NCBI GenBank assembly: GCA_016287245.1
Contig: JAEEWG010000012.1
Coordinates: 1 to 64,000, forward strand
Reading direction: 5' to 3'
Source of the DNA: Clostridia bacterium
GTDB lineage: Bacteria; Bacillota; Clostridia; Saccharofermentanales; Saccharofermentanaceae
DNA: 64,000 bases
The first letter of the stretch is position 1. Each line of letters begins with the position of its first letter. Of the stretch, positions 1 through 64,000 are shown piece by piece. The notes under the pieces are model-generated. The model did not search any database. It saw only the letters and a program-made list of their open reading frames with translations, and had not been told where the DNA came from. Position numbers and translations under genes: made by a program.

Positions 1-1115
1 CCAATAAGGGAGTCAACCTCCTCGAGCCCGGTGACACACCTTCCGAGAATGCTCAGTTCTTACTCTTCCTGGCAGCAGTTATCCGTGCAGTAGATGTACA
101 TCAGGATCTGCTCCGTATCTCGGTAGCCACCGCAGGCAACGATCACCGTCTTGGCGCGAACGAAGCTCCGCCGGCAGTTGTCTCCATGTTCCTGGGTGAT
201 GAGCTGAATGGTATCATCGAGTCAATCGTAGAAGGAAAAGCTTACGATCAGCATGAGAAAGTACAGATGGAGATCGGTGTAGATGTTCTCCCGAAGTTCC
301 CGAAGGATTCTACCGACAGAAACAGAACTTCTCCGTTTGCTTTCACAGGTAATAAGTTCGAATTCAGAATGCTCGGTTCCGCTAACTCGATCGCCTGCGC
401 GAACATCATGCTGAATACAGCAGTGGCAGACAGCCTCTGCGAGTTCGCAGACAGACTTGAAAAGGCAAGTGATTTTAATGCAGAGCTTTCAGCACTCATT
501 AAGGAAACGATCACCGCTCATAAGAGGATCATCTTTAACGGCAACGGTTACGATGAGAGCTGGATCAAGGAAGCAACCGAGGAAAGAGGTCTTCTCAATC
601 TCCGTTCCACACCGGAAGCGATGGAGAGATTCCTCGATCAGAAGAACAAAGATCTGTTCTTAAAGTTTGGTGTATTTAGTCTTGCAGAAATGCAGTCAAG
701 ACACGATATCCTCCTGGAGAACTACAGCAAGATCATCAATATCGAAGCACTCACCATGATCGATATGGCAAGAAAGGATATCCTGCCGGCAGTGACTTCC
801 TACATCAAGGAACTCGCAGATACAGCGATCGCAGTACAGCAGGCCAGCGGCGCGGATACAGCTTTTGAAAAAGATCTGATCACGCAGCTCAGCAAGCTCC
901 AGAGCGATATCGCAGCAAGAACCAAGGTCCTTGAAGATGCGGTGATCGAAGTACATGAGATCGAAGACATCCTCGCTCAGTCCTATGCATACAGAGATAA
1001 GGTATTCGTAGCGATGCAGGATCTTCGTGCCGCAGCCGATCAGGCAGAGTCCCTCTGCAGTGCCAAGGTATGGCCGTTCCCGACATACGGCGAACTGCTC
1101 TTCGGAGTCAGATAA
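1..1115 (+). CDS. glnN: Glutamine synthetase type III, 3' part (5' end outside window)
   Basis: The reading frame is open from base 3, so the gene begins before the window and about 370 C-terminal residues are visible. It would make glutamine from glutamate, ammonia and ATP in the cytoplasm. The family signature RLGANEAPPAVVS and the following FLGDELNGI are typical of the long type III enzymes (GlnN), not GlnA. The acidic helical C-terminal region is also characteristic of type III. The ammonium transporter gene follows 124 bases downstream, which fits a nitrogen-assimilation unit. The ATG at 186 is internal and is not a start. Confidence 0.93.
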   Translation, partial: NKGVNLLEPGDTPSENAQFLLFLAAVIRAVDVHQDLLRISVATAGNDHRLGANEAPPAVVSMFLGDELNGIIESIVEGKAYDQHEKVQMEIGVDVLPKFPKDSTDRNRTSPFAFTGNKFEFRMLGSANSIACANIMLNTAVADSLCEFADRLEKASDFNAELSALIKETITAHKRIIFNGNGYDESWIKEATEERGLLNLRSTPEAMERFLDQKNKDLFLKFGVFSLAEMQSRHDILLENYSKIINIEALTMIDMARKDILPAVTSYIKELADTAIAVQQASGADTAFEKDLITQLSKLQSDIAARTKVLEDAVIEVHEIEDILAQSYAYRDKVFVAMQDLRAAADQAESLCSAKVWPFPTYGELLFGVR

Positions 1116-1124
1116 GAAAAGCAC

Positions 1125-1214
1125 GGGAAAGCGGAATAAAAACACACGCAATGTGGCGATGTGCATAGGATGGTAAATAGCCATCCGGTGTTCACCGCCA
1201 CTTTCGCTTTTTCC
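1125..1214 (+). promoter_or_regulatory. Structured RNA candidate between glnN and amt
   Basis: Three nested inverted repeats are visible: AAAGCG (1128-1133) with CGCTTT (1205-1210), GTGGCG (1153-1158) with CGCCAC (1196-1201), and GGATGG (1168-1173) with CCATCC (1181-1186). No T-run follows, so it does not look like a terminator. It ends just before the amt ribosome binding site. It may be a 5'-UTR regulatory RNA or an mRNA processing element. I cannot assign it to a riboswitch class. Confidence 0.45.
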
Positions 1215-1239
1215 GGGAAAAATAAAAGAGGTGAATAAA

Positions 1240-3018
1240 ATGGAAGCTTTATTACAATCCGCAAACGACACTATATTTAGTGTATGGTTCTTGATAGGAG
1301 CCGCTTTGGTCTTCTTCATGCAGTGCGGTTTCGCGATGGTCGAGACCGGCTTTACCAGAGCAAAGAACGCAGGAAACATCATCATGAAAAACCTGATGGA
1401 CTTCTGCATCGGTACTGTAGTATTCAGTCTGCTCGGCTTTGCCCTGATGATGAGTGAAGACTACGTGATGGGAATCATCGGTGTTCCGAACATGAAGATC
1501 TTCTCTGATTTTTCAAACTTCCCGATGTCCTCCTTCGTATTTAACTTAGTATTCTGTGCCACAGCCGCAACGATCGTTTCCGGTGCGATGGCAGAAAGAA
1601 CCAAGTTCTCCGCATACTGTGTTTATTCCGCCATCATCAGCCTGGTCGTATATCCGATCGAGGCAGGCTGGGTATGGAACTCTCAGGGCTGGCTCGCAAA
1701 GATGGGCTTCATCGATTTTGCAGGTTCTGCAGCGATCCATTCCGTTGGTGGTATCTCCGCTCTTATCGGTGCGATCATCCTCGGGCCCCGTATCGGTAAG
1801 TACATCAAAGACCAGAGCGGCAAAGTCGTAAAGGTCAAGGCGATCCAGGGTCACTCCTTAACACTCGGTGCTCTCGGTTGCTTCATCCTCTGGTTCGGAT
1901 GGTATGGATTCAACGGTGCTGCTGCAACTTCTGTTGCTTCTCTCGCAGCAATCTTCGTAACAACAACAGTTGCTCCGGCAGTCGCTACATGCGTCACCAT
2001 GATCTACACCTGGATCAAGAACGGTAAGCCTGATGTATCCATGTGCTTGAACGCCTCTCTGGCAGGTCTTGTAGGTGTAACCGCAGGCTGTAACAACGTC
2101 GATGTGATCGGTGCCACGGTCATCGGTATCGTAAGCGGTATCCTCGTAGTCGTCGTTATCGAAAAGCTCGATATCAAGTGCCACGTAGATGACCCGGTCG
2201 GTGCAGTAGGTGTTCACCTGGCAAACGGTATCTGGGGTACGATCGCAGCAGGTCTTCTCTCTACTTCCACAGCGGATGCAGGAGTTGACGGACCGATCTA
2301 CGCTCTCGTTCACGGTACATCTTTCTCCGAAGGCATGAAGGTCTTCGGCGTACAGTGCTTAGGTATCACGGCGATCCTCGCCTGGACAGCACTTTGCATG
2401 ATCCCGGCATTCCAGATCATCAAGCACACCATCGGTCTTCGTGCTTCCGCTGAAGACGAACTCGCAGGTATGGACATCTCCGAACATGGTCTTGTCTCCG
2501 CATATGCAGACTTCGCATCTGTTGCTGATTTTGCTCCGACAGTAGATGACTCCGTTCTTCCTTCCATCAAGGTCATCGGCGAAACTCCGATGGCAGAAGC
2601 TGTCGAGGTCAAGGAAGTCGCAAGATCCGCCTCCGGCATCTCCTACAAGAGCCCGGACGGAAAGAAGCTCACCAAGATCGAGATCGTCTGCAAAGAGCGT
2701 ATGCTCGAGCCGCTTAAGTCGGCACTCCTGGATATCGGTATCACCGGTATGACCGTCTCCCACGTACTGGGCTGCGGCATCCAGAAAGGTAAGCCTGAGT
2801 TCTATCGAGGCGTTGAAGTTGAACCTTCACTGCTTCCGAAGATCCAGATGGATATCGTGGTAGCGAGAGTACCTGTACAGGCTGTTATCGATACCGCAAA
2901 GAAAGTACTTTATACCGGTCACATCGGTGATGGCAAGATCTTCGTCTACGATGTAGAGAACGTCATCAAAGTACGAACAAGTGAGGAAGGATTCGACGCC
3001 CTCCAGGACGTAGAATAA
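1240..3018 (+). CDS. amt: Ammonium transporter fused to a C-terminal PII domain
   Basis: Residues 1 to about 410 form the eleven-helix Amt/MEP channel. Both pore histidines are present in AIHSVGG and GVHLANG. After a variable linker, residues from about 483 to the end form a complete GlnK/PII domain (KIEIVCKERMLEPLKSAL, then a T-loop with YRGVEVEP). PII proteins normally bind Amt from the cytoplasm and block it, so the fusion makes an inbuilt gate. The T-loop keeps the first tyrosine, but the usual uridylylated tyrosine position (YRGAEY) is valine, so uridylylation is unlikely. The ATG at 1240 was chosen over a GTG at 1231 because AAAGAGG lies at the right distance. It lies downstream of glnN. 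Confidence 0.93.
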   Translation: MEALLQSANDTIFSVWFLIGAALVFFMQCGFAMVETGFTRAKNAGNIIMKNLMDFCIGTVVFSLLGFALMMSEDYVMGIIGVPNMKIFSDFSNFPMSSFVFNLVFCATAATIVSGAMAERTKFSAYCVYSAIISLVVYPIEAGWVWNSQGWLAKMGFIDFAGSAAIHSVGGISALIGAIILGPRIGKYIKDQSGKVVKVKAIQGHSLTLGALGCFILWFGWYGFNGAAATSVASLAAIFVTTTVAPAVATCVTMIYTWIKNGKPDVSMCLNASLAGLVGVTAGCNNVDVIGATVIGIVSGILVVVVIEKLDIKCHVDDPVGAVGVHLANGIWGTIAAGLLSTSTADAGVDGPIYALVHGTSFSEGMKVFGVQCLGITAILAWTALCMIPAFQIIKHTIGLRASAEDELAGMDISEHGLVSAYADFASVADFAPTVDDSVLPSIKVIGETPMAEAVEVKEVARSASGISYKSPDGKKLTKIEIVCKERMLEPLKSALLDIGITGMTVSHVLGCGIQKGKPEFYRGVEVEPSLLPKIQMDIVVARVPVQAVIDTAKKVLYTGHIGDGKIFVYDVENVIKVRTSEEGFDALQDVE

Positions 3019-3042
3019 TCTATAAACTGAAATCCCATCGGG

Positions 3043-3063
3043 GTCCTGCCATTGCGGCAGGAC
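3043..3063 (+). terminator. Hairpin after amt, possible weak terminator
   Basis: A perfect 8-bp stem (GTCCTGCC with GGCAGGAC, loop ATTGC) lies 25 bases after the amt stop. Only a weak T-rich tail follows, so it may be a partial terminator or an mRNA 3'-end stabiliser. Confidence 0.5.
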
Positions 3064-3081
3064 TCCTTTGGATATTAAAAA

Positions 3082-3162
3082 GGAACAGTGCTTTTCGCAC
3101 TGAATAAATATATGGAACAGTGCTTTTCGAGAATGGAGAAAAAGGCACTGCCGAACTTTTTT
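3082..3162 (+). promoter_or_regulatory. Attenuator-like leader of asnB
   Basis: A 16-base direct repeat (3082-3097 and 3114-3129) places four alternating arms: CAGTGC 3086, GCACTG 3097, CAGTGC 3118 and GCACTG 3145. Arms 1+2 and 3+4 can pair, or arms 2+3 instead. The 3+4 hairpin is followed by a T6 run (3157-3162), as in a terminator/antiterminator switch. No T-box AGGGTGG motif and no leader peptide were seen, so the signal is unknown. Confidence 0.5.
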
Positions 3163-3199
3163 CAGAGTAGTGATTAATTAAGTTGGAGGAAATAGATTT

Positions 3200-4780
3200 A
3201 TGTGTTCCATTATGTTTTATCTGCGCCCGGATCTGACGCAGGAACAATTCAAGGAGGGTTTTGACAAGACGATCTCCCGAGGCCCGGACCAGAGCCGGAT
3301 CGTCGACCTCAAAGACGGTACCATGGGCTTTCACCGACTGTCCATCATGGGATTGACCCCGGAAGGTATGCAGCCCTTCTCCCGATCCGGAAAATACCTC
3401 GTCTGCAACGGCGAGATCTATGGTTTTGAAGCATTTCGCCAGGAACTTATCTCCGATGGCATTACTTTCGCCTCGGATTCCGACTGTGAAGTGCTTCTTC
3501 CTTTATATGAAAAGTACGGCGTCGATATGTTCAGCAAGCTCGATGCAGAGTTCGCCCTGATCATCTACGACACCGAAAGCAAGTCCCTGGTCGCGGCAAG
3601 AGACCCGATCGGCATCCGTCCTATGTACTACGGATTCGACGACGAAGGTCACATCGCTCTGGCCAGCGAGGCAAAGAACATCGTCCCCTACTGCAAAAAG
3701 GTCCTCCCCTTCCCGCCCGGACATTACTATAAGGACGGAAAGTTCACCTGCTACTGCGATATCACGAAAGTTGAAAAGGTCTTGGATGACGATCTTCCGA
3801 CGATCTTCAGAAACATCCACGACAAGCTTATAAGCGGCGTAAAGAAGCGTCTCGTTTCCGATTCCAAAGTCGGTTTCCTTCTTTCCGGCGGACTGGATTC
3901 CTCTCTCGTCTGCGCGATCGCACAGGAGATGGAAGACCACCCGATCAAGACTTTCGCGATCGGTATGAGCGAAGATGCGATCGACTTAAAGTATGCCAAG
4001 GAAGTCGCGGACTACATCCACTCCGAGCATACCGAAGTCATCATCACCAAAGAAGATGTCATCAACTCTCTCGAAGAAGTCATCGAGGTGCTCGGCACAT
4101 ACGATATCACCACGATCCGCGCATCGATGGGTATGTATCTTCTCTGTAAAAAGATCCACGAGATCTCGGATGTCCGCGTGCTTCTCACCGGCGAGATCTC
4201 CGATGAACTTTTCGGATATAAATACACAGACTTCGCGCCGTCGGCCGAAGCTTTTCAGGAGGAAGCCGTCAAGCGTATCCACGAGATCCACATGTACGAT
4301 GTACTCCGTGCGGACCGCTGCATCTCGGCAAACTCCCTGGAAGCACGTGTTCCGTTCGGCGATCTCGATTTCGTCAAATACGTCATGGCGATCGATCCTA
4401 AGAAGAAACTCAACACATACGGCAAAGGCAAGTATCTCCTTCGTAAGGCATTTGAAGGAGATCTGCTCCCGCACGATATCCTCTTCCGTGAAAAGGCCGC
4501 TTTTTCAGATGCAGTCGGCCACTCCATGGTAGATCACCTAAAAGAATATGCCGCTTCGTACTACAGTGACGAAGAGTACGAAGAAAGAAGAAAGAAATAC
4601 ACATTCGCCACGCCTTTCACCAAGGAATCTCTCCTCTACCGCGAGATCTTCGAGAAGCACTACGAAGGTCAGGCCGAGATGGTCATCGACTTCTGGATGC
4701 CGAACAGATCCTGGGAAGGCTGCGATGTAAATGACCCGTCTGCCCGTGTTCTCAAAAACTACGGTGACAGCGGCAAATGA
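3200..4780 (+). CDS. asnB: Asparagine synthase (glutamine-hydrolysing)
   Basis: This 526-residue enzyme transfers amide nitrogen from glutamine to aspartate with ATP. Cys2 at the start (MCSIMF) is the Ntn glutaminase nucleophile. The N-terminal glutaminase domain spans about residues 1-190, with the DPIGIRPMYYG segment. The C-terminal synthetase domain carries the pyrophosphate loop SGGLDSSL near residue 230 and later ARVPFGD. Length is normal for bacterial AsnB. GGAGG lies just before the ATG. It sits with glnN and amt in a nitrogen-assimilation group and has its own attenuator-like leader. Confidence 0.95.
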   Translation: MCSIMFYLRPDLTQEQFKEGFDKTISRGPDQSRIVDLKDGTMGFHRLSIMGLTPEGMQPFSRSGKYLVCNGEIYGFEAFRQELISDGITFASDSDCEVLLPLYEKYGVDMFSKLDAEFALIIYDTESKSLVAARDPIGIRPMYYGFDDEGHIALASEAKNIVPYCKKVLPFPPGHYYKDGKFTCYCDITKVEKVLDDDLPTIFRNIHDKLISGVKKRLVSDSKVGFLLSGGLDSSLVCAIAQEMEDHPIKTFAIGMSEDAIDLKYAKEVADYIHSEHTEVIITKEDVINSLEEVIEVLGTYDITTIRASMGMYLLCKKIHEISDVRVLLTGEISDELFGYKYTDFAPSAEAFQEEAVKRIHEIHMYDVLRADRCISANSLEARVPFGDLDFVKYVMAIDPKKKLNTYGKGKYLLRKAFEGDLLPHDILFREKAAFSDAVGHSMVDHLKEYAASYYSDEEYEERRKKYTFATPFTKESLLYREIFEKHYEGQAEMVIDFWMPNRSWEGCDVNDPSARVLKNYGDSGK

Positions 4781-4879
4781 TCTGATCGAGATAATTACGA
4801 AGCGCGAGAGGGATCAATTAAAAGCGCGCGAATAGTAAGTAAAGTTAACAGGCACATGGATATTTTGAAAGTGAGGTAA

Positions 4880-6472
<1,593 letters not shown>

Positions 6473-6501
6473 GCATCTATTTCCTATAATCCTACTCACT
6501 T

Positions 6502-6545
6502 GTGGCCGCCGAATAAGATCCGATTCGGCGGTCACATCCTTTTTT
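6502..6545 (+). terminator. Intrinsic terminator of pyrG
   Basis: A 13-bp stem with one G-U pair (6502-6514 with 6523-6535) is followed by T6 at 6540-6545. It overlaps the 3' end of the converging HAD gene. Confidence 0.85.
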
Positions 6546-7317
6546 CCAGGAAATTGGCCACGCCGTCTTCGTCGTTGGACGCGGTGATGTAGGAGGCGGC
6601 TTCTTTTACCTCAGGAATGGCATTCCCGACAGCGACACCGGTACCGCATACGGTAAGCATTTCGATGTCATTACTGTCGTCACCGAATGCGATGAAATCG
6701 GAAATGGGGATTCCACTCTCCTCGGAAAGAGCCTGGATCGCAAGAACTTTACCGGATCTTTTCGGAAGGAATGCATAAAGAGCCTCGCCGCGGTAGCACT
6801 GAAGCTTACATCCGAGTTTTTCCGCGATTCTCTCCGCATATTCTTTTTCGGGGAAGGAGACAGCGATCTTATTGGCGCAACAGGTTAGCGGCTCCCTGAA
6901 GTCGCAGAAAAGCGCCTTATGAAGCCGCGGGGACTCAGAGATATGGAGGCTGTTCCAAAGGACCGTCTTGCCGCTGGCCAAGGTCACTTCCGCTTCGGGA
7001 TAAATATCGAAAATCTCCCGCACAATTCGGTTCGTCTCCTCCAGGGAAAAGCCCACGCTGTAGATACAATCTCCGTTTGCATGGATGAGCGTGCCGTCTG
7101 TTGTGATCTCAAAATCGGGTTTCAAAAGGTCGATATAACGCTCTGCGCCGATCCAGTAGCGGGCCGTCGCGATCGCAAGACCCGCACCATTTTTTCTTAC
7201 TTCAGACAGAACTTCCAGCGTATGCTCCGAGACGGTTCCGTCCGAGCGCAGGAGTGTATGATCCAGGTCAGTGAGGATCATGTTCTCCCAAGCTTTCGTA
7301 TACCCGTTCTCCTGCAT
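6532..7317 (-). CDS. Cof-type HAD-superfamily hydrolase
   Basis: This is a 261-residue cytoplasmic phosphatase of the Cof/YbjI type, probably acting on sugar phosphates or similar small metabolites. HAD motif I is TDLDHTLL, motif II lies in LAIATARY, and motif IV is FGDDSNDIEML with the typical GVAVGNAIPEVKEAA tail. The protein contains a type IIB cap between motifs II and III. An in-frame ATG at 7281 is the alternative start, but GGGGAG lies 11 bases before 7317. It follows the proC-like gene by 27 bases and is probably the last gene of an amidase-proC-HAD operon. The substrate cannot be told. Confidence 0.85.
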   Translation of the reverse strand: MQENGYTKAWENMILTDLDHTLLRSDGTVSEHTLEVLSEVRKNGAGLAIATARYWIGAERYIDLLKPDFEITTDGTLIHANGDCIYSVGFSLEETNRIVREIFDIYPEAEVTLASGKTVLWNSLHISESPRLHKALFCDFREPLTCCANKIAVSFPEKEYAERIAEKLGCKLQCYRGEALYAFLPKRSGKVLAIQALSEESGIPISDFIAFGDDSNDIEMLTVCGTGVAVGNAIPEVKEAASYITASNDEDGVANFLEKRM

Positions 7318-7344
7318 CCTGATGTCGTCTCCCCTGTCTTCTGA

Positions 7345-8163
7345 TCAGTTTTCTTTTTCAAAGGAAGCCTGGGCATTCTCCGCGGTCAGATGGCGCTTCT
7401 CCAGGGTCTTTTCAAAAAGAAGATCAGAGATCTCCGGAAAGCCCTCATATACGACCTTCGTGCCCTCTTCCGTGATGCCGCCTTTCGTCGCCACACGCTC
7501 TACCACGTCTTCAAAGGACATGTCTTTACTGAGCATCAGTTCGCCGGTCGCACACATCGTCTCAAGCACCATCTTCACCACCTGCTCCTTCGGGATCGAG
7601 GTGTGTTTTTGCGCGGAAGAACAGAGCACATCGAAGATCGATGCGATGAAGCCGGGCATGCAGCTGACAAGCTCCGAACCCATGCCGAGCTCCTCTTCCG
7701 GAAGCTCGATGACATTTCCGAACACCTGAAGGATCTCACGAAGTTTCGCCTTATCTTCTTCCTCGACCAGTTCGTTACAGCAAAGGAGCGTCTGCGAACG
7801 GTCGACTTCGGCGGTGACGCTCGGGATGACTTTGCAGATCTTTCCGAAATAACTGTGGCCCAAAATATGGAAGGGCACACTGCCGTTTAAGGATACGACG
7901 ATCGATTCTTCCTTAAGGTTCGAGGCGATCTCCAAAAGCACGCGGCGAAGATCATTCGGGCGCACACAAAGAAATACGATCTCGGATTTATGCGCGACTT
8001 CCCGGTTGCTTCTACATGCGATCACGCCCTCCGGAACGTCTTCGAGTTTTTCCTGCGTGCGGTTCGAAACATAGATCTCCTGCGGCTTTACAAGGTCCGA
8101 GGAAGCAAGCTTTTCCGTGATCATTTTCCCCATGCTTCCGTATCCGATAATGCCAATATTCAT
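7345..8163 (-). CDS. Pyrroline-5-carboxylate reductase family protein
   Basis: A 272-residue NAD(P)H-dependent reductase that would convert pyrroline-5-carboxylate to proline. The Rossmann motif GIIGYGSMG is at the N-terminus. The family C-terminal signature is recognisable but degenerate (VATKGGITEEG, where ProC usually has TSPGGTT). The start overlaps the amidase stop by ATGA, so the two are translationally coupled. Because of the divergent C-terminal motif it may be a ComER-like paralogue and not the housekeeping ProC. No other proline genes are nearby. Confidence 0.8.
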   Translation of the reverse strand: MNIGIIGYGSMGKMITEKLASSDLVKPQEIYVSNRTQEKLEDVPEGVIACRSNREVAHKSEIVFLCVRPNDLRRVLLEIASNLKEESIVVSLNGSVPFHILGHSYFGKICKVIPSVTAEVDRSQTLLCCNELVEEEDKAKLREILQVFGNVIELPEEELGMGSELVSCMPGFIASIFDVLCSSAQKHTSIPKEQVVKMVLETMCATGELMLSKDMSFEDVVERVATKGGITEEGTKVVYEGFPEISDLLFEKTLEKRHLTAENAQASFEKEN

Positions 8164-9440
8164 ACATCCAGTCCTCCCAGGATCAGTCTTTCGATCGAAC
8201 GCGCCGCGGCATATAGCCTCTTCTCGTCTGTGCCGTAAAGGATCAGGCAGCGGCGCACTCCGTTTTTATCTTTTTCTTCACCCGCGATCGAAACCGACGG
8301 AAGTCCGCACAGGTGCATCACAAAATTCGGTGCCGTCATGATAACTGCATCAAAATCTTCGATCTCATTTTTCACTTCAGAAATTCTGTTTTTCCTAAAA
8401 CGAAGAGCCTCGAGATACTCATCACCCATGAGACCGCCCGGTGTTTCATCAAGTGCACCTCGAAGAAGATCAATACCATACTTCATCATTTTCTTCGGGT
8501 CATCCTCGTAAAACTTAACGATCTCGGCGAGCGTTTTCCGCGATGCCGTGGATGAACGCAGATACTCTTCGAGCATCGGTCTAAACTCCCATTTCATGAT
8601 CGTCATGAGCTGCGGATCTCTCGCCTGCGAAACCTCGGAGATCGTCGCTCCATGTGCTTTCAGACCGGCAATGGTCTTCTGGATAAAATCATATTCACTT
8701 CTTTCCAAAGAGTCCTGCTCAAAGACGTTTACGGCAATTCGTAGCTTGTCTAGTGCTTTGGCTCGGATATCGGGAAATGGTTCATCGCGCATAGCGCGGT
8801 ACATGCGAAGTGTATCGAGGAAATTATCCGCCAATGGACCTGCGCTGTCGAGTGTTCTTGCGATCGGAATGATGCCTTCCGAAGACAGAACTCCGGCAGG
8901 CGGTTTCAGGCCGCATATACCGTTCATTTTCGCACATGCGATGATGGAGAATGATGTATCTGTACCCACGGCCATCGATACGATGCCGGAACTTACCGCG
9001 ACTGCAGATCCGGTAGAAGATCCGCCGACATCGGCCTTTTTTGAGATCGCATGTTTGACCTGGCCGCCGCGTGAACTATAGCCGGCAGGCATTTTCGTAG
9101 AGACGTAATTGGCAAACTCGGTCATGTTCGCTTTGCCTAAAATGACAGCGCCGTGTCTTCGAAGATTCCGGATCACAGGAGCATCCGCCAGCGCTATGTT
9201 ATCCTGAAGCGCCAGACTTCCCGCAGTTGTGTGCATCCCCTGCACATCGATGTTATCCTTTACCAGGATCGGCATCCCGCGAAGAAGAAGTTCTCCCGGC
9301 ATCCCGGATCCTTCCGAAGGTTTTCTTCCCTGATAGTGCGCTTCTTCAAGCGCGTTACTGTTTATCTCCGCAATGCAATTGAGCGCATCGGGGCCACCCA
9401 TGCGCTCTGCTCTTCTTAATGCTCGCTGCGTCCGATGCAT
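8160..9440 (-). CDS. Amidase signature family protein (GatA-like)
   Basis: The 426-residue protein has the amidase core: Lys61 in VKDN, the Gly/Ser stretch GGSSTGS (140-145) and the downstream nucleophile Ser165. The usual DTGGSIR motif is DTSFSII here, so the serine is kept but its oxyanion-loop neighbours differ. It is shorter than GatA and not next to gatB or gatC, so it is more likely a stand-alone amidase acting on small amides. The start is uncertain, with an alternative ATG at 9401. It leads the operon with proC-like and HAD genes, with a likely promoter at 9527-9556. Confidence 0.8.
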   Translation of the reverse strand: MHRTQRALRRAERMGGPDALNCIAEINSNALEEAHYQGRKPSEGSGMPGELLLRGMPILVKDNIDVQGMHTTAGSLALQDNIALADAPVIRNLRRHGAVILGKANMTEFANYVSTKMPAGYSSRGGQVKHAISKKADVGGSSTGSAVAVSSGIVSMAVGTDTSFSIIACAKMNGICGLKPPAGVLSSEGIIPIARTLDSAGPLADNFLDTLRMYRAMRDEPFPDIRAKALDKLRIAVNVFEQDSLERSEYDFIQKTIAGLKAHGATISEVSQARDPQLMTIMKWEFRPMLEEYLRSSTASRKTLAEIVKFYEDDPKKMMKYGIDLLRGALDETPGGLMGDEYLEALRFRKNRISEVKNEIEDFDAVIMTAPNFVMHLCGLPSVSIAGEEKDKNGVRRCLILYGTDEKRLYAAARSIERLILGGLDV

Positions 9441-9526
9441 ATTTCCAAAGTCTTCCTTCAGTTCCTAAAAACGGAGACGATGCCTTCTTTTTGCGGCACC
9501 GGCCGTGGCTTCTTTTTACTGCTTCT

Positions 9527-9556
9527 ATAGTATCGCAAAAAGGCAGGAACTGGCAA
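9527..9556 (-). promoter_or_regulatory. Probable sigma-A promoter of the amidase operon
   Basis: On the minus strand, TTGCCA and TACTAT lie 18 bases apart, about 90 bases before the amidase start. The surrounding 9441-9620 gap holds no supported gene. Confidence 0.45.
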
Positions 9557-9620
9557 TTTGATTTCGTATACTGCTGGTTTGATTTCTCTGCAAGCGCCGG
9601 GCCTCCCGGAAACAGGAAGA

Positions 9621-10373
9621 TCAGAACATGCCGGAGATCTCAGCGATGACCTTTCTGAACGTGTCGTCGTCAGTTGCTGAAACAAACTGGACAGAGACAG
9701 TCTTTCCGGATTTACTGAAGACCGCAAGATAGAAGCCGTCCGATTCGCCATAAAGCTTTGCCACCGCACCATCTGAAAGGACCAGATCTTTGGAAGAAGA
9801 AAAGTTTTCAGCAAGCGCCGTGACGTCTTCGGAATTAGAAGAAATGCGCCAGATGCACTCCTCTTCAAGGCCGCCATTATAGGAGATCTCGGCCATATGT
9901 CCGTAGACGCTATAGGTCTTCTGCGAAGGGGTGAACGGAAGGTCCTTAAGGTCAGAAAGATTAAGGCCCAGCTCCGAATTGATGCCGCCGATATCGTCAA
10001 GATCTTTTCGATCTGAGTTCAAGGGACCCTGAGCGATCAGATCATCGGTCGTGGAAGGCGTAGATCCCAATACGGTGCTCTCTCCGGAACGACGGTCCAG
10101 ACGATTGTTCCCAACTATGCTCCAGACAAGAAGGATGCCGCCGGCTACGATCAGGCAGGCCGCCGCGATCGAAATATATCTTCCGATCGCTCTGCGCTGA
10201 TTCTTTTTGACGGAAGTGATCGAAGGCTTTTTCGATGTCTCCGCGATCTTTGCTGTCACAGCCGAAGAGTCCGATTTCTTTTCCGATACGGATTCTTTCA
10301 CATTTTTCAGGACGCGCTCGCGCATCTCGTCCGTAAGTTCAACTCTATCCATGATCTCTTTATACTTACTCAT
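9621..10373 (-). CDS. Membrane anti-sigma factor candidate
   Basis: This 250-residue protein has a charged cytoplasmic N-terminus (about 1-65), one transmembrane helix (about 66-87) and an extracytoplasmic C-terminal domain. That is the usual layout of clostridial ECF anti-sigma proteins with a DUF4367-like outer domain. Its start overlaps the sigma gene stop by 8 bases, so the two are made together. No zinc-binding HxxxCxxC motif is present, so it is not a classical ZAS protein. The assignment rests on architecture and position. Confidence 0.7.
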   Translation of the reverse strand: MSKYKEIMDRVELTDEMRERVLKNVKESVSEKKSDSSAVTAKIAETSKKPSITSVKKNQRRAIGRYISIAAACLIVAGGILLVWSIVGNNRLDRRSGESTVLGSTPSTTDDLIAQGPLNSDRKDLDDIGGINSELGLNLSDLKDLPFTPSQKTYSVYGHMAEISYNGGLEEECIWRISSNSEDVTALAENFSSSKDLVLSDGAVAKLYGESDGFYLAVFSKSGKTVSVQFVSATDDDTFRKVIAEISGMF

Positions 10374-11037
10374 CGAAATCGTACTCCTCTCTTAAGATTT
10401 CTTTCAGTTTCGCCCGGGCTCTCTTTAATCGGGTCCTTATGTTGGCGCCGCTCTCTCCCAGAAGTTTGGCGATCTCGTCTGTGGAATACCCTTCTTCGTA
10501 GAACAGGTGGACGACTTCCCGGTAGTTTTCGGGAAGCGATTTGACCGCCTCCCAGATAAAGGAAAGGTCCTCTTTTTTCTCTGCGACCAGTTCCTCATTG
10601 AGCTCGTCCGTGTCGCGGAGTTTATTGTACTCGATCCGGTTCTTGCTGAGATTTGATGTGACCCTTAAGATCCAGGCCTTCTCGTGTTCGCTGCTTTCAA
10701 ATTCGGGCGCCGAGCTTAAAAGCTTGATCAGTACATCCTGCAGTATCTCTTCACTGTCTTCCATGTTATGAACGTAGGAATACGCCAGGCGCAATATGCG
10801 GTTGCCGTGCTTATCCAAAATGGAGCGCAGATACTTGTCCTGCTGCTCGGGATCTCCCTTCTTTTCAGAATATACGGAGCGGGAGAGATCTGCCTTTCCC
10901 CCCTTCTCTACCTTCCGGATCACGGATCTTTTCTCAAAGAAGGAGATGACAGGATCAAGGAGCTGCAGGTATGCTTTTCTACACGCCTGCAGCACCAGAC
11001 TCCCGTTATCTATCGGCTGTCGTATCCTCAGTTCCAT
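10366..11037 (-). CDS. ECF-type RNA polymerase sigma factor
   Basis: Region 2 is in RILRLAYSYVHNMEDSEEILQDVLIKL, and region 4 has the helix-turn-helix STDEIAKLLGESGANIRTRLKRARAKLKE. An unusual charged extension of roughly 65 residues precedes region 2. The ATG at 11037 was chosen because GGGAG lies 6 bases upstream and overlaps the end of the preceding lipoprotein gene. A TTG at 11043 is also in frame. It is the middle gene of lipoprotein, sigma and anti-sigma, an arrangement suggesting self-regulated envelope sensing. Confidence 0.88.
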   Translation of the reverse strand: MELRIRQPIDNGSLVLQACRKAYLQLLDPVISFFEKRSVIRKVEKGGKADLSRSVYSEKKGDPEQQDKYLRSILDKHGNRILRLAYSYVHNMEDSEEILQDVLIKLLSSAPEFESSEHEKAWILRVTSNLSKNRIEYNKLRDTDELNEELVAEKKEDLSFIWEAVKSLPENYREVVHLFYEEGYSTDEIAKLLGESGANIRTRLKRARAKLKEILREEYDFDE

Positions 11038-11049
11038 GAACAACTCCCG

Positions 11050-11922
11050 TCAGAATGTTTCCACCTGGGTCTCACCGCTTTCGGTGTCGACTTCGAAAGC
11101 TTCGGATGTTTCCGACTGCTCGGCGACTTCGCCTGTTTCCTCCTGCGCGGAGAAATCGAAGTCTTCCATCGTGATCTGTGCGCCGCCCTCAAGGTCTGCG
11201 TAGATGGTCATGAGCGCAAGCTCGGTAGAAGGATCTTCCACGACCGCCTTGACCCGGCACAGTACGAGGTAGTTATATCCGGCAACGACCTGGCTTCCAA
11301 GGAATGCGACAGGCTCGATCTCGCCGCCGGTGAGGATCATGTTCTTCAGCGCCTTCTCATAGGCTTCTTTTACCTCGGCGTTATTCTCAAAAGCGACATC
11401 GCCGGTGTTTACGCCCCAGCCGCCGCTTAGATTTGCTTCCGGCACCTCAAGAAGCGGGTCGATCTTCAGAACAGAAGCATTGCCGGAAAGATCTTCGTAC
11501 ACATATACAAGATAGAACCCCGGAACTGCATCCGGCACTGTCGCGGTGCCTCTTGCGAGGATGCAGTAATTGGTGCCGGAGACGATCTGCTTGCCGAGAA
11601 GATAGATACCTTCAAATGTCATGCCGGTAAGTTCAGATGCTGCTTTTTCCAGAGCCTTCTTCGCTTCCGGATTCTTATTGAGATCGAGTTCTGAGATATT
11701 GCCGTCCCATCCGCCAACTTTTCCCATCATGTTCGGATCCTCCGTTCTGCCGATATTCTTCAGCTGTACGATCTTGTTGTCGGCGTCTTTATCTGAAGCC
11801 AGCGTAGTCGCTGCGCGTTCAGTAGTCGTCGTCGGGGTCAGGATGTAATCCTTCCTGGATCTGCAGCCTGCCATTGCGGATACCATACAAACTGTCATTA
11901 AAACTGCTACTAACTTTTTCAT
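11050..11922 (-). CDS. Lipoprotein with two cystatin-like domains
   Basis: A signal peptide ends in the lipobox SAMAGC (Cys20), so the protein is anchored outside the membrane. Two homologous repeats follow (about 69-155 and 167-250). Each has GGW, then an N(P)EAKKALEKA-type helix, then a strand with the cystatin signature QxVxG: QIVSG at 112-116 and QVVAG at 211-215, followed by (T/Y)NY. In eukaryotic cystatins this loop inserts into papain-like cysteine proteases. The acidic Glu/Ser/Thr tail is probably disordered. It is the first gene of the sigma/anti-sigma unit. Inhibition of cysteine proteases is inferred from motif and order of elements. Confidence 0.75.
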   Translation of the reverse strand: MKKLVAVLMTVCMVSAMAGCRSRKDYILTPTTTTERAATTLASDKDADNKIVQLKNIGRTEDPNMMGKVGGWDGNISELDLNKNPEAKKALEKAASELTGMTFEGIYLLGKQIVSGTNYCILARGTATVPDAVPGFYLVYVYEDLSGNASVLKIDPLLEVPEANLSGGWGVNTGDVAFENNAEVKEAYEKALKNMILTGGEIEPVAFLGSQVVAGYNYLVLCRVKAVVEDPSTELALMTIYADLEGGAQITMEDFDFSAQEETGEVAEQSETSEAFEVDTESGETQVETF

Positions 11923-11979
11923 ATTTCTTTACCTCTCTGTATTCATAGAATTTACTTTGGCTCTTTGCCTTTTCACCCT

Positions 11980-12009
11980 ATATACAGCCGGGCAGGTAAA
12001 AATGTGACA
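11980..12009 (-). promoter_or_regulatory. Candidate ECF promoter before the cystatin-like gene
   Basis: TGTCACAT and TGTATAT lie 15 bases apart on the minus strand. The spacing equals that of the two TGCAACAG-N15-CGTYTAT sites at 18302 and 46363, but the boxes differ, so this is tentative. Confidence 0.3.
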
Positions 12010-12070
12010 CATGATTTGAAAATTATCTTCTCCTCAGTTTTTCACGCCATGCCTTATAAAGAGATTATAT

Positions 12071-12459
12071 CAAAATGGGAAACTTCTGAAACGGAAGATT
12101 CCCATGACTGGTTTTGAGGGGAAAAGCATGGGATTCTGAAAAAGCTGCGATTCCCATGACTGCTCTTGAGGCCAAAAGTATGGGATTATTAAAAAGTCGC
12201 GATTCCCCATGCCTGTTTTCAAGGCAAAAGGCATGGGGACTTAATAAACGTGAGATTCCCCATGACCACTCCGGCATGGGGATTTGTATATTGCTTGATT
12301 TCCCATGAAGATTTTCCTTAAAATCGGCATGGGAATCTTAAGAAACTCTCTTCTCCCATGATTTCGGCTTCCAGATCAGGTCAGAAAATGGCATGGGAAG
12401 TCTTAAGACTCGAACATCCCCATGATTTCCTTTCTGCGCAATCAGACAAAAAGCATGGG
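12071..12459. repeat. Array of seven CCCATG...CATGGG hairpins, about 53-bp period
   Basis: Inverted-repeat pairs of (C)CCCATG and CATGGG(G) occur at 12101/12127, 12153/12179, 12205/12230, 12258/12275, 12302/12328, 12355/12392 and 12418/12454. A half unit lies near 12075. Left arms are mostly 52-53 bases apart (one gap of 43, one of 64). Units also share an ATTCCCATGACTG opening and purine-rich loops. Arms covary only slightly (TATGGG in unit 2 keeps a G-U pair). No coding frame is convincing here. It fills the gap between the lipoprotein promoter and the carB terminator. Confidence 0.85.
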
Positions 12460-12473
12460 AATTGGGGGAAAAC

Positions 12474-12539
12474 AAAAAAATCCGGCTCCCGCGCAGATCC
12501 CAAAGGGCACAGCCCCGGAATCTAAAGCAGGAACCGGAT
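12474..12539 (-). terminator. Intrinsic terminator of carB
   Basis: On the minus strand a 13-bp stem (12527-12539 with 12480-12492, two G-U pairs) holds an inner GC-rich hairpin. It is followed by T7 at 12474-12480. Confidence 0.85.
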
Positions 12540-12555
12540 CGGTCTACAGAATTAA

Positions 12556-15500
12556 TTACGCGTTGATCGTCGAGATACCCGGGATCGTCTCCTCAAGAAC
12601 ATCCAGCAGGATCTTAACGGTATCGAGAGATGTGAAGATCGTGACACCGTTCTGGATCGCGCAGCGGCGGATCGCCACACCGTCTTCGTAATGGACGCCC
12701 GAGAGGATCGCACGGGTGTTGATGATGTAGCTTACGTAACCGGCGCGGATGGAATCAAGGATCTCCGTGCTGCCTTCACTGAGTTTTCCGCGGACACGCG
12801 TTCTGATGCCGTGGTTCTTCAGGAAGTTCGCGGTACCGATCGTGGCCTCGATATTGAAGCCGAGCTCATAGAAACGCTTGATCAGCGGGAGCGCCTCTTC
12901 CTTATCTTCATCTGCCAGGGTAACGATAACGGTACCATAGTCCTTCATCTTGATGCCGGATGCCTGCAGGGCCTTAAAGAAAGCGCGGTTCAGGCTCTTG
13001 TCATATCCGATGGCCTCACCGGTGGACTTCATCTCCGGCGACAGATACGCATCCATACCGTCGAGTTTTTGGAAACTGAAGGCCGGTGCCTTAACATACC
13101 AGCGGTCGGTCGTCTCCGGCGGAGTGAGCTTCGTGATGCCCTGATCTGCCAGCGATTCGCCGAGCATGACGCGGGTCGCGATCGTAACGAGATTCTGGTC
13201 CGTGGACTTGGAAAGGAACGGAACAGATCTCGAAGCACGCGGGTTGACCTCGATAACATAGACGCTGTCGTCCTTATCGACGATGAACTGGATATTGAAA
13301 AGTCCCACGATACCGATGCCGAGGCCCAGGCGCGTGGTGTAATCGCAGATCGTCTCCTTGACCTTATCGGAGATGGAGAACGGCGGATATACGCTCGTGC
13401 TGTCACCGCTGTGAACACCGGTACGCTCTACGAGTTCCATGATGCCCGGGATGAATACCTGCTTGCCGTCGCAGATCGCATCGACCTCGACTTCTTTACC
13501 GACTAAGTACTTATCGATCAGTACCGGCTTATCTTCGTCGACTTCAACGGCGTTCTTTAAGTACTTCACGAGCATGGTCTCGTTTGCGACGATCTCCATG
13601 GCACGGCCGCCCAGTACGAAGGAAGGACGGACGAGTACCGGATAGCCGATCTTCTCGGCGACCTTAATGCCGGTCGGAATATCGGTAACGGCTTCACCCT
13701 TCGGGTTCGGGATCTGAAGGGATTTGATGACCGCGTCAAAAGCATCTCTGTCCTCGGCCTTCTCGATCGCTTCGGAATCGGTGCCGATGATCTTTACGCC
13801 ACGCTTGGTCAGCGAATCCGCAAGGTTGACGGCCGTCTGTCCGCCGAGGGTAACGATAACACCCATCGGGCTTTCAAGGTCAATGATGTTCATGACATCT
13901 TCTGTCGTCAAAGGCTCGAAGTAGAGCTTATCCGCCGTGGTATAGTCGGTGGAAACCGTTTCCGGGTTATTGTTGATAACGATGGCTTCGTAGCCCATCT
14001 CACGGATCGTGCGGATCGCATGGACTGTTGAATAGTCGAACTCAACACCCTGGCCGATACGGATCGGACCGGAACCGAGTACGATGACTTTCTTTCTGTC
14101 GGAAACGATCGACTCGTTCTCTGTAGCGTAGGTCGAGTAGAAATACGGAACATAGCTTTCGAACTCGGATGCGCAGGTATCGATCATCTTATAGATCGGT
14201 GCGATCTTGTTCTCTTTACGCATCGCGTAGATCTCGTCTTCAGTCTGCTTCCAGAGCTCGGCAACATAGGAGTCGGAGAACCCCATTCTCTTGGCTTCGA
14301 TCAGGTGTGGAAGAGATCCGACATTGGCTTCCATCTCTCGCTCGAAATCAACGATCTTCTTGATCTTGTCGAGGAAGAACATGTCGATGCCGGTGATGTT
14401 GCAGATACGGGAGTGGTCGACGCCGAGCCACATCAGCTGCGAGATCGCGTAGATGCGGTCGTCGGTGCCTTCCTTGATGTATTCGAGAAGATCATCGACA
14501 CTCATATGCTCTGAGTCGAACTTCGGCATGTGGATGTGGTTCTTGCTGTCCTCAAGAGAACGGATCGCTTTCAGAAGGCTCTCTTCAAAGGTGCGGCCGA
14601 CACTCATGACCTCACCTGTTGCCTTCATCTGCGTGGAAAGCTTGTTCATGGCTGCCGGGAACTTATCGAACGGGAATCTCGGCATCTTCGTAACGACATA
14701 GTCGAGCGCCGGTTCAAAGCAGGCCGGGGTATTGGCCAGCTGGATCTCGTCGAGGTTCATGCCGACGGCGATCTTCGCGGAAACTCTTGCGATCGGATAA
14801 CCGCTGGCCTTACTGGCCAGTGCGGAAGATCTCGAAACACGCGGGTTGACCTCGATGACATAGTACTTGAAGGAATGCGGATCCAGTGCGAACTGGCAGT
14901 TACATCCGCCCTTTACATCGAGTGCGCGGATGATCTTTAAGGCACTGTCACGGAGCATGTGATACTCCTTATTTGTCAGTGTCTGGGAAGGCGCAACTAC
15001 GATGGAGTCACCGGTGTGGATGCCGACCGGATCGAGGTTTTCCATATTACATACCGTGATGGCCGTATCGTTGGCGTCACGGATCACTTCGTATTCGATC
15101 TCCTTATATCCCTTGATGCTCTTTTCGACGAGGACCTGATGTACCGGAGAAAGCGCGAGTGCGTTCTTCATCATGGTGCGGAGTTCTTCCGGATCGTTGG
15201 CAAAACCGCCTCCTGTACCGCCGAGAGTAAATGCCGGACGGAGAATGACCGGATAGCCGATCTCTTCCGCTGCGGCCAGAGCCTCTTCGATGCTGTAGGT
15301 GATCTGGGAAGGAACGACCGGCTCACCGATCCGCTCGCAGAGTTCCTTAAAGAGCTCTCTGTCCTCGGCGCATTCGATACTCTTGGCATCGGTTCCGAGA
15401 AGCTCGATCTCGCACTCTTCGAGTACGCCCTTCTTGGCCAGCTGCATCGCAAGGTTCAGGCCTGTCTGACCGCCGATACCCGGAACGATGGCGTCCGGAC

Positions 15501-15744
15501 GCTCGAGACGGCAGATACGAGCCAGGAACTGCAGTGTCAGCGGCTCCATATAGACCTTATCCGCAATGGAAGTATCTGTCATGATGGTCGCCGGGTTAGA
15601 GTTGGCGAGGATAACTTCATATCCTTCTTCTTTCAGCGCCAGGCAGGCCTGGGTGCCGGCATAGTCGAACTCTGCCGCCTGACCGATAACGATCGGACCG
15701 GAGCCGATCACGAGTACTTTATGAATGTCGGTTCTCTTAGGCAT
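12556..15744 (-). CDS. carB: Carbamoyl-phosphate synthase, large subunit
   Basis: The 1062-residue ammonia-using subunit makes carbamoyl phosphate for pyrimidine and arginine synthesis. It has two homologous ATP-grasp halves. The first opens with [22 protein letters not shown], and the second repeats [21 protein letters not shown] near residue 560. The C-terminal MGS-like allosteric domain covers about 935-1062. Its start overlaps the carA stop by 8 bases. Length is normal. Confidence 0.97.
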
Positions 15745-16855
15745 GGACGTTCACCTCGCTCTCTTTCTTCTCACAGTAATCCTTCATGATCGAGACAAAC
15801 TTCTCGAAAAGATAGGTGCTGTCCTGCGGACCCGGTGCACTCTCCGGGTGATACTGCACGGAGAAGACCATATCCTCTTTGCACTCGACACCCTCCGCGG
15901 TGTTGTCGAGAAGATTGATGTGCGTTGCTGTAAGCTTCGTATTCTTCAGGCTGTCGAGATCTACCGCGTAACTGTGGTTCTGGGAAGTGATCTCGATCTT
16001 TCCTGTCTCTAAGTTCTTGACCGGGTGGTTACCGCCACGGTGGCCGAACTTGAGTTTATAGGTCTTTGCTCCGTAGGCCAGTGAGATCATCTGGTGACCG
16101 AGACAGATACCGAAGATCGGGAACTTGCCGGCAAGGGCCTTCACCGTGTTGATAACAGGCGTCACATCCTCCGGATCTCCCGGGCCGTTACTTAAGAAAA
16201 TGCCGTCCGGCTTCATGAATTCGATCTCCTCCGGAGTCGTATCATAAGGCACGACGGTTACATTGCAACCATAGGAATTGAGTTTTCTAATAATGTTGAG
16301 CTTGATGCCGCAGTCGATCGCGACAACGTTATAGCGCGGGTTCGGCGTTCTTGAGTACCAGCGCTTCTTACAGGAAACGCGGGAGACCTGGTCGTGCGGG
16401 ACCGGCGTTACCGTGATCTTGGCAAGGGCCACTTCGGTCGGTGTATCGATCGAGGTCATGATCACTCTTCGGGAACCCAGGTCTCGGATGCTTCTTGTGA
16501 TCTGGCGGGTATCGACGCCGTAGATACCGGGGATGTTGTTCTCCTCCATCTCCTCGGAAAGCGTCTTGGTGTATCGGAAGTTACTCGGCATATCGTTATA
16601 GTCGCCGACGATCAGACCGCCGATGCTCGGGTTCTTCGTCTCGAAGTCATCGTCCGTGATGCCGTAGTTGCCGATAAGAGGATAAGTCATAACGACCATC
16701 TGGTCGGTGTAAGAGGGGTCGGAGAGGATCTCCTGGTAGCCCACCATCGAAGTATTGAAAACGATCTCACACACTCTTTCGGTGTCCGCCCCGAATCCGT
16801 AGCCTTCGTAGAAGCTCCCGTCCTCAAGAACGATCTTCCGGTCTTTCTTTCTCAT
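15737..16855 (-). CDS. carA: Carbamoyl-phosphate synthase, small (glutaminase) subunit
   Basis: The 372-residue subunit hydrolyses glutamine and channels ammonia to CarB. The N-terminal CarA-specific domain begins [13 protein letters not shown]. The class I amidotransferase domain has the nucleophile motif FGICLGHQM and the histidine in [11 protein letters not shown]. It precedes and overlaps carB. The leader of about 120 bases has a T8 run at 16878-16885 that could belong to an attenuator, but I found no clear PyrR-type site. Confidence 0.97.
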
Positions 16856-16979
16856 AATGCCCTCCGCTTTCTTTCAAAAAAAAGACGTCCCCTACGTGCC
16901 CTATATCAAGCACATGCGAACGCCTTTGTCCTTATATTCGATAACCGTTGTAATCCCTGTATGTTTTTCATTAGCAGGA

Positions 16980-17008
16980 ATTATAGTAATCTGCTTAAGA
17001 TCTGTCAA
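16980..17008 (-). promoter_or_regulatory. Perfect consensus sigma-A promoter of carAB
   Basis: On the minus strand TTGACA and TATAAT are both exact and exactly 17 bases apart. The site lies about 125 bases before the carA start, leaving a leader long enough for attenuation. The neighbouring lipoprotein gene ends at 17046. Confidence 0.85.
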
Positions 17009-17045
17009 TGCACAGCGGATATTTTTCCTTATCGATTTTTATCCA

Positions 17046-18245
17046 TTATGCCCGTGCAGGATCATAGACCTCCCAGAGCTCCCCGCCCAGGGTCTTATAC
17101 TGATTCTTCGAAAGGTTGTTCTGGTCCCCGAAAGCGCAGACCGTCATGAATCCGTCGAGCGCCTGGCCGACCGCATCTCCCACGCTCGGGTCCTTGCAGT
17201 TTTCCGAAGGCAGGAAGTAGAAGGTGCCGTCTTTGATCACGGCCGCATCGTAGGATCTTTCGTGGCCCAGGGTATTGAACAAGTCAAACTGTACAAACAG
17301 CGGCTTTTCCCGATTCTCTTCCTTCTCGAAAAGATCCATTCCCGTGAGCCTTATGCCGTTCTTTTCCGCGAATGCCTTAAGATCGTCATAGTTCTTAAAG
17401 ATGTAATTGCCGCTGCTGCCTTCCGGAAGCTCGAAATAACCGCACTGGATGGTCGTCATCGGAAGGTCGGAAGATCCGTATACAGACATTTTCTGGTAGT
17501 CCGTGCCCGCATGCATCTTCATCAGAACTGTCGTCCAGAGGGTCTCGACCTGTGAGATATTCGGATCGTCGATGATATAGTTATTATCTCCCTCCGATTT
17601 GCAGATGACTTTCGATCCGTCTTCCGCCCAGTAATAAAGAGTTTTCTGGCCGTAGTCATACATGACGTGTTCTTTTTCCACATTTGCATTCGGATCGACC
17701 TGATCCGCGAAATAATAAAGATCAAAGATCGCTTTCGGATCAACGGTGGCTGCCGGCTCGAGCCTCAAAAGCAGGTCGATCTTGGTCTTCAGCTCATCGC
17801 TCATGGTCGTGATCGGGCCGCCGAAAGCGTATGCAAATGCATCATTGGAACATAGATAGATCCGGCCATCCCCGAAGAACAGGTACGTCACCTGCTGCGA
17901 TCCCCACGCGTGATTACTCTGTTCATAGGTGAATACCAGGCGGTCCGCCGGAAGTTCCGTCTTTTCTCCCGCGGCCGGATCGGAAGTCGGAGCCTGTGTA
18001 TCCGAAGTCGCATCCGTTTTCTCTTTGCCCGGTGCGGTCGAATCTTCTGTATCCTCGTCCCCGGAAGGAAGATCTACCGGATCTCCCTCATTTCCTTTAT
18101 CCCCACTTGTCTCTTCCATCTCCTGGCTTTCGGACGAAGGAAGCTTCCCGCTCCCCGCGCGGTCCTTCCCCTCGCTTTTTTGGCAGCCGAACGCGCCAAC
18201 GGCGAGAATGCCTGCCATGACTATACTTATGACTTCCTTTTTCAT
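17046..18245 (-). CDS. Lipoprotein of unknown function
   Basis: A 399-residue exported protein with lipobox VGAFGC (Cys21). A long low-complexity Ser/Glu/Asp/Thr linker (about 22-100) is followed by a folded domain with many aromatic residues. I do not recognise the domain. Layout (lipobox, acidic linker, mixed alpha/beta domain) matches other surface lipoproteins in this window. The gene is preceded by AAAAGGAG and by an ECF-type promoter candidate shared with the serpin gene. Confidence 0.75.
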   Translation of the reverse strand: MKKEVISIVMAGILAVGAFGCQKSEGKDRAGSGKLPSSESQEMEETSGDKGNEGDPVDLPSGDEDTEDSTAPGKEKTDATSDTQAPTSDPAAGEKTELPADRLVFTYEQSNHAWGSQQVTYLFFGDGRIYLCSNDAFAYAFGGPITTMSDELKTKIDLLLRLEPAATVDPKAIFDLYYFADQVDPNANVEKEHVMYDYGQKTLYYWAEDGSKVICKSEGDNNYIIDDPNISQVETLWTTVLMKMHAGTDYQKMSVYGSSDLPMTTIQCGYFELPEGSSGNYIFKNYDDLKAFAEKNGIRLTGMDLFEKEENREKPLFVQFDLFNTLGHERSYDAAVIKDGTFYFLPSENCKDPSVGDAVGQALDGFMTVCAFGDQNNLSKNQYKTLGGELWEVYDPARA

Positions 18246-18301
18246 AACTTCACTTCTCCTTTTCCCGAAAAACAGGTAAAGTATGGCCTTTGCCTTCTAC
18301 A

Positions 18302-18333
18302 TATAAAACGAGGCAGGAAGTGATTCTGTTGCA
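18302..18333 (-). promoter_or_regulatory. ECF-type promoter candidate, TGCAACAG-N15-CGTTTTAT
   Basis: On the minus strand, TGCAACAG (18326-18333) and CGTTTTATA (18302-18310) are separated by 15 bases. The same -35 octamer and spacing, with CGTCTATT, occur before the serpin gene at 46363. Confidence 0.5.
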
Positions 18334-18426
18334 GTTTTTGGCGAAAATTTATCTTTCTCGAAAAGATCCGTTCCCCGGGCGCGGCCGGACGGCCTTTTCA
18401 TGCAGATACGGGCCCGGCCTTACCGA

Positions 18427-19104
18427 TCAGGTCTGTTCCATGTAGATGCGGAGCTTTAAAGACTTGTTCTCCTGGGCATAACGATAGGATTTCGAGTTTC
18501 GCACATAATCGAAAAAATCACCCTTGATGCGGCTGTCCCAGACCGACTCGAACAATTTCTTATTTTCTTTGTCCGCGGTGAAGATCAACTCCATCTTGAC
18601 CTGGAAAAACTCATCCGCTCCGTCCGGATACTGACGTGTCAGGGAAAAGGAAAAGTAATCGCCCTCCCACGGATAGATTCCGCACTCGAAAAGAAGCATG
18701 TCGTCATCGATCGGATCTTCACAGATCTTTTCGAACGCCCTGACACATTCCTCGACAGTGCTTTCGTCCGAGAGCTGCTCCTTCAGCTTCTGAATGCAGA
18801 TCTTTCCCGAAAGCGCCTCCGGGATCTCGAAAAGCTCCTCGTTGTTCTTCTCGATCTGCTCGTCCATGTCAAAGCCGTACATGCTCGGGTGGTTCTTCTG
18901 CCCCATCTTGAGGAAGACCCTTACCGATTCGATAAATGAGGCGATGAAATCAAAGAGCACCAGACCCATACCGGTCGCCAGAAGGAGACGGTTGTCTGAT
19001 GCGAAAATGCAAAGCAGGCCTCCGATGAGCAGTGCCCAGCCGAAGCGCAAAAAGAAATAGAAAAAATAGGAAACAACAGCGAACTGCAGTCGGATCTTAT
19101 TCAT
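18427..19104 (-). CDS. Membrane protein of unknown function
   Basis: Two hydrophobic helices near the N-terminus (about 8-32 and 38-62) precede a soluble acidic domain of about 150 residues, presumably cytoplasmic. The start at 19104 (MNKIRLQF) has AAGGAAGG at good distance. An upstream in-frame ATG at 19188 would add 28 residues of unlikely composition. I do not recognise a family. Confidence 0.65.
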   Translation of the reverse strand: MNKIRLQFAVVSYFFYFFLRFGWALLIGGLLCIFASDNRLLLATGMGLVLFDFIASFIESVRVFLKMGQKNHPSMYGFDMDEQIEKNNEELFEIPEALSGKICIQKLKEQLSDESTVEECVRAFEKICEDPIDDDMLLFECGIYPWEGDYFSFSLTRQYPDGADEFFQVKMELIFTADKENKKLFESVWDSRIKGDFFDYVRNSKSYRYAQENKSLKLRIYMEQT

Positions 19105-19276
19105 GAGACCTTCCTTCTCTTTGTTCGGAGAATCAAATCCTCCCTTTCTCCCAGCAACATAATACCACGAACAGGAAGATCCCGCCACGGAGGAACTTCC
19201 GGGCGGGACCCATTTCTTCTGTCGAATATCTTTAACACGTAAATCTCAGGACTTTCCTCTCCGAAAGAACGCGGAA

Positions 19277-19909
19277 TTACAGGACCTGCATCGCCGAAAG
19301 TTTTTGAAGCACCACCTCAGCGAAGATCCGGTGACCTTCTTCGTCCAGGTGCTCATCGTCGATCTCGGACGGAAGGACGATGTCCGATCCGGCCAGAAAT
19401 TCACATCCAAAAGATCCGGCAATCTTCTCATATACGCTTTTAAGTCCGTAGCTTATGGTCACAGACTCTTGCCCGAACTCCGGGTCTTTTTCCGCAAGGA
19501 AGACATTCTTCCCGAAAAGGATCGGCGAGATCAGGAGGATCCTCTCCTTCGGGATCTCCTCCATGAGCTTTTGCAGGCAGCGCCGAACTCCGGATCCGAT
19601 GATCTCCGGAGTGGCGTGATACATGGTCTTACAGTCATTCGTACCGAGCATGAGGACCGCATAGTCCAGCGGACGGTGCTTTTCCAGGATCAAAGGAAGC
19701 GCATCGATACCGGACCTGCCCGGCCGGAGCTCATCCTCAAACACCGTTGTTCTTCCGCATAAACCTTCCTCAATGACATTGAGCTTTCCGGAAGCTCTCT
19801 TCTGAACGATCGATGTCCAGCGGATACCGCGGGGATAGCGCTGATACGGATGCGTCCCCGGGATCAATCCCCATGTATTTGAATCTCCATAAAAGAGTAC
19901 CTGTTTCAT
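19277..19909 (-). CDS. SGNH/GDSL-family hydrolase
   Basis: This 210-residue esterase-like protein has block I GDSNTWG with the nucleophile Ser10, block III LGTND, and a C-terminal DDEHLDEEGH that supplies the Asp and His. It resembles arylesterase/acyl-CoA thioesterase I-like SGNH enzymes. No signal peptide is present, so it acts in the cytoplasm. The ATG comes one base after the stop of the LanC-like gene, suggesting translational coupling. Substrate unknown. Confidence 0.85.
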   Translation of the reverse strand: MKQVLFYGDSNTWGLIPGTHPYQRYPRGIRWTSIVQKRASGKLNVIEEGLCGRTTVFEDELRPGRSGIDALPLILEKHRPLDYAVLMLGTNDCKTMYHATPEIIGSGVRRCLQKLMEEIPKERILLISPILFGKNVFLAEKDPEFGQESVTISYGLKSVYEKIAGSFGCEFLAGSDIVLPSEIDDEHLDEEGHRIFAEVVLQKLSAMQVL

Positions 19910-19910
19910 C

Positions 19911-21305
19911 TCATTCTTCCTTGCTGATAAAAAGTGTCTTATACGGGTCTTCCAGATAGGGGGTGATGTAGTCTTTCCCCGCGATATACTGGCTCAGGAA
20001 CAAAAGCGACGATGCGCATCCGAGGCTTCCGTGATAAAGGCCCGTGTATGCCTCTGATTTTTCCGGTTCATGCCGGTTCCAGGCGGTGTACCACTTTCTG
20101 AGAGGATCCGTATATGTAGATTCTCCGATAATGGTCTCTGCAGCCTCATAGGCGGCATACAGATACTCTTTTTTGCCCGTGAACTTATGCATATTGATAA
20201 AGTGTTCCAGCATGCCCGGTGCACCGCAGCAGTAGCAGTTCGTACGCCAGTACCCCTCCGAGTGCTTGGCCGGAGCACCCGTGGAAAGAAGCCCCCGAGT
20301 CAGCTGTTCAATAAATTCTCTGTACTTTTCCTCATGGGTAAGCTCATAAAGCTTGAAGAAAAGCCTTGAGGTTCCGACCGGACCCTGACATACGCCGAGA
20401 TAATAAAGATCCGTAAGATAGGTGTCGTTATACCGGACAAGCGCAGCCTCTCCATCTTCCGAATAATCGGCAATGTTCAGGATATAGCGTGCCGCCTCTT
20501 TTGCCACACGCAGATATTCTTCCTCCCGGGTATATTCATACACACTGGCCAGGATAAATCCGCAGCCTGCAGCTCCATATTCAAATCCCGGAAAATATCC
20601 GCCCGCTTTTCTTATCGTCGGGAAAATATCCGTCGGCATCGCATACCATCTGTATCCGCCATGCGGTGCGTCTTCTTTCTTATCGATAATGAGTTTCGCT
20701 GCTTTCTTCGCGGCAATTAGATACTCTTGCTTCTGATATGTTTTATATGCATCGAGAAGATAAAGGATCAGACTTCCTTCGCCGATGATTCCGTATGACC
20801 CATACCAGACCAGAGCGCCGTTCTCTTCATGTGCCGCGGCGATACAGTCATCGGTCACCCGTAAGGCAAAGTCTTTATACTTCTCATCCCCGGTGATCTC
20901 GTAGAGTCTGGAGGCGACGTATGCGCCGCCGGCCGGACTGCTCAGAAAACCGATGTCAGCTCCCGGAAGAAATTTCGAATCCGTATAAAAATCTTCTGTC
21001 CCTTTATACTTTCTGATCACATACTCAAGACCGGCCTTTGCTTTTTGAAGCCACTTGTCCTCTTTCTGTGAAATATAAAGGCGCAGGTAAAACAGAGAAA
21101 TACCTGCCGCGCCGGCATATATACTCGTATCTTTAAGAAGAAGGCCGCCCGGGTCCTGTTCTTTTCCCGGAATAATGTCCCAGGAACGGGCATCCCCATC
21201 TATATGACTGTTCTGGTCCACCCACTTTTCCGTCTGGAAAACAGCTTCCAGAAGTTTGTTTTCATCCAGCGGTTCAAATCTTTTGATCCAATTTACACGT
21301 CTCAT
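19911..21305 (-). CDS. LanC-like (alpha/alpha-barrel) protein
   Basis: The 464-residue protein has seven-fold helical repeats with Gly-rich turns: YAGAAGISLF, YGAAGCGF, CQGPVGTSR, CCGAPGMLE and YHGSLGCASS. These match the repeat turns of lanthionine synthetase C-like proteins. Lantibiotic cyclases bind zinc through WCYG and CHG motifs. Here the first is YCCG (Cys kept), but the second is YHG (Cys replaced by Tyr). No precursor peptide or LanB/LanM gene is near, so lantibiotic synthesis is unlikely. A glycosidase-like (alpha/alpha)6 enzyme is the alternative. Confidence 0.7.
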   Translation of the reverse strand: MRRVNWIKRFEPLDENKLLEAVFQTEKWVDQNSHIDGDARSWDIIPGKEQDPGGLLLKDTSIYAGAAGISLFYLRLYISQKEDKWLQKAKAGLEYVIRKYKGTEDFYTDSKFLPGADIGFLSSPAGGAYVASRLYEITGDEKYKDFALRVTDDCIAAAHEENGALVWYGSYGIIGEGSLILYLLDAYKTYQKQEYLIAAKKAAKLIIDKKEDAPHGGYRWYAMPTDIFPTIRKAGGYFPGFEYGAAGCGFILASVYEYTREEEYLRVAKEAARYILNIADYSEDGEAALVRYNDTYLTDLYYLGVCQGPVGTSRLFFKLYELTHEEKYREFIEQLTRGLLSTGAPAKHSEGYWRTNCYCCGAPGMLEHFINMHKFTGKKEYLYAAYEAAETIIGESTYTDPLRKWYTAWNRHEPEKSEAYTGLYHGSLGCASSLLFLSQYIAGKDYITPYLEDPYKTLFISKEE

Positions 21306-21403
21306 ATTCTCATCTCACTTTTCACCTATCAACTTAGTAGGTTTTTATTATAAGAGAATCTTATCACCACACGTGCTGATTGTATAATCGGAAAATACTA
21401 TTA

Positions 21404-21417
21404 CGGGTTATAACCCG
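21404..21417. promoter_or_regulatory. Perfect 14-bp palindrome upstream of the LanC-like gene
   Basis: CGGGTTATAACCCG lies about 100 bases before the LanC-like start, in an AT-rich region with TATAAT-like boxes. It could be an operator. Confidence 0.35.
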
Positions 21418-21450
21418 AAGTCAGATAACGCTTAAAAACCGCATTCTCCG

Positions 21451-21882
21451 TTATTCAAAAAAGCCTTCCTTCTCGAAGTACTCCTCGCGCGGGAACTTCG
21501 CGTAGGATGTCCTCATCTTCCGGAAACCCCAGTGCTCGTATAACCCGAGATGCTTCGGATGTGTATAAAGCACGACATTGCATCCTTTCAGCCGGGAGAG
21601 GATCTCATCCACGATCAATTTCCCGATCCCCCGGCCGCGATACTCATCCCGGACGGCGATGTTATATATGGCTCCCTGGCAGATACCGTCTGAGATCGCC
21701 CGCCCGACGCCGATCAGGCGGCCATTATCCTTCACGAAAACAGTAACATAGCTGTTCTGAAACACCTGCCTTTGGATATCTCCGTCAAGATCGCTCAAAC
21801 CATAGTATTTCAGAAGCGCACTTACCTCATCAAAATCGATTCCGTCACACGAATCGATGATCTCAAATTCCGTCGTATTCAT
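21451..21882 (-). CDS. GNAT-family N-acetyltransferase
   Basis: 143 residues with the acetyl-CoA-binding motif A in AVRDEYRGRGIGKLIVDEIL, followed by a terminal motif around HLGLYEHWGFRKM. It would acetylate a small molecule or protein amine in the cytoplasm. It lies immediately downstream of the terminator of the nitrogenase-like operon and is probably expressed separately. Substrate unknown. Confidence 0.85.
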   Translation of the reverse strand: MNTTEFEIIDSCDGIDFDEVSALLKYYGLSDLDGDIQRQVFQNSYVTVFVKDNGRLIGVGRAISDGICQGAIYNIAVRDEYRGRGIGKLIVDEILSRLKGCNVVLYTHPKHLGLYEHWGFRKMRTSYAKFPREEYFEKEGFFE

Positions 21883-21913
21883 TTTGAAATGCTTCCCCGT
21901 TTTCAGATAAATG

Positions 21914-21939
21914 AAGAGACTGCAGGATCGCAGTCTCTT
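21914..21939 (-). terminator. Hairpin ending the nitrogenase-like operon
   Basis: A perfect 10-bp stem (AAGAGACTGC with GCAGTCTCTT) lies 35 bases after the last nif-like stop. The tail is only moderately T-rich. Confidence 0.6.
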
Positions 21940-21973
21940 CTAAGTGAGATTATTTGACGGATGGATCGTTCCG

Positions 21974-23263
21974 TCAGTTGTTGTCGTAGATGTCTTCCGT
22001 AAATGTCAGACTGCCACGATAACCGGCATAAGTACGATTGAAGATCAATCTCTCGCTCATCGGGAAAGCTCCGAGGATGAACTGGATATCCTTTTCCAGC
22101 GCGACCTCCCTGTCATTGCTGCTTCCCACAAGAAGCGTGATCTCCTCTTCCTCCTCCCGGATCGCCTGATTGATCTCATACTGATCCGACAGGAAAAGCA
22201 CCTTCGGCGGTCTTGCATACTCGAGATTTTCGATCTCTTTGATGATCGTTTCCTTATCTTCCGGACGGAAGATCGGTTCGGAAATGATGACCAGCACTGG
22301 AGTAAAACTATAGTCATTGGCAAGATACCTCGTGAATCCTACCGCATTATTCGCATCCGCAACTACTGCGAAACGCTTCCAGCTCAGGACACCGATGGCC
22401 TGCCCCAGGTAGCTATATACATATTTTTCTTCATCTGCGATAACTTTTTCCACCAGATCCTTATCGAGGTGAAGCTCTTCGGCCACCTTGCGGACGAACT
22501 TCGTCGTATCCGTAGCCCCAACGAAAAGCCCCGGAATACGAAGACTCGGTACACCGAATTTGCTTTCATATTTAGCAGCCGGGCCCTTAAAAAGCCACGG
22601 ATTCACGATGATGTTCAGTGCGGCGCCGGAAGATTTTCTGATCGTCTCGATCCCCTGTCCCTTGGTGAAAAAGGTGTTGACCTTAAGACCCAGCCGGGAA
22701 AGGATACGGTCGATCTCTTCGAGCGTTCCGCTCCAGAACGGATCGTGATACGGGATGATGCCGAAGATATTGACGAGTTTATCATCCTTCGGGACATCCT
22801 TCTCGATCACCTTGTCCAGGAAGGTATTCCATACCGTTTCATATCCGAGATTGCTGTCGCCGGTAAAGCCGGGCGTCTCGATCGGATAGACCGGAATTCC
22901 TTTTTCAAAGAATTCATTGGTCACGCTGGCGATATCGTCTCCGATGATGCCGGCGGTGCAGCCGGTCAGTACGAAGTATGCATCGGCATCGATGATATCG
23001 ACGGCTCCCTGGATGGTCGTACGAAGCTTATTCGTTCCGCCGAAAACGACCTCTTTTTCAAGCATATTGCTGGAAGGGATGGAAACGGCGCTGACAAAGC
23101 ACGAAGACTTATGACCGGACTGGCCTGCATCGGATGCCGTCGTCTGCATGCAGCAGCCTGGGCCGGAATGAAAGATCGGGCATACTCGATCGATCGCGCT
23201 TAAGACCGAATTGATACCGGCCAGAACACATCCGCCTTTGGGAAATTCTGTTACATTCGACAT
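21974..23263 (-). CDS. Nitrogenase component 1 family, NifK-like subunit (pair B)
   Basis: A 429-residue beta-type subunit, shorter than true NifK (about 520) and lacking its N-terminal extension. The three P-cluster-type cysteines are present: Cys12 (GGCVLAG), Cys37 (HSGPGC) and Cys102 (TGCTAGIIGDD). It starts 4 bases after the partner gene stop. It would form an alpha2-beta2 complex with the 23267-24724 product. The short size and low similarity to NifK fit group IV nitrogenase-like enzymes such as methylthio-alkane reductase. N2 reduction is not supported. Confidence 0.85.
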   Translation of the reverse strand: MSNVTEFPKGGCVLAGINSVLSAIDRVCPIFHSGPGCCMQTTASDAGQSGHKSSCFVSAVSIPSSNMLEKEVVFGGTNKLRTTIQGAVDIIDADAYFVLTGCTAGIIGDDIASVTNEFFEKGIPVYPIETPGFTGDSNLGYETVWNTFLDKVIEKDVPKDDKLVNIFGIIPYHDPFWSGTLEEIDRILSRLGLKVNTFFTKGQGIETIRKSSGAALNIIVNPWLFKGPAAKYESKFGVPSLRIPGLFVGATDTTKFVRKVAEELHLDKDLVEKVIADEEKYVYSYLGQAIGVLSWKRFAVVADANNAVGFTRYLANDYSFTPVLVIISEPIFRPEDKETIIKEIENLEYARPPKVLFLSDQYEINQAIREEEEEITLLVGSSNDREVALEKDIQFILGAFPMSERLIFNRTYAGYRGSLTFTEDIYDNN

Positions 23264-23266
23264 ATG

Positions 23267-24724
23267 TCAGTTTCCTCCTTCCCGAATAATATATTTGAAC
23301 GCATCTTCCTTATACCAGGACTCCTTATACGGGAGTTTGACGTGTTCTGAAAGTTTCTTATTAAAGCCCGGATTTTCGAGCTGATCGGCGATCTTGTTTC
23401 CGAGGAAAAGAAGGCCGTCATATCCCATGGTCGGACGCTTGCCATCCAGAACATGCGTCGTCGGAACACCGAGTTTGGCTGCCCATTCCGGAACTCCGAT
23501 AAAAGCATCCGGCTTGAGTTTATTGACGAGGTTGACCTGTTCAAACGGCTGCATGTTCGCGATATCCACCACGAATTCCTTATGGATGCCGTTCAGATAT
23601 TCGATATCTACCTGAGCATCGTCATCGTAGGTCGGTGTCTCGAGTCCTACAAGTTCCATACCGAAGTCATCGATCAGGGCCGCGGCCGCAAAAGAACGGC
23701 CGGTACCACCGCAGATGAATACCCGCTTTCCAGCAAGACGGTCACGGAGCTTTTTTACGAGAGGTTCGATCCTCTCATGTTCTTTTTCGATGATCTCTTC
23801 GACCTCTTTTTCTTTTCCGATAACCTTCGCGATCCCCCTGTACCACTTATCGGTATTTCTTATACCGATCGGCATGACCGTATGAGAGTAAGGGATCTCA
23901 TATTCTTCCCAGAGTGTCTTCATGAACTCATCGGCGAACACTTTACAGATGGATGTAGAAGCTTCCGCTGCCGGGATCTTCCGGATCTTTTCGAGCGAAC
24001 TGTAGAAAGGAATATAGTTCACTTTCGCACCGAGGAGCTGGAGCATTCTCTCCATCTCTTTCTGATCGGCATAACTGACCGTCGTCGGCGCGAAAAGATT
24101 GATCAGACCGGCTTCTTTTTCTACCTTCTGATGCTTAAGGATATACTTGTTGATCGAGATGAACGCCGCATCAAAGCCGGAAGCGCAGATCTTCGACTTA
24201 AAGCCTTCGCAGTGGATCGGGATGATCAATGTATCCGGATACTCTGTCTGTAGATCCGAGCAGATGGCATCGATGTCATCACCGATGATGCCGGATGCAC
24301 AGGATGCAAAGACAAACGCAAGTTTCGGAGCATATCTCTTTACCGCTTTATCCACGGCTTCCCTAAGTTTCTTCTCGCCACCGAAGACAACACTCTTCTG
24401 ATCGATATTCGATACGATCAGATGAGGATTCTTTACATTACGCACGCCGCGGTGGATCTGACCGACGCGGTACATATCGACCGCCATGATCGAGCAGCCC
24501 ACACATCCTTGTGGAGAATGAGAGATGAAGACTGCGTCCTCGAGGGACATGAGCGCGGCAAGGCTATTGATCTGCTGGCACTGAAGGCCCTGGGCAAAAG
24601 ATCTGTCCGCACGCTTTAAGCATCCTTTTTTGAAATTTTCACTCACCTCTTGTCCGGTTGAGCCTAAATCATTGAGTCTGCCCGGTTTACTTTCTCTTAC
24701 ACCGGAATAGGTTACTTTCGCCAT
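23267..24724 (-). CDS. Nitrogenase component 1 family, NifD-like catalytic subunit (pair B)
   Basis: A 485-residue alpha-type subunit. P-cluster-type cysteines are Cys49, Cys74 (HSPQGC) and Cys142 (ASCASGIIGDD). Cys260 aligns with the NifD cofactor ligand Cys275, judged by distance to WEEYEIPY. His424 (GVPTTH...GYDG) aligns exactly with the NifD cofactor ligand His442. Residues essential for N2 reduction, around Gln191 and His195 of NifD, are not kept (HCEGFKSKICASGFDAA). This suggests a FeMo-co-type cluster with a different substrate. It is the best candidate for the active site of the system. Confidence 0.85.
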   Translation of the reverse strand: MAKVTYSGVRESKPGRLNDLGSTGQEVSENFKKGCLKRADRSFAQGLQCQQINSLAALMSLEDAVFISHSPQGCVGCSIMAVDMYRVGQIHRGVRNVKNPHLIVSNIDQKSVVFGGEKKLREAVDKAVKRYAPKLAFVFASCASGIIGDDIDAICSDLQTEYPDTLIIPIHCEGFKSKICASGFDAAFISINKYILKHQKVEKEAGLINLFAPTTVSYADQKEMERMLQLLGAKVNYIPFYSSLEKIRKIPAAEASTSICKVFADEFMKTLWEEYEIPYSHTVMPIGIRNTDKWYRGIAKVIGKEKEVEEIIEKEHERIEPLVKKLRDRLAGKRVFICGGTGRSFAAAALIDDFGMELVGLETPTYDDDAQVDIEYLNGIHKEFVVDIANMQPFEQVNLVNKLKPDAFIGVPEWAAKLGVPTTHVLDGKRPTMGYDGLLFLGNKIADQLENPGFNKKLSEHVKLPYKESWYKEDAFKYIIREGGN

Positions 24725-24739
24725 ACATTCAGCTCCTTC

Positions 24740-25213
24740 TTATGCTTCTTCCGGCACAGCCTGACTCTTTCGGAGTGACTGCCGGCTGTCGATCTTATAG
24801 TAGTAGGATGAGATCTTATCCAGCGCATCCTCCACGCTGACATCCACATCGAAAACGGAAATGGCTTTTTTCTCAAACTGCTTTTGAGCCTGAAAGCCGA
24901 TTTTCCGGCAGACTACCGCCCGGCAGTCTTCGATCAGCGCGACTTTACCAAGGACTTCCGTCCCACCGCCGCAGCCATGTCCATTTCCTCCGCATCCGCC
25001 GCCGTTTCCTCCGCAGGAACCCGTGCCTTTCTCCCCGCAGGAAGCTGCGCGTTCCGGTTCTTTTCCCGCATCAGAAGAGGGATCGACATGGCGGACCTCC
25101 AGGAACTCCAGATCCTGACCATCCACACGATAGATATAGAAGCGGTCGGTCTCGCCGAACTTCAGATCCACATGGATCCCGTTGGATGAACCAAACGCGA
25201 TTTTATATGCCAT
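24740..25213 (-). CDS. NifX/NafY-like protein with Gly/Cys-rich insert
   Basis: The 157-residue protein is of the dinitrogenase iron-molybdenum cofactor biosynthesis family, with an RNase H-like fold (KIAFGSSNGIHVDLKFGETDRFYIY, then VALIEDCRAVVCRKIG). A low-complexity insert at about 59-84 has four cysteines (59, 67, 74, 81) among glycines, plus a histidine. The insert could bind metal or a cluster. Family members carry or insert cofactor precursors. Its place directly before the pair B genes suggests a dedicated cofactor chaperone for that enzyme. Confidence 0.8.
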   Translation of the reverse strand: MAYKIAFGSSNGIHVDLKFGETDRFYIYRVDGQDLEFLEVRHVDPSSDAGKEPERAASCGEKGTGSCGGNGGGCGGNGHGCGGGTEVLGKVALIEDCRAVVCRKIGFQAQKQFEKKAISVFDVDVSVEDALDKISSYYYKIDSRQSLRKSQAVPEEA

Positions 25214-25292
25214 AACCCAGTCTCCTTTCCTGTTTTAATGAATATACCGGGTACGCTTTACTGCACCCGGCATATTCCACACACATGATTTC

Positions 25293-26591
25293 TCAGTTGA
25301 ATCGCGAAACAGCAATCGTGTAGATATCTTCGATCAGCCTGATGCCGCCGGCATATCCGGCGTAAAAGCTGTCGAAGACGACTTTGTCCTGTACCGGCCA
25401 GGAAATGTTCAGGAAGTTGCCCTTAAGGTTTTCGGTCACTTCCTTCTCGTAGTATCCACCGAGTACCAGCGGATAACCATGGTAATCGTGGTTCCTGATC
25501 TCTTCATGGATCTTATAGCCGTCTGTCTCAAAAGATACTTCCGCTTCGATACCGAAGTTGAGTTTTTTGAATTCTTCCGCGATTCTTTCGCGATAGTTCT
25601 TCGGCGTATCATCCACGACGAACTGTTTTGCCGGGATCAGACCGAGATCGTTTACGAGAAACTTCGTGATGGCCAGAGAATACTGGGCATCCGCCACAAC
25701 GGTGAACTGCTTGTTGATAACACGGTTCTCCAGGAAAAGATCCGCATAACGGGAGATGAGATAGTAGTAGTAATCCTCATGCTCTTTGATGACGGCTTCC
25801 ACCTTCTCTTCCGTGACTCCCGCAAACTTTCCGACTTCACGCAGGAACTTGCTGGTCTCTGTGGCACCGATCGGAAGATTCGGATAGTGAAGATACGGAG
25901 TACCGAACTTTCTCTCCATCTTCTTTACGTTACTGAGGCCCACCCACGGAGATACGAGAAGATTGAACTCCGCTTCCGGGATCTTATTGATGTTCTCGAT
26001 ACCGCGCTTATATCCGAAAATCGTATTCGGAGTAAGACCCAGTTCAGCGATCAGCTTTTCCAGTTCTCTTAAGTTTCCGAGCCAGAAAAGATCCTGATAA
26101 GGAACATCCGCCCAGATATTGATCAGACCTTTCTGCTTCTTGTCCGACTTCTTCAGATACTGGTCGATGATGGCATCGACGACCTGTTCATGACCCTTGT
26201 AGTTGTTACCCTTAAATCCTGCTGTCGGTGCATAGACGACCGGTTTTTCCGCATCTTCGTAACGGGATACGACCTCACCGGAATCATCGCCGACGATCTC
26301 CGGGATACATCCTGTAAGAACGACATACAGATCTGCATCGATGACCTTCAGTGCATTCCCGATCGTGGAATCCAGTTTCTTCACGCCACCGAAAACAACG
26401 TCTTTTTCATTGATACTGGTGCACGGGAAGATGTTCGGAGAGAAATATCCGGAGCTTCCTGTCGATTCCGAAAGTTTCTGTGCGCAGCCCGGGCCGCTGT
26501 GCAGGATCGGGAGTGCCCGATCGATCGCCTGAACGGTCTGCATCGCGCCCAGCGCACATTTATATCTTTGCTTGTCTAGAAGTTTCGCCAT
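25293..26591 (-). CDS. Nitrogenase component 1 family, NifN/NifK-like subunit (pair A)
   Basis: 432 residues with cysteines at 12 (KCALGAMQ), 36 (HSGPGC) and 95 (TGCIPEIVGDD), the beta-subunit cluster pattern. Its ATG overlaps the last base of the partner gene. It would pair with the 26591-28057 product. Since that partner lacks the cofactor histidine, the pair may work as a NifEN-like scaffold for cofactor assembly. A second enzyme with other specificity is the alternative. Confidence 0.82.
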   Translation of the reverse strand: MAKLLDKQRYKCALGAMQTVQAIDRALPILHSGPGCAQKLSESTGSSGYFSPNIFPCTSINEKDVVFGGVKKLDSTIGNALKVIDADLYVVLTGCIPEIVGDDSGEVVSRYEDAEKPVVYAPTAGFKGNNYKGHEQVVDAIIDQYLKKSDKKQKGLINIWADVPYQDLFWLGNLRELEKLIAELGLTPNTIFGYKRGIENINKIPEAEFNLLVSPWVGLSNVKKMERKFGTPYLHYPNLPIGATETSKFLREVGKFAGVTEEKVEAVIKEHEDYYYYLISRYADLFLENRVINKQFTVVADAQYSLAITKFLVNDLGLIPAKQFVVDDTPKNYRERIAEEFKKLNFGIEAEVSFETDGYKIHEEIRNHDYHGYPLVLGGYYEKEVTENLKGNFLNISWPVQDKVVFDSFYAGYAGGIRLIEDIYTIAVSRFN

Positions 26592-28057
26592 TATTTCGTC
26601 TCCTCCAGGAACTTATCTACATTCTGCTGATACCACCAGTCGGTGTAAGGAAGCTTGGTACGCTTCGCCAGATTCTCCTCGAAGCTTCTGTTATTGATCG
26701 CATCGAGAACGGTCTTGGCAAATTCGAGCGTATGCTTGTATCCGAATATCATGTACTCATCTGCCACATAGATGGCCGGTGTGCCGTTCTTGATCGCCCA
26801 TACGGTGGAACCCGGATGGCGCGAAAGATACATATCCGGCTGATACTTGTGAAGGATGTTCATGACCTCGAAATTCTGCTGGTCCGCAACACTTGCTTCA
26901 AAGTCGATATCGGTATCCAGAAGATACTTCATGGACGGCGGAACATCGCCGTTTTCATACTTCTTGTCATAATGCCATGCCAGAGCCCATACTACCTTGA
27001 TACCGAGTTCATTGAGAACACGGGATACTTCAAATGTATAACCCGGACCCATGCCGAGCACGGCCGTCTTTCCTTCCAGCTGCTTCTTGATCTCCTCGAT
27101 CTGCGGAAGATAGATCGCACGCTGCTCCTGGATATATTTCTCGATCGGTTCGGATCTTCCTGTGACCCGTCCGATCTCGCGGAGCCATGTTTCAAAGCCT
27201 ACGATACCGCACTGGTTGATCGATCTGACATACGGGACACCGTACTTTTCTTCCAGGGCATTTCCGAGATAGTTACCGAGGGTTCCGCAGATGCATGTCG
27301 TCGCAAGGCTCTCGGAAATATGTGAAAGTTCTTCGACTGTTGAGTTGCAGTAGAGGAATACCGGATCCAGATCGAAGTTTTTAAACATCTCGATGATCTC
27401 CGGACGGGCGCTTTCGAAGAAGTTCTTGAAGTTGATCTTATTCGTTTTCACGCCTTCTCTCGGCGGCTGTACGATCGACTGAAGGACCGCATGGTCGGAG
27501 ATATCAAAACCGGTCGCCCATATACGGGACTTAAAGCCTTCGCAGTGAACCGCCACGATCGGCACACCGACTTCATCTCGTACTTCATCCACGATACTGT
27601 CGATATCCTCACCGATGATACCTGTTGCGCAGGAACTCGATACAAAGATCGCCTTCGGGGAATATCTTTTGTTGACTTCGAGGATGACGTTACGGAGTGC
27701 ATTCGTGGAACCGAATATCGTATCGTTCTCGTTCATATCGGTTCCGACATAGATAGTGTTGCTGGTCACGCCACGCTTCTTGGACATAACCTTAGCCATG
27801 TAATAGGCACCCGCTGCAGCGACCGAGCATCCTGCCGGTCCGTGATGGATAAGTGCGATATCACGGATACCGCAGAGCTGACCCAGTGCGCAGGACGAAA
27901 GACATGTACTGGACTGGGAGAAGCAGCGCGAGCAGCCTTTCAGCGTGCCGCATTCGCTCTTTGTCGCTAGGTCCTTGAGTGTACCTACATAACCGGTAAT
28001 GGAACCGATGCGGTTTTCTCTTGTGGCGACATTCGAATTAGATAAGTTGATAGCCAT
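26591..28057 (-). CDS. Nitrogenase component 1 family, NifE/NifD-like subunit (pair A)
   Basis: 488 residues. Cluster cysteines align at Cys52, Cys77 (HHGPAGC) and Cys143 (SSSCATGIIGED). Cys257 aligns with the NifD cofactor cysteine (12 residues before EEKYGVPY). The His442 position is not histidine (GTPAIYVADEYMIFGYKH). In known systems NifE also keeps the cysteine and lacks this histidine, so a scaffold role is plausible. The N-terminus has extra cysteines (GCSRCFSQSSTCLSSC) that may hold a further cluster. It is translationally coupled to the next gene. Confidence 0.82.
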   Translation of the reverse strand: MAINLSNSNVATRENRIGSITGYVGTLKDLATKSECGTLKGCSRCFSQSSTCLSSCALGQLCGIRDIALIHHGPAGCSVAAAGAYYMAKVMSKKRGVTSNTIYVGTDMNENDTIFGSTNALRNVILEVNKRYSPKAIFVSSSCATGIIGEDIDSIVDEVRDEVGVPIVAVHCEGFKSRIWATGFDISDHAVLQSIVQPPREGVKTNKINFKNFFESARPEIIEMFKNFDLDPVFLYCNSTVEELSHISESLATTCICGTLGNYLGNALEEKYGVPYVRSINQCGIVGFETWLREIGRVTGRSEPIEKYIQEQRAIYLPQIEEIKKQLEGKTAVLGMGPGYTFEVSRVLNELGIKVVWALAWHYDKKYENGDVPPSMKYLLDTDIDFEASVADQQNFEVMNILHKYQPDMYLSRHPGSTVWAIKNGTPAIYVADEYMIFGYKHTLEFAKTVLDAINNRSFEENLAKRTKLPYTDWWYQQNVDKFLEETK

Positions 28058-28075
28058 GTGATTTTTCTTCCCTTA

Positions 28076-29092
28076 TTAGAATCCAGCTTTTTCTTCCACT
28101 TCCGGACGGATCTTCTGAAGATCCTCGGAAAGATAACGCTCACCGTTATCCGGGAGAAGCGGTACGATCAGTTTTCCGGCGTTCTCTTCCTTCTGCGCCA
28201 GCTTGATGGCAACGGCCAGAGAAGCACCTGCAGAAGCACCAACGAAGATACCCTCGTATTTGGCAAGAAGGTGGATCGCACGGAGCGTCTCTGCGTAAGA
28301 AATGAACGAGTATTCATCCGCAAGATCGCCGTTGAAGTTTGTCGGAGCCATTGGTGTCAGACCCTCATCATTATGTACCTGATGGATACCGTGAAAACCG
28401 CCGTCCTCAACACCTTCGAGGATCGGGTGTACTACATCGTTCGGATCCGGCTGTGTGATAACGACCTTCACCGACGGGTTCTTTTCCTTAAGGAACTTAC
28501 TTACACCATGAGTGGATCCGCCTGTACCTACGCCACCGACGAAGATATCTACTTTTCCGTCTGTATCTTCCCAGATCTCCGGACCGGTGTGCTTGTAGTG
28601 GGCATTGATATTATCCGGATTATCGAGCTGACGGGTAGAGAACGGATGATCGATACCCTTTTCCATGTATTCGATGACATCTGCAAAAGCAGCGATACCC
28701 TTTTCAAATACGCCTGCGATCAGCTCATTCGGTACTTCAGCGATCTCTGCCTGATAGGCTTCCAGGAGCTTCTTTCTCTCGATCGACACACCATTCTGAA
28801 GACCGATCTTAAACTTATAGCCCTTTGCCGCGGCAAATGCAGCCATGGCCACACCTGTGTTACCGGATGTAAACTCGATGAGAGTCGTCTTCTCCGGGCT
28901 GATATCGCCGCGCTTTTCTGCCGCTTCGATGATCTCCAGAGCCATTCTGTCCTTATGTGATCCTGCCGGATTGAAGTATTCGAGCTTACCTGCGATACGT
29001 CCCTTCAGACCGAGCTTTTCTTCGAGTCTTTTGAATTCTACGATCGGTGTATGTCCGACCAGTTCTGTAATGGAATTATAGATCTTTCCCAT
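28076..29092 (-). CDS. Cysteine synthase family paralogue (PLP beta-substitution enzyme)
   Basis: A 338-residue fold-type II PLP enzyme with Lys47 in NPAGSHKDR, the substrate loop TSGNTG and the phosphate loop GTGGSTHG. It differs from the operon's other cysteine synthase at 31231 by His before the PLP-lysine block (usual SVKDR) and by a longer C-terminus. It lies between the nifH-like and nif-component genes, in a sulfur locus. It might use a thiol other than sulfide, for example methanethiol, but that is inference. Domain assignment is firm; substrates are not. Confidence 0.85.
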   Translation of the reverse strand: MGKIYNSITELVGHTPIVEFKRLEEKLGLKGRIAGKLEYFNPAGSHKDRMALEIIEAAEKRGDISPEKTTLIEFTSGNTGVAMAAFAAAKGYKFKIGLQNGVSIERKKLLEAYQAEIAEVPNELIAGVFEKGIAAFADVIEYMEKGIDHPFSTRQLDNPDNINAHYKHTGPEIWEDTDGKVDIFVGGVGTGGSTHGVSKFLKEKNPSVKVVITQPDPNDVVHPILEGVEDGGFHGIHQVHNDEGLTPMAPTNFNGDLADEYSFISYAETLRAIHLLAKYEGIFVGASAGASLAVAIKLAQKEENAGKLIVPLLPDNGERYLSEDLQKIRPEVEEKAGF

Positions 29093-29127
29093 GGTTAGTG
29101 TTCCTCCCTGTGAATGTCTTATTTTCG

Positions 29128-29991
<864 letters not shown>

Positions 29992-30348
29992 TCACTTAAA
30001 TAATTCATTCACTTTTTCGAATCGGATCATCTTATCGATCGATTCAGAGATCACTCCCGGGATCTCATAAACATTGATTCCATATTGTTCCAATACTGCT
30101 CTTGCTCCGTCTCCGATCCTGCTTGCCAGAAGATGTGTGCAGTCCGAAAGCCTCTCTACATTTTCTTTCAGTCTTGCCTCATCATGTTCCCCTGTCTCAC
30201 ATACCGGCGGAAGCTTCCTTACTTCCAGAAGATCCGGCCCGGCTTCTTCATACTCATAGATGTAGAATGCCCTGGCCCGTCCGAAGTGATTATTCACTAC
30301 GATCCCGTCGCTTGAGGCCACCGCGATGCGGTACTTTTCTTTATCCAT
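29992..30348 (-). CDS. NifX-domain protein (like the C-terminal domain of NifB)
   Basis: A 118-residue single-domain protein of the dinitrogenase cofactor family (YRIAVASSDGIVVNNHFGRARAFYIYE). The fold is that fused to the C-terminus of many NifB proteins. Here the nifB-like gene lacks it and the two genes overlap by 8 bases, so they act as a split NifB-NifX. It likely binds the NifB cofactor for delivery to the scaffold pair. Confidence 0.85.
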   Translation of the reverse strand: MDKEKYRIAVASSDGIVVNNHFGRARAFYIYEYEEAGPDLLEVRKLPPVCETGEHDEARLKENVERLSDCTHLLASRIGDGARAVLEQYGINVYEIPGVISESIDKMIRFEKVNELFK

Positions 30349-31213
30349 GAGAGAATGTCTCCTTTACTCCGAGCCTTTTCTGGTAGATCCGGTCACCGTA
30401 TTCGCTCTTTCCCGGTACTCCGACCGCATCTGCACGACAGTGCTGGCAGTGACGGAAAACATCGATATACTTGGATGCTCTTGTCCTTGCCGCATCGATC
30501 TGCGCACAGGTCGGTGCCGGTTCATCACGGAGCTCATGCTGCGGGATCAGGGGGATGATATTGTAGATCTTCGCTCCGGCTTCTTTTACCGTCTTTGCGA
30601 TCTCTTCGATATGATCTCCGTTGATACTCGGTACCAGCACGGTGTTGACCTTTATGGTGATCCCCGCGGCTGCTACTTTACGAATACCGACCAGCTGGTT
30701 TTCGATCAGGATCTTCGCTGCTTCGACTCCCTCGATTCTCTTCCCGTGATAGATAATGTAGGCATTCAGCTTACTTTCTATCTCGGGATCCACCGCGTTT
30801 ACGGTCACCGTAAGAGAATCGACTCCGACTCGGATCACATCTTCTGCTCTTTCATTCAGAAGAAGGCCGTTGGTGCTCATGCACTTGATAAGATTCGGGA
30901 ATTTCTCCTTCACGATCTTAAAAGTATCGAGCGCATAATCGGAAGCCAGTGTATCTCCCGGACCGGCAATACCGGCCACTTTGATCTCCGGACAGATCTC
31001 CAGTGCTTTTTTCAGGATCTCTTCCGTTTCTTCAGGTTTCAGTACTTTGGATGTCACTCCCGGCCGCTGCTCGACATCGTTGATGGTCCGGTCACAGAAC
31101 CGGCATGCGATATTGCATCCCGGGCTTACCGGAAGATGGATCCTTCCGGCATTGTTCTTATGACCGCCGAAGCACGGATGGGAGTGCTGAAGTTCCTCGT
31201 ATGTATTACTCAT
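30341..31213 (-). CDS. nifB: NifB-like radical SAM cofactor maturase
   Basis: 290 residues that would make the carbide-containing 8Fe core cluster (NifB-co) from 4Fe-4S units and S-adenosylmethionine. The radical SAM motif is Cys33-x3-Cys37-x2-Cys40 (GCNIACRFC). NifB-specific cluster ligands are Cys14 (HPCF) and Cys256/Cys259 (HCQHCRADAVG). RPGVTS and AGPGDTLA are further NifB hallmarks. The protein stops after the core, as in archaeal short NifB. Its presence argues that the nearby component 1 enzyme carries a nitrogenase-type cofactor. CfbD or BchNB systems need no NifB. Confidence 0.92.
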   Translation of the reverse strand: MSNTYEELQHSHPCFGGHKNNAGRIHLPVSPGCNIACRFCDRTINDVEQRPGVTSKVLKPEETEEILKKALEICPEIKVAGIAGPGDTLASDYALDTFKIVKEKFPNLIKCMSTNGLLLNERAEDVIRVGVDSLTVTVNAVDPEIESKLNAYIIYHGKRIEGVEAAKILIENQLVGIRKVAAAGITIKVNTVLVPSINGDHIEEIAKTVKEAGAKIYNIIPLIPQHELRDEPAPTCAQIDAARTRASKYIDVFRHCQHCRADAVGVPGKSEYGDRIYQKRLGVKETFSHG

Positions 31214-31230
31214 CTTCAGCTCCTGCTGTA

Positions 31231-32166
31231 TCAGGAATTGAACAGCGGAGTAGAGAGATAACGGTCACCGGAATCAGGAAGAAGTGCAACGATCACTTTA
31301 CCCTTATTCTCCGGTCTCTTTGCAAGGATCTCTGCAGCCTTAAGAGCTGCACCGGAAGAAATACCGACGAGGATACCTTCGGAAACGGCGAATGCTTTTC
31401 CTTCTGCAAAAGCATCTTCGTTAGCGATCGTGATGATCTCATCGTAAACCTTCGTATTCAGTACATCCGGAACGAATCCTGCGCCGATGCCCTGGATCTT
31501 ATGTGCACCCGGAACACCGGTAGAAAGTACTGCACTTGTGGCCGGTTCTACAGCGACGACCTTCACGTTCGGATTCTGCTCCTTGAGGTATTCGCCTACA
31601 CCTGTGATCGTTCCGCCGGTACCTACACCAGCTACGAAAATATCTACCTTACCATCGGTCTGCTTCCAGATCTCCGGTCCTGTTGTTTCCTTATGTATCT
31701 TCGGGTTTGCCGGGTTCACGAACTGGCCTAAGATGATCGAGCCTTCGATCACCTTATTCAGCTCTTCCGCCTTTGCGATCGCACCCTTCATGCCCTTGGC
31801 ACCCTCTGTAAGTACGAGCTCGGCGCCGTAAGCCTTAAGAAGATTTCTTCTTTCCACGCTCATCGTATCCGGGAGAGTAAGGATCGCTTTGTAGCCCTTC
31901 GCTGCTGCAACTGCTGCAAGTCCGATACCTGTGTTACCGGAAGTCGGTTCGATGATCGTCGCACCCGGCTTCAGAAGGCCCTTATTCTCTGCGTCTTCGA
32001 TCATGGCCTGTGCGATTCTGTCCTTCACGGATCCTGCCGGATTCAGATACTCCAGCTTACCGAGCACAGTCGCCTCTGTGATCTCTCTTTTCTTGGAATA
32101 CGCATTCAGCTGAAGAAGCGGCGTATTTCCGATCAATTCTAATGCACTTTGTTTAATCTCACTCAT
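31231..32166 (-). CDS. cysK: Cysteine synthase (O-acetylserine sulfhydrylase)
   Basis: The 311-residue PLP enzyme makes cysteine from O-acetylserine and sulfide. The PLP lysine is Lys48 in NPAGSVKDR, the substrate loop is SGNTG, and GTGGTITG binds the PLP phosphate. Length and motifs are canonical. It is the first structural gene of the nif-like operon, behind the Cys-rich leader peptide and terminator. This links the operon to cysteine synthesis. CysE, which supplies O-acetylserine, is encoded at 38605. Confidence 0.95.
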
Positions 32167-32184
32167 GGTTATGTCCTCCTAGAC

Positions 32185-32236
32185 AAAAAAATTAGCTGCC
32201 ACCTTCCAAGGTAACAACTACTAAAAAATTGTTGTT
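32185..32236 (-). terminator. Attenuator: terminator with competing antiterminator before cysK
   Basis: The terminator stem pairs 32215-32219 and 32208-32212 with 32194-32198 and 32201-32205 (AGTTG/CAGCT and ACCTT/AAGGT), followed by T7 at 32185-32191. Its 5' arm can instead pair with AACAAC upstream (32231-32236 with 32213-32218). The antiterminator 5' arm begins about 18 bases after the leader-peptide stop, where a terminating ribosome would mask it. Confidence 0.7.
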
Positions 32237-32253
32237 TCCATTCAAAAGGGTTT

Positions 32254-32337
32254 TTATGATCCTGTTTTTAAACATGTCGAACACATACAACACATGCAAC
32301 ACATCTGCTTGAGTTTTCGATCCATCATATTCTTCAT
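32254..32337 (-). CDS. Cys/Met-rich 27-residue leader peptide
   Basis: GGGAGG lies 7 bases before the ATG, a strong ribosome site. The peptide has six Cys and six Met in 27 residues, concentrated in MCCMCCMCSTC (residues 12-22). It is followed at once by alternative hairpins and an intrinsic terminator ahead of cysK. This is the layout of ribosome-mediated attenuation: stalling at Cys (or Met) codons when the charged tRNA is scarce would let transcription proceed. The peptide itself probably has no other role. Confidence 0.8.
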   Translation of the reverse strand: MKNMMDRKLKQMCCMCCMCSTCLKTGS

Positions 32338-32388
32338 GTTTGTTTCCTCCCTCTTGAAGTTTTCGTGTTCCCTGCTTGGGATGAGTCA

Positions 32389-32457
32389 ATAGTAGCATGA
32401 CATGACTCCTTTGAAAAATCGTTCCTTTTTATCGCCTGTGATAACTTTTGTTTATAA
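32389..32457 (-). promoter_or_regulatory. Sulfur-regulon promoter and operator, cysK/nif-like operon
   Basis: On the minus strand: TTATA-N9-TATCA-N4-CGATA (32457 to 32430), then 13 bases, TTTCAA (32416-32411), then 16 bases, TACTAT (32394-32389). All spacings equal those of the two other sites. A LysR-type activator such as CmbR/CysB is the likely binder. Confidence 0.75.
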
Positions 32458-33084
32458 CGCTAAAACCATTGTGGCAAGGGCCTTTGCGTGTTCGTCATGA
32501 GTGGCAGCGAGGATGATTTTTCCGGATTTTGCATACGTATCCAGAAAGCGGAGGATAATATCTCCAGTTACAGCATCAAGTCCGGTCGTCGGTTCATCTG
32601 CAATAAGGATCTCCGGATCCATCAGAAGAGCGCGGATCAGGCAGACCCTTTTTTGTTCTCCGCCGGACAGTTCATAAGGAAAGCGGTCAGCAAGATCCTC
32701 AATCCCCATCTCCGACAGAATCACTGCCGCCTTCTCTTTCAGCACCTGCTCTTTTTCTCCATCCGTATATGGACTTACTATGTTTTCCATGACTGTATAA
32801 TTCTTAAGAAGAATATTGCTCTGCGGGACATATCCGATCCTGCTTCTGTGAACGGAAGAAAGCTCCTTATCCGAAAGTACATACAGATCTTTTCCGTCAA
32901 GAAAGACATGTCCTTCGTCCGGCTTAAGGAAACCGGCCACCACCGCAAGAAGAGTGCTTTTCCCGGAGCCGGATCCGCCCATGACTGCACAGAACTCTCC
33001 CTTTTCCAAAGAAAGGTCCAGATGATCCAGGACGGTCCGTCCGTTTTTTTTGAATCTCTTACTTATCTCCTCGACTCTAAGCAT
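32452..33084 (-). CDS. ABC transporter ATPase (LolD/MacB type)
   Basis: 210 residues with Walker A GGSGSGKST, Q-loop YVPQSN, ABC signature LSGGEQKR, Walker B ILIADEPTTGLDA and H-loop ATHDE. It is of the type paired with FtsX-like permeases, and the gene lies 4 bases after one. It is the last gene of the six-gene ABC operon, and its stop codon abuts the operator of the next operon. Confidence 0.9.
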   Translation of the reverse strand: MLRVEEISKRFKKNGRTVLDHLDLSLEKGEFCAVMGGSGSGKSTLLAVVAGFLKPDEGHVFLDGKDLYVLSDKELSSVHRSRIGYVPQSNILLKNYTVMENIVSPYTDGEKEQVLKEKAAVILSEMGIEDLADRFPYELSGGEQKRVCLIRALLMDPEILIADEPTTGLDAVTGDIILRFLDTYAKSGKIILAATHDEHAKALATMVLAL

Positions 33085-33088
33085 CCTG

Positions 33089-34291
33089 CTACTCCTCCCT
33101 TCTCAATGCCAGATACGGCTGGATATTCGTGACCTTCAGAATAAAGAAGACCGATGTCAAAAACGAGATAATGACCGCACCTGATGATATTACGCCGACA
33201 AGAAGCAGCGTCTTTAAAGTCCCCGGCCCCAGATACGGCATCGAGAAAGACCGTCCGATAAATGTACCGAAAGGGATGACGATCAGTGCGCTTAGAAGAC
33301 ATCCGGAAACCGCACCGGCAAGGCTTACCGCACCGACTTCGGAAATAAGTGCAAGCGCCAGTTTCCTCTTCGTTTTTCCGAGGATACGGAAAAGCGCCAC
33401 TTCCTGCTTTCTCTGATTCATGATCAGACTGCTGATCAGAAGAAGGATCAGGAAAAGAAGCACGGTCAGCGATATCGAGAGGATGCGGACGATGCCCGTG
33501 ATATTGGAAAGACTTCCAGCCAGAGACGTGTTCAGCTGTTTCGGATAGACGGCATCGAAGATATCACCAACGGTCTGATGGGCAGTCTCGATGACCTTTT
33601 CCAGTTTCACATCCGAACTCACATTGACAAAGACCGAGGACAGGATCTCACCCTTCTTCTGTTCTTCTGTCAGAAAAGAACCTTTCTCTTCCGCATGAAG
33701 AAGAACATCGCTTTTCGCCGAGGAAGAAAAATACACGGAACTGTCCAGTGCCGTTCCGGTCTTTGCCATCTGGGAGACAACCGGATATTCCTTTCCGAAA
33801 AGACGGATCACTCCGTTTTCGATCGTGATACTGCTCCCGACGATGACCTGATCCTGCGATAGTTTTTTACTGTATTCTGTCTCGATCCAGGGTCCGACCA
33901 CGAAGTCTGTTTCCGGATCAAAAAACACGATCTGCACTTCACTGCTGCAGCAATCCGCAGAAAGAGACTTCAGAAAACACTGCGATGTGATCTCCGAGAT
34001 CCCATCGATCCCAGAGATCTTCTCAAAGATCGAATCATCGAAGTAAAAAGAACTCCTGCTTCCTTCCAGAAGCATATTCTCTGCATTCTCCTTCGATCCT
34101 TTCGGTACGAACATGATGTCCGCACCGAGCCGTCTTTCCATATTTCTGACACCCTGGTTCAGGCTTTGACTGATCTCGGAAGCGGCAAAAAGGATCGACG
34201 AAAGAATAAGGATCGTCAGAAGAAGACAGAGATTATAGAACCTCTGTCTCCGGATATTTTTCAAAAGATATCTGGTCTTCCGGTTACTCAT
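33089..34291 (-). CDS. ABC transporter permease, FtsX/MacB type
   Basis: A 400-residue membrane protein. One N-terminal helix (about 15-37) is followed by a large extracytoplasmic domain (about 40-255) and three C-terminal helices (about 265-390), the standard MacB/FtsX layout. It contains a CC pair (SADCCSSE) in the outer domain. It overlaps the upstream DUF4418 gene by 4 bases. In this operon its substrate may relate to sulfur compounds, but nothing in the sequence proves it. Confidence 0.85.
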   Translation of the reverse strand: MSNRKTRYLLKNIRRQRFYNLCLLLTILILSSILFAASEISQSLNQGVRNMERRLGADIMFVPKGSKENAENMLLEGSRSSFYFDDSIFEKISGIDGISEITSQCFLKSLSADCCSSEVQIVFFDPETDFVVGPWIETEYSKKLSQDQVIVGSSITIENGVIRLFGKEYPVVSQMAKTGTALDSSVYFSSSAKSDVLLHAEEKGSFLTEEQKKGEILSSVFVNVSSDVKLEKVIETAHQTVGDIFDAVYPKQLNTSLAGSLSNITGIVRILSISLTVLLFLILLLISSLIMNQRKQEVALFRILGKTKRKLALALISEVGAVSLAGAVSGCLLSALIVIPFGTFIGRSFSMPYLGPGTLKTLLLVGVISSGAVIISFLTSVFFILKVTNIQPYLALRREE

Positions 34292-34689
34292 TCTGTTTTC
34301 CCGAATTTCGCAAGATAGATGACGTTCGCAGCAGCCGTTCCTCCGAGGACCACTGCCAGAACGATCAGAGCCGGAAGGGTCTTGACCCGGCAGTCCATCT
34401 CACTGTTTTTGCAAAGACCGATAAGCTTCAGAGGATATGCCAGCACCAGAACTGCATTGAGAAACTGAGCGATCGAAATGCCGATGCGTGTGCCCTTGTT
34501 CTCAAAGAAGAAGTACACGGCACCGAGGGCAGCGATCAGAATGCCGAGGCCGATCTCAGCACCTCTTGTGTAGTAGCAGGCCATCTTCATCTTTTCCGTG
34601 CTGCACACCTTAAAAAGCACAGTCGGTGCAAGTGCGATCAGAAGACCTGTGAGAATAAAAAGTAATGCGATCGTGATTCTGTTTTTCAT
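34288..34689 (-). CDS. DUF4418-type small membrane protein
   Basis: 133 residues with four predicted transmembrane helices. A central segment has STEKMKMACYYTRGAEIG, with a second cysteine pair near CKNSEMDCRVK in the following loop. These fit the DUF4418 family, which commonly accompanies FtsX-type permease and ATPase genes. It starts 30 bases after ssuB-like and overlaps the permease gene. Function unknown. Confidence 0.7.
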   Translation of the reverse strand: MKNRITIALLFILTGLLIALAPTVLFKVCSTEKMKMACYYTRGAEIGLGILIAALGAVYFFFENKGTRIGISIAQFLNAVLVLAYPLKLIGLCKNSEMDCRVKTLPALIVLAVVLGGTAAANVIYLAKFGKTE

Positions 34690-34719
34690 GTGTTTTTTCC
34701 TTTCAAAACTCTTTTTTAT

Positions 34720-35505
34720 TTACAGATAGTATTCGACTTCATCGACCTTGCCTCCCAGGTTCAGGACATTCAGGATCTTCGTTCTGTATTCCTGGAAAGT
34801 ATCCTGCGCTCTGGCGCGGGGGCGCGGAAGATCGATATTGATAATGGCTTCCACCTTAGATGGTCTTGCCGACATGACCACGACCTGATCGGACATATAG
34901 ATGGCCTCATCCACATCGTGTGTGACCATCAGCATGGTCATGTTATGTTTCTTCCAGATATTGATGATCTCATCCTGAAGATTCATTCTCGTAAAGGCAT
35001 CCAGCGCTCCCAGCGGCTCGTCCAGGAGGAGCACGTCGGGATGTCCGACAAGAGCTCTGGCCAGAGATGTTCTCTGCTGCATGCCGCCCGAGAGCTGATG
35101 CGGATATGACTTCTCGAAGCCCTGAAGGCCGACCATCTTTATGTATTCCTGTACGGCATCTTTCTGTTCCTTGAAGATATGCCGCGCCTTCAGTCCGAAG
35201 GCGATGTTCTTCTCCACCGTAAGCCAGGGAAAAAGATTCGATCCCTGAAAGGCAAAGCCTCTGTCGCTTCCCGGTTTTCTGATCTCCTTGCCGTCGATAT
35301 AAAGCTCGCCGGATGTTGCTTTATCGAGGCCTCCGATGATACGGAGAAGTGTCGATTTTCCGCATCCCGACGGTCCGATCAGGCTAACAAAGGATCCCGG
35401 CCGGATATCCAGTGAGAACCCGTTCAGAGCGACGATATCCTCTTTGGTCGGATCTGTATTGGGAAATTTCTTATATACATCTTTGATCGTAATTTCGCCT
35501 ACCAC
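34720..35505 (-). CDS. ABC transporter ATPase, SsuB/TauB type
   Basis: 261 residues: Walker A GPSGCGKST, Q-loop AFQGSNLFPW, signature LSGGMQQR, Walker B VLLLDEPLGALDA, H-loop VTHDVDEA. The sequence matches the nitrate/sulfonate/taurine ATPase group. It overlaps the permease gene by 7 bases and powers that importer. The operator upstream of the substrate-binding gene ties the system to the sulfur regulon, so import of sulfonates or other organosulfur compounds is likely. Confidence 0.9.
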   Translation of the reverse strand: MVGEITIKDVYKKFPNTDPTKEDIVALNGFSLDIRPGSFVSLIGPSGCGKSTLLRIIGGLDKATSGELYIDGKEIRKPGSDRGFAFQGSNLFPWLTVEKNIAFGLKARHIFKEQKDAVQEYIKMVGLQGFEKSYPHQLSGGMQQRTSLARALVGHPDVLLLDEPLGALDAFTRMNLQDEIINIWKKHNMTMLMVTHDVDEAIYMSDQVVVMSARPSKVEAIINIDLPRPRARAQDTFQEYRTKILNVLNLGGKVDEVEYYL

Positions 35506-36461
35506 TTGATGACTCCTTTCTGCCAGGTCAGTACCCGGTCACGGACTTTAAACAGAATCGTCAGTGTCAGAGAACAGATCACGGCGATGATAATGAGTCC
35601 GGCATATACACCGTCATAGAGCATGACGGATTTCTGCCAGTTGATGTACCAGCCGATTCCGCTGGCATTTCCGTTCATTTCGACCGCCATCAGCGTGGCA
35701 AAGGAAGATACTGTTCCATAGAACACACCCAGAAAAATACTCGGCATGGCGGCCGGTATCGCCACATGGATGATCTGGTAGAGAGTGGATGCACCGAGTG
35801 TTCTCGATACTTCAAAGTTGACATTGCTGATGCTCTGAATGCCGGAGCTGGTCATCAGGGTGACCGGAAACCATACAGCAAAAGCGATCAGGAAAACGTT
35901 CGCACCATGTGTCGTTGGGAACGTAGAAAGTGCCAGCGGGATCCATGCGGTCGTCGGGATCGGTCCGATGATCTTGGTGATCGGATTCAGCCAGTAGCCG
36001 ACGATCTTGAAATATCCCAGTGCCAGGCCGGTCAGAAATCCGACGACAGCTCCCCAGATAAATCCTGTAGCAAGAAGTCCAAGCGAATCCCTGACATTCT
36101 TAAGAAGGAATACCCTGCTTTCTACCAGAAGTCCGACGATGCGGTCAAGCGACGGAAAATACAGTGTCGGAAGCATCGTCGTCTTCGTCGTGACATAATT
36201 CAGGAGCATAAGAAAAACGATGACTCCTGTCAGGAACGGCGCCTTGTGAAGGATACGTTTTTTTATACTCTTCACAAAGAGACCTGCGATGATCTCTATA
36301 AGGATCACGATCCCGATGACTGCCAGCAGATACAGATAATACGGATGGGCAGTCTTCTTCTGTTTTCCGTTATCTTCAATGGAATAGTACAGTAAAACTG
36401 AAATTGCTATTGCGATGAAAGGCAATAGCAATTTCGATACTGCAAAAAGTTTTTTTCTCAT
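35499..36461 (-). CDS. ABC transporter permease, SsuC/TauC type
   Basis: 320 residues with the binding-protein-dependent permease domain in the C-terminal two thirds (EAA-like loop SRTLGASTLYQIIHVAIPAAMPSIFLGV). Two additional N-terminal helices (about 8-26 and 43-66) are unusual; SsuC normally has about 260 residues. It lies between the substrate-binding and ATPase genes. Confidence 0.88.
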   Translation of the reverse strand: MRKKLFAVSKLLLPFIAIAISVLLYYSIEDNGKQKKTAHPYYLYLLAVIGIVILIEIIAGLFVKSIKKRILHKAPFLTGVIVFLMLLNYVTTKTTMLPTLYFPSLDRIVGLLVESRVFLLKNVRDSLGLLATGFIWGAVVGFLTGLALGYFKIVGYWLNPITKIIGPIPTTAWIPLALSTFPTTHGANVFLIAFAVWFPVTLMTSSGIQSISNVNFEVSRTLGASTLYQIIHVAIPAAMPSIFLGVFYGTVSSFATLMAVEMNGNASGIGWYINWQKSVMLYDGVYAGLIIIAVICSLTLTILFKVRDRVLTWQKGVIKW

Positions 36462-36484
36462 ACGAGACCTCTTTTCACAATTTG

Positions 36485-37570
36485 CTATTTCACCTCGGTA
36501 AATTTACCGTTTTCATATTTATAGGAATCCGGTACACCCTCAAACTTCGTGAAGGCTTTATCGATGAATACGTTCGGATCTTCCGCTTTCAGTTCGCCGA
36601 TCCTGTTCAGCTCCGAAGCTGCATTTCTAATCGTATCCGCAGCAATGCTGACTGACGGCGAATAATTATATGAGGCTAAAAGTGAACCGTTTGTCTTCAG
36701 GTCACCGGAACACTGATTGTTTTCGATCTGGATTCGGGCCGCTTCCTCCGGATTTGCCTGGACAAAAGCACTGGCCTTCAACATGGCTCTTGTATATGCA
36801 GCCGCCGCTTTCGGGTTTTCTTTTGCGAGCCGCGTGGTAACGAATGCCATACAACAGTATTCTCCGGCAAACTTCTCATCCGTACTCAGATCCAGGATCT
36901 TCTTAAATCCGTATTCCTGCTCGGCGCTGTATGCGACCGGATCATGGAGAGCGACGATATCTACCGCGCCATTTTCCAGAGCCAGCGGAAGATCCGTAAG
37001 TCCATATACGATCCATTCCACTTCCAGATTCTCAGTGGTCACGCCGATGCCCTCATCGTAAAGAAGTCTCTTCAGTGCGATGACCGAGGAATCTCCGATA
37101 CCCGGAACACCGATCTTCTTTCCCTTAAGATCCGCTACCGAATTGATACCGGAACCTTCTTTGGTATAGTACTTCGTACAGCCTGTGTGAAGTCCGCCGG
37201 TAAAGGTGATCTCCAATCCGTTATCGATCTGCGGGATCATCGCTCCGGCAAGCTGTGTGGATGCATCGACCTTATTGGATGCGACCAGTTCGGAAAGATT
37301 ATTCAGATCGATCTCTTCGACTCTCCATGACACACCGGCCGCTTTGAATTCTTCTTCAAAATATCCGTTATCGATGGCGATGTGCAGAGGTGCCAGACAA
37401 AGTGATCCGTTTGCGGTCCCGATGATAATATCTACATTTCCGGAACTCTGACCACCCGAAGAAGATGATGATCCTTCACTCTTTTCTTTTTTACTACATG
37501 CGGAAAGCCCGCCTATACTCAATGCCGTAACCAGCATGACTGAACATAATTTAACTGCGAATTTCTTCAT
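36485..37570 (-). CDS. ABC substrate-binding lipoprotein, SsuA/TauA-like
   Basis: 361 residues with a signal peptide and lipobox LSAC (Cys25), a Ser/Gly-rich linker and an NMT1/SsuA-type periplasmic-binding fold (IIIGTANGSLCLAPLHIAIDNGYFEEE, then DLKGKKIGVPGIGDSSVIALKRLL). It captures the substrate outside the membrane for the 35499/34720 importer. AGGGAGGAAATG precedes the ATG. The gene is the first behind a sulfur-regulon promoter. Related proteins bind sulfonates, nitrate or thiamin precursors; the regulatory context favours organosulfur. Confidence 0.88.
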   Translation of the reverse strand: MKKFAVKLCSVMLVTALSIGGLSACSKKEKSEGSSSSSGGQSSGNVDIIIGTANGSLCLAPLHIAIDNGYFEEEFKAAGVSWRVEEIDLNNLSELVASNKVDASTQLAGAMIPQIDNGLEITFTGGLHTGCTKYYTKEGSGINSVADLKGKKIGVPGIGDSSVIALKRLLYDEGIGVTTENLEVEWIVYGLTDLPLALENGAVDIVALHDPVAYSAEQEYGFKKILDLSTDEKFAGEYCCMAFVTTRLAKENPKAAAAYTRAMLKASAFVQANPEEAARIQIENNQCSGDLKTNGSLLASYNYSPSVSIAADTIRNAASELNRIGELKAEDPNVFIDKAFTKFEGVPDSYKYENGKFTEVK

Positions 37571-37602
37571 GTTTCATTTCCTCCCTTTTCGTGCTTGGGA
37601 AA

Positions 37603-37671
37603 ATCATATCATTGAAATCCGCAGTTGAATAATGCTTAAGTTTTATCGTTTGCTATAACCTGTTCTTATCG
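37603..37671 (-). promoter_or_regulatory. Sulfur-regulon promoter and operator, ABC operon
   Basis: On the minus strand: CGATA-N9-TATAG-N4-CGATA (37671 to 37644), then 13 bases, ATTCAA (37630-37625), 16 bases, TATGAT (37608-37603). The spacings are identical to the cysK and transsulfuration promoters. Confidence 0.75.
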
Positions 37672-37673
37672 CT

Positions 37674-38576
37674 CTAACCCTTATATTTCAGCAGTTCCTC
37701 GACATATCTTCTGCCGATCTCACTGAGCGTGTGATTAGATCTTACGATATATCCGATCGTAAGCGGATCTTCCTCTTTCAGTTTGACCGTGACGAATCCT
37801 TCTTTCAGTGTCAGGCTGTCGATCATGACGCCGGTACCGATCGCATATCCGTTCAGCGCCGCCATGATCTCGGCCGAGGTAGCGCGGTCATTTGTCTTGA
37901 TAAGTTTGTCGTAATCATAGTTTCCGAGAGCTTCTTCCGTCAGATAGAAATCATTTTCACTGCTCTGGTCAAAGGACACACACGGGTAGTCTTTAAGATC
38001 GGAAAGAGACAGTTCTTTCTTCTTTGCCAGCGGATGATCTTTCCATACATAGACAAACGTCTCTTTCGTGGTCAGTGGAGTAAACTCCAGCTGGAACTCA
38101 CGGAAAAGCTTCTTTAGGATCTTCTCGTTACTGCTGGAAAAAGCGATCACTCCGACTTCACTTTTCCGGTCTCTTACATTGGTAAGCACTTCATCCGTCC
38201 GTGTTTCGTGAACGGAAAAGACGTATTTCTGAGGATCCGCTTCCGAAAGGACATGAATAAACGCATGTACGGCAAATACATAATGCTGCATCGATACACT
38301 GAAATGCATCTTGTCCTTGTCTCTATCCAGATAGCGGTCCTCGATCAGTTCATACTGACTGACCGCTTCCTTGGCATATGCGAGGAATTCTTTTCCGGGT
38401 TCTGTCAGGCTGATTCCTTTATTCGTCCTCTCAAAAAGAGCGATCCCGATCTCTTCCTCAAGCTCCCGGATCGAAGAGGAGAGGGCCGGCTGGGATACAA
38501 ACAGGCGGCTCGCGGCTTCCCGCAAAGATCTTGAATTGGCAATCGCGATCACATATTTCAGTTGAAGGATCGTCAT
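37674..38576 (-). CDS. LysR-family transcriptional regulator
   Basis: Winged helix-turn-helix at about 1-60 (LRLREAASRLFVSQPALSSSIRELEEEIG), followed by the two-lobed effector domain. The ATG at 38576 has AAGGAG upstream; the longer frame from 38603 has no such signal. It is the last gene of the transsulfuration/cysE operon. Its close resemblance to the LysR at 42033 (both EFLAYAK/EFLGYAK and SMQHYVFAVHAF/SMQHYTFAVNAF) points to paralogues in the CmbR/CysB sulfur group. One or both probably bind the three shared operators. Confidence 0.88.
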   Translation of the reverse strand: MTILQLKYVIAIANSRSLREAASRLFVSQPALSSSIRELEEEIGIALFERTNKGISLTEPGKEFLAYAKEAVSQYELIEDRYLDRDKDKMHFSVSMQHYVFAVHAFIHVLSEADPQKYVFSVHETRTDEVLTNVRDRKSEVGVIAFSSSNEKILKKLFREFQLEFTPLTTKETFVYVWKDHPLAKKKELSLSDLKDYPCVSFDQSSENDFYLTEEALGNYDYDKLIKTNDRATSAEIMAALNGYAIGTGVMIDSLTLKEGFVTVKLKEEDPLTIGYIVRSNHTLSEIGRRYVEELLKYKG

Positions 38577-38604
38577 GGTCGTTTCTCCTTTCCTTTTCTC
38601 CACA

Positions 38605-39516
38605 TTATTTCTTCGTCTTCTTACTTACGTATTTCAGCTCCTGTTTCTTCGCACTGACTCGTGTCCCCTGTTCGACAGAATTTACAAGGAACGTATTACC
38701 TCCGACAGTCACATCGTCTCCAATCACGGTCTCTCCTCCGAGTATAGAGGCCCCGGAGTAGATCGTAACATTGTTACCGATCGTCGGATGGCGCTTGACT
38801 CCGCTCAGTTTCTGGCCTCCTCTTGTCGAAAGGCCTCCGAGCGTCACTCCCTGATAGATCTTGACATGCTCACCGATGATCGTCGTCTCACCGATAACGA
38901 TCCCCGTGCCGTGATCGATAAAGAAATATTTCCCGATCGTCGCTCCGGGGTGAATATCGATGCCCGTAATGCCGTGGGCATATTCCGTCATCATGCGGGG
39001 GATCATCGGCACATGAAGAAGTTCGAGTTCGTGCGCGATACGATATACCGAGATGGCAAATAGTCCCGGATACGAGAAGATGATCTCTGCCTTGCTCTTT
39101 GCCGCCGGATCTCCCTCGTATGCCGCATCGATATCCGTCTCGAGGATCCCTCTGATCTTCGGGATCTTGCTCATGAATTCAATTGTGATGTCCTTGGCTT
39201 TTTCATCCAGCACCGCTTCATCTTCCGATTCGCCGGCATCTTCGTATTTCAGAACGATCGCCACCTGCTTTTTCAGGTGGAAGATAACATCTTCGATCGT
39301 GGCCGACATGTTGTTTTTTAAGCTGTAGATCTTATATACTTTGTCACTGTAATAGCCGGGGTAAAGGATCTTCAGGAGCTTATCCACGATATCCGTGATA
39401 GCTTCCTTATCCGGCTGATTATGGATATCGATCAGGTTCACGGTCCGATCGTCTTCATAATCCTGTAAGATTAGGTCAACGATTTTGCTGACCTTCGGAT
39501 CTATATAATTTCCCAT
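38605..39516 (-). CDS. cysE: Serine O-acetyltransferase, EpsC type
   Basis: 303 residues. The helical N-terminal domain (about 1-185) precedes a left-handed beta-helix of hexapeptide repeats with GIDIHPGATIGKYFFIDHGTGIVIGET, the acetyltransferase core containing the catalytic His. It makes O-acetylserine from serine and acetyl-CoA, the substrate of CysK. The long N-terminal domain places it with the EpsC subgroup. It sits between malY-like and lysR genes. Confidence 0.93.
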   Translation of the reverse strand: MGNYIDPKVSKIVDLILQDYEDDRTVNLIDIHNQPDKEAITDIVDKLLKILYPGYYSDKVYKIYSLKNNMSATIEDVIFHLKKQVAIVLKYEDAGESEDEAVLDEKAKDITIEFMSKIPKIRGILETDIDAAYEGDPAAKSKAEIIFSYPGLFAISVYRIAHELELLHVPMIPRMMTEYAHGITGIDIHPGATIGKYFFIDHGTGIVIGETTIIGEHVKIYQGVTLGGLSTRGGQKLSGVKRHPTIGNNVTIYSGASILGGETVIGDDVTVGGNTFLVNSVEQGTRVSAKKQELKYVSKKTKK

Positions 39517-39531
39517 TTCATTTCTCCTTCA

Positions 39532-40719
39532 TCATTCGTATTTCACCACATGTTTCCTTATGCGGTCCATACACTCCCCGATGATGCTTCTCGGCGCCGC
39601 CACATTGATCCTCTGGAATCCTTCTCCGGTCGCACCGAATATCATTCCGCTGTCAAGCCACAGCTTCGCTTCATGGATGATCCGCCGGTCGATCTCCGTA
39701 TCGGAAAGCCCTGTTCTCCGAAAATCCAGCCAGAGAAGGTACGTCCCTTCTCCATCGATCACCTTGACTCCGGGGAGATATTCCCGGGCATATTCTTTTA
39801 CAAAAGCAATGTTCTCTTTCACATAAGACAGCATCGCCTGATACCATTCTTCTCCTTGCTCATATGCGGTCTGCGTCGCGACTATGCCAAGTGCGGACAG
39901 CTGGCTCATGCCGGATGCTGCCACCTGGAGACGGAACAATCTCCGTGTCGTCTGATTCGGGATAAAGATATTGGAGATCAGCATACTGGCCAGATTGAAT
40001 GTCTTACTGGCCGAGGTACAGATGATACAGTTGTCGGCAAATTCCTTCTTTACTTTCGCGAAGACCGTATGCTCCCCGTAGAGGGCAAAATCATTGTGGA
40101 TCTCATCGCTGACCACGAGCACGTGATGCTTCAGGCAGATGTCACCCAGTCTTTCCAGTTCTTCTTTCGTAAAAACACGTGAAGAAGGATTATGCGGATT
40201 GCAAAGAAGAAATAGTTTGATCCTCTTTTCCACGATCTTTCTCTCAAAGTCTTCAAAATCAATGTGATACCGGTTATCCTCCCCAAGGACCAGATCATTA
40301 CTGACGGTGACACGGTCATTGAACTCGATCGTCTGCGAGAACGGATAATAGACCGGCTGCTGGATCAATACCGGATCTCCCGGTTTCGTAAAAGCCTGGA
40401 TCGCCATAGCCAGCGCAAATACCACACCCGGAGTCTTAATGAGCCAGTTGGGCTGTATCTCCCAGTCGTGGTGTTTCTTCATCCATCCGGCCACCGCCCG
40501 GAAATACTCATCTCCTGTTTCCGTATATCCGAAGATGCCGTGCTTTGAACGTTCGATAAGTGCATCCTCGACATAAGAACTTGTCCTGAAATCCATATCT
40601 GCGACCCACAGAGGAAGCACATCCTCCGGCATGCCTCTTCTTACCGCAAAGTCATATTTCAGGCTGTCCGTATGTCTTCTTTCGATGATCTCATCAAAGT
40701 TCAAATTCCGTTCCGGCAT
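39532..40719 (-). CDS. MalY/PatB-type cystathionine beta-lyase
   Basis: A fold-type I aminotransferase-like PLP enzyme of about 395 residues. It opens with NFDEIIERRHTDSLKYD, and LPLWVADMDF is diagnostic of MalY/PatB. SASKTFNLA carries the PLP lysine. PatB cleaves cystathionine or cysteine conjugates to release a thiol. The ATG at 40719 has an AAGGAAAAAG site; the frame extends upstream into the preceding gene. Together with the neighbour at 40745 it would run transsulfuration to homocysteine and methionine. Confidence 0.88.
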   Translation of the reverse strand: MPERNLNFDEIIERRHTDSLKYDFAVRRGMPEDVLPLWVADMDFRTSSYVEDALIERSKHGIFGYTETGDEYFRAVAGWMKKHHDWEIQPNWLIKTPGVVFALAMAIQAFTKPGDPVLIQQPVYYPFSQTIEFNDRVTVSNDLVLGEDNRYHIDFEDFERKIVEKRIKLFLLCNPHNPSSRVFTKEELERLGDICLKHHVLVVSDEIHNDFALYGEHTVFAKVKKEFADNCIICTSASKTFNLASMLISNIFIPNQTTRRLFRLQVAASGMSQLSALGIVATQTAYEQGEEWYQAMLSYVKENIAFVKEYAREYLPGVKVIDGEGTYLLWLDFRRTGLSDTEIDRRIIHEAKLWLDSGMIFGATGEGFQRINVAAPRSIIGECMDRIRKHVVKYE

Positions 40720-40744
40720 ATCTTTTTCCTTCTTCCTTTTCCAT

Positions 40745-41896
40745 TTACTCGTCAAGTCCGGCAAATACTTTCTCCAGTTCGCCGATCAGATCTTCTATAT
40801 CTTCGATCCCGGTCGAAAGACGGAGCGTACACGGGGTGATCCCGTTTTTCAGCCGCACCTCTTCAGGTACATCTGCATGTGTCTGCGTCGTCGGATATGT
40901 GATCAGCGTTTCGGTACCGCCGAGACTCTCCGCATATTTGATGATCCTTACATCTTCCAGGATCTTCAGTGCATGTTCTTTCGTATCTACATCAAACGTG
41001 ATCATGGATCCGAATCCTCTGGACTGTTTCTTCATGATCCCGTATCCCGGATGCTCAGGAAGACCCGGGTAATACACTTTCTTCACAATTTTCTCTTTTT
41101 TCAGCCAGTCTGCCAGAAGGAGCGCATTCTTCTGCGCCTTTTCCATACGGATCCCCAGCGTCTTGATCCCCCGGATCAGAAGCCAGCTGTCAAATGGTGC
41201 CAGTCCTGCTCCGGTCGTCTTGATGAGAAACCGGAGTTTCTCACTGATTGCCGGATCTTTTGTAACGATGAATCCTGCCAGCGTATCGTTATGACCGCCC
41301 AGGAACTTCGTCCCGCTGTGGATCACCACATCCGCACCAAGCAGAAGCGGGTTCTGGAAATACGGAGAAAGGAAAGTATTATCGACGATCAGAAGAAGTC
41401 CATGATTCTTACATATCTCCGAGATCTTCCCGATATCCGATACATTCATCATCGGATTGGTCGGTGTCTCAATATAGATTGCCTTCGTTTCCGGTCTTAT
41501 TTCCTTTTCCAGGTCCGTCCGGGCACAATCCACGTACGTGAAAGAATACCCGTTTTTCTTCGATATATTATCGAAAAGCCGTATGCTGCCTCCATATAGA
41601 TCCGCTTCGGAAATGATGTGATCTCCCGGTTTAAAAAGTTCAAACAGCAGGGTGATCGCCGCCATTCCGGTGGAAAGTGCAAATGCTTCTGTGCCGTATT
41701 CCAGCCCCGCCACGATTCTCTCAAGATGTTCTCTTGTCGGATTCTGCAGCCGGCTGTAATCATATCCGGTGCTTTTCCCGACTCCCGGATGCGCATAGGT
41801 CGCCGTCTGATAGATCGGATAGCTAAGTGATCCGAAGTGCTCTGTTCTTTCTTCATCGAGCAAGTGAAGACATCGTGTATTGATTCCTCGTTCCAT
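40745..41896 (-). CDS. Transsulfuration enzyme (cystathionine gamma-synthase/lyase family)
   Basis: 383 residues of the Cys/Met metabolism PLP family. The PLP lysine is in SGTKFLGGHND, and YSRLQNPTREHLE and TLRLSTGIEDIEDL are further family motifs. It could be a cystathionine gamma-synthase, a gamma-lyase or an O-acetylhomoserine sulfhydrylase. Motifs alone do not decide; pairing with a MalY-like lyase favours gamma-synthase (MetI-like). It leads the operon with malY-like, cysE and lysR, behind a sulfur-regulon promoter. Confidence 0.88.
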   Translation of the reverse strand: MERGINTRCLHLLDEERTEHFGSLSYPIYQTATYAHPGVGKSTGYDYSRLQNPTREHLERIVAGLEYGTEAFALSTGMAAITLLFELFKPGDHIISEADLYGGSIRLFDNISKKNGYSFTYVDCARTDLEKEIRPETKAIYIETPTNPMMNVSDIGKISEICKNHGLLLIVDNTFLSPYFQNPLLLGADVVIHSGTKFLGGHNDTLAGFIVTKDPAISEKLRFLIKTTGAGLAPFDSWLLIRGIKTLGIRMEKAQKNALLLADWLKKEKIVKKVYYPGLPEHPGYGIMKKQSRGFGSMITFDVDTKEHALKILEDVRIIKYAESLGGTETLITYPTTQTHADVPEEVRLKNGITPCTLRLSTGIEDIEDLIGELEKVFAGLDE

Positions 41897-41955
41897 TTTC
41901 TTCAGTTATCTCCCCTTATCCCGAAACGGATCCCGTTCAGGTTCTTTTGTATAGG

Positions 41956-42024
41956 AATATAACATCCGATCAATTATTTGAATAATCGCCTTTTCGTATC
42001 ACGCTTTATAAGCAAAACCTATAA
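41956..42024 (-). promoter_or_regulatory. Sulfur-regulon promoter and operator, transsulfuration operon
   Basis: On the minus strand: TTATA-N9-TATAA-N4-TGATA (42024 to 41997), then 13 bases, ATTCAA (41983-41978), 16 bases, TATATT (41961-41956). The first two half-sites form an inverted repeat. Confidence 0.75.
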
Positions 42025-42032
42025 CGGATAGA

Positions 42033-42944
42033 TCATTTGAGCACGTTCTCTTTGTATTTGCTTAATTCCGCCACGTATTTTTCGGCCAGTTCACTTAGGA
42101 CAGCGGACTTTCTCGAGATATATCCGATCGTCATGGTCTCCTTCGTATCGAGCTTTACTGCGCAGTAATCCGAACCATTCAAATCTTCACAGATAATGCC
42201 CGAACAGAGTGTATAGCCTTTGATTCCGACCATCAGGTTGAGAAGTGTCGCACGGTCATTGGCGCGGACGATCTGCTTATAATCATAGGTACTCAGTACT
42301 TCTTCCGCATAATAGAAGGAGTTATAGTCTCCCTGCGCGAACACCAGACACGGGTACTCATCAAGATCCGAAAGGGTCACTTTCTTCTTCTTGGAAAGCG
42401 GATTCGTCTTACTCATATATGCATAGATCCCGCAGTCAAAAAGCGGCGTAAATTCCACCCCCGCTTCACTGAAGATCTTCGTCATCACACTTCTGTTAAA
42501 GTCATTGATATAAAGAACACCGATCTCACTTCTCTGATTCTTCACGTTCTCGATCACTTCATGTGTCTTCGTCTCGTGGATCTCAAACTCAAACTCATCC
42601 ATGCCGTACTGCTTGATGACTTCCACAAAAGCGTTCACGGCAAAGGTATAGTGCTGCATGGAGACATGAAACTTGTGCTTCACTTTCGCGCCGGAAATAA
42701 ACCTGGCTTCGAGCATGTCATACTGCTCGATGACTGATTTCGCATACCCCAGAAACTCACTTCCTTTTACAGTCAGTGAGATGCCGCTCTTGGTACGAAG
42801 AAAGATATCAAACCCGACTTCTTCCTCAAGAGATTTCAGGGCCGCCGTCAGCGCCGGCTGTGAGATAAACAGTTTTTTCGCCGCATCATTAATGGAGTTT
42901 TCCTCCGAAAGTGCGATCACATATTTTAACTGGTTCAGTGTCAT
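42033..42944 (-). CDS. LysR-family transcriptional regulator
   Basis: 303 residues with an N-terminal winged helix (SINDAAKKLFISQPALTAALKSLEEEVG) and a C-terminal sensor domain. It is a paralogue of the 37674 regulator and lies immediately upstream of the transsulfuration operon promoter, in the same orientation. It is a candidate activator of the sulfur regulon, probably sensing O-acetylserine or a related metabolite. It has its own TATAAT-like box near 43000. Confidence 0.9.
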   Translation of the reverse strand: MTLNQLKYVIALSEENSINDAAKKLFISQPALTAALKSLEEEVGFDIFLRTKSGISLTVKGSEFLGYAKSVIEQYDMLEARFISGAKVKHKFHVSMQHYTFAVNAFVEVIKQYGMDEFEFEIHETKTHEVIENVKNQRSEIGVLYINDFNRSVMTKIFSEAGVEFTPLFDCGIYAYMSKTNPLSKKKKVTLSDLDEYPCLVFAQGDYNSFYYAEEVLSTYDYKQIVRANDRATLLNLMVGIKGYTLCSGIICEDLNGSDYCAVKLDTKETMTIGYISRKSAVLSELAEKYVAELSKYKENVLK

Positions 42945-42996
42945 AGTTTCACCTAACTATCTGTAAGTTTTCTTCTCATTATACGATATATCCCGA

Positions 42997-43482
42997 TCAG
43001 AAAGTAATACGCATCTGATTCCAGGGAACTCCGCCATGAGTTGACTTATCGCTTCTGCCTTCATTTACAAAACCAAACCCGGCGTAGTAGTGCACCAGCT
43101 GGTCTTTGCATGTAAGGACAACTCCCCGCCGTCCTTCGTTTTTTGCCTTCTCGATCATCTTTTGGATTAGTATGCCTGCATAGCCCCGTCTCTGATAGTT
43201 CGGATGTGTATTCACCCCGAAGATCATCTGCCATTTTCCATTCGGATCATGCATGGAGGCATCCTCATACATCTCATCTCGAAGATCCGGTTCATCAGTG
43301 ATCATTCCATCTACAAAGGAGATCAGTTTTCCCTCTTCGAATAACAGAAGGAAACAGTCGCCGTAATACCGGAGCCGTTCCCGAAAACTTTCCTCTGTCG
43401 CCGCTTCCGCTGCCGGGAAGCACAGGGCTTCCAGATCCGTAACGGCCCGAAGGTCGTCTTTTTCAGCTTTTCGGATCTCCAT
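42997..43482 (-). CDS. GNAT-family N-acetyltransferase
   Basis: 161 residues. Motif A is VNTHPNYQRRGYAGILIQKMIEKAK, and YYAGFGFVNEG forms the terminal motif. It resembles arylalkylamine-type or spermidine-type acetyltransferases. It directly adjoins the HD-domain gene stop at 43483, suggesting a shared transcript. Substrate unknown. Confidence 0.85.
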   Translation of the reverse strand: MEIRKAEKDDLRAVTDLEALCFPAAEAATEESFRERLRYYGDCFLLLFEEGKLISFVDGMITDEPDLRDEMYEDASMHDPNGKWQMIFGVNTHPNYQRRGYAGILIQKMIEKAKNEGRRGVVLTCKDQLVHYYAGFGFVNEGRSDKSTHGGVPWNQMRITF

Positions 43483-44079
43483 TTACTGCTCCGCTTCCAT
43501 CTCGGAATTGATGAGATCTTCATTTGCTGCCATTGCGGAAAGCGTCATTGTCAGGAGTTTATCGAGTTCCCATCCGAGCTGGTCTGCACCGCGCTCGATC
43601 ACTTCTCTCGAACAGCCCGCGGCAAATCCTTTGCTCTTATACTTTTTCTTCAGGGACTTGAGCTCCATATCTTTCGTGCTCTTCGAAGGACGCATCAGTG
43701 CCGCGGCCCAGATCAAACCGGTAAGTTCATCCGCGGCGAAAAGAACCTTCTCCATCTCATGAACGGGTTCCACTTCGATCGTAGTTCCGCAGCCGACAGT
43801 AATACCGTAACCATGTGAACACACAGCGTGAATGATGTCCTCTCCCACACCGTTTTCAGAAAGAAGTTCCGGAGCTTTCAGACAGTGCTCATCAGGATAA
43901 AGTTCAAAATCGATATCATGAAGAAGTCCGACGATGCCCCAGTATTCCGCATCCTCTGCGTAACCGAGTTCTCCCGCGTACCACTTCATCACCGCTTCCA
44001 CCGTCAGCGCATGCTGGATATGGAAGGGATCCTTGTTATATTTTTTCAGAATAGTAAATGCTTCATCTCTGGAAATCAT
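43483..44079 (-). CDS. HD-domain phosphohydrolase
   Basis: About 198 residues with the metal-binding HD pattern: His in HIQHALTVEAVM, then GLLHDIDFE, then a later His in ICSHGYGI-type context. This family hydrolyses phosphoester or nucleotide bonds. The ATG at 44079 was chosen because the longer frame from 44217 runs back over the iscU gene and has an unlikely Arg-rich sequence. Substrate unknown. Confidence 0.8.
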   Translation of the reverse strand: MISRDEAFTILKKYNKDPFHIQHALTVEAVMKWYAGELGYAEDAEYWGIVGLLHDIDFELYPDEHCLKAPELLSENGVGEDIIHAVCSHGYGITVGCGTTIEVEPVHEMEKVLFAADELTGLIWAAALMRPSKSTKDMELKSLKKKYKSKGFAAGCSREVIERGADQLGWELDKLLTMTLSAMAANEDLINSEMEAEQ

Positions 44080-44107
44080 AGTTCCGCCAACTCCCCTTCG
44101 AGCAGAA

Positions 44108-44485
44108 TTATGCTTTCTTTCTGCTCTGATAATCTTCAAGCGCGTTCTTGATCGCTTCTTCTGCCAGAACGGAACAGTGCATCTTATGGGCCGGAAGTCC
44201 GTCGAGGGCTTCGGCAACTGCCTTATTTGTGAGTTCTAAAGCCTCAGATACCGGTTTTCCCTTGATCATCTCGGTCGCCATCGAGCTCGATGCGATCGCC
44301 GAGCCGCAGCCGAAAGTCTCGAACTTGACGTCCGTGATGATGTCGTCATCGATCTTGAGGTAGATCTTCATGATGTCGCCGCACTTCGCGTTTCCGACTT
44401 CGCCGATACCGTCCGCATCCTCGATCACACCGACGTTTCTCGGGTGAAGAAAATGATCCATTACTTTTTCACTATATAATGCCAT
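44108..44485 (-). CDS. iscU: Iron-sulfur scaffold protein, IscU/NifU-N type
   Basis: 125 residues with the three scaffold cysteines in GNAKCGD, FGCGSAIA and MHCSVLAEEAI. It holds nascent 2Fe-2S and 4Fe-4S clusters built with sulfur from the adjacent NifS. GGAGGAACATAAC precedes the ATG. With nifS upstream and an IscR-like regulator divergent, this is a minimal ISC operon. It may also feed the nitrogenase-like enzymes. Confidence 0.95.
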   Translation of the reverse strand: MALYSEKVMDHFLHPRNVGVIEDADGIGEVGNAKCGDIMKIYLKIDDDIITDVKFETFGCGSAIASSSMATEMIKGKPVSEALELTNKAVAEALDGLPAHKMHCSVLAEEAIKNALEDYQSRKKA

Positions 44486-44503
44486 GTTATGTTCCTCCGG
44501 ATA

Positions 44504-45688
44504 TTAAAGAATGAATTGTTTTTTCCCTGCTACCAGGTCGCGCCAGATCGGCGAAAAGCTTCTTAAATATGTCACTACTTCTTTTACAGCGTTGATCATG
44601 TAATCGATATCATCGTCCGTTACATCTTCTCCGAGGCTCAATCTCAGAGAACCATGCGCGACATCGTGCACACGTCCGATGGCCAGAAGCACGTGGCTCG
44701 GGTCAAGGGATCCCGATGTGCATGCACTTCCCGAAGAAGCCGCGATGCCCTTTTCGTCGAGAAGCAGAAGAAGCGATTCGCCCTCGATGCCCTCGAAGCA
44801 GAAGTTCACATTACTCGGAAGTCTCTTTACCGCATCTCCGTTCAGCGCAGAGTGCTCGATCTCGGAGAGTCCTTTGATCAGTCGGTCACGCTTCTCAATG
44901 AGATACTTCGCGGTCTCATCGAGCTTGTCGGAAGCTTCCTTCAGAGCCACCGCCATGGCCGCGATCCCCGGCACATTCTCGGTACCGGCACGCTTGCCTC
45001 TTTCCTGGGCACCGCCCTCGATCAGATTACTGAGCTTGATGCCCTTTTTCGCATAGAGGAAACCTGTGCCCTTCGGGCCGTGGAACTTGTGTCCCGAAGC
45101 CGAAAGCATATCGATGTTCTGCTCGACGACATTGATCGGAACATGCGTGATTGCCTGCACCGCGTCGGTATGGAAAAGGACACCATTTTCGTGGCAGATC
45201 CTGCCGATCTCCGCGATGGGCTGGATCGTACCGATCTCGTTATTTGCGTACATGATCGTAACGAGCGCCGTCCTATCTGTGATTGCAGCAGCCACTTCCT
45301 CCGGACGGACCAGACCGTCTTCATGAACATCAAGAAGAGTGATCTCAAAGCCTTCCTTTTCGAGCTTATCCAGAGTGTGAAGCACGGCGTGGTGCTCAAA
45401 CTTCGTCGAAATGATGTGGGTCTTTCCCTTCGCCTTACCGATCAGGGCCGCGGAACGGATCGCCTGGTTGTCCGCCTCACTTCCGCCCGAAGTGAAGATG
45501 ATCTCCTTCGGATCGGCACCAATTACGGAGGCGACTGTTTCTCTTGCTTCCTCCAGTGCTTCCTTCGCCTTCTGGCCGAAACGGTAAAGGCTCGAAGGAT
45601 TACCGTATGTACCATTCATGAGAGAGACCATTTTCTCAATGGCCGCTTCACTCATTTTCGTTGTTGCTGCGTTATCTGCGTAGATCAT
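44504..45688 (-). CDS. nifS: Cysteine desulfurase (NifS/IscS type)
   Basis: 394 residues. The PLP lysine is in SGHKFHGPKG, and the catalytic cysteine lies in the flexible loop SSGSACTSGSLDPSH of class I desulfurases. It converts cysteine to alanine and passes sulfur to IscU. AAAGGAG lies before the ATG. It is the first gene of the nifS-iscU pair and is divergent from an IscR-like gene. Confidence 0.95.
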   Translation of the reverse strand: MIYADNAATTKMSEAAIEKMVSLMNGTYGNPSSLYRFGQKAKEALEEARETVASVIGADPKEIIFTSGGSEADNQAIRSAALIGKAKGKTHIISTKFEHHAVLHTLDKLEKEGFEITLLDVHEDGLVRPEEVAAAITDRTALVTIMYANNEIGTIQPIAEIGRICHENGVLFHTDAVQAITHVPINVVEQNIDMLSASGHKFHGPKGTGFLYAKKGIKLSNLIEGGAQERGKRAGTENVPGIAAMAVALKEASDKLDETAKYLIEKRDRLIKGLSEIEHSALNGDAVKRLPSNVNFCFEGIEGESLLLLLDEKGIAASSGSACTSGSLDPSHVLLAIGRVHDVAHGSLRLSLGEDVTDDDIDYMINAVKEVVTYLRSFSPIWRDLVAGKKQFIL

Positions 45689-45729
45689 GTGAATACTCCT
45701 TTTTCGTGACTGCCCACATTATATTTCCT

Positions 45730-45797
45730 ATTCACCTACCGTGTCAATAGGTAAATGTACTTGATTTGCCTATTCACCTTGCGGTATAATAGGTGAA
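45730..45797. promoter_or_regulatory. Paired operators and promoter between nifS and the IscR-like gene
   Basis: Two copies of ATTCACCT-N9-ATAGGTRAA (45730-45755 and 45772-45797) flank the divergent starts. The second overlaps the TATAAT at 45785-45790, a -10 box for the regulator gene. TTGATT lies 18 bases upstream of that box. The repeats fit dimeric Rrf2-family binding and autorepression. Confidence 0.7.
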
Positions 45798-45825
45798 ACA
45801 TCACAAAAGTGAAAGGTGGCAATTT

Positions 45826-46230
45826 ATGATTTCTACTAAAGGACGTTACGCAATCCGTGTTATGATCGATCTGGCCGAGAACAGCGACGGTAATTATATT
45901 CCTCTTAAAGACGTTGCCGCCCGTCAGGAGATCTCGAAAAAATATCTGGAGATCATCGTAAAAGATATGGTAAATGGCGGTCTTCTTAAGGGCGCCAGCG
46001 GTAAGGGCGGCGGCTATAAGCTCGTGAGAAAGCCCGAAGAATACAATGTAGGTGAGATACTGGAACTCATGGAAGGAAAACTCTCCTCTGTCGTCTGTCT
46101 TTCCGACAAGAACTTCATCTGCCCGAGAAAGGACGGCTGCCAGACCCTCCCGCTCTGGACTGAGTACGATAACATGATCCATGACTTCTTCTACGGGAAA
46201 AAATTGAGCGACCTCTGCCAGAAGAAATAA
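45826..46230 (+). CDS. Rrf2-family regulator, IscR-like
   Basis: About 134 residues. Winged helix-turn-helix in STKGRYAIRVMIDLA and ISKKYLEIIVKDMVNGGLLKG. Three cysteines (VVCLSDKNFICPRKDGC) in the loop where IscR binds a 2Fe-2S cluster favour an IscR-like sensor over CymR, which lacks them. AAAGGTGG fixes the ATG at 45826. It is divergent from nifS-iscU and probably represses it when clusters are abundant. Confidence 0.9.
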   Translation: MISTKGRYAIRVMIDLAENSDGNYIPLKDVAARQEISKKYLEIIVKDMVNGGLLKGASGKGGGYKLVRKPEEYNVGEILELMEGKLSSVVCLSDKNFICPRKDGCQTLPLWTEYDNMIHDFFYGKKLSDLCQKK

Positions 46231-46292
46231 CAGAGGACGCATTTCACCTTATTCAGAAGATACAGTTCTTCTTTTCAATCGAAAAAACTCAG

Positions 46293-46332
46293 ACGGTACG
46301 GATCCCTGATCGGATCAGTACCGTTTCTTTTT
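46293..46332 (+). terminator. Intrinsic terminator of the IscR-like gene
   Basis: ACGGTAC...GTACCGT with an inner GATC/GATC pairing, followed by a T-rich tail. Confidence 0.8.
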
Positions 46333-46362
46333 CAAAAAAAAAGCAGAAGATCCGCTAAAAAG

Positions 46363-46393
46363 TGCAACAGATCTCCTTTCTTCTTCGTCTATT
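46363..46393 (+). promoter_or_regulatory. ECF-type promoter candidate, TGCAACAG-N15-CGTCTATT
   Basis: The same -35 octamer and 15-base spacing as the site at 18302-18333. It lies about 120 bases before the serpin start. Confidence 0.5.
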
Positions 46394-46515
46394 ATTCAGA
46401 AAGCGGGAAAGCGTGAACGAACAAACGCCTTTCCCCGGCAAGAAAAAACGGCCGAAACGGTCGAATAAATAGGAAAAAGCGGCCGGACCGGCCGTGATGA
46501 AAAGGAGTTTTTACT

Positions 46516-47811
46516 ATGAAAACCAGAAAACTGACGGCACTCTTGCTTACATCTTCCCTTCTTCTTTCCATGGGCACCGCCTGCGGAAAAAAGGCAAATA
46601 CCACCAGCAATCTTCGGACCAGAACGGCCGAGCGCCCGCAGAACCAGACGGCGATCTTCGATCTCGTCAATAACGGGGCCGGCAAGAACGGCACCATGAC
46701 CGAAGAAGAACTTCGAAAAGCATATTCCGAGTTCGTATTCGGCGTCATGAAAAGATGCCTCGCGGCGGCCAAAGGCGACAATGTCCTGATCTCCTCCGAC
46801 TCGATCCTTTTCGCGCTGGAGATGTGTGCGGCCGGCGCCTCGGGAGATACTCTGGACCAGATGCTTCAGACCATGGTTCCGGGAGCTTCGAACGAAGAGG
46901 GCTTCCAGTTCGCCGTAGAGCGCATGAAGAGCCTGAAAAATGAGCAGCTCCGGATCGCGAACTCCGCATGGATCAACGACAGCCTCAAGGCTTCTGTGTA
47001 TGAAGATTATCTTTCCTATGTGAAAAGACACTTCAACGCGCAGGTTTCGAATATCAAGTTCGACAGTTCCGCTGTTAAGACCATCAATAAGTGGGTCAGC
47101 GAAAAGACGGACGGCATGATCGAAAATCTCATCGACAACATTTCCTCCGAGTCTCTCATGGTCCTCGTCAACGCGATCACCTTTGACGCGAAGTGGGCAA
47201 ATCCCTTCGATGAATCCGATGTCATGGACCTGGTCTTCCATTCCGGTGACGGCTCGAGAAAGAGCACACCCTTCCTCTGCGGCGGAGACGACGGAACCTA
47301 TCTTTATAATGAGAATGCCCAGGGCTTCCTCAAATACTACGAAGGCGGAAAGTACGCTTTCATGACGATCCTTCCGAACGACGAAGAAGTGGATATCAAT
47401 ACATTCATGCAGGAGATGACCACAGAAGAGTACTGGAAATTCTGGGAAAGCAGAACGACAGAATATAACCTCTACTTCCAGTTCCCGGAATTTGAAACTG
47501 ACTATTCGCAGGAGCTTCAGAACTACCTTGCGGATATGGGCATGAAAGATGCCTTCCATTCCGTAAAAGCTGATTTTTCCAACATGACCGATATCGGTGT
47601 ATTCATCAGCCGGGTCATCCATAAGACCCACATCGAAGTCAACCGCAGCGGCACCCGCGCAGCAGCGGCCACAGCGATCGAAATGAAGTGCATGGCTGCC
47701 ATGGAACCCGAAGAGATAAAATCCGTGATCTGCGACCGTCCGTTCGCCTACGCGATCGTCGATGTTGAAAGCGGACTTCCGGTATTCCTCGGAACACTAG
47801 AGACCATCTGA
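46516..47811 (+). CDS. Serpin-family lipoprotein (protease inhibitor)
   Basis: 431 residues: signal peptide with lipobox MGTAC (Cys23), then a full serpin fold ending LPVFLGTL. The reactive-centre loop hinge SGTRAAAATA has small residues at P15-P9, as in inhibitory serpins. Counting from P15 Gly gives Met at P1 and Ala at P1', which suggests chymotrypsin-, elastase- or subtilisin-like targets. It would act on the outer surface against host or competitor proteases. AAAAGGAG precedes the ATG. Confidence 0.92.
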   Translation: MKTRKLTALLLTSSLLLSMGTACGKKANTTSNLRTRTAERPQNQTAIFDLVNNGAGKNGTMTEEELRKAYSEFVFGVMKRCLAAAKGDNVLISSDSILFALEMCAAGASGDTLDQMLQTMVPGASNEEGFQFAVERMKSLKNEQLRIANSAWINDSLKASVYEDYLSYVKRHFNAQVSNIKFDSSAVKTINKWVSEKTDGMIENLIDNISSESLMVLVNAITFDAKWANPFDESDVMDLVFHSGDGSRKSTPFLCGGDDGTYLYNENAQGFLKYYEGGKYAFMTILPNDEEVDINTFMQEMTTEEYWKFWESRTTEYNLYFQFPEFETDYSQELQNYLADMGMKDAFHSVKADFSNMTDIGVFISRVIHKTHIEVNRSGTRAAAATAIEMKCMAAMEPEEIKSVICDRPFAYAIVDVESGLPVFLGTLETI

Positions 47812-47849
47812 CACGAAGCGCCCTATGTGCCCCTTCAGCGCTTTGAAAA

Positions 47850-47885
47850 AAGCGGGATCCCCCATCGGATCCCGCTTACTTTTTT
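47850..47885. terminator. Bidirectional terminator between serpin and HAD genes
   Basis: An 11-bp perfect stem (AAGCGGGATCC with GGATCCCGCTT), with A-run before and T-run after. Confidence 0.88.
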
Positions 47886-47886
47886 C

Positions 47887-48597
47887 TCATTTTCCTTTTT
47901 CCGCATCGCGTGCATTCATCTCATCGATCAGCCGGAGGACATCCTCTCTGGTTTCCGCCTGCGGAAACTCCGGATAGACCGGACACGGAATATGCGGTTC
48001 ATAGGCTAAGGGACGGAACCACTCGCACTGCACAGCCGTCATGCCGGCTTCCCTGGCCGCCTGAAGCTCACGCGAACCGCCGTCACCTACATACATGCAC
48101 TCCGAAGGATCAGCACCGAGTTCTTCAGCAATACTGAAATACATCCGCAGCTCCGGCTTCTTGATCCCCTGCTCATACGAAAGGCGGACCGCATCGAAAT
48201 ACGGCATCAGGTCCGAAGAACGGATCATGTCTCTTTCATCAGAAAAGCAGTTACTGATCAGACCGATCCTGATGCCCCGCTTCCTAAGACCCGAAAGAAG
48301 CTCGAACGTTTCTACCGGAATTGAAGAGAATGTATCTTCCTGGCTTTCATGCCTCTTGGAAAGAAGAAGCTCCACGGCTTCAGGCGTATAAGCGCCGCAC
48401 TTTTGAAGCGCCTGCGCCGCTCCTTCTCCCAAAGTCATCTGCCCCATGGTCCTGGCATCTTCCGTCTCGTGCCAGTAAGCGTAGTACTCATCTCCCCGCA
48501 TGTTGAGATCTCTCATGAAATCCTCAGAGAAATAGACCCTGCCCATAAAGAGGGAGACCAGGGTCTCATACATATCGAAAATACAGACTTTGATCAA
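47887..48597 (-). CDS. HAD-superfamily hydrolase
   Basis: 236 residues with motif I FDMYETL, motif II ISNCFSDE, a motif III lysine near EQGIKKPE and motif IV YVGDGGSRE. In motif I the usual DxDxT has Tyr at position 3 (DMYET), as in haloacid dehalogenase-like members. The start is a TTG at 48597 with GGAGG 8 bases upstream. It is probably co-transcribed with the MIF-like gene 17 bases upstream. Substrate unknown. Confidence 0.82.
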   Translation of the reverse strand: MIKVCIFDMYETLVSLFMGRVYFSEDFMRDLNMRGDEYYAYWHETEDARTMGQMTLGEGAAQALQKCGAYTPEAVELLLSKRHESQEDTFSSIPVETFELLSGLRKRGIRIGLISNCFSDERDMIRSSDLMPYFDAVRLSYEQGIKKPELRMYFSIAEELGADPSECMYVGDGGSRELQAAREAGMTAVQCEWFRPLAYEPHIPCPVYPEFPQAETREDVLRLIDEMNARDAEKGK

Positions 48598-48614
48598 GTG
48601 AAAATCCTCCGGTA

Positions 48615-48956
48615 TCAGAAATTACTGCCGTTCCAGCCCCAGTCACTGACGGGGTGGTAAGTAATATAGACACTGTCACCGGGAATACCGTATTTTTCAA
48701 GGAGCATCGCGCAGATCGCACCCGTCATCCGGTTATAAAGATCGGAAGGAGCGTTGCCGAGAAGACTTACCGCGATGTAGGCACCCTTTTCCAGTTTCTT
48801 TCCGCCGAACCACAGGTCACATCCGTCCTCGATCCCGACCATCAGGTAGGACTCGGGTTTATTGAGGGTCGTGATCAGTTTTCCGAATTCACTTTTCAGT
48901 TCTTCCTTCTGCTCGGAAGACAGCTTGAGCGTTGTTTTTGCATCGATAAATGGCAT
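48615..48956 (-). CDS. MIF/phenylpyruvate tautomerase-like protein
   Basis: 113 residues with Pro right after Met (the catalytic N-terminal proline of the tautomerase superfamily), KPESYLMVGIEDG and the C-terminal YITYHPVSDWGWNGSNF typical of MIF. Bacterial MIF homologues are trimers with keto-enol tautomerase activity; some modulate host immunity. AAGGAG precedes the ATG. Probably the first gene of a pair with the HAD gene. Confidence 0.88.
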   Translation of the reverse strand: MPFIDAKTTLKLSSEQKEELKSEFGKLITTLNKPESYLMVGIEDGCDLWFGGKKLEKGAYIAVSLLGNAPSDLYNRMTGAICAMLLEKYGIPGDSVYITYHPVSDWGWNGSNF

Positions 48957-49054
48957 AGAAAAAGCACTCCTTCGTTTTTTTTCATTATAGCATTACGAAA
49001 GAGCGCTTCTTCTGATTTACTGTTCTACTGCTAGTATAACGCGATAGCTTTTTC

Positions 49055-49537
49055 TTATCGGTTGTCCACCTTTTCCGGATACATGTCGTGGTTCGCCATT
49101 CTGTCAAAAGCGACTTTCTCCCAGGGCGTCCCGGCTTTTCCGTAGTTGCAGTACGGGTCGATGGAGATGCCTCCGCGCGGTGTGAACTTGCCCCACACCT
49201 CAATATACTTCGGATCCATGAGCTTGATGAGATCCTTCATGATGATGTTTACGCAGTCCTCGTGAAAATCACCGTGATTTCTAAAAGAGAACAGATAGAG
49301 CTTCAGGGACTTGCTCTCCACCATCTTGATGTTCGGCACATACGAGATCGTGATCGTCGCAAAATCCGGCTGCCCCGTGATCGGGCAAAGGCTCGTAAAC
49401 TCCGGACAGTTGAACTTCACGAAGTAATCGTTGTCCGGATGCTTATTCTCAAAAGTCTCCAGCACCGACGGATCGTAATCGAATACATACTTGGTGCCCT
49501 GGTTCCCCAGGAGCGTCAGCTCTTCTCTTTCTCTCAT
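49055..49537 (-). CDS. queF: preQ0 reductase
   Basis: 160 residues, the short single-domain QueF. It reduces 7-cyano-7-deazaguanine to preQ1 with NADPH. The catalytic Cys lies in [36 protein letters not shown] is the NADPH and family motif. GGGAGGAC precedes the ATG, 15 bases after the transporter stop. It forms a queuosine operon with the next gene. Confidence 0.95.
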
Positions 49538-49551
49538 GGTCAGGTCCTCCC

Positions 49552-50304
49552 TTATCCCTTGATGACGTTGTACTTAACGTTATAGTCGAAGGTATCGACG
49601 CCTTCCTTTCTCTTGACCCAGCGGACGACAGCGTACGTCACCGGCGTGAAAAGAACTTCGTAGGCGACTTTGAAGAGATACTGGAACAATATCATCTTCA
49701 GCACTTCCGAATTCTCCATCGTGCCCCAGAAAGAGATGGTGATGAAGATCACGGAGTCGAATCCCTCGCCGACCACCGTCGAAAGGATCGTACGCATCCA
49801 GAGGTTTTTGCCCTTCGTCATGACCTTCATCTTCGACAGGATGATGGAATTGGAAAACTCACCGAAAAGATAGCCGGCAAAGGAAGCAAGAGCGACACGC
49901 GGCGTCGTACCCATAACGGTCTCATAGGCGCTCTGTCCCTCGAAGAACCCGGGGTGCGGAAGTCCGATCGTAACAAGGTAGATCAGAACAGCGAAAAAGC
50001 TCATCGCGAAGCCCATCCAGATTACAAAACGCGCCTTCTTAAAACCATATACTTCCGTGAAGACATCGCCGAAGATATACGTCAGCGGGAAAAGAATGAC
50101 CGCCGCCGGAAGCGTGATGGAATCCGTCACCGCCCACATCTTGCCTGCGATCAGATTCGAAAGCAGAAGGCAGGACACGAATATAATTCCGATGCACATA
50201 AAAAGCTTCGACATCGGCTGTTCCGCCAGAGCCGGCTTTTCCTCAGAAGCATCCGTCGTGATCTTCGAAAGCTCCTCATTTTGAAGTTTCATCAGTTTAC
50301 TCAT
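49552..50304 (-). CDS. Queuosine precursor transporter (YhhQ family)
   Basis: 250 residues with six predicted membrane helices. [20 protein letters not shown] and [17 protein letters not shown] are family signatures of the YhhQ/VUT group, which imports preQ0 or preQ1. TTTTAGGAG precedes the ATG. It is co-transcribed with queF behind a leader that ends in a terminator, which implies control by the deazapurine level. Confidence 0.92.
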
Positions 50305-50319
50305 AAAACACTCCTAAAA

Positions 50320-50480
50320 CAAAAAAATAGCTTGCCTTTTCAAAAACGCAAACTATACCAGAAAGCGCGCAGCACCTGCGCATATATGCTCGATATAGTC
50401 CTGGTTTTGTTTAACGACAGGATGGCACAAACGAACTGTCGGCAGGGTTCTCCGCGCGAATCTTCAGCGCTTTTTCAGGA
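50320..50480 (-). promoter_or_regulatory. Structured leader with terminator before the queuosine genes
   Basis: On the minus strand an 8-bp stem (50348-50355 with 50328-50335) is followed by T7-8 at 50320-50327, 15 bases before the transporter start. Upstream is GCGCAG-GTG-CTGCGC within an ACCAG...CTGGT stem that overlaps the terminator arm. The layout fits a preQ1-sensing riboswitch, but I cannot match it to a known preQ1 class consensus. Confidence 0.5.
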
Positions 50481-50568
50481 GACCGTGCGCGTTAAGGATA
50501 CCAGTTTTCCCTGAAATGTCAAGCATTTCCGCCCGAAAAGATCCGCGCCTTTTGGGAAAATGCCATGG

Positions 50569-50597
50569 CACAATCCATCAATCTGTGATATTATAGT
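50569..50597 (+). promoter_or_regulatory. Probable promoter of tRNA-Val
   Basis: TGGCAC and TATTAT about 17 bases apart, just before the tRNA. The -35 box is weak. Spacing and position are right. Confidence 0.4.
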
Positions 50598-50601
50598 CGG
50601 C

Positions 50602-50676
50602 GGAAGCTTAGCTCAGCGGGAGAGCATTCCCTTCACAGGGGAGGGGCCATGGGTTCGAACCCCATAGTTTCCACCA
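50602..50676 (+). tRNA. tRNA-Val (anticodon CAC)
   Basis: Complete cloverleaf: acceptor GGAAGCT with AGTTTCC, D-arm GCTCAGCGGGAGAGC, anticodon loop TTCACAG (CAC), T-arm ATGGG-TTCGAAC-CCCAT, and an encoded CCA end. It reads valine GUG. Confidence 0.93.
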
Positions 50677-50683
50677 GACATAC

Positions 50684-50725
50684 AAAAACCTGAAAGCAGG
50701 ATCAACTCTCGCTTTCAGGTTTTTT
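50684..50725 (+). terminator. Intrinsic terminator of tRNA-Val
   Basis: An 11-bp perfect stem (AACCTGAAAGC with GCTTTCAGGTT) and T6. Confidence 0.9.
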
Positions 50726-50798
50726 AATCTCATTAATACCATGTCAGACTCAATCGACAAAAGGAAGTCTTTTTTCAAGGTCCTCAGAGCTTTCGCCG

Positions 50799-51515
50799 TC
50801 AATCAGTTCCATCGATCGGGAAATCGAAGCTGATCACATAGTCCGCGATTTTGTTGACTTGCAATGTGCAGGTCTGCCTATCTTTTTGAAACCCTACATA
50901 CCAGGTGTCTTCATTCTCGCCGCTTTTCCTGTTTAGATGGATCTCATAACCTTCCGACTGGATCCTCTCTACGATGGCTTCCGCCACCTCGAAGGCATAC
51001 TCCTTTTCTTCAATATGCAGCTCCAGGACGACCCGGCCGGATCCGACAAAATCAGGATCACACTTCATGCCGGAAAAGACAGAGATCCTACTGATATAGC
51101 GAATGGTGTCAGAAGAGTCTTCTGTGAAGAACCAGCTGAAATCGTCATTTCTCTTATTGAAAAGCCTGCAGCCATCTATAATGACCCTTTCGTAAAAGTC
51201 CTCGCTGTACATGCCTTCTTTTACATGGGTCGCCTTCCACAGATTCTCGACGATCTCATCCGAGCTCATCCCATCCAGACGAATAATGATCGAATCGTCG
51301 GTGATCGGCTTTTCTTTCTCTTCTACCGTTACATCTTTTAGGCCGGACGTATCCGCTGTATCGTCAACGGTGAGATCATTTGTTGAGATCGGATTCGAAA
51401 TCTTCGTGGTGTTTTCCCGATCGTCCTTTCCCGCCGATTTACAGCCTGCTGTTCCTGCGAGAGACCCTACTGCCACTACTGCTGCAATGATTCTGATGAT
51501 TGTTTTCTTTTTCAT
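50799..51515 (-). CDS. Lipoprotein sharing the sensor domain of the neighbouring sigma fusion
   Basis: About 238 residues; lipobox LAGTAGC. The C-terminal domain (about 75-238) is clearly homologous to residues 315-472 of the 51647-53065 product. Shared landmarks are DSI..., GM(S/T)...VEN(L/I)WK(A/T)T(H/N)V, a central (Y)I-RI-V-(Y/F) strand, CDP, and VERxQ(S/A)EGYE. Its promoter is also nearly identical to that of the sigma gene. The ATG at 51515 (MKKKTII) is preferred over 51524. Probably a co-regulated partner of the sigma fusion; molecular role unknown. Confidence 0.8.
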   Translation of the reverse strand: MKKKTIIRIIAAVVAVGSLAGTAGCKSAGKDDRENTTKISNPISTNDLTVDDTADTSGLKDVTVEEKEKPITDDSIIIRLDGMSSDEIVENLWKATHVKEGMYSEDFYERVIIDGCRLFNKRNDDFSWFFTEDSSDTIRYISRISVFSGMKCDPDFVGSGRVVLELHIEEKEYAFEVAEAIVERIQSEGYEIHLNRKSGENEDTWYVGFQKDRQTCTLQVNKIADYVISFDFPIDGTD

Positions 51516-51558
51516 AATTCCCATCCTTTCTTGTTCACTGCTATTCGCTTCTGCCCTA

Positions 51559-51586
51559 TAGACGAATAACTGATGTGAATTATTGG
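51559..51586 (-). promoter_or_regulatory. ECF promoter, CCAATAA-N15-CGTCTA, lipoprotein gene
   Basis: CCAATAA and CGTCTA are 15 bases apart on the minus strand, followed 3 bases later by GGCAGA. All three elements and spacings recur before the sigma fusion gene. Confidence 0.75.
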
Positions 51587-51646
51587 ATGATTCGAGAAAA
51601 ATTTTTCAAAACCGGATTTTTTCTCCTATGAGCGGAGAAGATCATC

Positions 51647-53065
51647 CTATTTTCCGATGAGCGGAATTCGCATTTCGATCACAGGGAAGGATATGGAGTA
51701 TCTATGCACTTCAAACGTCCTTCCGTAGCCCACAAATTTTATGACTCTCCGAAACGAATCGGGGCCGGTATCCTGTTTGACTTCGTACCCTTCAGCCTGA
51801 TACCGCTCGACGATCTTTTCGAGCAATTCATCAGTGAATGCCTCGTCATCCAGATGGATCGCCAGACGGACATGGGAATACTCATCGTCTCCATGGAAAG
51901 TCGGATCACACTCATCTTTTGAGTACACTTCAATTCTTTGGATGTATGGCCTGGGTGTTTCGCCGGAAAATAACCAGACAAACTCGTTATCTGTGAGAAA
52001 GGCAGAAGGCGTTTCCGGTTTGATGATATTCTCGGAGTACTCATCTCGGGTCATGCCTGTATGCACATTCGTGGTCTTCCAGATGTTGTCGACACACTCC
52101 TTTGCGGTCATACCTTCCATGCAGACATAGATCGAATCGCCCGAGACCACCCCGGAAGGTTCTGCGTGATGAGTGACTCCGTTATCCGAAGCGGTGATCG
52201 ATCCCTCTTCCCGGTCATTTTTCCCGCGACCGTCGTTTTGCTCCGTTATGCGCGCATTCTTATCATTCTTTTGGGGGGATGTATGCTTCGCATATTCTAC
52301 GGAGATTCCGATGATGGCGCCGGCGGCAACGACAGCGATGAGGCTTCCGATGATCACTTTCTTTATCGTGCTTGATGCCCCTTTTTTCACGGCTTCAGAA
52401 ATAACAGTGGACGTGGCTTTTCCTGCGGCAGCTTCAGCAGATGCGGACAGTTGGCTGAGCAACGAAGCAGGCATGGGCTTGAATAGCACCTGTTCCGTTT
52501 CTTTTGTAAAAAGCTTCGTTAAGAACGGCACGACCATAAACAGTTTCGTATCATTATCTTTTTCATATTTCTCGACCTCCTTCTTGATCTTCTTCTTGGC
52601 GTAGTTAAGACGCCACAGAATGGTTCCCTGAGGAACACCAAGAACTTCGGAGATCTCTTTTGTCGTCATTTCATCGAAATAGTAGAGGATGAGCGTTTTT
52701 CTGATCTCTTCCGACAAAGACTTCTCGATAATGTCCATGATCACTTTTCTCATCTCGGCCGATTCGACGAGGGAGTCCGGAAGGAAATCCTCCGCCACAT
52801 CTTCGACATTTTCGAAGAATTCGTCCTCCACATTAACCGTCTTCGTCAGCTTGATCCGGTCCAGACACTTATTGGCTGCCGTCTTCTTCAGCCAGGCGTT
52901 TACCTTGCTCTTATCGGCGATCGTGTCGTAGGACTTGATCAGGGCGAGAAAAGTTTCCTGTACGATATCTTCGGCATCGGCCTCGTTCTTAAGAAAAGAC
53001 ATGGCCGTCCAGTACACCGCGCGGTATGAGTCATTGTAGATCTTTTCGAGTTCCTGGTTTGTCAT
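51647..53065 (-). CDS. ECF sigma factor fused to a transmembrane and extracytoplasmic domain
   Basis: 472 residues. Sigma region 2 is at about 8-75 and region 4 at about 115-165 (DEMTTKEISEVLGVPQGTILWRLNYAKKKI). A flexible segment, one transmembrane helix (about 237-256), a polar linker and an outer domain (about 315-472) follow. Most ECF factors are soluble and held by a separate anti-sigma protein. Here sigma and sensor are on one chain, so activity may be controlled by conformation or proteolysis. No separate anti-sigma gene adjoins. The lipoprotein at 50799 carries the same outer domain. Confidence 0.88.
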   Translation of the reverse strand: MTNQELEKIYNDSYRAVYWTAMSFLKNEADAEDIVQETFLALIKSYDTIADKSKVNAWLKKTAANKCLDRIKLTKTVNVEDEFFENVEDVAEDFLPDSLVESAEMRKVIMDIIEKSLSEEIRKTLILYYFDEMTTKEISEVLGVPQGTILWRLNYAKKKIKKEVEKYEKDNDTKLFMVVPFLTKLFTKETEQVLFKPMPASLLSQLSASAEAAAGKATSTVISEAVKKGASSTIKKVIIGSLIAVVAAGAIIGISVEYAKHTSPQKNDKNARITEQNDGRGKNDREEGSITASDNGVTHHAEPSGVVSGDSIYVCMEGMTAKECVDNIWKTTNVHTGMTRDEYSENIIKPETPSAFLTDNEFVWLFSGETPRPYIQRIEVYSKDECDPTFHGDDEYSHVRLAIHLDDEAFTDELLEKIVERYQAEGYEVKQDTGPDSFRRVIKFVGYGRTFEVHRYSISFPVIEMRIPLIGK

Positions 53066-53099
53066 GTTGATTGCCTCCTGTTTATCCGCATCTGCCCTT

Positions 53100-53127
53100 T
53101 AGACGAATGACGGAAGAGGTTTATTGG
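53100..53127 (-). promoter_or_regulatory. ECF promoter, CCAATAA-N15-CGTCTA, sigma fusion gene
   Basis: Same -35, spacing, -10 and downstream GGCAGA as the site at 51559-51586. This implies that the sigma factor drives its own gene and the lipoprotein gene. Confidence 0.75.
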
Positions 53128-53155
53128 GTGGTCAGAGAAAAGATTTCAGCATCAT

Positions 53156-53506
53156 TTATTGCAGAAGGTACACGATTGAAGTGCCGATGGTAAAGGACAC
53201 CAGATTCAGATAAAACGACACTCGGTAGGGAGAGAATCTTTTAAAGTCGAGCAGGTCTTTATAGATCTTCGCTTCCACGAAAAAGGCGATGAGCTCCAGC
53301 ACACCGATATAATGCACCCACGGAATCGGCGTATAGCTGTAGAACACCATACTCAGGAAAACCACCGCCGGATTCGTGAGCATGTTTACCACAAAGATCA
53401 TGAAAAAGTCCATTTTCGTCCGTACGCCGAGGATCAGCGCGGTGAGCTCTTCGAGTATCACCGTCAGAACAAAGCACAGGGCAAAAGTCTTTACGATCTC
53501 AACCAT
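53156..53506 (-). CDS. Small integral membrane protein
   Basis: 116 residues with four predicted helices (about 5-27, 33-57, 62-78, 94-115) and a Pro-rich turn (YTPIPW). Its start overlaps the stop of the 66-residue gene by 8 bases. It is last in a run of membrane-protein genes that begins with the 12-helix transporter at 55005. I do not recognise a named family. Confidence 0.7.
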   Translation of the reverse strand: MVEIVKTFALCFVLTVILEELTALILGVRTKMDFFMIFVVNMLTNPAVVFLSMVFYSYTPIPWVHYIGVLELIAFFVEAKIYKDLLDFKRFSPYRVSFYLNLVSFTIGTSIVYLLQ

Positions 53507-53699
53507 TCATATCCCCGTTCGTCTTTTCAGCGGCGTCCGAATTCCCCGCCGCTTTCGCCTTTTTCTTGCGCACAGCGAGCGTGATGGCCACACCTGCCAC
53601 GATCAGAACCGCGACAACGATTCCCATAATGATGATCGTCGTATTATCGCTAGAAGTTTCCTTCGGCCTCGGGGCAATGTCCAGTAAAACACGTAACAT
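53499..53699 (-). CDS. Small single-span membrane protein
   Basis: 66 residues: a short outer N-terminus (MLRVLLDIAPRPKETSSDN), one helix (about 21-43) and a Lys/Ala-rich tail. GGAGGAA precedes the start. It overlaps the following gene and lies 88 bases after the 51-residue gene. Likely an accessory subunit of the neighbouring transporter. Confidence 0.65.
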   Translation of the reverse strand: MLRVLLDIAPRPKETSSDNTTIIIMGIVVAVLIVAGVAITLAVRKKKAKAAGNSDAAEKTNGDMNG

Positions 53700-53786
53700 A
53701 TTCGTTCCTCCTTAGTTGTCTCATTCTTACACGGTTCGTCCATGCATCGTTCTTTTATATGCTTCTTCCCGAAAAGATCCGTGATC

Positions 53787-53942
53787 TTACTTGTTCTTCC
53801 ACTTGTTTTTATCTTTCTTCGTTATGCAGAGAATGATAACAAGCGCGATCAGCCCCACGACTACGACTCCGCAAAAAACGAAACCCAGCAACATAATGGG
53901 GATGAGAGCAGCTCCCGCCGCATCCAGTGTTACGTTATACAT
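53787..53942 (-). CDS. 51-residue single-span membrane protein
   Basis: GGAGGAAGAAGATT precedes the ATG, which overlaps the transporter stop by 8 bases. One hydrophobic helix (about 10-38, GFVFCGVVVVGLIALVIIL) ends in a basic tail (TKKDKNKWKNK). Its translational coupling and clean ribosome site argue that it is real. Confidence 0.7.
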   Translation of the reverse strand: MYNVTLDAAGAALIPIMLLGFVFCGVVVVGLIALVIILCITKKDKNKWKNK

Positions 53943-55005
53943 AATCTTCTTCCTCCTTATCCGGTCGTAAGATATAATGTGCCAATAAGAAACATACCGC
54001 CGAAGCGAGTACGATGATCATACAGTTCATAAGTAAGCTGTCGGTCTTAAGATATGCCGCGATCACGGTCCCCATGAAAAGGCCGACCGTTGTGACACCG
54101 AAGGCCGCGCCAGGTGAGATCTTCAGCACGGAAAGGATCATCCCGAGTGCCACCGGCATCGTCATGCTGAAGAACATGATCCCGATCAGGGAGATGATCA
54201 TGATGCGGTCGCCGAACACCAGGAACGGCAGCGCGCCGATGATGCTGATGAATGCGGTCTTTCTGATGCCGATCGTATCCGATAAGATCCCGCCGAGGGC
54301 TTTCCCGATCCCCATAAATACATATAGCAGCACCGCCTCAACAAGTGTCGTTTTCCAGGATACGGGGATCCCGTATCCCACATACGAGCGGATGGTCACG
54401 ATCACAAAAGCGGCGGCGATGACGACGATGGCCACGCGCTTGGGGACCGTATAGTTAAAGCCCGAGCACTCTTCATTTTCTTCCGGATTTCCTTTATAAA
54501 GGGTCTCTCCGATAATGACCAGCGGCATCATGATTGCCGCCGTAAGTGCGATCCACCAGAAAGAAAGTCCCGTGCCCGCGAGGACCTGGCCTGTGATCAG
54601 GCCGAAGGATCCGCCACTGACGAAGATCGCGACCGGCGAGAGTTTTCCGCCGGAAGTGCGGATCGTCAGTTCCGCGCCGGAGATATGGACGAGTGCATTT
54701 CCAATGCAAAGAAGGACCAGTGATACCCAGAAGAGGATGCCTGTCGCATCCAGAATAAAGTAAAGGAGGAATCCGGAAAGAAGAAACGGCACACCCACGA
54801 TGCCCGGATGGAACTTTTGAAGAAGATCACGAAGCGATCCGAAAAGAAGCTGCGGCACGAAAGCGACCGCGTTATAGATCGTCGCGACTACGGAAATGAA
54901 AACGGGATCGCCGATGATGCGGTACAGCATAAAGAAGCACACCACTTCCAGCATAAAGTGGATAAAAAAGTACAGTAAAGCGGCTTTCCCTGCCCTTCCT
55001 GTCAT
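53935..55005 (-). CDS. MFS-type transporter
   Basis: About 356 residues with ten to twelve predicted helices and MFS-like inter-helix motifs (FGSLRDLLQKFHP in the loop after helix 2, GGILSDTIGIRKTA in the loop after helix 8). The ATG at 55005 has GGAGG at 6 bases. It is followed by three overlapping or closely spaced small membrane-protein genes, an unusual companion set. Substrate unknown. Confidence 0.78.
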   Translation of the reverse strand: MTGRAGKAALLYFFIHFMLEVVCFFMLYRIIGDPVFISVVATIYNAVAFVPQLLFGSLRDLLQKFHPGIVGVPFLLSGFLLYFILDATGILFWVSLVLLCIGNALVHISGAELTIRTSGGKLSPVAIFVSGGSFGLITGQVLAGTGLSFWWIALTAAIMMPLVIIGETLYKGNPEENEECSGFNYTVPKRVAIVVIAAAFVIVTIRSYVGYGIPVSWKTTLVEAVLLYVFMGIGKALGGILSDTIGIRKTAFISIIGALPFLVFGDRIMIISLIGIMFFSMTMPVALGMILSVLKISPGAAFGVTTVGLFMGTVIAAYLKTDSLLMNCMIIVLASAVCFLLAHYILRPDKEEEDYV

Positions 55006-55125
55006 GTGCGCCTCCTGCCGGCCCAAAAGGCCGTACGTTTCTAAAAGAGTCTTCTCCTAAACAAACCCCATGCCTAAATTATATACCATTCCCGTAAATC
55101 ATAAAGCGACGGAATCGATGGCGCA

Positions 55126-55166
55126 TAAAAAAGTGATCCTCCCCGAAAAAACGGAAAGGATCACTT
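55126..55166 (-). terminator. Intrinsic terminator after the BspA-like/peptide genes
   Basis: A 9-bp stem (AAGTGATCC with GGATCACTT) plus an inner pairing, with a T-run on the minus strand. Confidence 0.85.
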
Positions 55167-55191
55167 CATTTACTTTTTTATGCCGAAGCAC

Positions 55192-55311
55192 TTATTCTTT
55201 TACCAGCGGAGTATCATCGCTGTCATCTGTGTCATAGCTCGTCATGATCACATCTTCCGCTTCAAAAAGGATGATCTCCAGTTCTAATTCACTATATTCT
55301 TCCTTACGCAT
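55192..55311 (-). CDS. 39-residue acidic peptide overlapping the BspA-like gene
   Basis: The ATG overlaps the end of the BspA-like gene (AATGCGTAA gives both), with GGAGG 6 bases upstream inside that gene. The peptide is very acidic (EEYSELELEIILFEAEDVI, then TDDSDDT). A terminator follows 26 bases later. Small acidic peptides with a similar ELEII-x-FEAEDVI core occur as short hypothetical proteins in Clostridia (from memory). Function unknown; a precursor-peptide role is only a possibility. Confidence 0.7.
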   Translation of the reverse strand: MRKEEYSELELEIILFEAEDVIMTSYDTDDSDDTPLVKE

Positions 55312-58300
55312 TGTTACTTCCTCCGTTTGCACCGTATTTCACCGTCTCATGGTAATAGTAGACCAGCGATCTGACCGTATCCTTCAGAAGATCCGTATAC
55401 TCAGAAGAATTGACCACGCTGTCACAGTAGTTCAGGATGCTGTACTGCACAAGGCCGGTATTCGTACCGCGGATCGCCTTGATCTGGAAGCTCTTGCCGA
55501 TATCTCTGGCGTTGATGTTCCTGACCACCACGACTTTATACTCGCCGTCCGTGATCGTCTCAATATCGCCATTTGCGCAGGAGAACGTCGTATCGTCTTC
55601 ACAGAGGAAGTAAAGCTTGAGTTCGGTCTCCGATCGAAGTGAAAGCTTTGCACCCACGAATGTCACACCCGGAACATAATCTAAAGCGACGATCTTCTCC
55701 GGCGCATTGATCGCAACATTTTCGATCTGGAAGAAATTCTTCCATTCGTAATCAAAACGTTCACGTGCAACGTTGAAATAATCCTGAGCACATGTACAGT
55801 AGCACATCAGAGCATCCACAAGGTTGGCCGCGCGCGCATACTCCGCATTCTCAAATCTGTGTGAATAGAGGAACTCGGCATACTGTCTAACGGAATAGGC
55901 AAATACCTTGCTGCCGTTTTCTCCGTCGATAATCTGTGCTTTGATCAGAGATGACGCATCCTTAGGAGAGACTTTGCACTTAAAGACGTGGCAGGTCTTT
56001 TCTCCTACCATATCTTTTCCGGCATCTTTTACATAGACTATTTGTTCGCGGGTACTATTTCCATACGGAACAGTAAACTTCACATATGCATCATCACTGA
56101 GATCCGTTCCGGAAAGATCCATGTAGAAGTTGACTCCGATATCCCCTTCCAGACTCAAAGTGTAACCATAAAGCACCGCTCCAAGATTCATGTTGACAGC
56201 TTGGTCAAGATCTCCGACAAAAGTAACATTTACATAGTCCTCGAAATTGTTGATGTATTTTTGGAGAAGTGAAGAAAGAACATGGCACTTTGTTGCTCTG
56301 TTTCTTAAGAACTCATAACTTCCATTTCCCGACCAGGAGAAGTGATCCGGATTCGCATAGCAGTAAATATCTGTAATAGCATCACAGTATTCAAAAGCAT
56401 CATAGATCGTCTTCATGCTTGCCGGGATCGTTAATGTCGTAAGGCTGACACAGGATTCAAATGCGCAGCTTCCAATCTCTGTGACACCTTCGCCAAGGAT
56501 CAGTTCCGAAAGATTTCTGCAATTAAAGAAAGCATATTTTTCTATAACTGTCGTACTTCCTTCAATCGTTACAGATCCCAGTTTTCCGCAGTCGTAGAAC
56601 GAGTAGCGCTCAATCCTAGTAATGTTTTCGGGAATATATATGGAAGTGATCCCGTCACAATCGTAAAATGCGTAAGGCCCAATTGAAGAAATGCTCTTCG
56701 GGATCGTTATTTGGGTGATTGCATCAAGATCAAGGAAAGCACTGTCTCCAATATATGTTACTCCTTCTCCAAGTGTGACATCAGAAAGCGCATAACAGTA
56801 TCTGAATGCAGCTGCTCCAATACTGCCACTTGGGATCGAGACGCTCTCGAGTTTAGAATCACTCAGGAAAGCCTGATTTCCAATCTCTTCCAGACTCTCC
56901 GGCAGGTTCATTTCCTTCAACTTAGGACATTGACTGAACGCTTCCGTACCAATGTACTTGAGCCCCGAACCAAATATGACTTCTTCGAGGATATCGCAAT
57001 CAGCAAATGCATAAAGATAGATGTACTCTACGCTATCCGGAATCGAAATGCTTTCCAGTGCGTCACAGTCACGGAATGCTTCGTTCCCGATACTCTCGAC
57101 CGTATTCGGTATCGAGACGTTCTTCAGGTTTTTGCAATAGTAGAAAGCGGAAGAATCAATACTCTCCACTCCATAAGGAATAACTATATCTGTGAGTTTT
57201 TGGCAACAAGAAAATGCGGCGTAGCCAATCTTTGTTACACTTGACGGGATCTCAACGCTGGTCAGATTACTGCAGTAGTGGAATGTTTCCGACAATATAC
57301 TGGTCACACCATCGGGTATCTTGATACTGGTCAGTTCATAACAAGATTGAAATGCATATGTTCCAATATATGTCACACTGTCCGGGATCTCAACCTCCGA
57401 AAGCATAGTACAATAATCGAAAACGCCATCGCCCAAATAAGTCACACCTTCGGGGATCGTTATGCTGGTAAGCGAGGTACATCCGGAGAATGCACGATCG
57501 TCAAATTTCGTTATTCCGTCGGGAACCGACACACTGGAAAGAGCCGTACAATACCCGAACGCGCCACAAGAGATCTCCGTCAAGCCGGAACCGAGCGTTA
57601 CATTTTCCAGTTGGTCACACCACGCAAACACCGAACTGCCCATCTTCGTGATATTATCCGGAATCACAATGGATGTTAATTCCGAACATCCGTAAAAGGC
57701 AGTGTCTCCCAAAGTCTCCACGCCATTCATGACAGGAAGATCAGCAAGGGCTGTACAGTAATAGAACGCATATCTGCCAATACTTTTCACGCTATCAGGA
57801 ATCGTTACTGAAGTGAGATACGGGAATCTGTAGAATGCATATGAAGTGATGGTGGTAATACCATCTTCCACCACGACGGATTCCGCCTGATTCTTATAGA
57901 TCGACCACGGAACGTAATACTCACTCGATTGCTCAGCCATAGGTCCGTTACCACTGAACGTCAGAGTTTTAGTGGTCTCATCATAAGACCATGTTGCATT
58001 TTCTCCACAACTTCCGGAAGTTCCGACCATTGAAATACGGATCGGCAAAACAACTTCCTGCGGTCCATCATCCTGGCCGTCGTTCAGCGTGATAAAAAGA
58101 TTATAAGTGGTCCCTGCTTCGAACTCCTTGAGGAAATGGAAATTGGGACTATTTGAATAACCGTAACTGTTATCGATATAACCTTGCCAGGTTTCATCAG
58201 GATCAAACTGGGAATATCCAAGCTGTGCCGCAGTAATAACATTACCGACCGACTGGATATCGTAGTATCCTGTAGTATTAGGAGTAAATGTGCACTTGGT

Positions 58301-58480
58301 ATAAGTCCTTCTGAATGGAACCGAGCACTCTCCCTCAGCGAGAGTGTAGACCTCTTCATCCGCAAGAACTTCTTTATCAGAAAACAAGCCGGAAAGACCG
58401 ACGACTGCAGACACCGAAACGGCAATCATTAAGACCGGCAAAATAAATGCCAATAAAAGTCTTGTTGACTTCCTACTCAC
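55304..58480 (-). CDS. BspA-type leucine-rich repeat surface protein
   Basis: About 1058 residues from a GTG start at 58480 (GGAGGTGG upstream; the frame to 58555 lacks a signal). An N-terminal signal or anchor helix (about 8-28) is followed by a small beta domain. Then come roughly twenty LRR_5 repeats of 23 residues (pattern VTIPDSVKSIGxYAFYxC, about residues 165-690). A C-terminal region of about 340 residues follows, with a globular domain and no LPxTG or dockerin. BspA-type proteins bind host or microbial surfaces. The repeats vary enough that the DNA is not strongly repetitive. Confidence 0.92.
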   Translation of the reverse strand: MSRKSTRLLLAFILPVLMIAVSVSAVVGLSGLFSDKEVLADEEVYTLAEGECSVPFRRTYTKCTFTPNTTGYYDIQSVGNVITAAQLGYSQFDPDETWQGYIDNSYGYSNSPNFHFLKEFEAGTTYNLFITLNDGQDDGPQEVVLPIRISMVGTSGSCGENATWSYDETTKTLTFSGNGPMAEQSSEYYVPWSIYKNQAESVVVEDGITTITSYAFYRFPYLTSVTIPDSVKSIGRYAFYYCTALADLPVMNGVETLGDTAFYGCSELTSIVIPDNITKMGSSVFAWCDQLENVTLGSGLTEISCGAFGYCTALSSVSVPDGITKFDDRAFSGCTSLTSITIPEGVTYLGDGVFDYCTMLSEVEIPDSVTYIGTYAFQSCYELTSIKIPDGVTSILSETFHYCSNLTSVEIPSSVTKIGYAAFSCCQKLTDIVIPYGVESIDSSAFYYCKNLKNVSIPNTVESIGNEAFRDCDALESISIPDSVEYIYLYAFADCDILEEVIFGSGLKYIGTEAFSQCPKLKEMNLPESLEEIGNQAFLSDSKLESVSIPSGSIGAAAFRYCYALSDVTLGEGVTYIGDSAFLDLDAITQITIPKSISSIGPYAFYDCDGITSIYIPENITRIERYSFYDCGKLGSVTIEGSTTVIEKYAFFNCRNLSELILGEGVTEIGSCAFESCVSLTTLTIPASMKTIYDAFEYCDAITDIYCYANPDHFSWSGNGSYEFLRNRATKCHVLSSLLQKYINNFEDYVNVTFVGDLDQAVNMNLGAVLYGYTLSLEGDIGVNFYMDLSGTDLSDDAYVKFTVPYGNSTREQIVYVKDAGKDMVGEKTCHVFKCKVSPKDASSLIKAQIIDGENGSKVFAYSVRQYAEFLYSHRFENAEYARAANLVDALMCYCTCAQDYFNVARERFDYEWKNFFQIENVAINAPEKIVALDYVPGVTFVGAKLSLRSETELKLYFLCEDDTTFSCANGDIETITDGEYKVVVVRNINARDIGKSFQIKAIRGTNTGLVQYSILNYCDSVVNSSEYTDLLKDTVRSLVYYYHETVKYGANGGSNNA

Positions 58481-58557
58481 AAAACCACCTCCATATATAT
58501 ATCCATCCCCTTCACAGTATAACATGCCAAAAAGGAATTTCCAGCAAAAAAGCAATG

Positions 58558-58583
58558 CCTGTCATGGTCATGACAGGAATTTT
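58558..58583 (+). terminator. Hairpin with T-run between divergent genes
   Basis: CCTGTCATG and CATGACAGG around a GT centre, followed by AATTTTTT. It sits between two divergent promoters, so it might be a leader attenuator and not an end-of-gene terminator. Confidence 0.5.
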
Positions 58584-58725
58584 TTATCTTGTTTCGCAAA
58601 TGTTTCGAAGATGCTGATATAATTGGTTCGATAGTTTTTTGAAAAGAGTGTGACGCTCGGCAGAAAAGAATTGATTAGCAGGGTGAAGAGAAAAAACTGA
58701 CGGATGAGTAAGGAGAGCATAAGCC

Positions 58726-59283
58726 ATGGATGACAGCTCTATCGTAGACCTTTTTCTCGATCGTGATGAAAGTGCGATCCGGCATACTTCCAGCAAGTAT
58801 GGCGCACGCCTGCGCTTTATTTCGTACGGGATCACTTCTTCCCATGAGACTTCCGAGGAGTGCGAGAACGACACGTACATGGAAGCCTGGAAGCGGATCC
58901 CTCCTCACGAGCCGAGGACCTATCTGATGCCTTTTCTGACGAGGATCGTTCGCGCCATCTCGCTCAACCGGTGCACGGCCGATAACCGTCTGAAGAGAAA
59001 GGCCTACATTTCTGAACTCACCTCGGAGATGCAGGAATGCCTCCCTTCTTCCGCTTCTGCGGAAAAAGAACTGGAAGGCAGCCTTCTCGCCGAGGCCATC
59101 AGCCGATTCCTTCACGAACAGACCGAAGAAAAGCAGACGATCTTCATGAGAAGATACTTCTACCTTGAAACCGCCGCCTCTTTAGCGAAAAGATACGGGT
59201 ACAAGGAGAGCAAAGTGAGGATGATGCTTATGCGTATGCGTCAGGATCTTTCAGAATACCTGACAAAGGAAGGGATACTATGA
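58726..59283 (+). CDS. ECF-type sigma factor, divergent
   Basis: 185 residues. The region 2 equivalent is around ETSEECENDTYMEAWKRIP and region 4 around TAASLAKRYGYKESKVRMMLMRMRQDLSEYL. Both are recognisable but divergent. AAGGAGAGC precedes the ATG. The stop overlaps the start of the membrane protein gene by ATGA, the usual sigma/anti-sigma coupling. Confidence 0.82.
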   Translation: MDDSSIVDLFLDRDESAIRHTSSKYGARLRFISYGITSSHETSEECENDTYMEAWKRIPPHEPRTYLMPFLTRIVRAISLNRCTADNRLKRKAYISELTSEMQECLPSSASAEKELEGSLLAEAISRFLHEQTEEKQTIFMRRYFYLETAASLAKRYGYKESKVRMMLMRMRQDLSEYLTKEGIL

Positions 59284-60167
59284 ACGGCAAAGATCTTCTC
59301 GACATCATGGAACTGGTAGATGACGATCTGATCGCAAAGGCAGAAGTGCTTCCCGAAGGATCTTCTGATCTCTCCGAACGCCCTGATACCAGCATAAAAC
59401 CTGTCCGTAACAATGTTACACGGAAAGTCGTTTTCAAAAGAATATGGACCGGTATCGGGATCGGAATTGCCGCGGCTACGATCGCCGTCATCGGATTCGC
59501 TTTATGGAAGACCGGCGGATTAGAGAACGAACCTGCCGGATCCACACGTCCGACCGGGGTCGAAGTCAGCACAGGAATGACCGGGGCTGAAGTCACCACT
59601 TTGCCGACGGAGACCGAGATCACTACACTTCCGACAGAATCCACGTGGGATTCCTCGGGCATCACAGAATTCACCGAGGCACCGGGAAAAGTTCTTTTCG
59701 CGCCGGATAAAAACGCATCGCTTCTTCCAATTGAAATAGAAGGTGCACTGCCCGGAGATGTCCTGCTGCCTGTTGCTCTCAAGGAAGAGATAGAAAAACC
59801 GGAGAATCAGGAGAAGTATTTCGCCGTGAGGATCATGGTATGCCACTTCCGCTGCGTCGATGAATATGTCGCCACTCATGAGTCTTCCGAGGATCTTTCC
59901 GAAGAGCGCATCATCGAGCTTTTCGACAAGGAGATCCGCGAAGAGATCGAAGAAGAGATGCACCGTCTGGAATCTGCCGGCATCTATCTGACGCGTGTTC
60001 CGAACTCTCCTTCCGACGAATTGGAAGATTACCATATTTATAACGGATTTACCGTCGAAGGCTATCTGACCGGAAAGGAACTTTCGGAATTTACCGGCGA
60101 TCCTTCTCGCGGATACCGCTTCTCCTGGCTCGTAGAAGGTGAAGAGACCATCAATCCGCCGGATTGA
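59280..60167 (+). CDS. Membrane anti-sigma factor candidate
   Basis: 295 residues: a short cytoplasmic N-terminus, one helix (about 58-80), a long Thr/Glu linker (about 85-140) and an acidic outer domain. There is no lipobox and no zinc motif. Translational coupling to the sigma gene is the main support. The outer domain family is not recognised. Confidence 0.7.
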   Translation: MNGKDLLDIMELVDDDLIAKAEVLPEGSSDLSERPDTSIKPVRNNVTRKVVFKRIWTGIGIGIAAATIAVIGFALWKTGGLENEPAGSTRPTGVEVSTGMTGAEVTTLPTETEITTLPTESTWDSSGITEFTEAPGKVLFAPDKNASLLPIEIEGALPGDVLLPVALKEEIEKPENQEKYFAVRIMVCHFRCVDEYVATHESSEDLSEERIIELFDKEIREEIEEEMHRLESAGIYLTRVPNSPSDELEDYHIYNGFTVEGYLTGKELSEFTGDPSRGYRFSWLVEGEETINPPD

Positions 60168-60267
60168 TCCAAAAGGTCCGAAAGGCCGTCTTCTCTTCCC
60201 CTTCCGTTTGAAAAAAACCTCCCTGTATGTTAAGTTGGAATCAGCTTAATATACGGAGGTCCGAAAC

Positions 60268-61197
60268 ATGTTCAAGTTTGGAATCTTTGCAAAAGTACTC
60301 GACGAAAACCGGAAATTCTTCATCAAAAACTGTATCCAGTCAGATACCCCGCGCATGGAAGCGACCGTCTTCCCGGAAGGACTTACGGTTCAGGAGAATA
60401 TCCCGTACGCCGAAGGAAAACCGCTTCCCGAACCGTTGGGAAAAGATGCGGCCGAAGAAGGCCAGAAGTTCTGTAATTCCGACCGTATCCTCGATCTATA
60501 TATCCCGCAGGGAGCTAAAAACGATGAGATCTTCCTCCTCATCCACGGCGGCGCATTCGTATATGGATGCAAAGAACTCGATAAGGAATTCGCCATGCAT
60601 CTGGCGCTGAAGTCGGGGATCACTGTGGCGAACATCAACTACAGACTCTTCCCGAGGACCGATCTTCAGGGACAGCTTCAGGATATCTTCTATGCGATCG
60701 GTTTTCTCTGTGAAAAGGGCTATAAGACATTCCATACGACCGGCGATTCGGCCGGCGGCTATCACTGCCTCATCACGGCGATCCTTCTTAATTCCGAAGA
60801 AGGAAGAAAAGAATGCGGGATCGAGTTCCCCTACCAGGCAACCTGCAAGAGCACAAGCCCGATCTGCGGCGATCACAAAGAAGACCCGAAGAAATTCGCA
60901 GGCTGCTATTTCGATCCGGACAAGAAGATGCCATCCTACATTTACGATCTCGGCGAAGCGGCGAAAAAGCTCGGCTGTCCTCCGACAGTACTCACCACAG
61001 GCGATCAGGATATGATGCTTCCGCAGAACGAAGAACTCAGAAAGAAGCTTCAGGATATCGGTATTCCGGTCGAATACTACTGTGCCGTCACCACGGAAGA
61101 AAACCGCCCGATGCATCACGTATATGCCATCGCGCATCCGACCTGGCCGGAAGGCATCAAGACCATCGATCTTACGATCGAAAATGCCAGGCGTTAA
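60268..61197 (+). CDS. Alpha/beta hydrolase (HSL-type esterase)
   Basis: 309 residues. HGGAF forms the oxyanion hole, GDSAGG carries the nucleophile serine, and TTGDQDMM and HHVYAI supply the Asp and His. This is the hormone-sensitive-lipase-like fold. No signal peptide, so a cytoplasmic esterase. CGGAGG precedes the ATG. It stands alone behind its own terminator. Confidence 0.88.
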   Translation: MFKFGIFAKVLDENRKFFIKNCIQSDTPRMEATVFPEGLTVQENIPYAEGKPLPEPLGKDAAEEGQKFCNSDRILDLYIPQGAKNDEIFLLIHGGAFVYGCKELDKEFAMHLALKSGITVANINYRLFPRTDLQGQLQDIFYAIGFLCEKGYKTFHTTGDSAGGYHCLITAILLNSEEGRKECGIEFPYQATCKSTSPICGDHKEDPKKFAGCYFDPDKKMPSYIYDLGEAAKKLGCPPTVLTTGDQDMMLPQNEELRKKLQDIGIPVEYYCAVTTEENRPMHHVYAIAHPTWPEGIKTIDLTIENARR

Positions 61198-61224
61198 AGT
61201 TCGATCCAAAACTGAAAGAACAAG

Positions 61225-61254
61225 AAAAGGCGCCCCGGAATCAGGGCGCCTTTT
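61225..61254 (+). terminator. Intrinsic terminator of the esterase gene
   Basis: An 11-bp stem (AAAAGGCGCCC with GGGCGCCTTTT). Confidence 0.9.
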
Positions 61255-61329
61255 CCACACTCAAAGAAGGTAATATGGAAAAACAACTGACTGGAGAATA
61301 CGATCTTCCATGATACTCTCATTCATTCT

Positions 61330-61788
61330 TCATGCCGGTATTACCGAACGGGTCGCGCGGGGAACAGCATATCCATAGTTCGGATCCTGCGGAACGGCAT
61401 ATCCATAGTTCGGATCCCGCGGAACGGCATATCCATAGTTCGGATCCCGCAGAACGGGGCTTCTTCTCGGAGCTGTTGCAGGAGCACTTCTACGAGCAGC
61501 AGAAAGAGCATTTGCGCGAGCAGGTGTAGAAGCATTTCCGCGTCGCATGCCCGCATTCTTCGATCCGTATGGATCCTGTCTTCTGGGAAGCTGTGCAGCC
61601 CGGTTCTGTGCACGACAGGCCTCATAACTTCTTACACGATTAGCTGCCTCTCTTCTTGCGCGAGAAGCAGCGGCGCTCCTGGCACAATTTCTTCTCTGTC
61701 TGCATCTTCCCGCCTCTTTTTTATTCATATCCCGAAATGCCATCTTAAGAAAAAACATTCCCGCTAAGAAAATCATCACACTCCACAT
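61330..61788 (-). CDS. Arg/Ala-rich single-span protein with C-terminal decapeptide repeats
   Basis: An N-terminal helix (MWSVMIFLAGMFFLKMAF) precedes a very basic, Cys-containing region. Then come three copies of (R/Q)DPNYGYAVP. The ATG at 61788 has GAGAGAGG nearby; the frame could extend to 61845 or 61926. The high Arg content and repeat make database assignment doubtful. Possibly a cell-wall or DNA-associated protein. Confidence 0.5.
   Translation of the reverse strand: MWSVMIFLAGMFFLKMAFRDMNKKEAGRCRQRRNCARSAAASRARREAANRVRSYEACRAQNRAAQLPRRQDPYGSKNAGMRRGNASTPARANALSAARRSAPATAPRRSPVLRDPNYGYAVPRDPNYGYAVPQDPNYGYAVPRATRSVIPA
61361..61450. repeat. Three tandem 30-bp repeats
   Basis: Units 61361-61390, 61391-61420 and 61421-61450 differ at only two positions (GGAACAGC/GGAACGGC and CTGC/CCGC). 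They encode the decapeptide repeat on the minus strand. Confidence 0.9.
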
Positions 61789-61861
61789 AAACTTAACCCT
61801 CTCTCTTCCTTTTCGCTGAAGCCTTTTCAGCTGTTTTTTCTTCATCGTGACTACATGGTAC

Positions 61862-61893
61862 AAAAAATGCTGTCCAATTAATTGGACAGCATT
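61862..61893 (-). terminator. Perfect 28-bp palindrome, terminator of the 61992 gene
   Basis: Bases 61866-61893 are a perfect palindrome centred on AATTAATT. On the minus strand a T6 run follows, about 100 bases after the 61992 stop. Confidence 0.75.
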
Positions 61894-61991
61894 AGAAGGG
61901 TCCGATTTAGTTTTACAAAACCGCAAACGCCTGTATTACAGCGCTTTTCGAGGATTACAAGACGAATCCTGTGCAGGATCCGGAGCAGAAC

Positions 61992-63101
61992 TCATGCCTT
62001 TTCTCCGCCCCACTCGACAAGAACAAATCCTTCTCTTTCTTCAAGGGACGGATTCATGGAAGAAAGATCCTGCTCTTCGATCTTCACATATTCATCAGAT
62101 GCATAGAAGAACATGTTCACGCGGATGACCGTATCCGGCAAAGGATCTACTTCCAGCTTCGCGGCATTCTCGTAAGCTTCGGTCTGAAAACAGATCACAT
62201 TATACGGATTTGATTCCATCTGCGGGAGCCAGTACATAATAAACGTATTCGCCTCCGTATCAGAAAGCCCCAGCTCGGAAAGTGCTTTTTCCAGGAAAGC
62301 GGCAGTGTCGGAACCCTTCACGCAGAAACCACGGGAAGTATCCGGATCCATGCGGGCATCTGCCTCCCAGAAGAGATACTCGTACTTTCGTCCGTTTGCA
62401 TCGGTAAGCGTACCGTCCGGGGAAGTCTTCACGGTCCAGCCGTCGCCATATACCGGATATGTGCAGGTCAGTTCACCGTCGATGTTAAGCTTCACGTTTA
62501 CTTCGCGGCCCTGCTCATCGTAAAGGTAAATGATCGGGGCGTAAATGCAGAGTTCCTCATAAGAAGAGTCGCGCTCCACATAGGATTCCGTCCGAATCAC
62601 CTGCCAGATCTTCACGCAGCCGAAAGCCCCCAGCGCTATCACAAACAGCATGGCAAAGCAGCTCACGACAAGTACTTTTGCATCACGAAGCTGGGAACTG
62701 CGGATAATGAAATATAGCGCAAGTCCGATCACGGCGAGTGTGGCGGCAACAGTCAGTATAAATCCCGCAATGACCGCCACGGATCGGAACGACAGATCAA
62801 ATACCTCTTTCGAGTAAAAACCGTCGGCTCTGTGGGTGATTTTTACCCGTCCGTCCCACTCGACCCGGTCTTCCGGGACTGGAGTCGGCGTCGCATTTTC
62901 AATTGCAACACCGATCTCATCCTCTATCTTTGGTTCGAGTTGGATGCCTGTCCAGTCAGCTTCCTTATAGGTAGGCTTCAGGTAGCAGCGGACAAGTTCG
63001 TTCTTTATTAAGAAAAAGAATATGAGGCATACTACCGTAATCACGATCACGGTGATAACTGCCTTGATATATTTTCCCTTATACTCTGTAATCGTTGCCA
63101 T
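61992..63101 (-). CDS. Membrane protein with C-terminal beta-rich domain
   Basis: 369 residues: helix at about 12-33, an outer loop, helices at about 108-132 and 141-165, then a C-terminal domain (about 185-365) beginning APIIYLYDEQGREVNVKLNIDGELTCTYP and ending FVLVEWGG. This C-terminal domain recurs in several clostridial membrane and secreted proteins (from memory), but its function is unknown. Confidence 0.75.
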   Translation of the reverse strand: MATITEYKGKYIKAVITVIVITVVCLIFFFLIKNELVRCYLKPTYKEADWTGIQLEPKIEDEIGVAIENATPTPVPEDRVEWDGRVKITHRADGFYSKEVFDLSFRSVAVIAGFILTVAATLAVIGLALYFIIRSSQLRDAKVLVVSCFAMLFVIALGAFGCVKIWQVIRTESYVERDSSYEELCIYAPIIYLYDEQGREVNVKLNIDGELTCTYPVYGDGWTVKTSPDGTLTDANGRKYEYLFWEADARMDPDTSRGFCVKGSDTAAFLEKALSELGLSDTEANTFIMYWLPQMESNPYNVICFQTEAYENAAKLEVDPLPDTVIRVNMFFYASDEYVKIEEQDLSSMNPSLEEREGFVLVEWGGEKA

Positions 63102-63226
63102 AAGTTTTTCCCCTGCCTCCGTTTATCTCGGACTTTACTTATCAGACAATTTCATCAGTTCTTTTGTTGCAAAAAGCGGCAGACCCGGTATCGGTCCTGC
63201 CGCCTGTGCTTACACTTTTTCCGACG

Positions 63227-63703
63227 TTATTTCCGGATGATTTCTACGACCTCACCGATATACATATCGTGTGGCGCGTCCTTGGAATAGAACTGTTCGG
63301 CGATCTCCGGAAGCATGTTCTTCGGGTCGAGCTGCTGCATAAAAAGCTTTCTGCAGACCATCGTCACTTCCGCTTCAGCAAAAGAAACGGAATCGCCGGC
63401 TTTTTCTGCGGTCAGGCCCGGAACGTGCATCTTATCGATCTCGCGGCCGGACTTACTGCCCAGAACGCCGAGGGTCTTCTTCATCTCCTCCGGATAAAAG
63501 CTCACGGTGAAGTAGTCGCTACCATCCATGAATTCATGGGTATAGCGCGACGAGCGGACATAGACGGTCGCCACCGGCTTTCCCCAGATGGTGCCAAGTC
63601 CGCCCCAGGAGATCGTCATGGTGTTGAACTTCTCCATATCCCCTGCGGTCAGAAGCGCCCACTGCTTATCGTATGTCTCGAAAATATCTGTCGTAAAGTT
63701 CAT
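63227..63703 (-). CDS. Flavin reductase-like FMN-binding protein
   Basis: 158 residues of the flavin reductase-like/HpaC fold: FNTMTISWGGLGTIWGKPVATVYVRSSRYTHEFM and FTVSFYPEEMKKTLGVLGSKSGRE are the FMN-binding segments. It probably transfers electrons to FMN or binds FMN in an anaerobic redox chain. GGAGGAAAT precedes the ATG. It lies just downstream of rubrerythrin. Confidence 0.88.
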   Translation of the reverse strand: MNFTTDIFETYDKQWALLTAGDMEKFNTMTISWGGLGTIWGKPVATVYVRSSRYTHEFMDGSDYFTVSFYPEEMKKTLGVLGSKSGREIDKMHVPGLTAEKAGDSVSFAEAEVTMVCRKLFMQQLDPKNMLPEIAEQFYSKDAPHDMYIGEVVEIIRK

Positions 63704-63735
63704 AATTTCCTCCGGAATCTACGTGATCCTTCTGA

Positions 63736-64000
63736 TCAGTAGTTCTCTGCGTTGATCTCAAAATAGGACTGCGGATGGTTGCATGTCGGGCAAACGTCCG
63801 GTGCCTTTGTGCCTACTACGATGTGACCGCAGTTTCTGCACTCCCACACCTTGACCTCGCTCTTTTCAAATACCTGAGCGGTCTCGATGTTGTTAAGAAG
63901 TGCACGATAGCGCTCCTCGTGGTGCTTTTCGATCGCGGCGACAAGACGGAACTTCTTGGCCAGATCGGAAAATCCTTCTTCTTCCGCGGTCTTGGCAAAG
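63736..64000 (-). CDS. Rubrerythrin, C-terminal part (5' end outside window)
   Basis: About 87 residues are visible. The end of the diiron four-helix domain contains [15 protein letters not shown] (Glu and His ligands). The rubredoxin-like domain has CRNCGH and [11 protein letters not shown], the two CxxC iron ligands. It reduces hydrogen peroxide in anaerobes. The gene continues past the window edge. Confidence 0.95.

Follow-up and report, generated by a model that had tools for sequence, protein, structure and literature searches.

The DNA directly 5' of a nitrogenase-like operon in a Clostridia genome very probably specifies a ribosome-mediated transcription attenuator through which Cys-tRNA supply controls cysK and the nitrogenase-like genes alike. 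We analyzed a 64,000-nucleotide stretch (the window), one contig of a 2.98-Mb draft genome, in which the leader, the terminator, and cysK all lie on the minus strand. The proposal is built on a short open reading frame (ORF), its runs of Cys codons, an intrinsic terminator, a long antiterminator exclusive with it, and the conservation, co-variation, and spacing of these parts.

Leader, terminator, and antiterminator 5' of cysK

The control region has these features, in the direction of transcription.

32429..32444, minus strand: palindrome TTATCAC-N4-GATAA (TTATCACAGGCGATAA), candidate LysR-type regulator site, 5' of the promoter
32387..32418, minus strand: candidate promoter TTTTTCAAA ... TACTATTG, kept in relatives (by eye)
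32344..32353, minus strand: leader Shine-Dalgarno sequence GAGGGAGGAA, 6 nt 5' of the ATG
32254..32337, minus strand: leader ORF MKNMMDRKLKQMCCMCCMCSTCLKTGS plus stop, 27 codons, kept in relatives
32272..32304, minus strand: Cys-codon core ATG TGT TGC ATG TGT TGT ATG TGT TCG ACA TGT
32231..32250, minus strand: antiterminator 5' arm CCCTTTTGAATGGAAACAAC, beginning 7 nt past the first base of the stop codon
32202..32218, minus strand: shared segment GTTGTTACCTTGGAAGG, at once the antiterminator 3' arm and the terminator 5' arm plus loop
32185..32220, minus strand: intrinsic terminator, 12-pair stem plus T7 (hairpin 32193-32220), 95.7% paired across relatives

A sequence-only reading of this DNA had described an ORF of 27 codons, six of them Cys and six Met, behind a strong ribosome site and, just 5' of cysK, an intrinsic terminator with T7. 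Both descriptions were exact, with the ORF on the minus strand and cysK starting at 32166. Measured against the window proteins (1.3% Cys), the binomial probability of the leader's composition was 1e-6 for Cys and 2e-4 for Met. The leader was the sole Shine-Dalgarno-preceded ORF of 12 to 45 codons with at least five Cys codons in the 64-kb window. As a chance control, 60 dinucleotide-shuffled windows yielded 0.08 Shine-Dalgarno-preceded short ORFs with at least five Cys per window, none with at least six Cys in 30 amino acids and none with a terminator. The probability that the leader and terminator are arranged this way by chance is practically nil. T-boxes are present elsewhere in the same genome. 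At the leader site we found no riboswitch and no match to the T-box covariance model (RF00230), and we rejected either element as the control device there.

Over 13 sequences, 95.7% of the terminator stem was paired, and compensatory changes were present; its covariation score exceeded that of every one of 500 shuffles and, by far, that of slid partners. The antiterminator, CCCTTTTGAATGGAAACAAC paired with GTTGTTACCTTGGAAGG, had a duplex energy of -13.9 kcal/mol in the window and of -11.9 to -17.7 kcal/mol in 17 family leaders, and it is mutually exclusive with the terminator through the shared segment. It had been called weak, which proved mistaken: the AACAAC/GTTGTT pairing named at the time is only the inner part of this helix. 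Changes in the arm are matched by changes in the loop (CCAAAAGG with CTTTTGG, CCAACA with TGTTG, and CGGAATGTG with CACGTTTTG). When partners were swapped among 13 representatives, which as related sequences are not fully independent, native pairs summed to -187.3 versus -165.2 (standard deviation, 8.6) for species-swapped pairs (permutation P = 0.007). Shuffled arms equaled the native arm in 0 to 7.7% of cases. In equilibrium folding of transcripts ending 5' of the terminator's 3' arm, the antiterminator helix dominated.

The candidate promoter fell below the pass level of a consensus promoter scan. The palindrome pattern is unique within the window and was seen by eye 5' of the leader in nearly all relatives. 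It is likely a LysR-type site, so the operon seems to be doubly controlled. A related palindrome site also precedes cysK at L049, a locus without a leader.

Leaders in related operons

NifD-like orthologs of at least 91% identity were present in 22 of 115 genomes of the window's GTDB family. The sequence-only reading had named a lack of conservation of the Cys-rich ORF in relatives as an outcome that would refute it. The comparison went the other way: a leader with a Shine-Dalgarno sequence, Cys codons, and a terminator stood directly before cysK in 13 of the 14 complete cysK-upstream regions of the family (the sole exception, L049, has no leader at all), and 12 genomes outside the window's group also had a Cys-rich leader and a terminator before the operon. 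Each part, from the ORF and its cysteines to the terminator and antiterminator, is kept or co-varies in relatives. Within the genus, a DNA search placed one copy of the leader in each of 14 genomes out of 23 and added five further leader sequences, every one followed by cysK. Additional Cys leaders in the source genome were sought by pattern and by DNA search.

The family peptides range from MKNMMDRxxxQMCCMCCMCSTC to MKNITNMKEEMCQMCQMCSMCCRTN, MNKRLMCRGMCMRMLMCRCSRHKT, and the two-Cys MNKRSMCKEMRMYMCRISRHRT, and the L048 leader has just two Cys codons versus five Met codons (start included). This variation in length, ends, and Cys spacing argues against a small functional Cys-rich protein, such as a metal or sulfur carrier, that is co-transcribed with the operon and has an ordinary terminator behind it. 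A good ribosome site and a conserved ORF would suit such a protein; the terminator, however, has a co-varying antiterminator, and the ORF always lies directly 5' of the operon's first gene. We consider the chance of this explanation close to negligible.

Further afield, 20 of 80 orthologous loci in named genomes carried a Cys-rich short ORF and a terminator 5' of cysK or, in loci that lack cysK, 5' of nifB. Twelve of these 20 lie outside the window's group, mostly in Lachnospiraceae, and their peptides are unrelated apart from Cys runs such as CCCCC (examples are MMNREMCKCCNMCCKSSVCKNMVCFLNTF, MKTNNMASNRRNNNCCCCCQAVYMNTVYFSYV, MIRRANFKQNTCMCKTMCSLLRHKVCF, MSRLLNCECKDMCCKGTVCKDMVYFLYTL, MRTNQEKMMDCMCCCKAVCNNMVCSSYTL, and MKAKDVVVNKSRKDMCCCCCQTVYMNMVCFSHA). 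Many orthologous operons outside the family, among the 80 loci, have no leader, and none was found when sought in the distant orthologs L055-L064 (45 to 87% NifD identity, other families), two of which have a SAM riboswitch instead. The recurrence of Cys runs at the same place in differing peptides is the strongest evidence that the Cys codons are the functional part.

The same divergence weighs against the idea that the nascent Cys-rich peptide is itself the sensor, binding a metal, an Fe-S precursor, or thiol/sulfide and arresting the ribosome. The cysteines are closely spaced, MKNMMDR is strongly kept at the nucleotide level inside the genus, and the operon encodes Fe-S enzymes, all of which would suit a sensing peptide. 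Outside the genus, however, the peptides share nothing but Cys codons and the Cys spacing is not kept, and we give this idea very little credence.

Which amino acid is sensed had been left as Cys-tRNA or Met-tRNA. The same attenuator could sense Met codons, or Met and Cys jointly as a measure of general sulfur amino acid supply: the window leader has six Met codons, Met is kept between the Cys pairs (MCCMCCMC), Met is in excess in the family leaders (P of about 1e-4), and the L048 leader is richer in Met than in Cys. Against this stand the Lachnospiraceae leaders, which have CCCC or CCCCC runs without a Met excess (P = 0.10 to 0.14 for two types); no leader has a Met run, and the operon starts with a cysteine synthase. 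We rejected Met as the signal because its excess is not kept in all lineages, and we regard sensing of Met, alone or jointly, as unlikely. Cys is common to the leaders across lineages and Met is not, so Cys-tRNA is the likely signal; the Cys half of the earlier claim stood, and the Met half lacked generality.

Among the Lachnospiraceae leaders, L110, L129, L145, and L163 have an arm like the window's antiterminator arm near the stop codon, and L114, L148, and L164 showed no convincing arm. Immediately 3' of the Cys run, Lachnospiraceae leaders have a conserved hairpin within the ORF (ACTGTAT...ATATGGTT; one-sided changes only), seen at L151, L158, L162, L163, L145, L110, L114, L124, and L148. 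It may explain the conserved TVYMNMV residues, and an RNA polymerase pause hairpin is a possible role. The spirochaete locus L168 has, at 3380 on the plus strand, a short ORF, MMIAYFEKLVRENYRNGVMCCCRQFL, before nifB with three Cys codons near the stop and no clear terminator.

At L109, L112, L117, and L131, a similarly laid out antiterminator/terminator pair (e.g., CTCTTACGGCGAAC ... GTTGCCGAGAG) stands just 5' of cysK, and no leader ORF was found between promoter and terminator. These loci would fit an attenuator in which a protein or the rate of transcription, and not leader translation, sets the default, with the Cys codons secondary. In several lineages, however, otherwise unrelated peptides have Cys runs at a spacing that could work, and this explanation is in our judgment quite improbable.

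Ribosome position and the proposed switch

The antiterminator arm of the 17 family leaders starts 3 to 13 nt past the stop codon's first base, which the last Cys codon precedes by 12 to 24 nt. Counted from the first base of the A-site codon, the front edge of a ribosome lies about 14 nt ahead. With this edge, a ribosome that waits at any of the Cys codons would not touch the arm, and a ribosome at the stop codon would cover the arm's outer half. Masking the stop-codon footprint (+14) changed the mean antiterminator energy from -14.6 to about -8.6 kcal/mol, versus about -15 kcal/mol for the terminator; the helix lost little stability in L043, a pattern less marked in L042, L045, and L092. The earlier proposal that a ribosome at the stop codon would cover the 5' arm would hold for the outer arm, next to the stop codon, and not for AACAAC itself.

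An equilibrium model of ribosome position on the full transcript was uninformative on the switch: the terminator was favored in most sequences at every ribosome position. The switch would therefore have to be kinetic. A classical 1:2 hairpin, UGUUGU codons with AACAAC, was set aside as no better than chance, since codon-shuffled ORFs paired equally well; pairing of the Cys codons with the antiterminator arm was no better than that of shuffled ORFs in 16 of 17 leaders. The trp and his attenuators combine a short ORF rich in regulatory codons with a mutually exclusive antiterminator and terminator, and the window leader resembles them in both respects. A protector (1:2) hairpin is present in trp and his and not in every attenuator. 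Unlike them, the window family has no supported protector hairpin; what seems to drive its switch is that a ribosome on the stop codon masks the outer antiterminator arm.

Translation of the ORF, stalling at Cys codons, read-through at cysteine shortage, and a kinetic decision are the parts of the model that we infer. Transcription would enter the leader with a ribosome behind. With plentiful Cys-tRNA, the ribosome would get to the stop codon and its front would lie over the arm's outer half, which would leave the antiterminator no more than its weak inner helix; the terminator would form, and transcription would end before cysK. With scarce Cys-tRNA, the ribosome would wait at a Cys codon 5' of the stop and leave the whole arm free. 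The long antiterminator would then form first and hold the terminator's 5' strand, and the operon would be transcribed. A stop-codon ribosome could in this way do the masking in place of a protector hairpin.

About 32 related loci have a tRNA-Cys(GCA)-like gene between cysK and nifB (L110:3703-3772, L114:1599-1668, L130:3551-3620, L163:3674-3743, and about 28 more); the window has no such gene. These genes score only 38 to 47 bits in Rfam and often lie right behind a strong intrinsic terminator. Their discriminator base is G (16 copies) or A (15 copies), never U, in 31 readable copies, and in the L163 genome another tRNA-Cys does have U73. CysRS relies on this base as its main identity element, and because it is missing, the RNA is probably no normal CysRS substrate. 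The gene is possibly a tRNA mimic, a processing signal, or a decoy; a tie to the attenuator is only suggested, by shared theme. A wider picture is conceivable, though we hold it doubtful: Clostridia that have T-boxes elsewhere may set Cys-codon attenuators, working by stop-codon occlusion without a protector hairpin, before a single nitrogenase-like operon for sulfur scavenging, which in many relatives also carries this tRNA-Cys-like RNA, so that tRNA-Cys status would be read or altered at two points.

The sulfur operon and known systems

The operon runs on the minus strand from 32166 down to 23267.

31231..32166, minus strand: cysK (cysteine synthase A), first gene, NCBIfam TIGR01139 above cut-off
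30341..31213, minus strand: NifB-like radical SAM protein
29992..30348, minus strand: NifX/NifB C-terminal-like protein
29128..29976, minus strand: NifH-like reductase, TIGR01287 above cut-off
28076..29092, minus strand: second, divergent CysK-like protein
26591..28057, minus strand: NifD-like subunit, nearest solved structure MarD (9fmg)
25293..26591, minus strand: NifK-like subunit
23267..25213, minus strand: second NifX-like and NifE/D-like proteins, end of the operon

The D/K subunits all score below the nif cut-offs, and the solved structure closest to the NifD-like protein, 9fmg, is the methylthio-alkane reductase MarDK2H2. The encoded enzyme is probably a nitrogenase-like, sulfur-scavenging one, and the cysteine synthases with the methylthio-alkane reductase-like enzyme fit the making and scavenging of cysteine. 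The genes 5' of the operon, named from their translations except for ssuA-like, which came from a profile search, are a sulfonate-type ABC transporter (ssuA-like), two LysR genes, cysE, and PatB-like and MetB-like genes, i.e., apparent sulfur assimilation genes. Methylthio-alkane reductase and isethionate-reducing operons likewise use a NifHDK-like enzyme for sulfur scavenging (PMC12552129, PMC11423573); unlike for the window operon, no leader peptide or attenuator is mentioned for them in these two papers.

The nearest named relatives are rumen and gut metagenome-assembled genomes (MAGs) labeled Clostridiales, Lachnospiraceae, or Ruminococcaceae, and the NifD-like protein of JAFZKB010000029 (water-buffalo reticulum) is 100% identical to that of the window. 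Operon orthologs with NifD-like proteins of 85 to 86% identity occur at L160, L161, L165, L167-L169, L173, and L174, in genomes labeled Bacteroidales, Paludibacteraceae, or Treponema/Spirochaetaceae; they likely reflect horizontal transfer among gut and rumen bacteria, or else MAG binning errors. In L055, L056, and L058, a conserved ORF of about 50 amino acids (e.g., MAEKLPKDYPEIVRKMIEELEYGQITVIVQDGKVVQIEQTKK...) directly 5' of nifB resembles YezD-type small proteins of sulfur operons. SAM riboswitches lie near nitrogenase-like genes of two distant relatives (L060:14459-14568, plus strand; L062:8041-8152, minus strand), so other lineages appear to put related genes near methionine/SAM control.

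Cysteine attenuators have precedents. The uORFC-8-2 motif 5' of cysS in Rhodobacterales is a predicted ribosome-mediated attenuator that, like the window, has a short ORF with tandem Cys codons and an intrinsic terminator (PMC8632094); by its description it differs in being alphaproteobacterial, in having two Cys codons inside the first stem, and in targeting cysteinyl-tRNA synthetase. Mycobacterial polycysteine leaderless uORFs (Canestrari et al. 2020) act by translation attenuation according to PMC13236596, and they share with the window an upstream run of Cys codons and cysteine-responsive control of sulfur operons. As so described, they differ in being actinobacterial and leaderless and in attenuating translation, and earlier comparative work reported no conserved terminator hairpin for them (PMC1262725). 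Histidine leader-peptide attenuation at hisS/hisZ is likewise reported in Firmicutes, where T-boxes are the rule, but concerns histidine and Bacilli (PMC2965389). The Cys T-box before cysK/cysE of Clostridium perfringens shares with our proposed switch the tRNA-Cys charging input and termination before cysK; its RNA, in contrast, binds tRNA directly and has no leader ORF (PMC2940859). The sequence-only reading had thought a cysteine attenuator on a nitrogenase-like operon new. The cysteine attenuator as such is precedented by the mycobacterial and Rhodobacterales cysS cases, whereas the lineage, the target, and the build are new, and our literature search found no description of an attenuator on a nitrogenase-like sulfur operon.

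The attenuator would link a nitrogenase-like enzyme system, for whose control in anaerobic gut and rumen bacteria we found no description in the literature searched, to cysteine supply. It would also add cysteine and Clostridia to leader-peptide attenuation, which is rarely reported in Firmicutes. This suggests that the role of the nitrogenase-like enzymes is in making cysteine from organic sulfur and not in fixing nitrogen.
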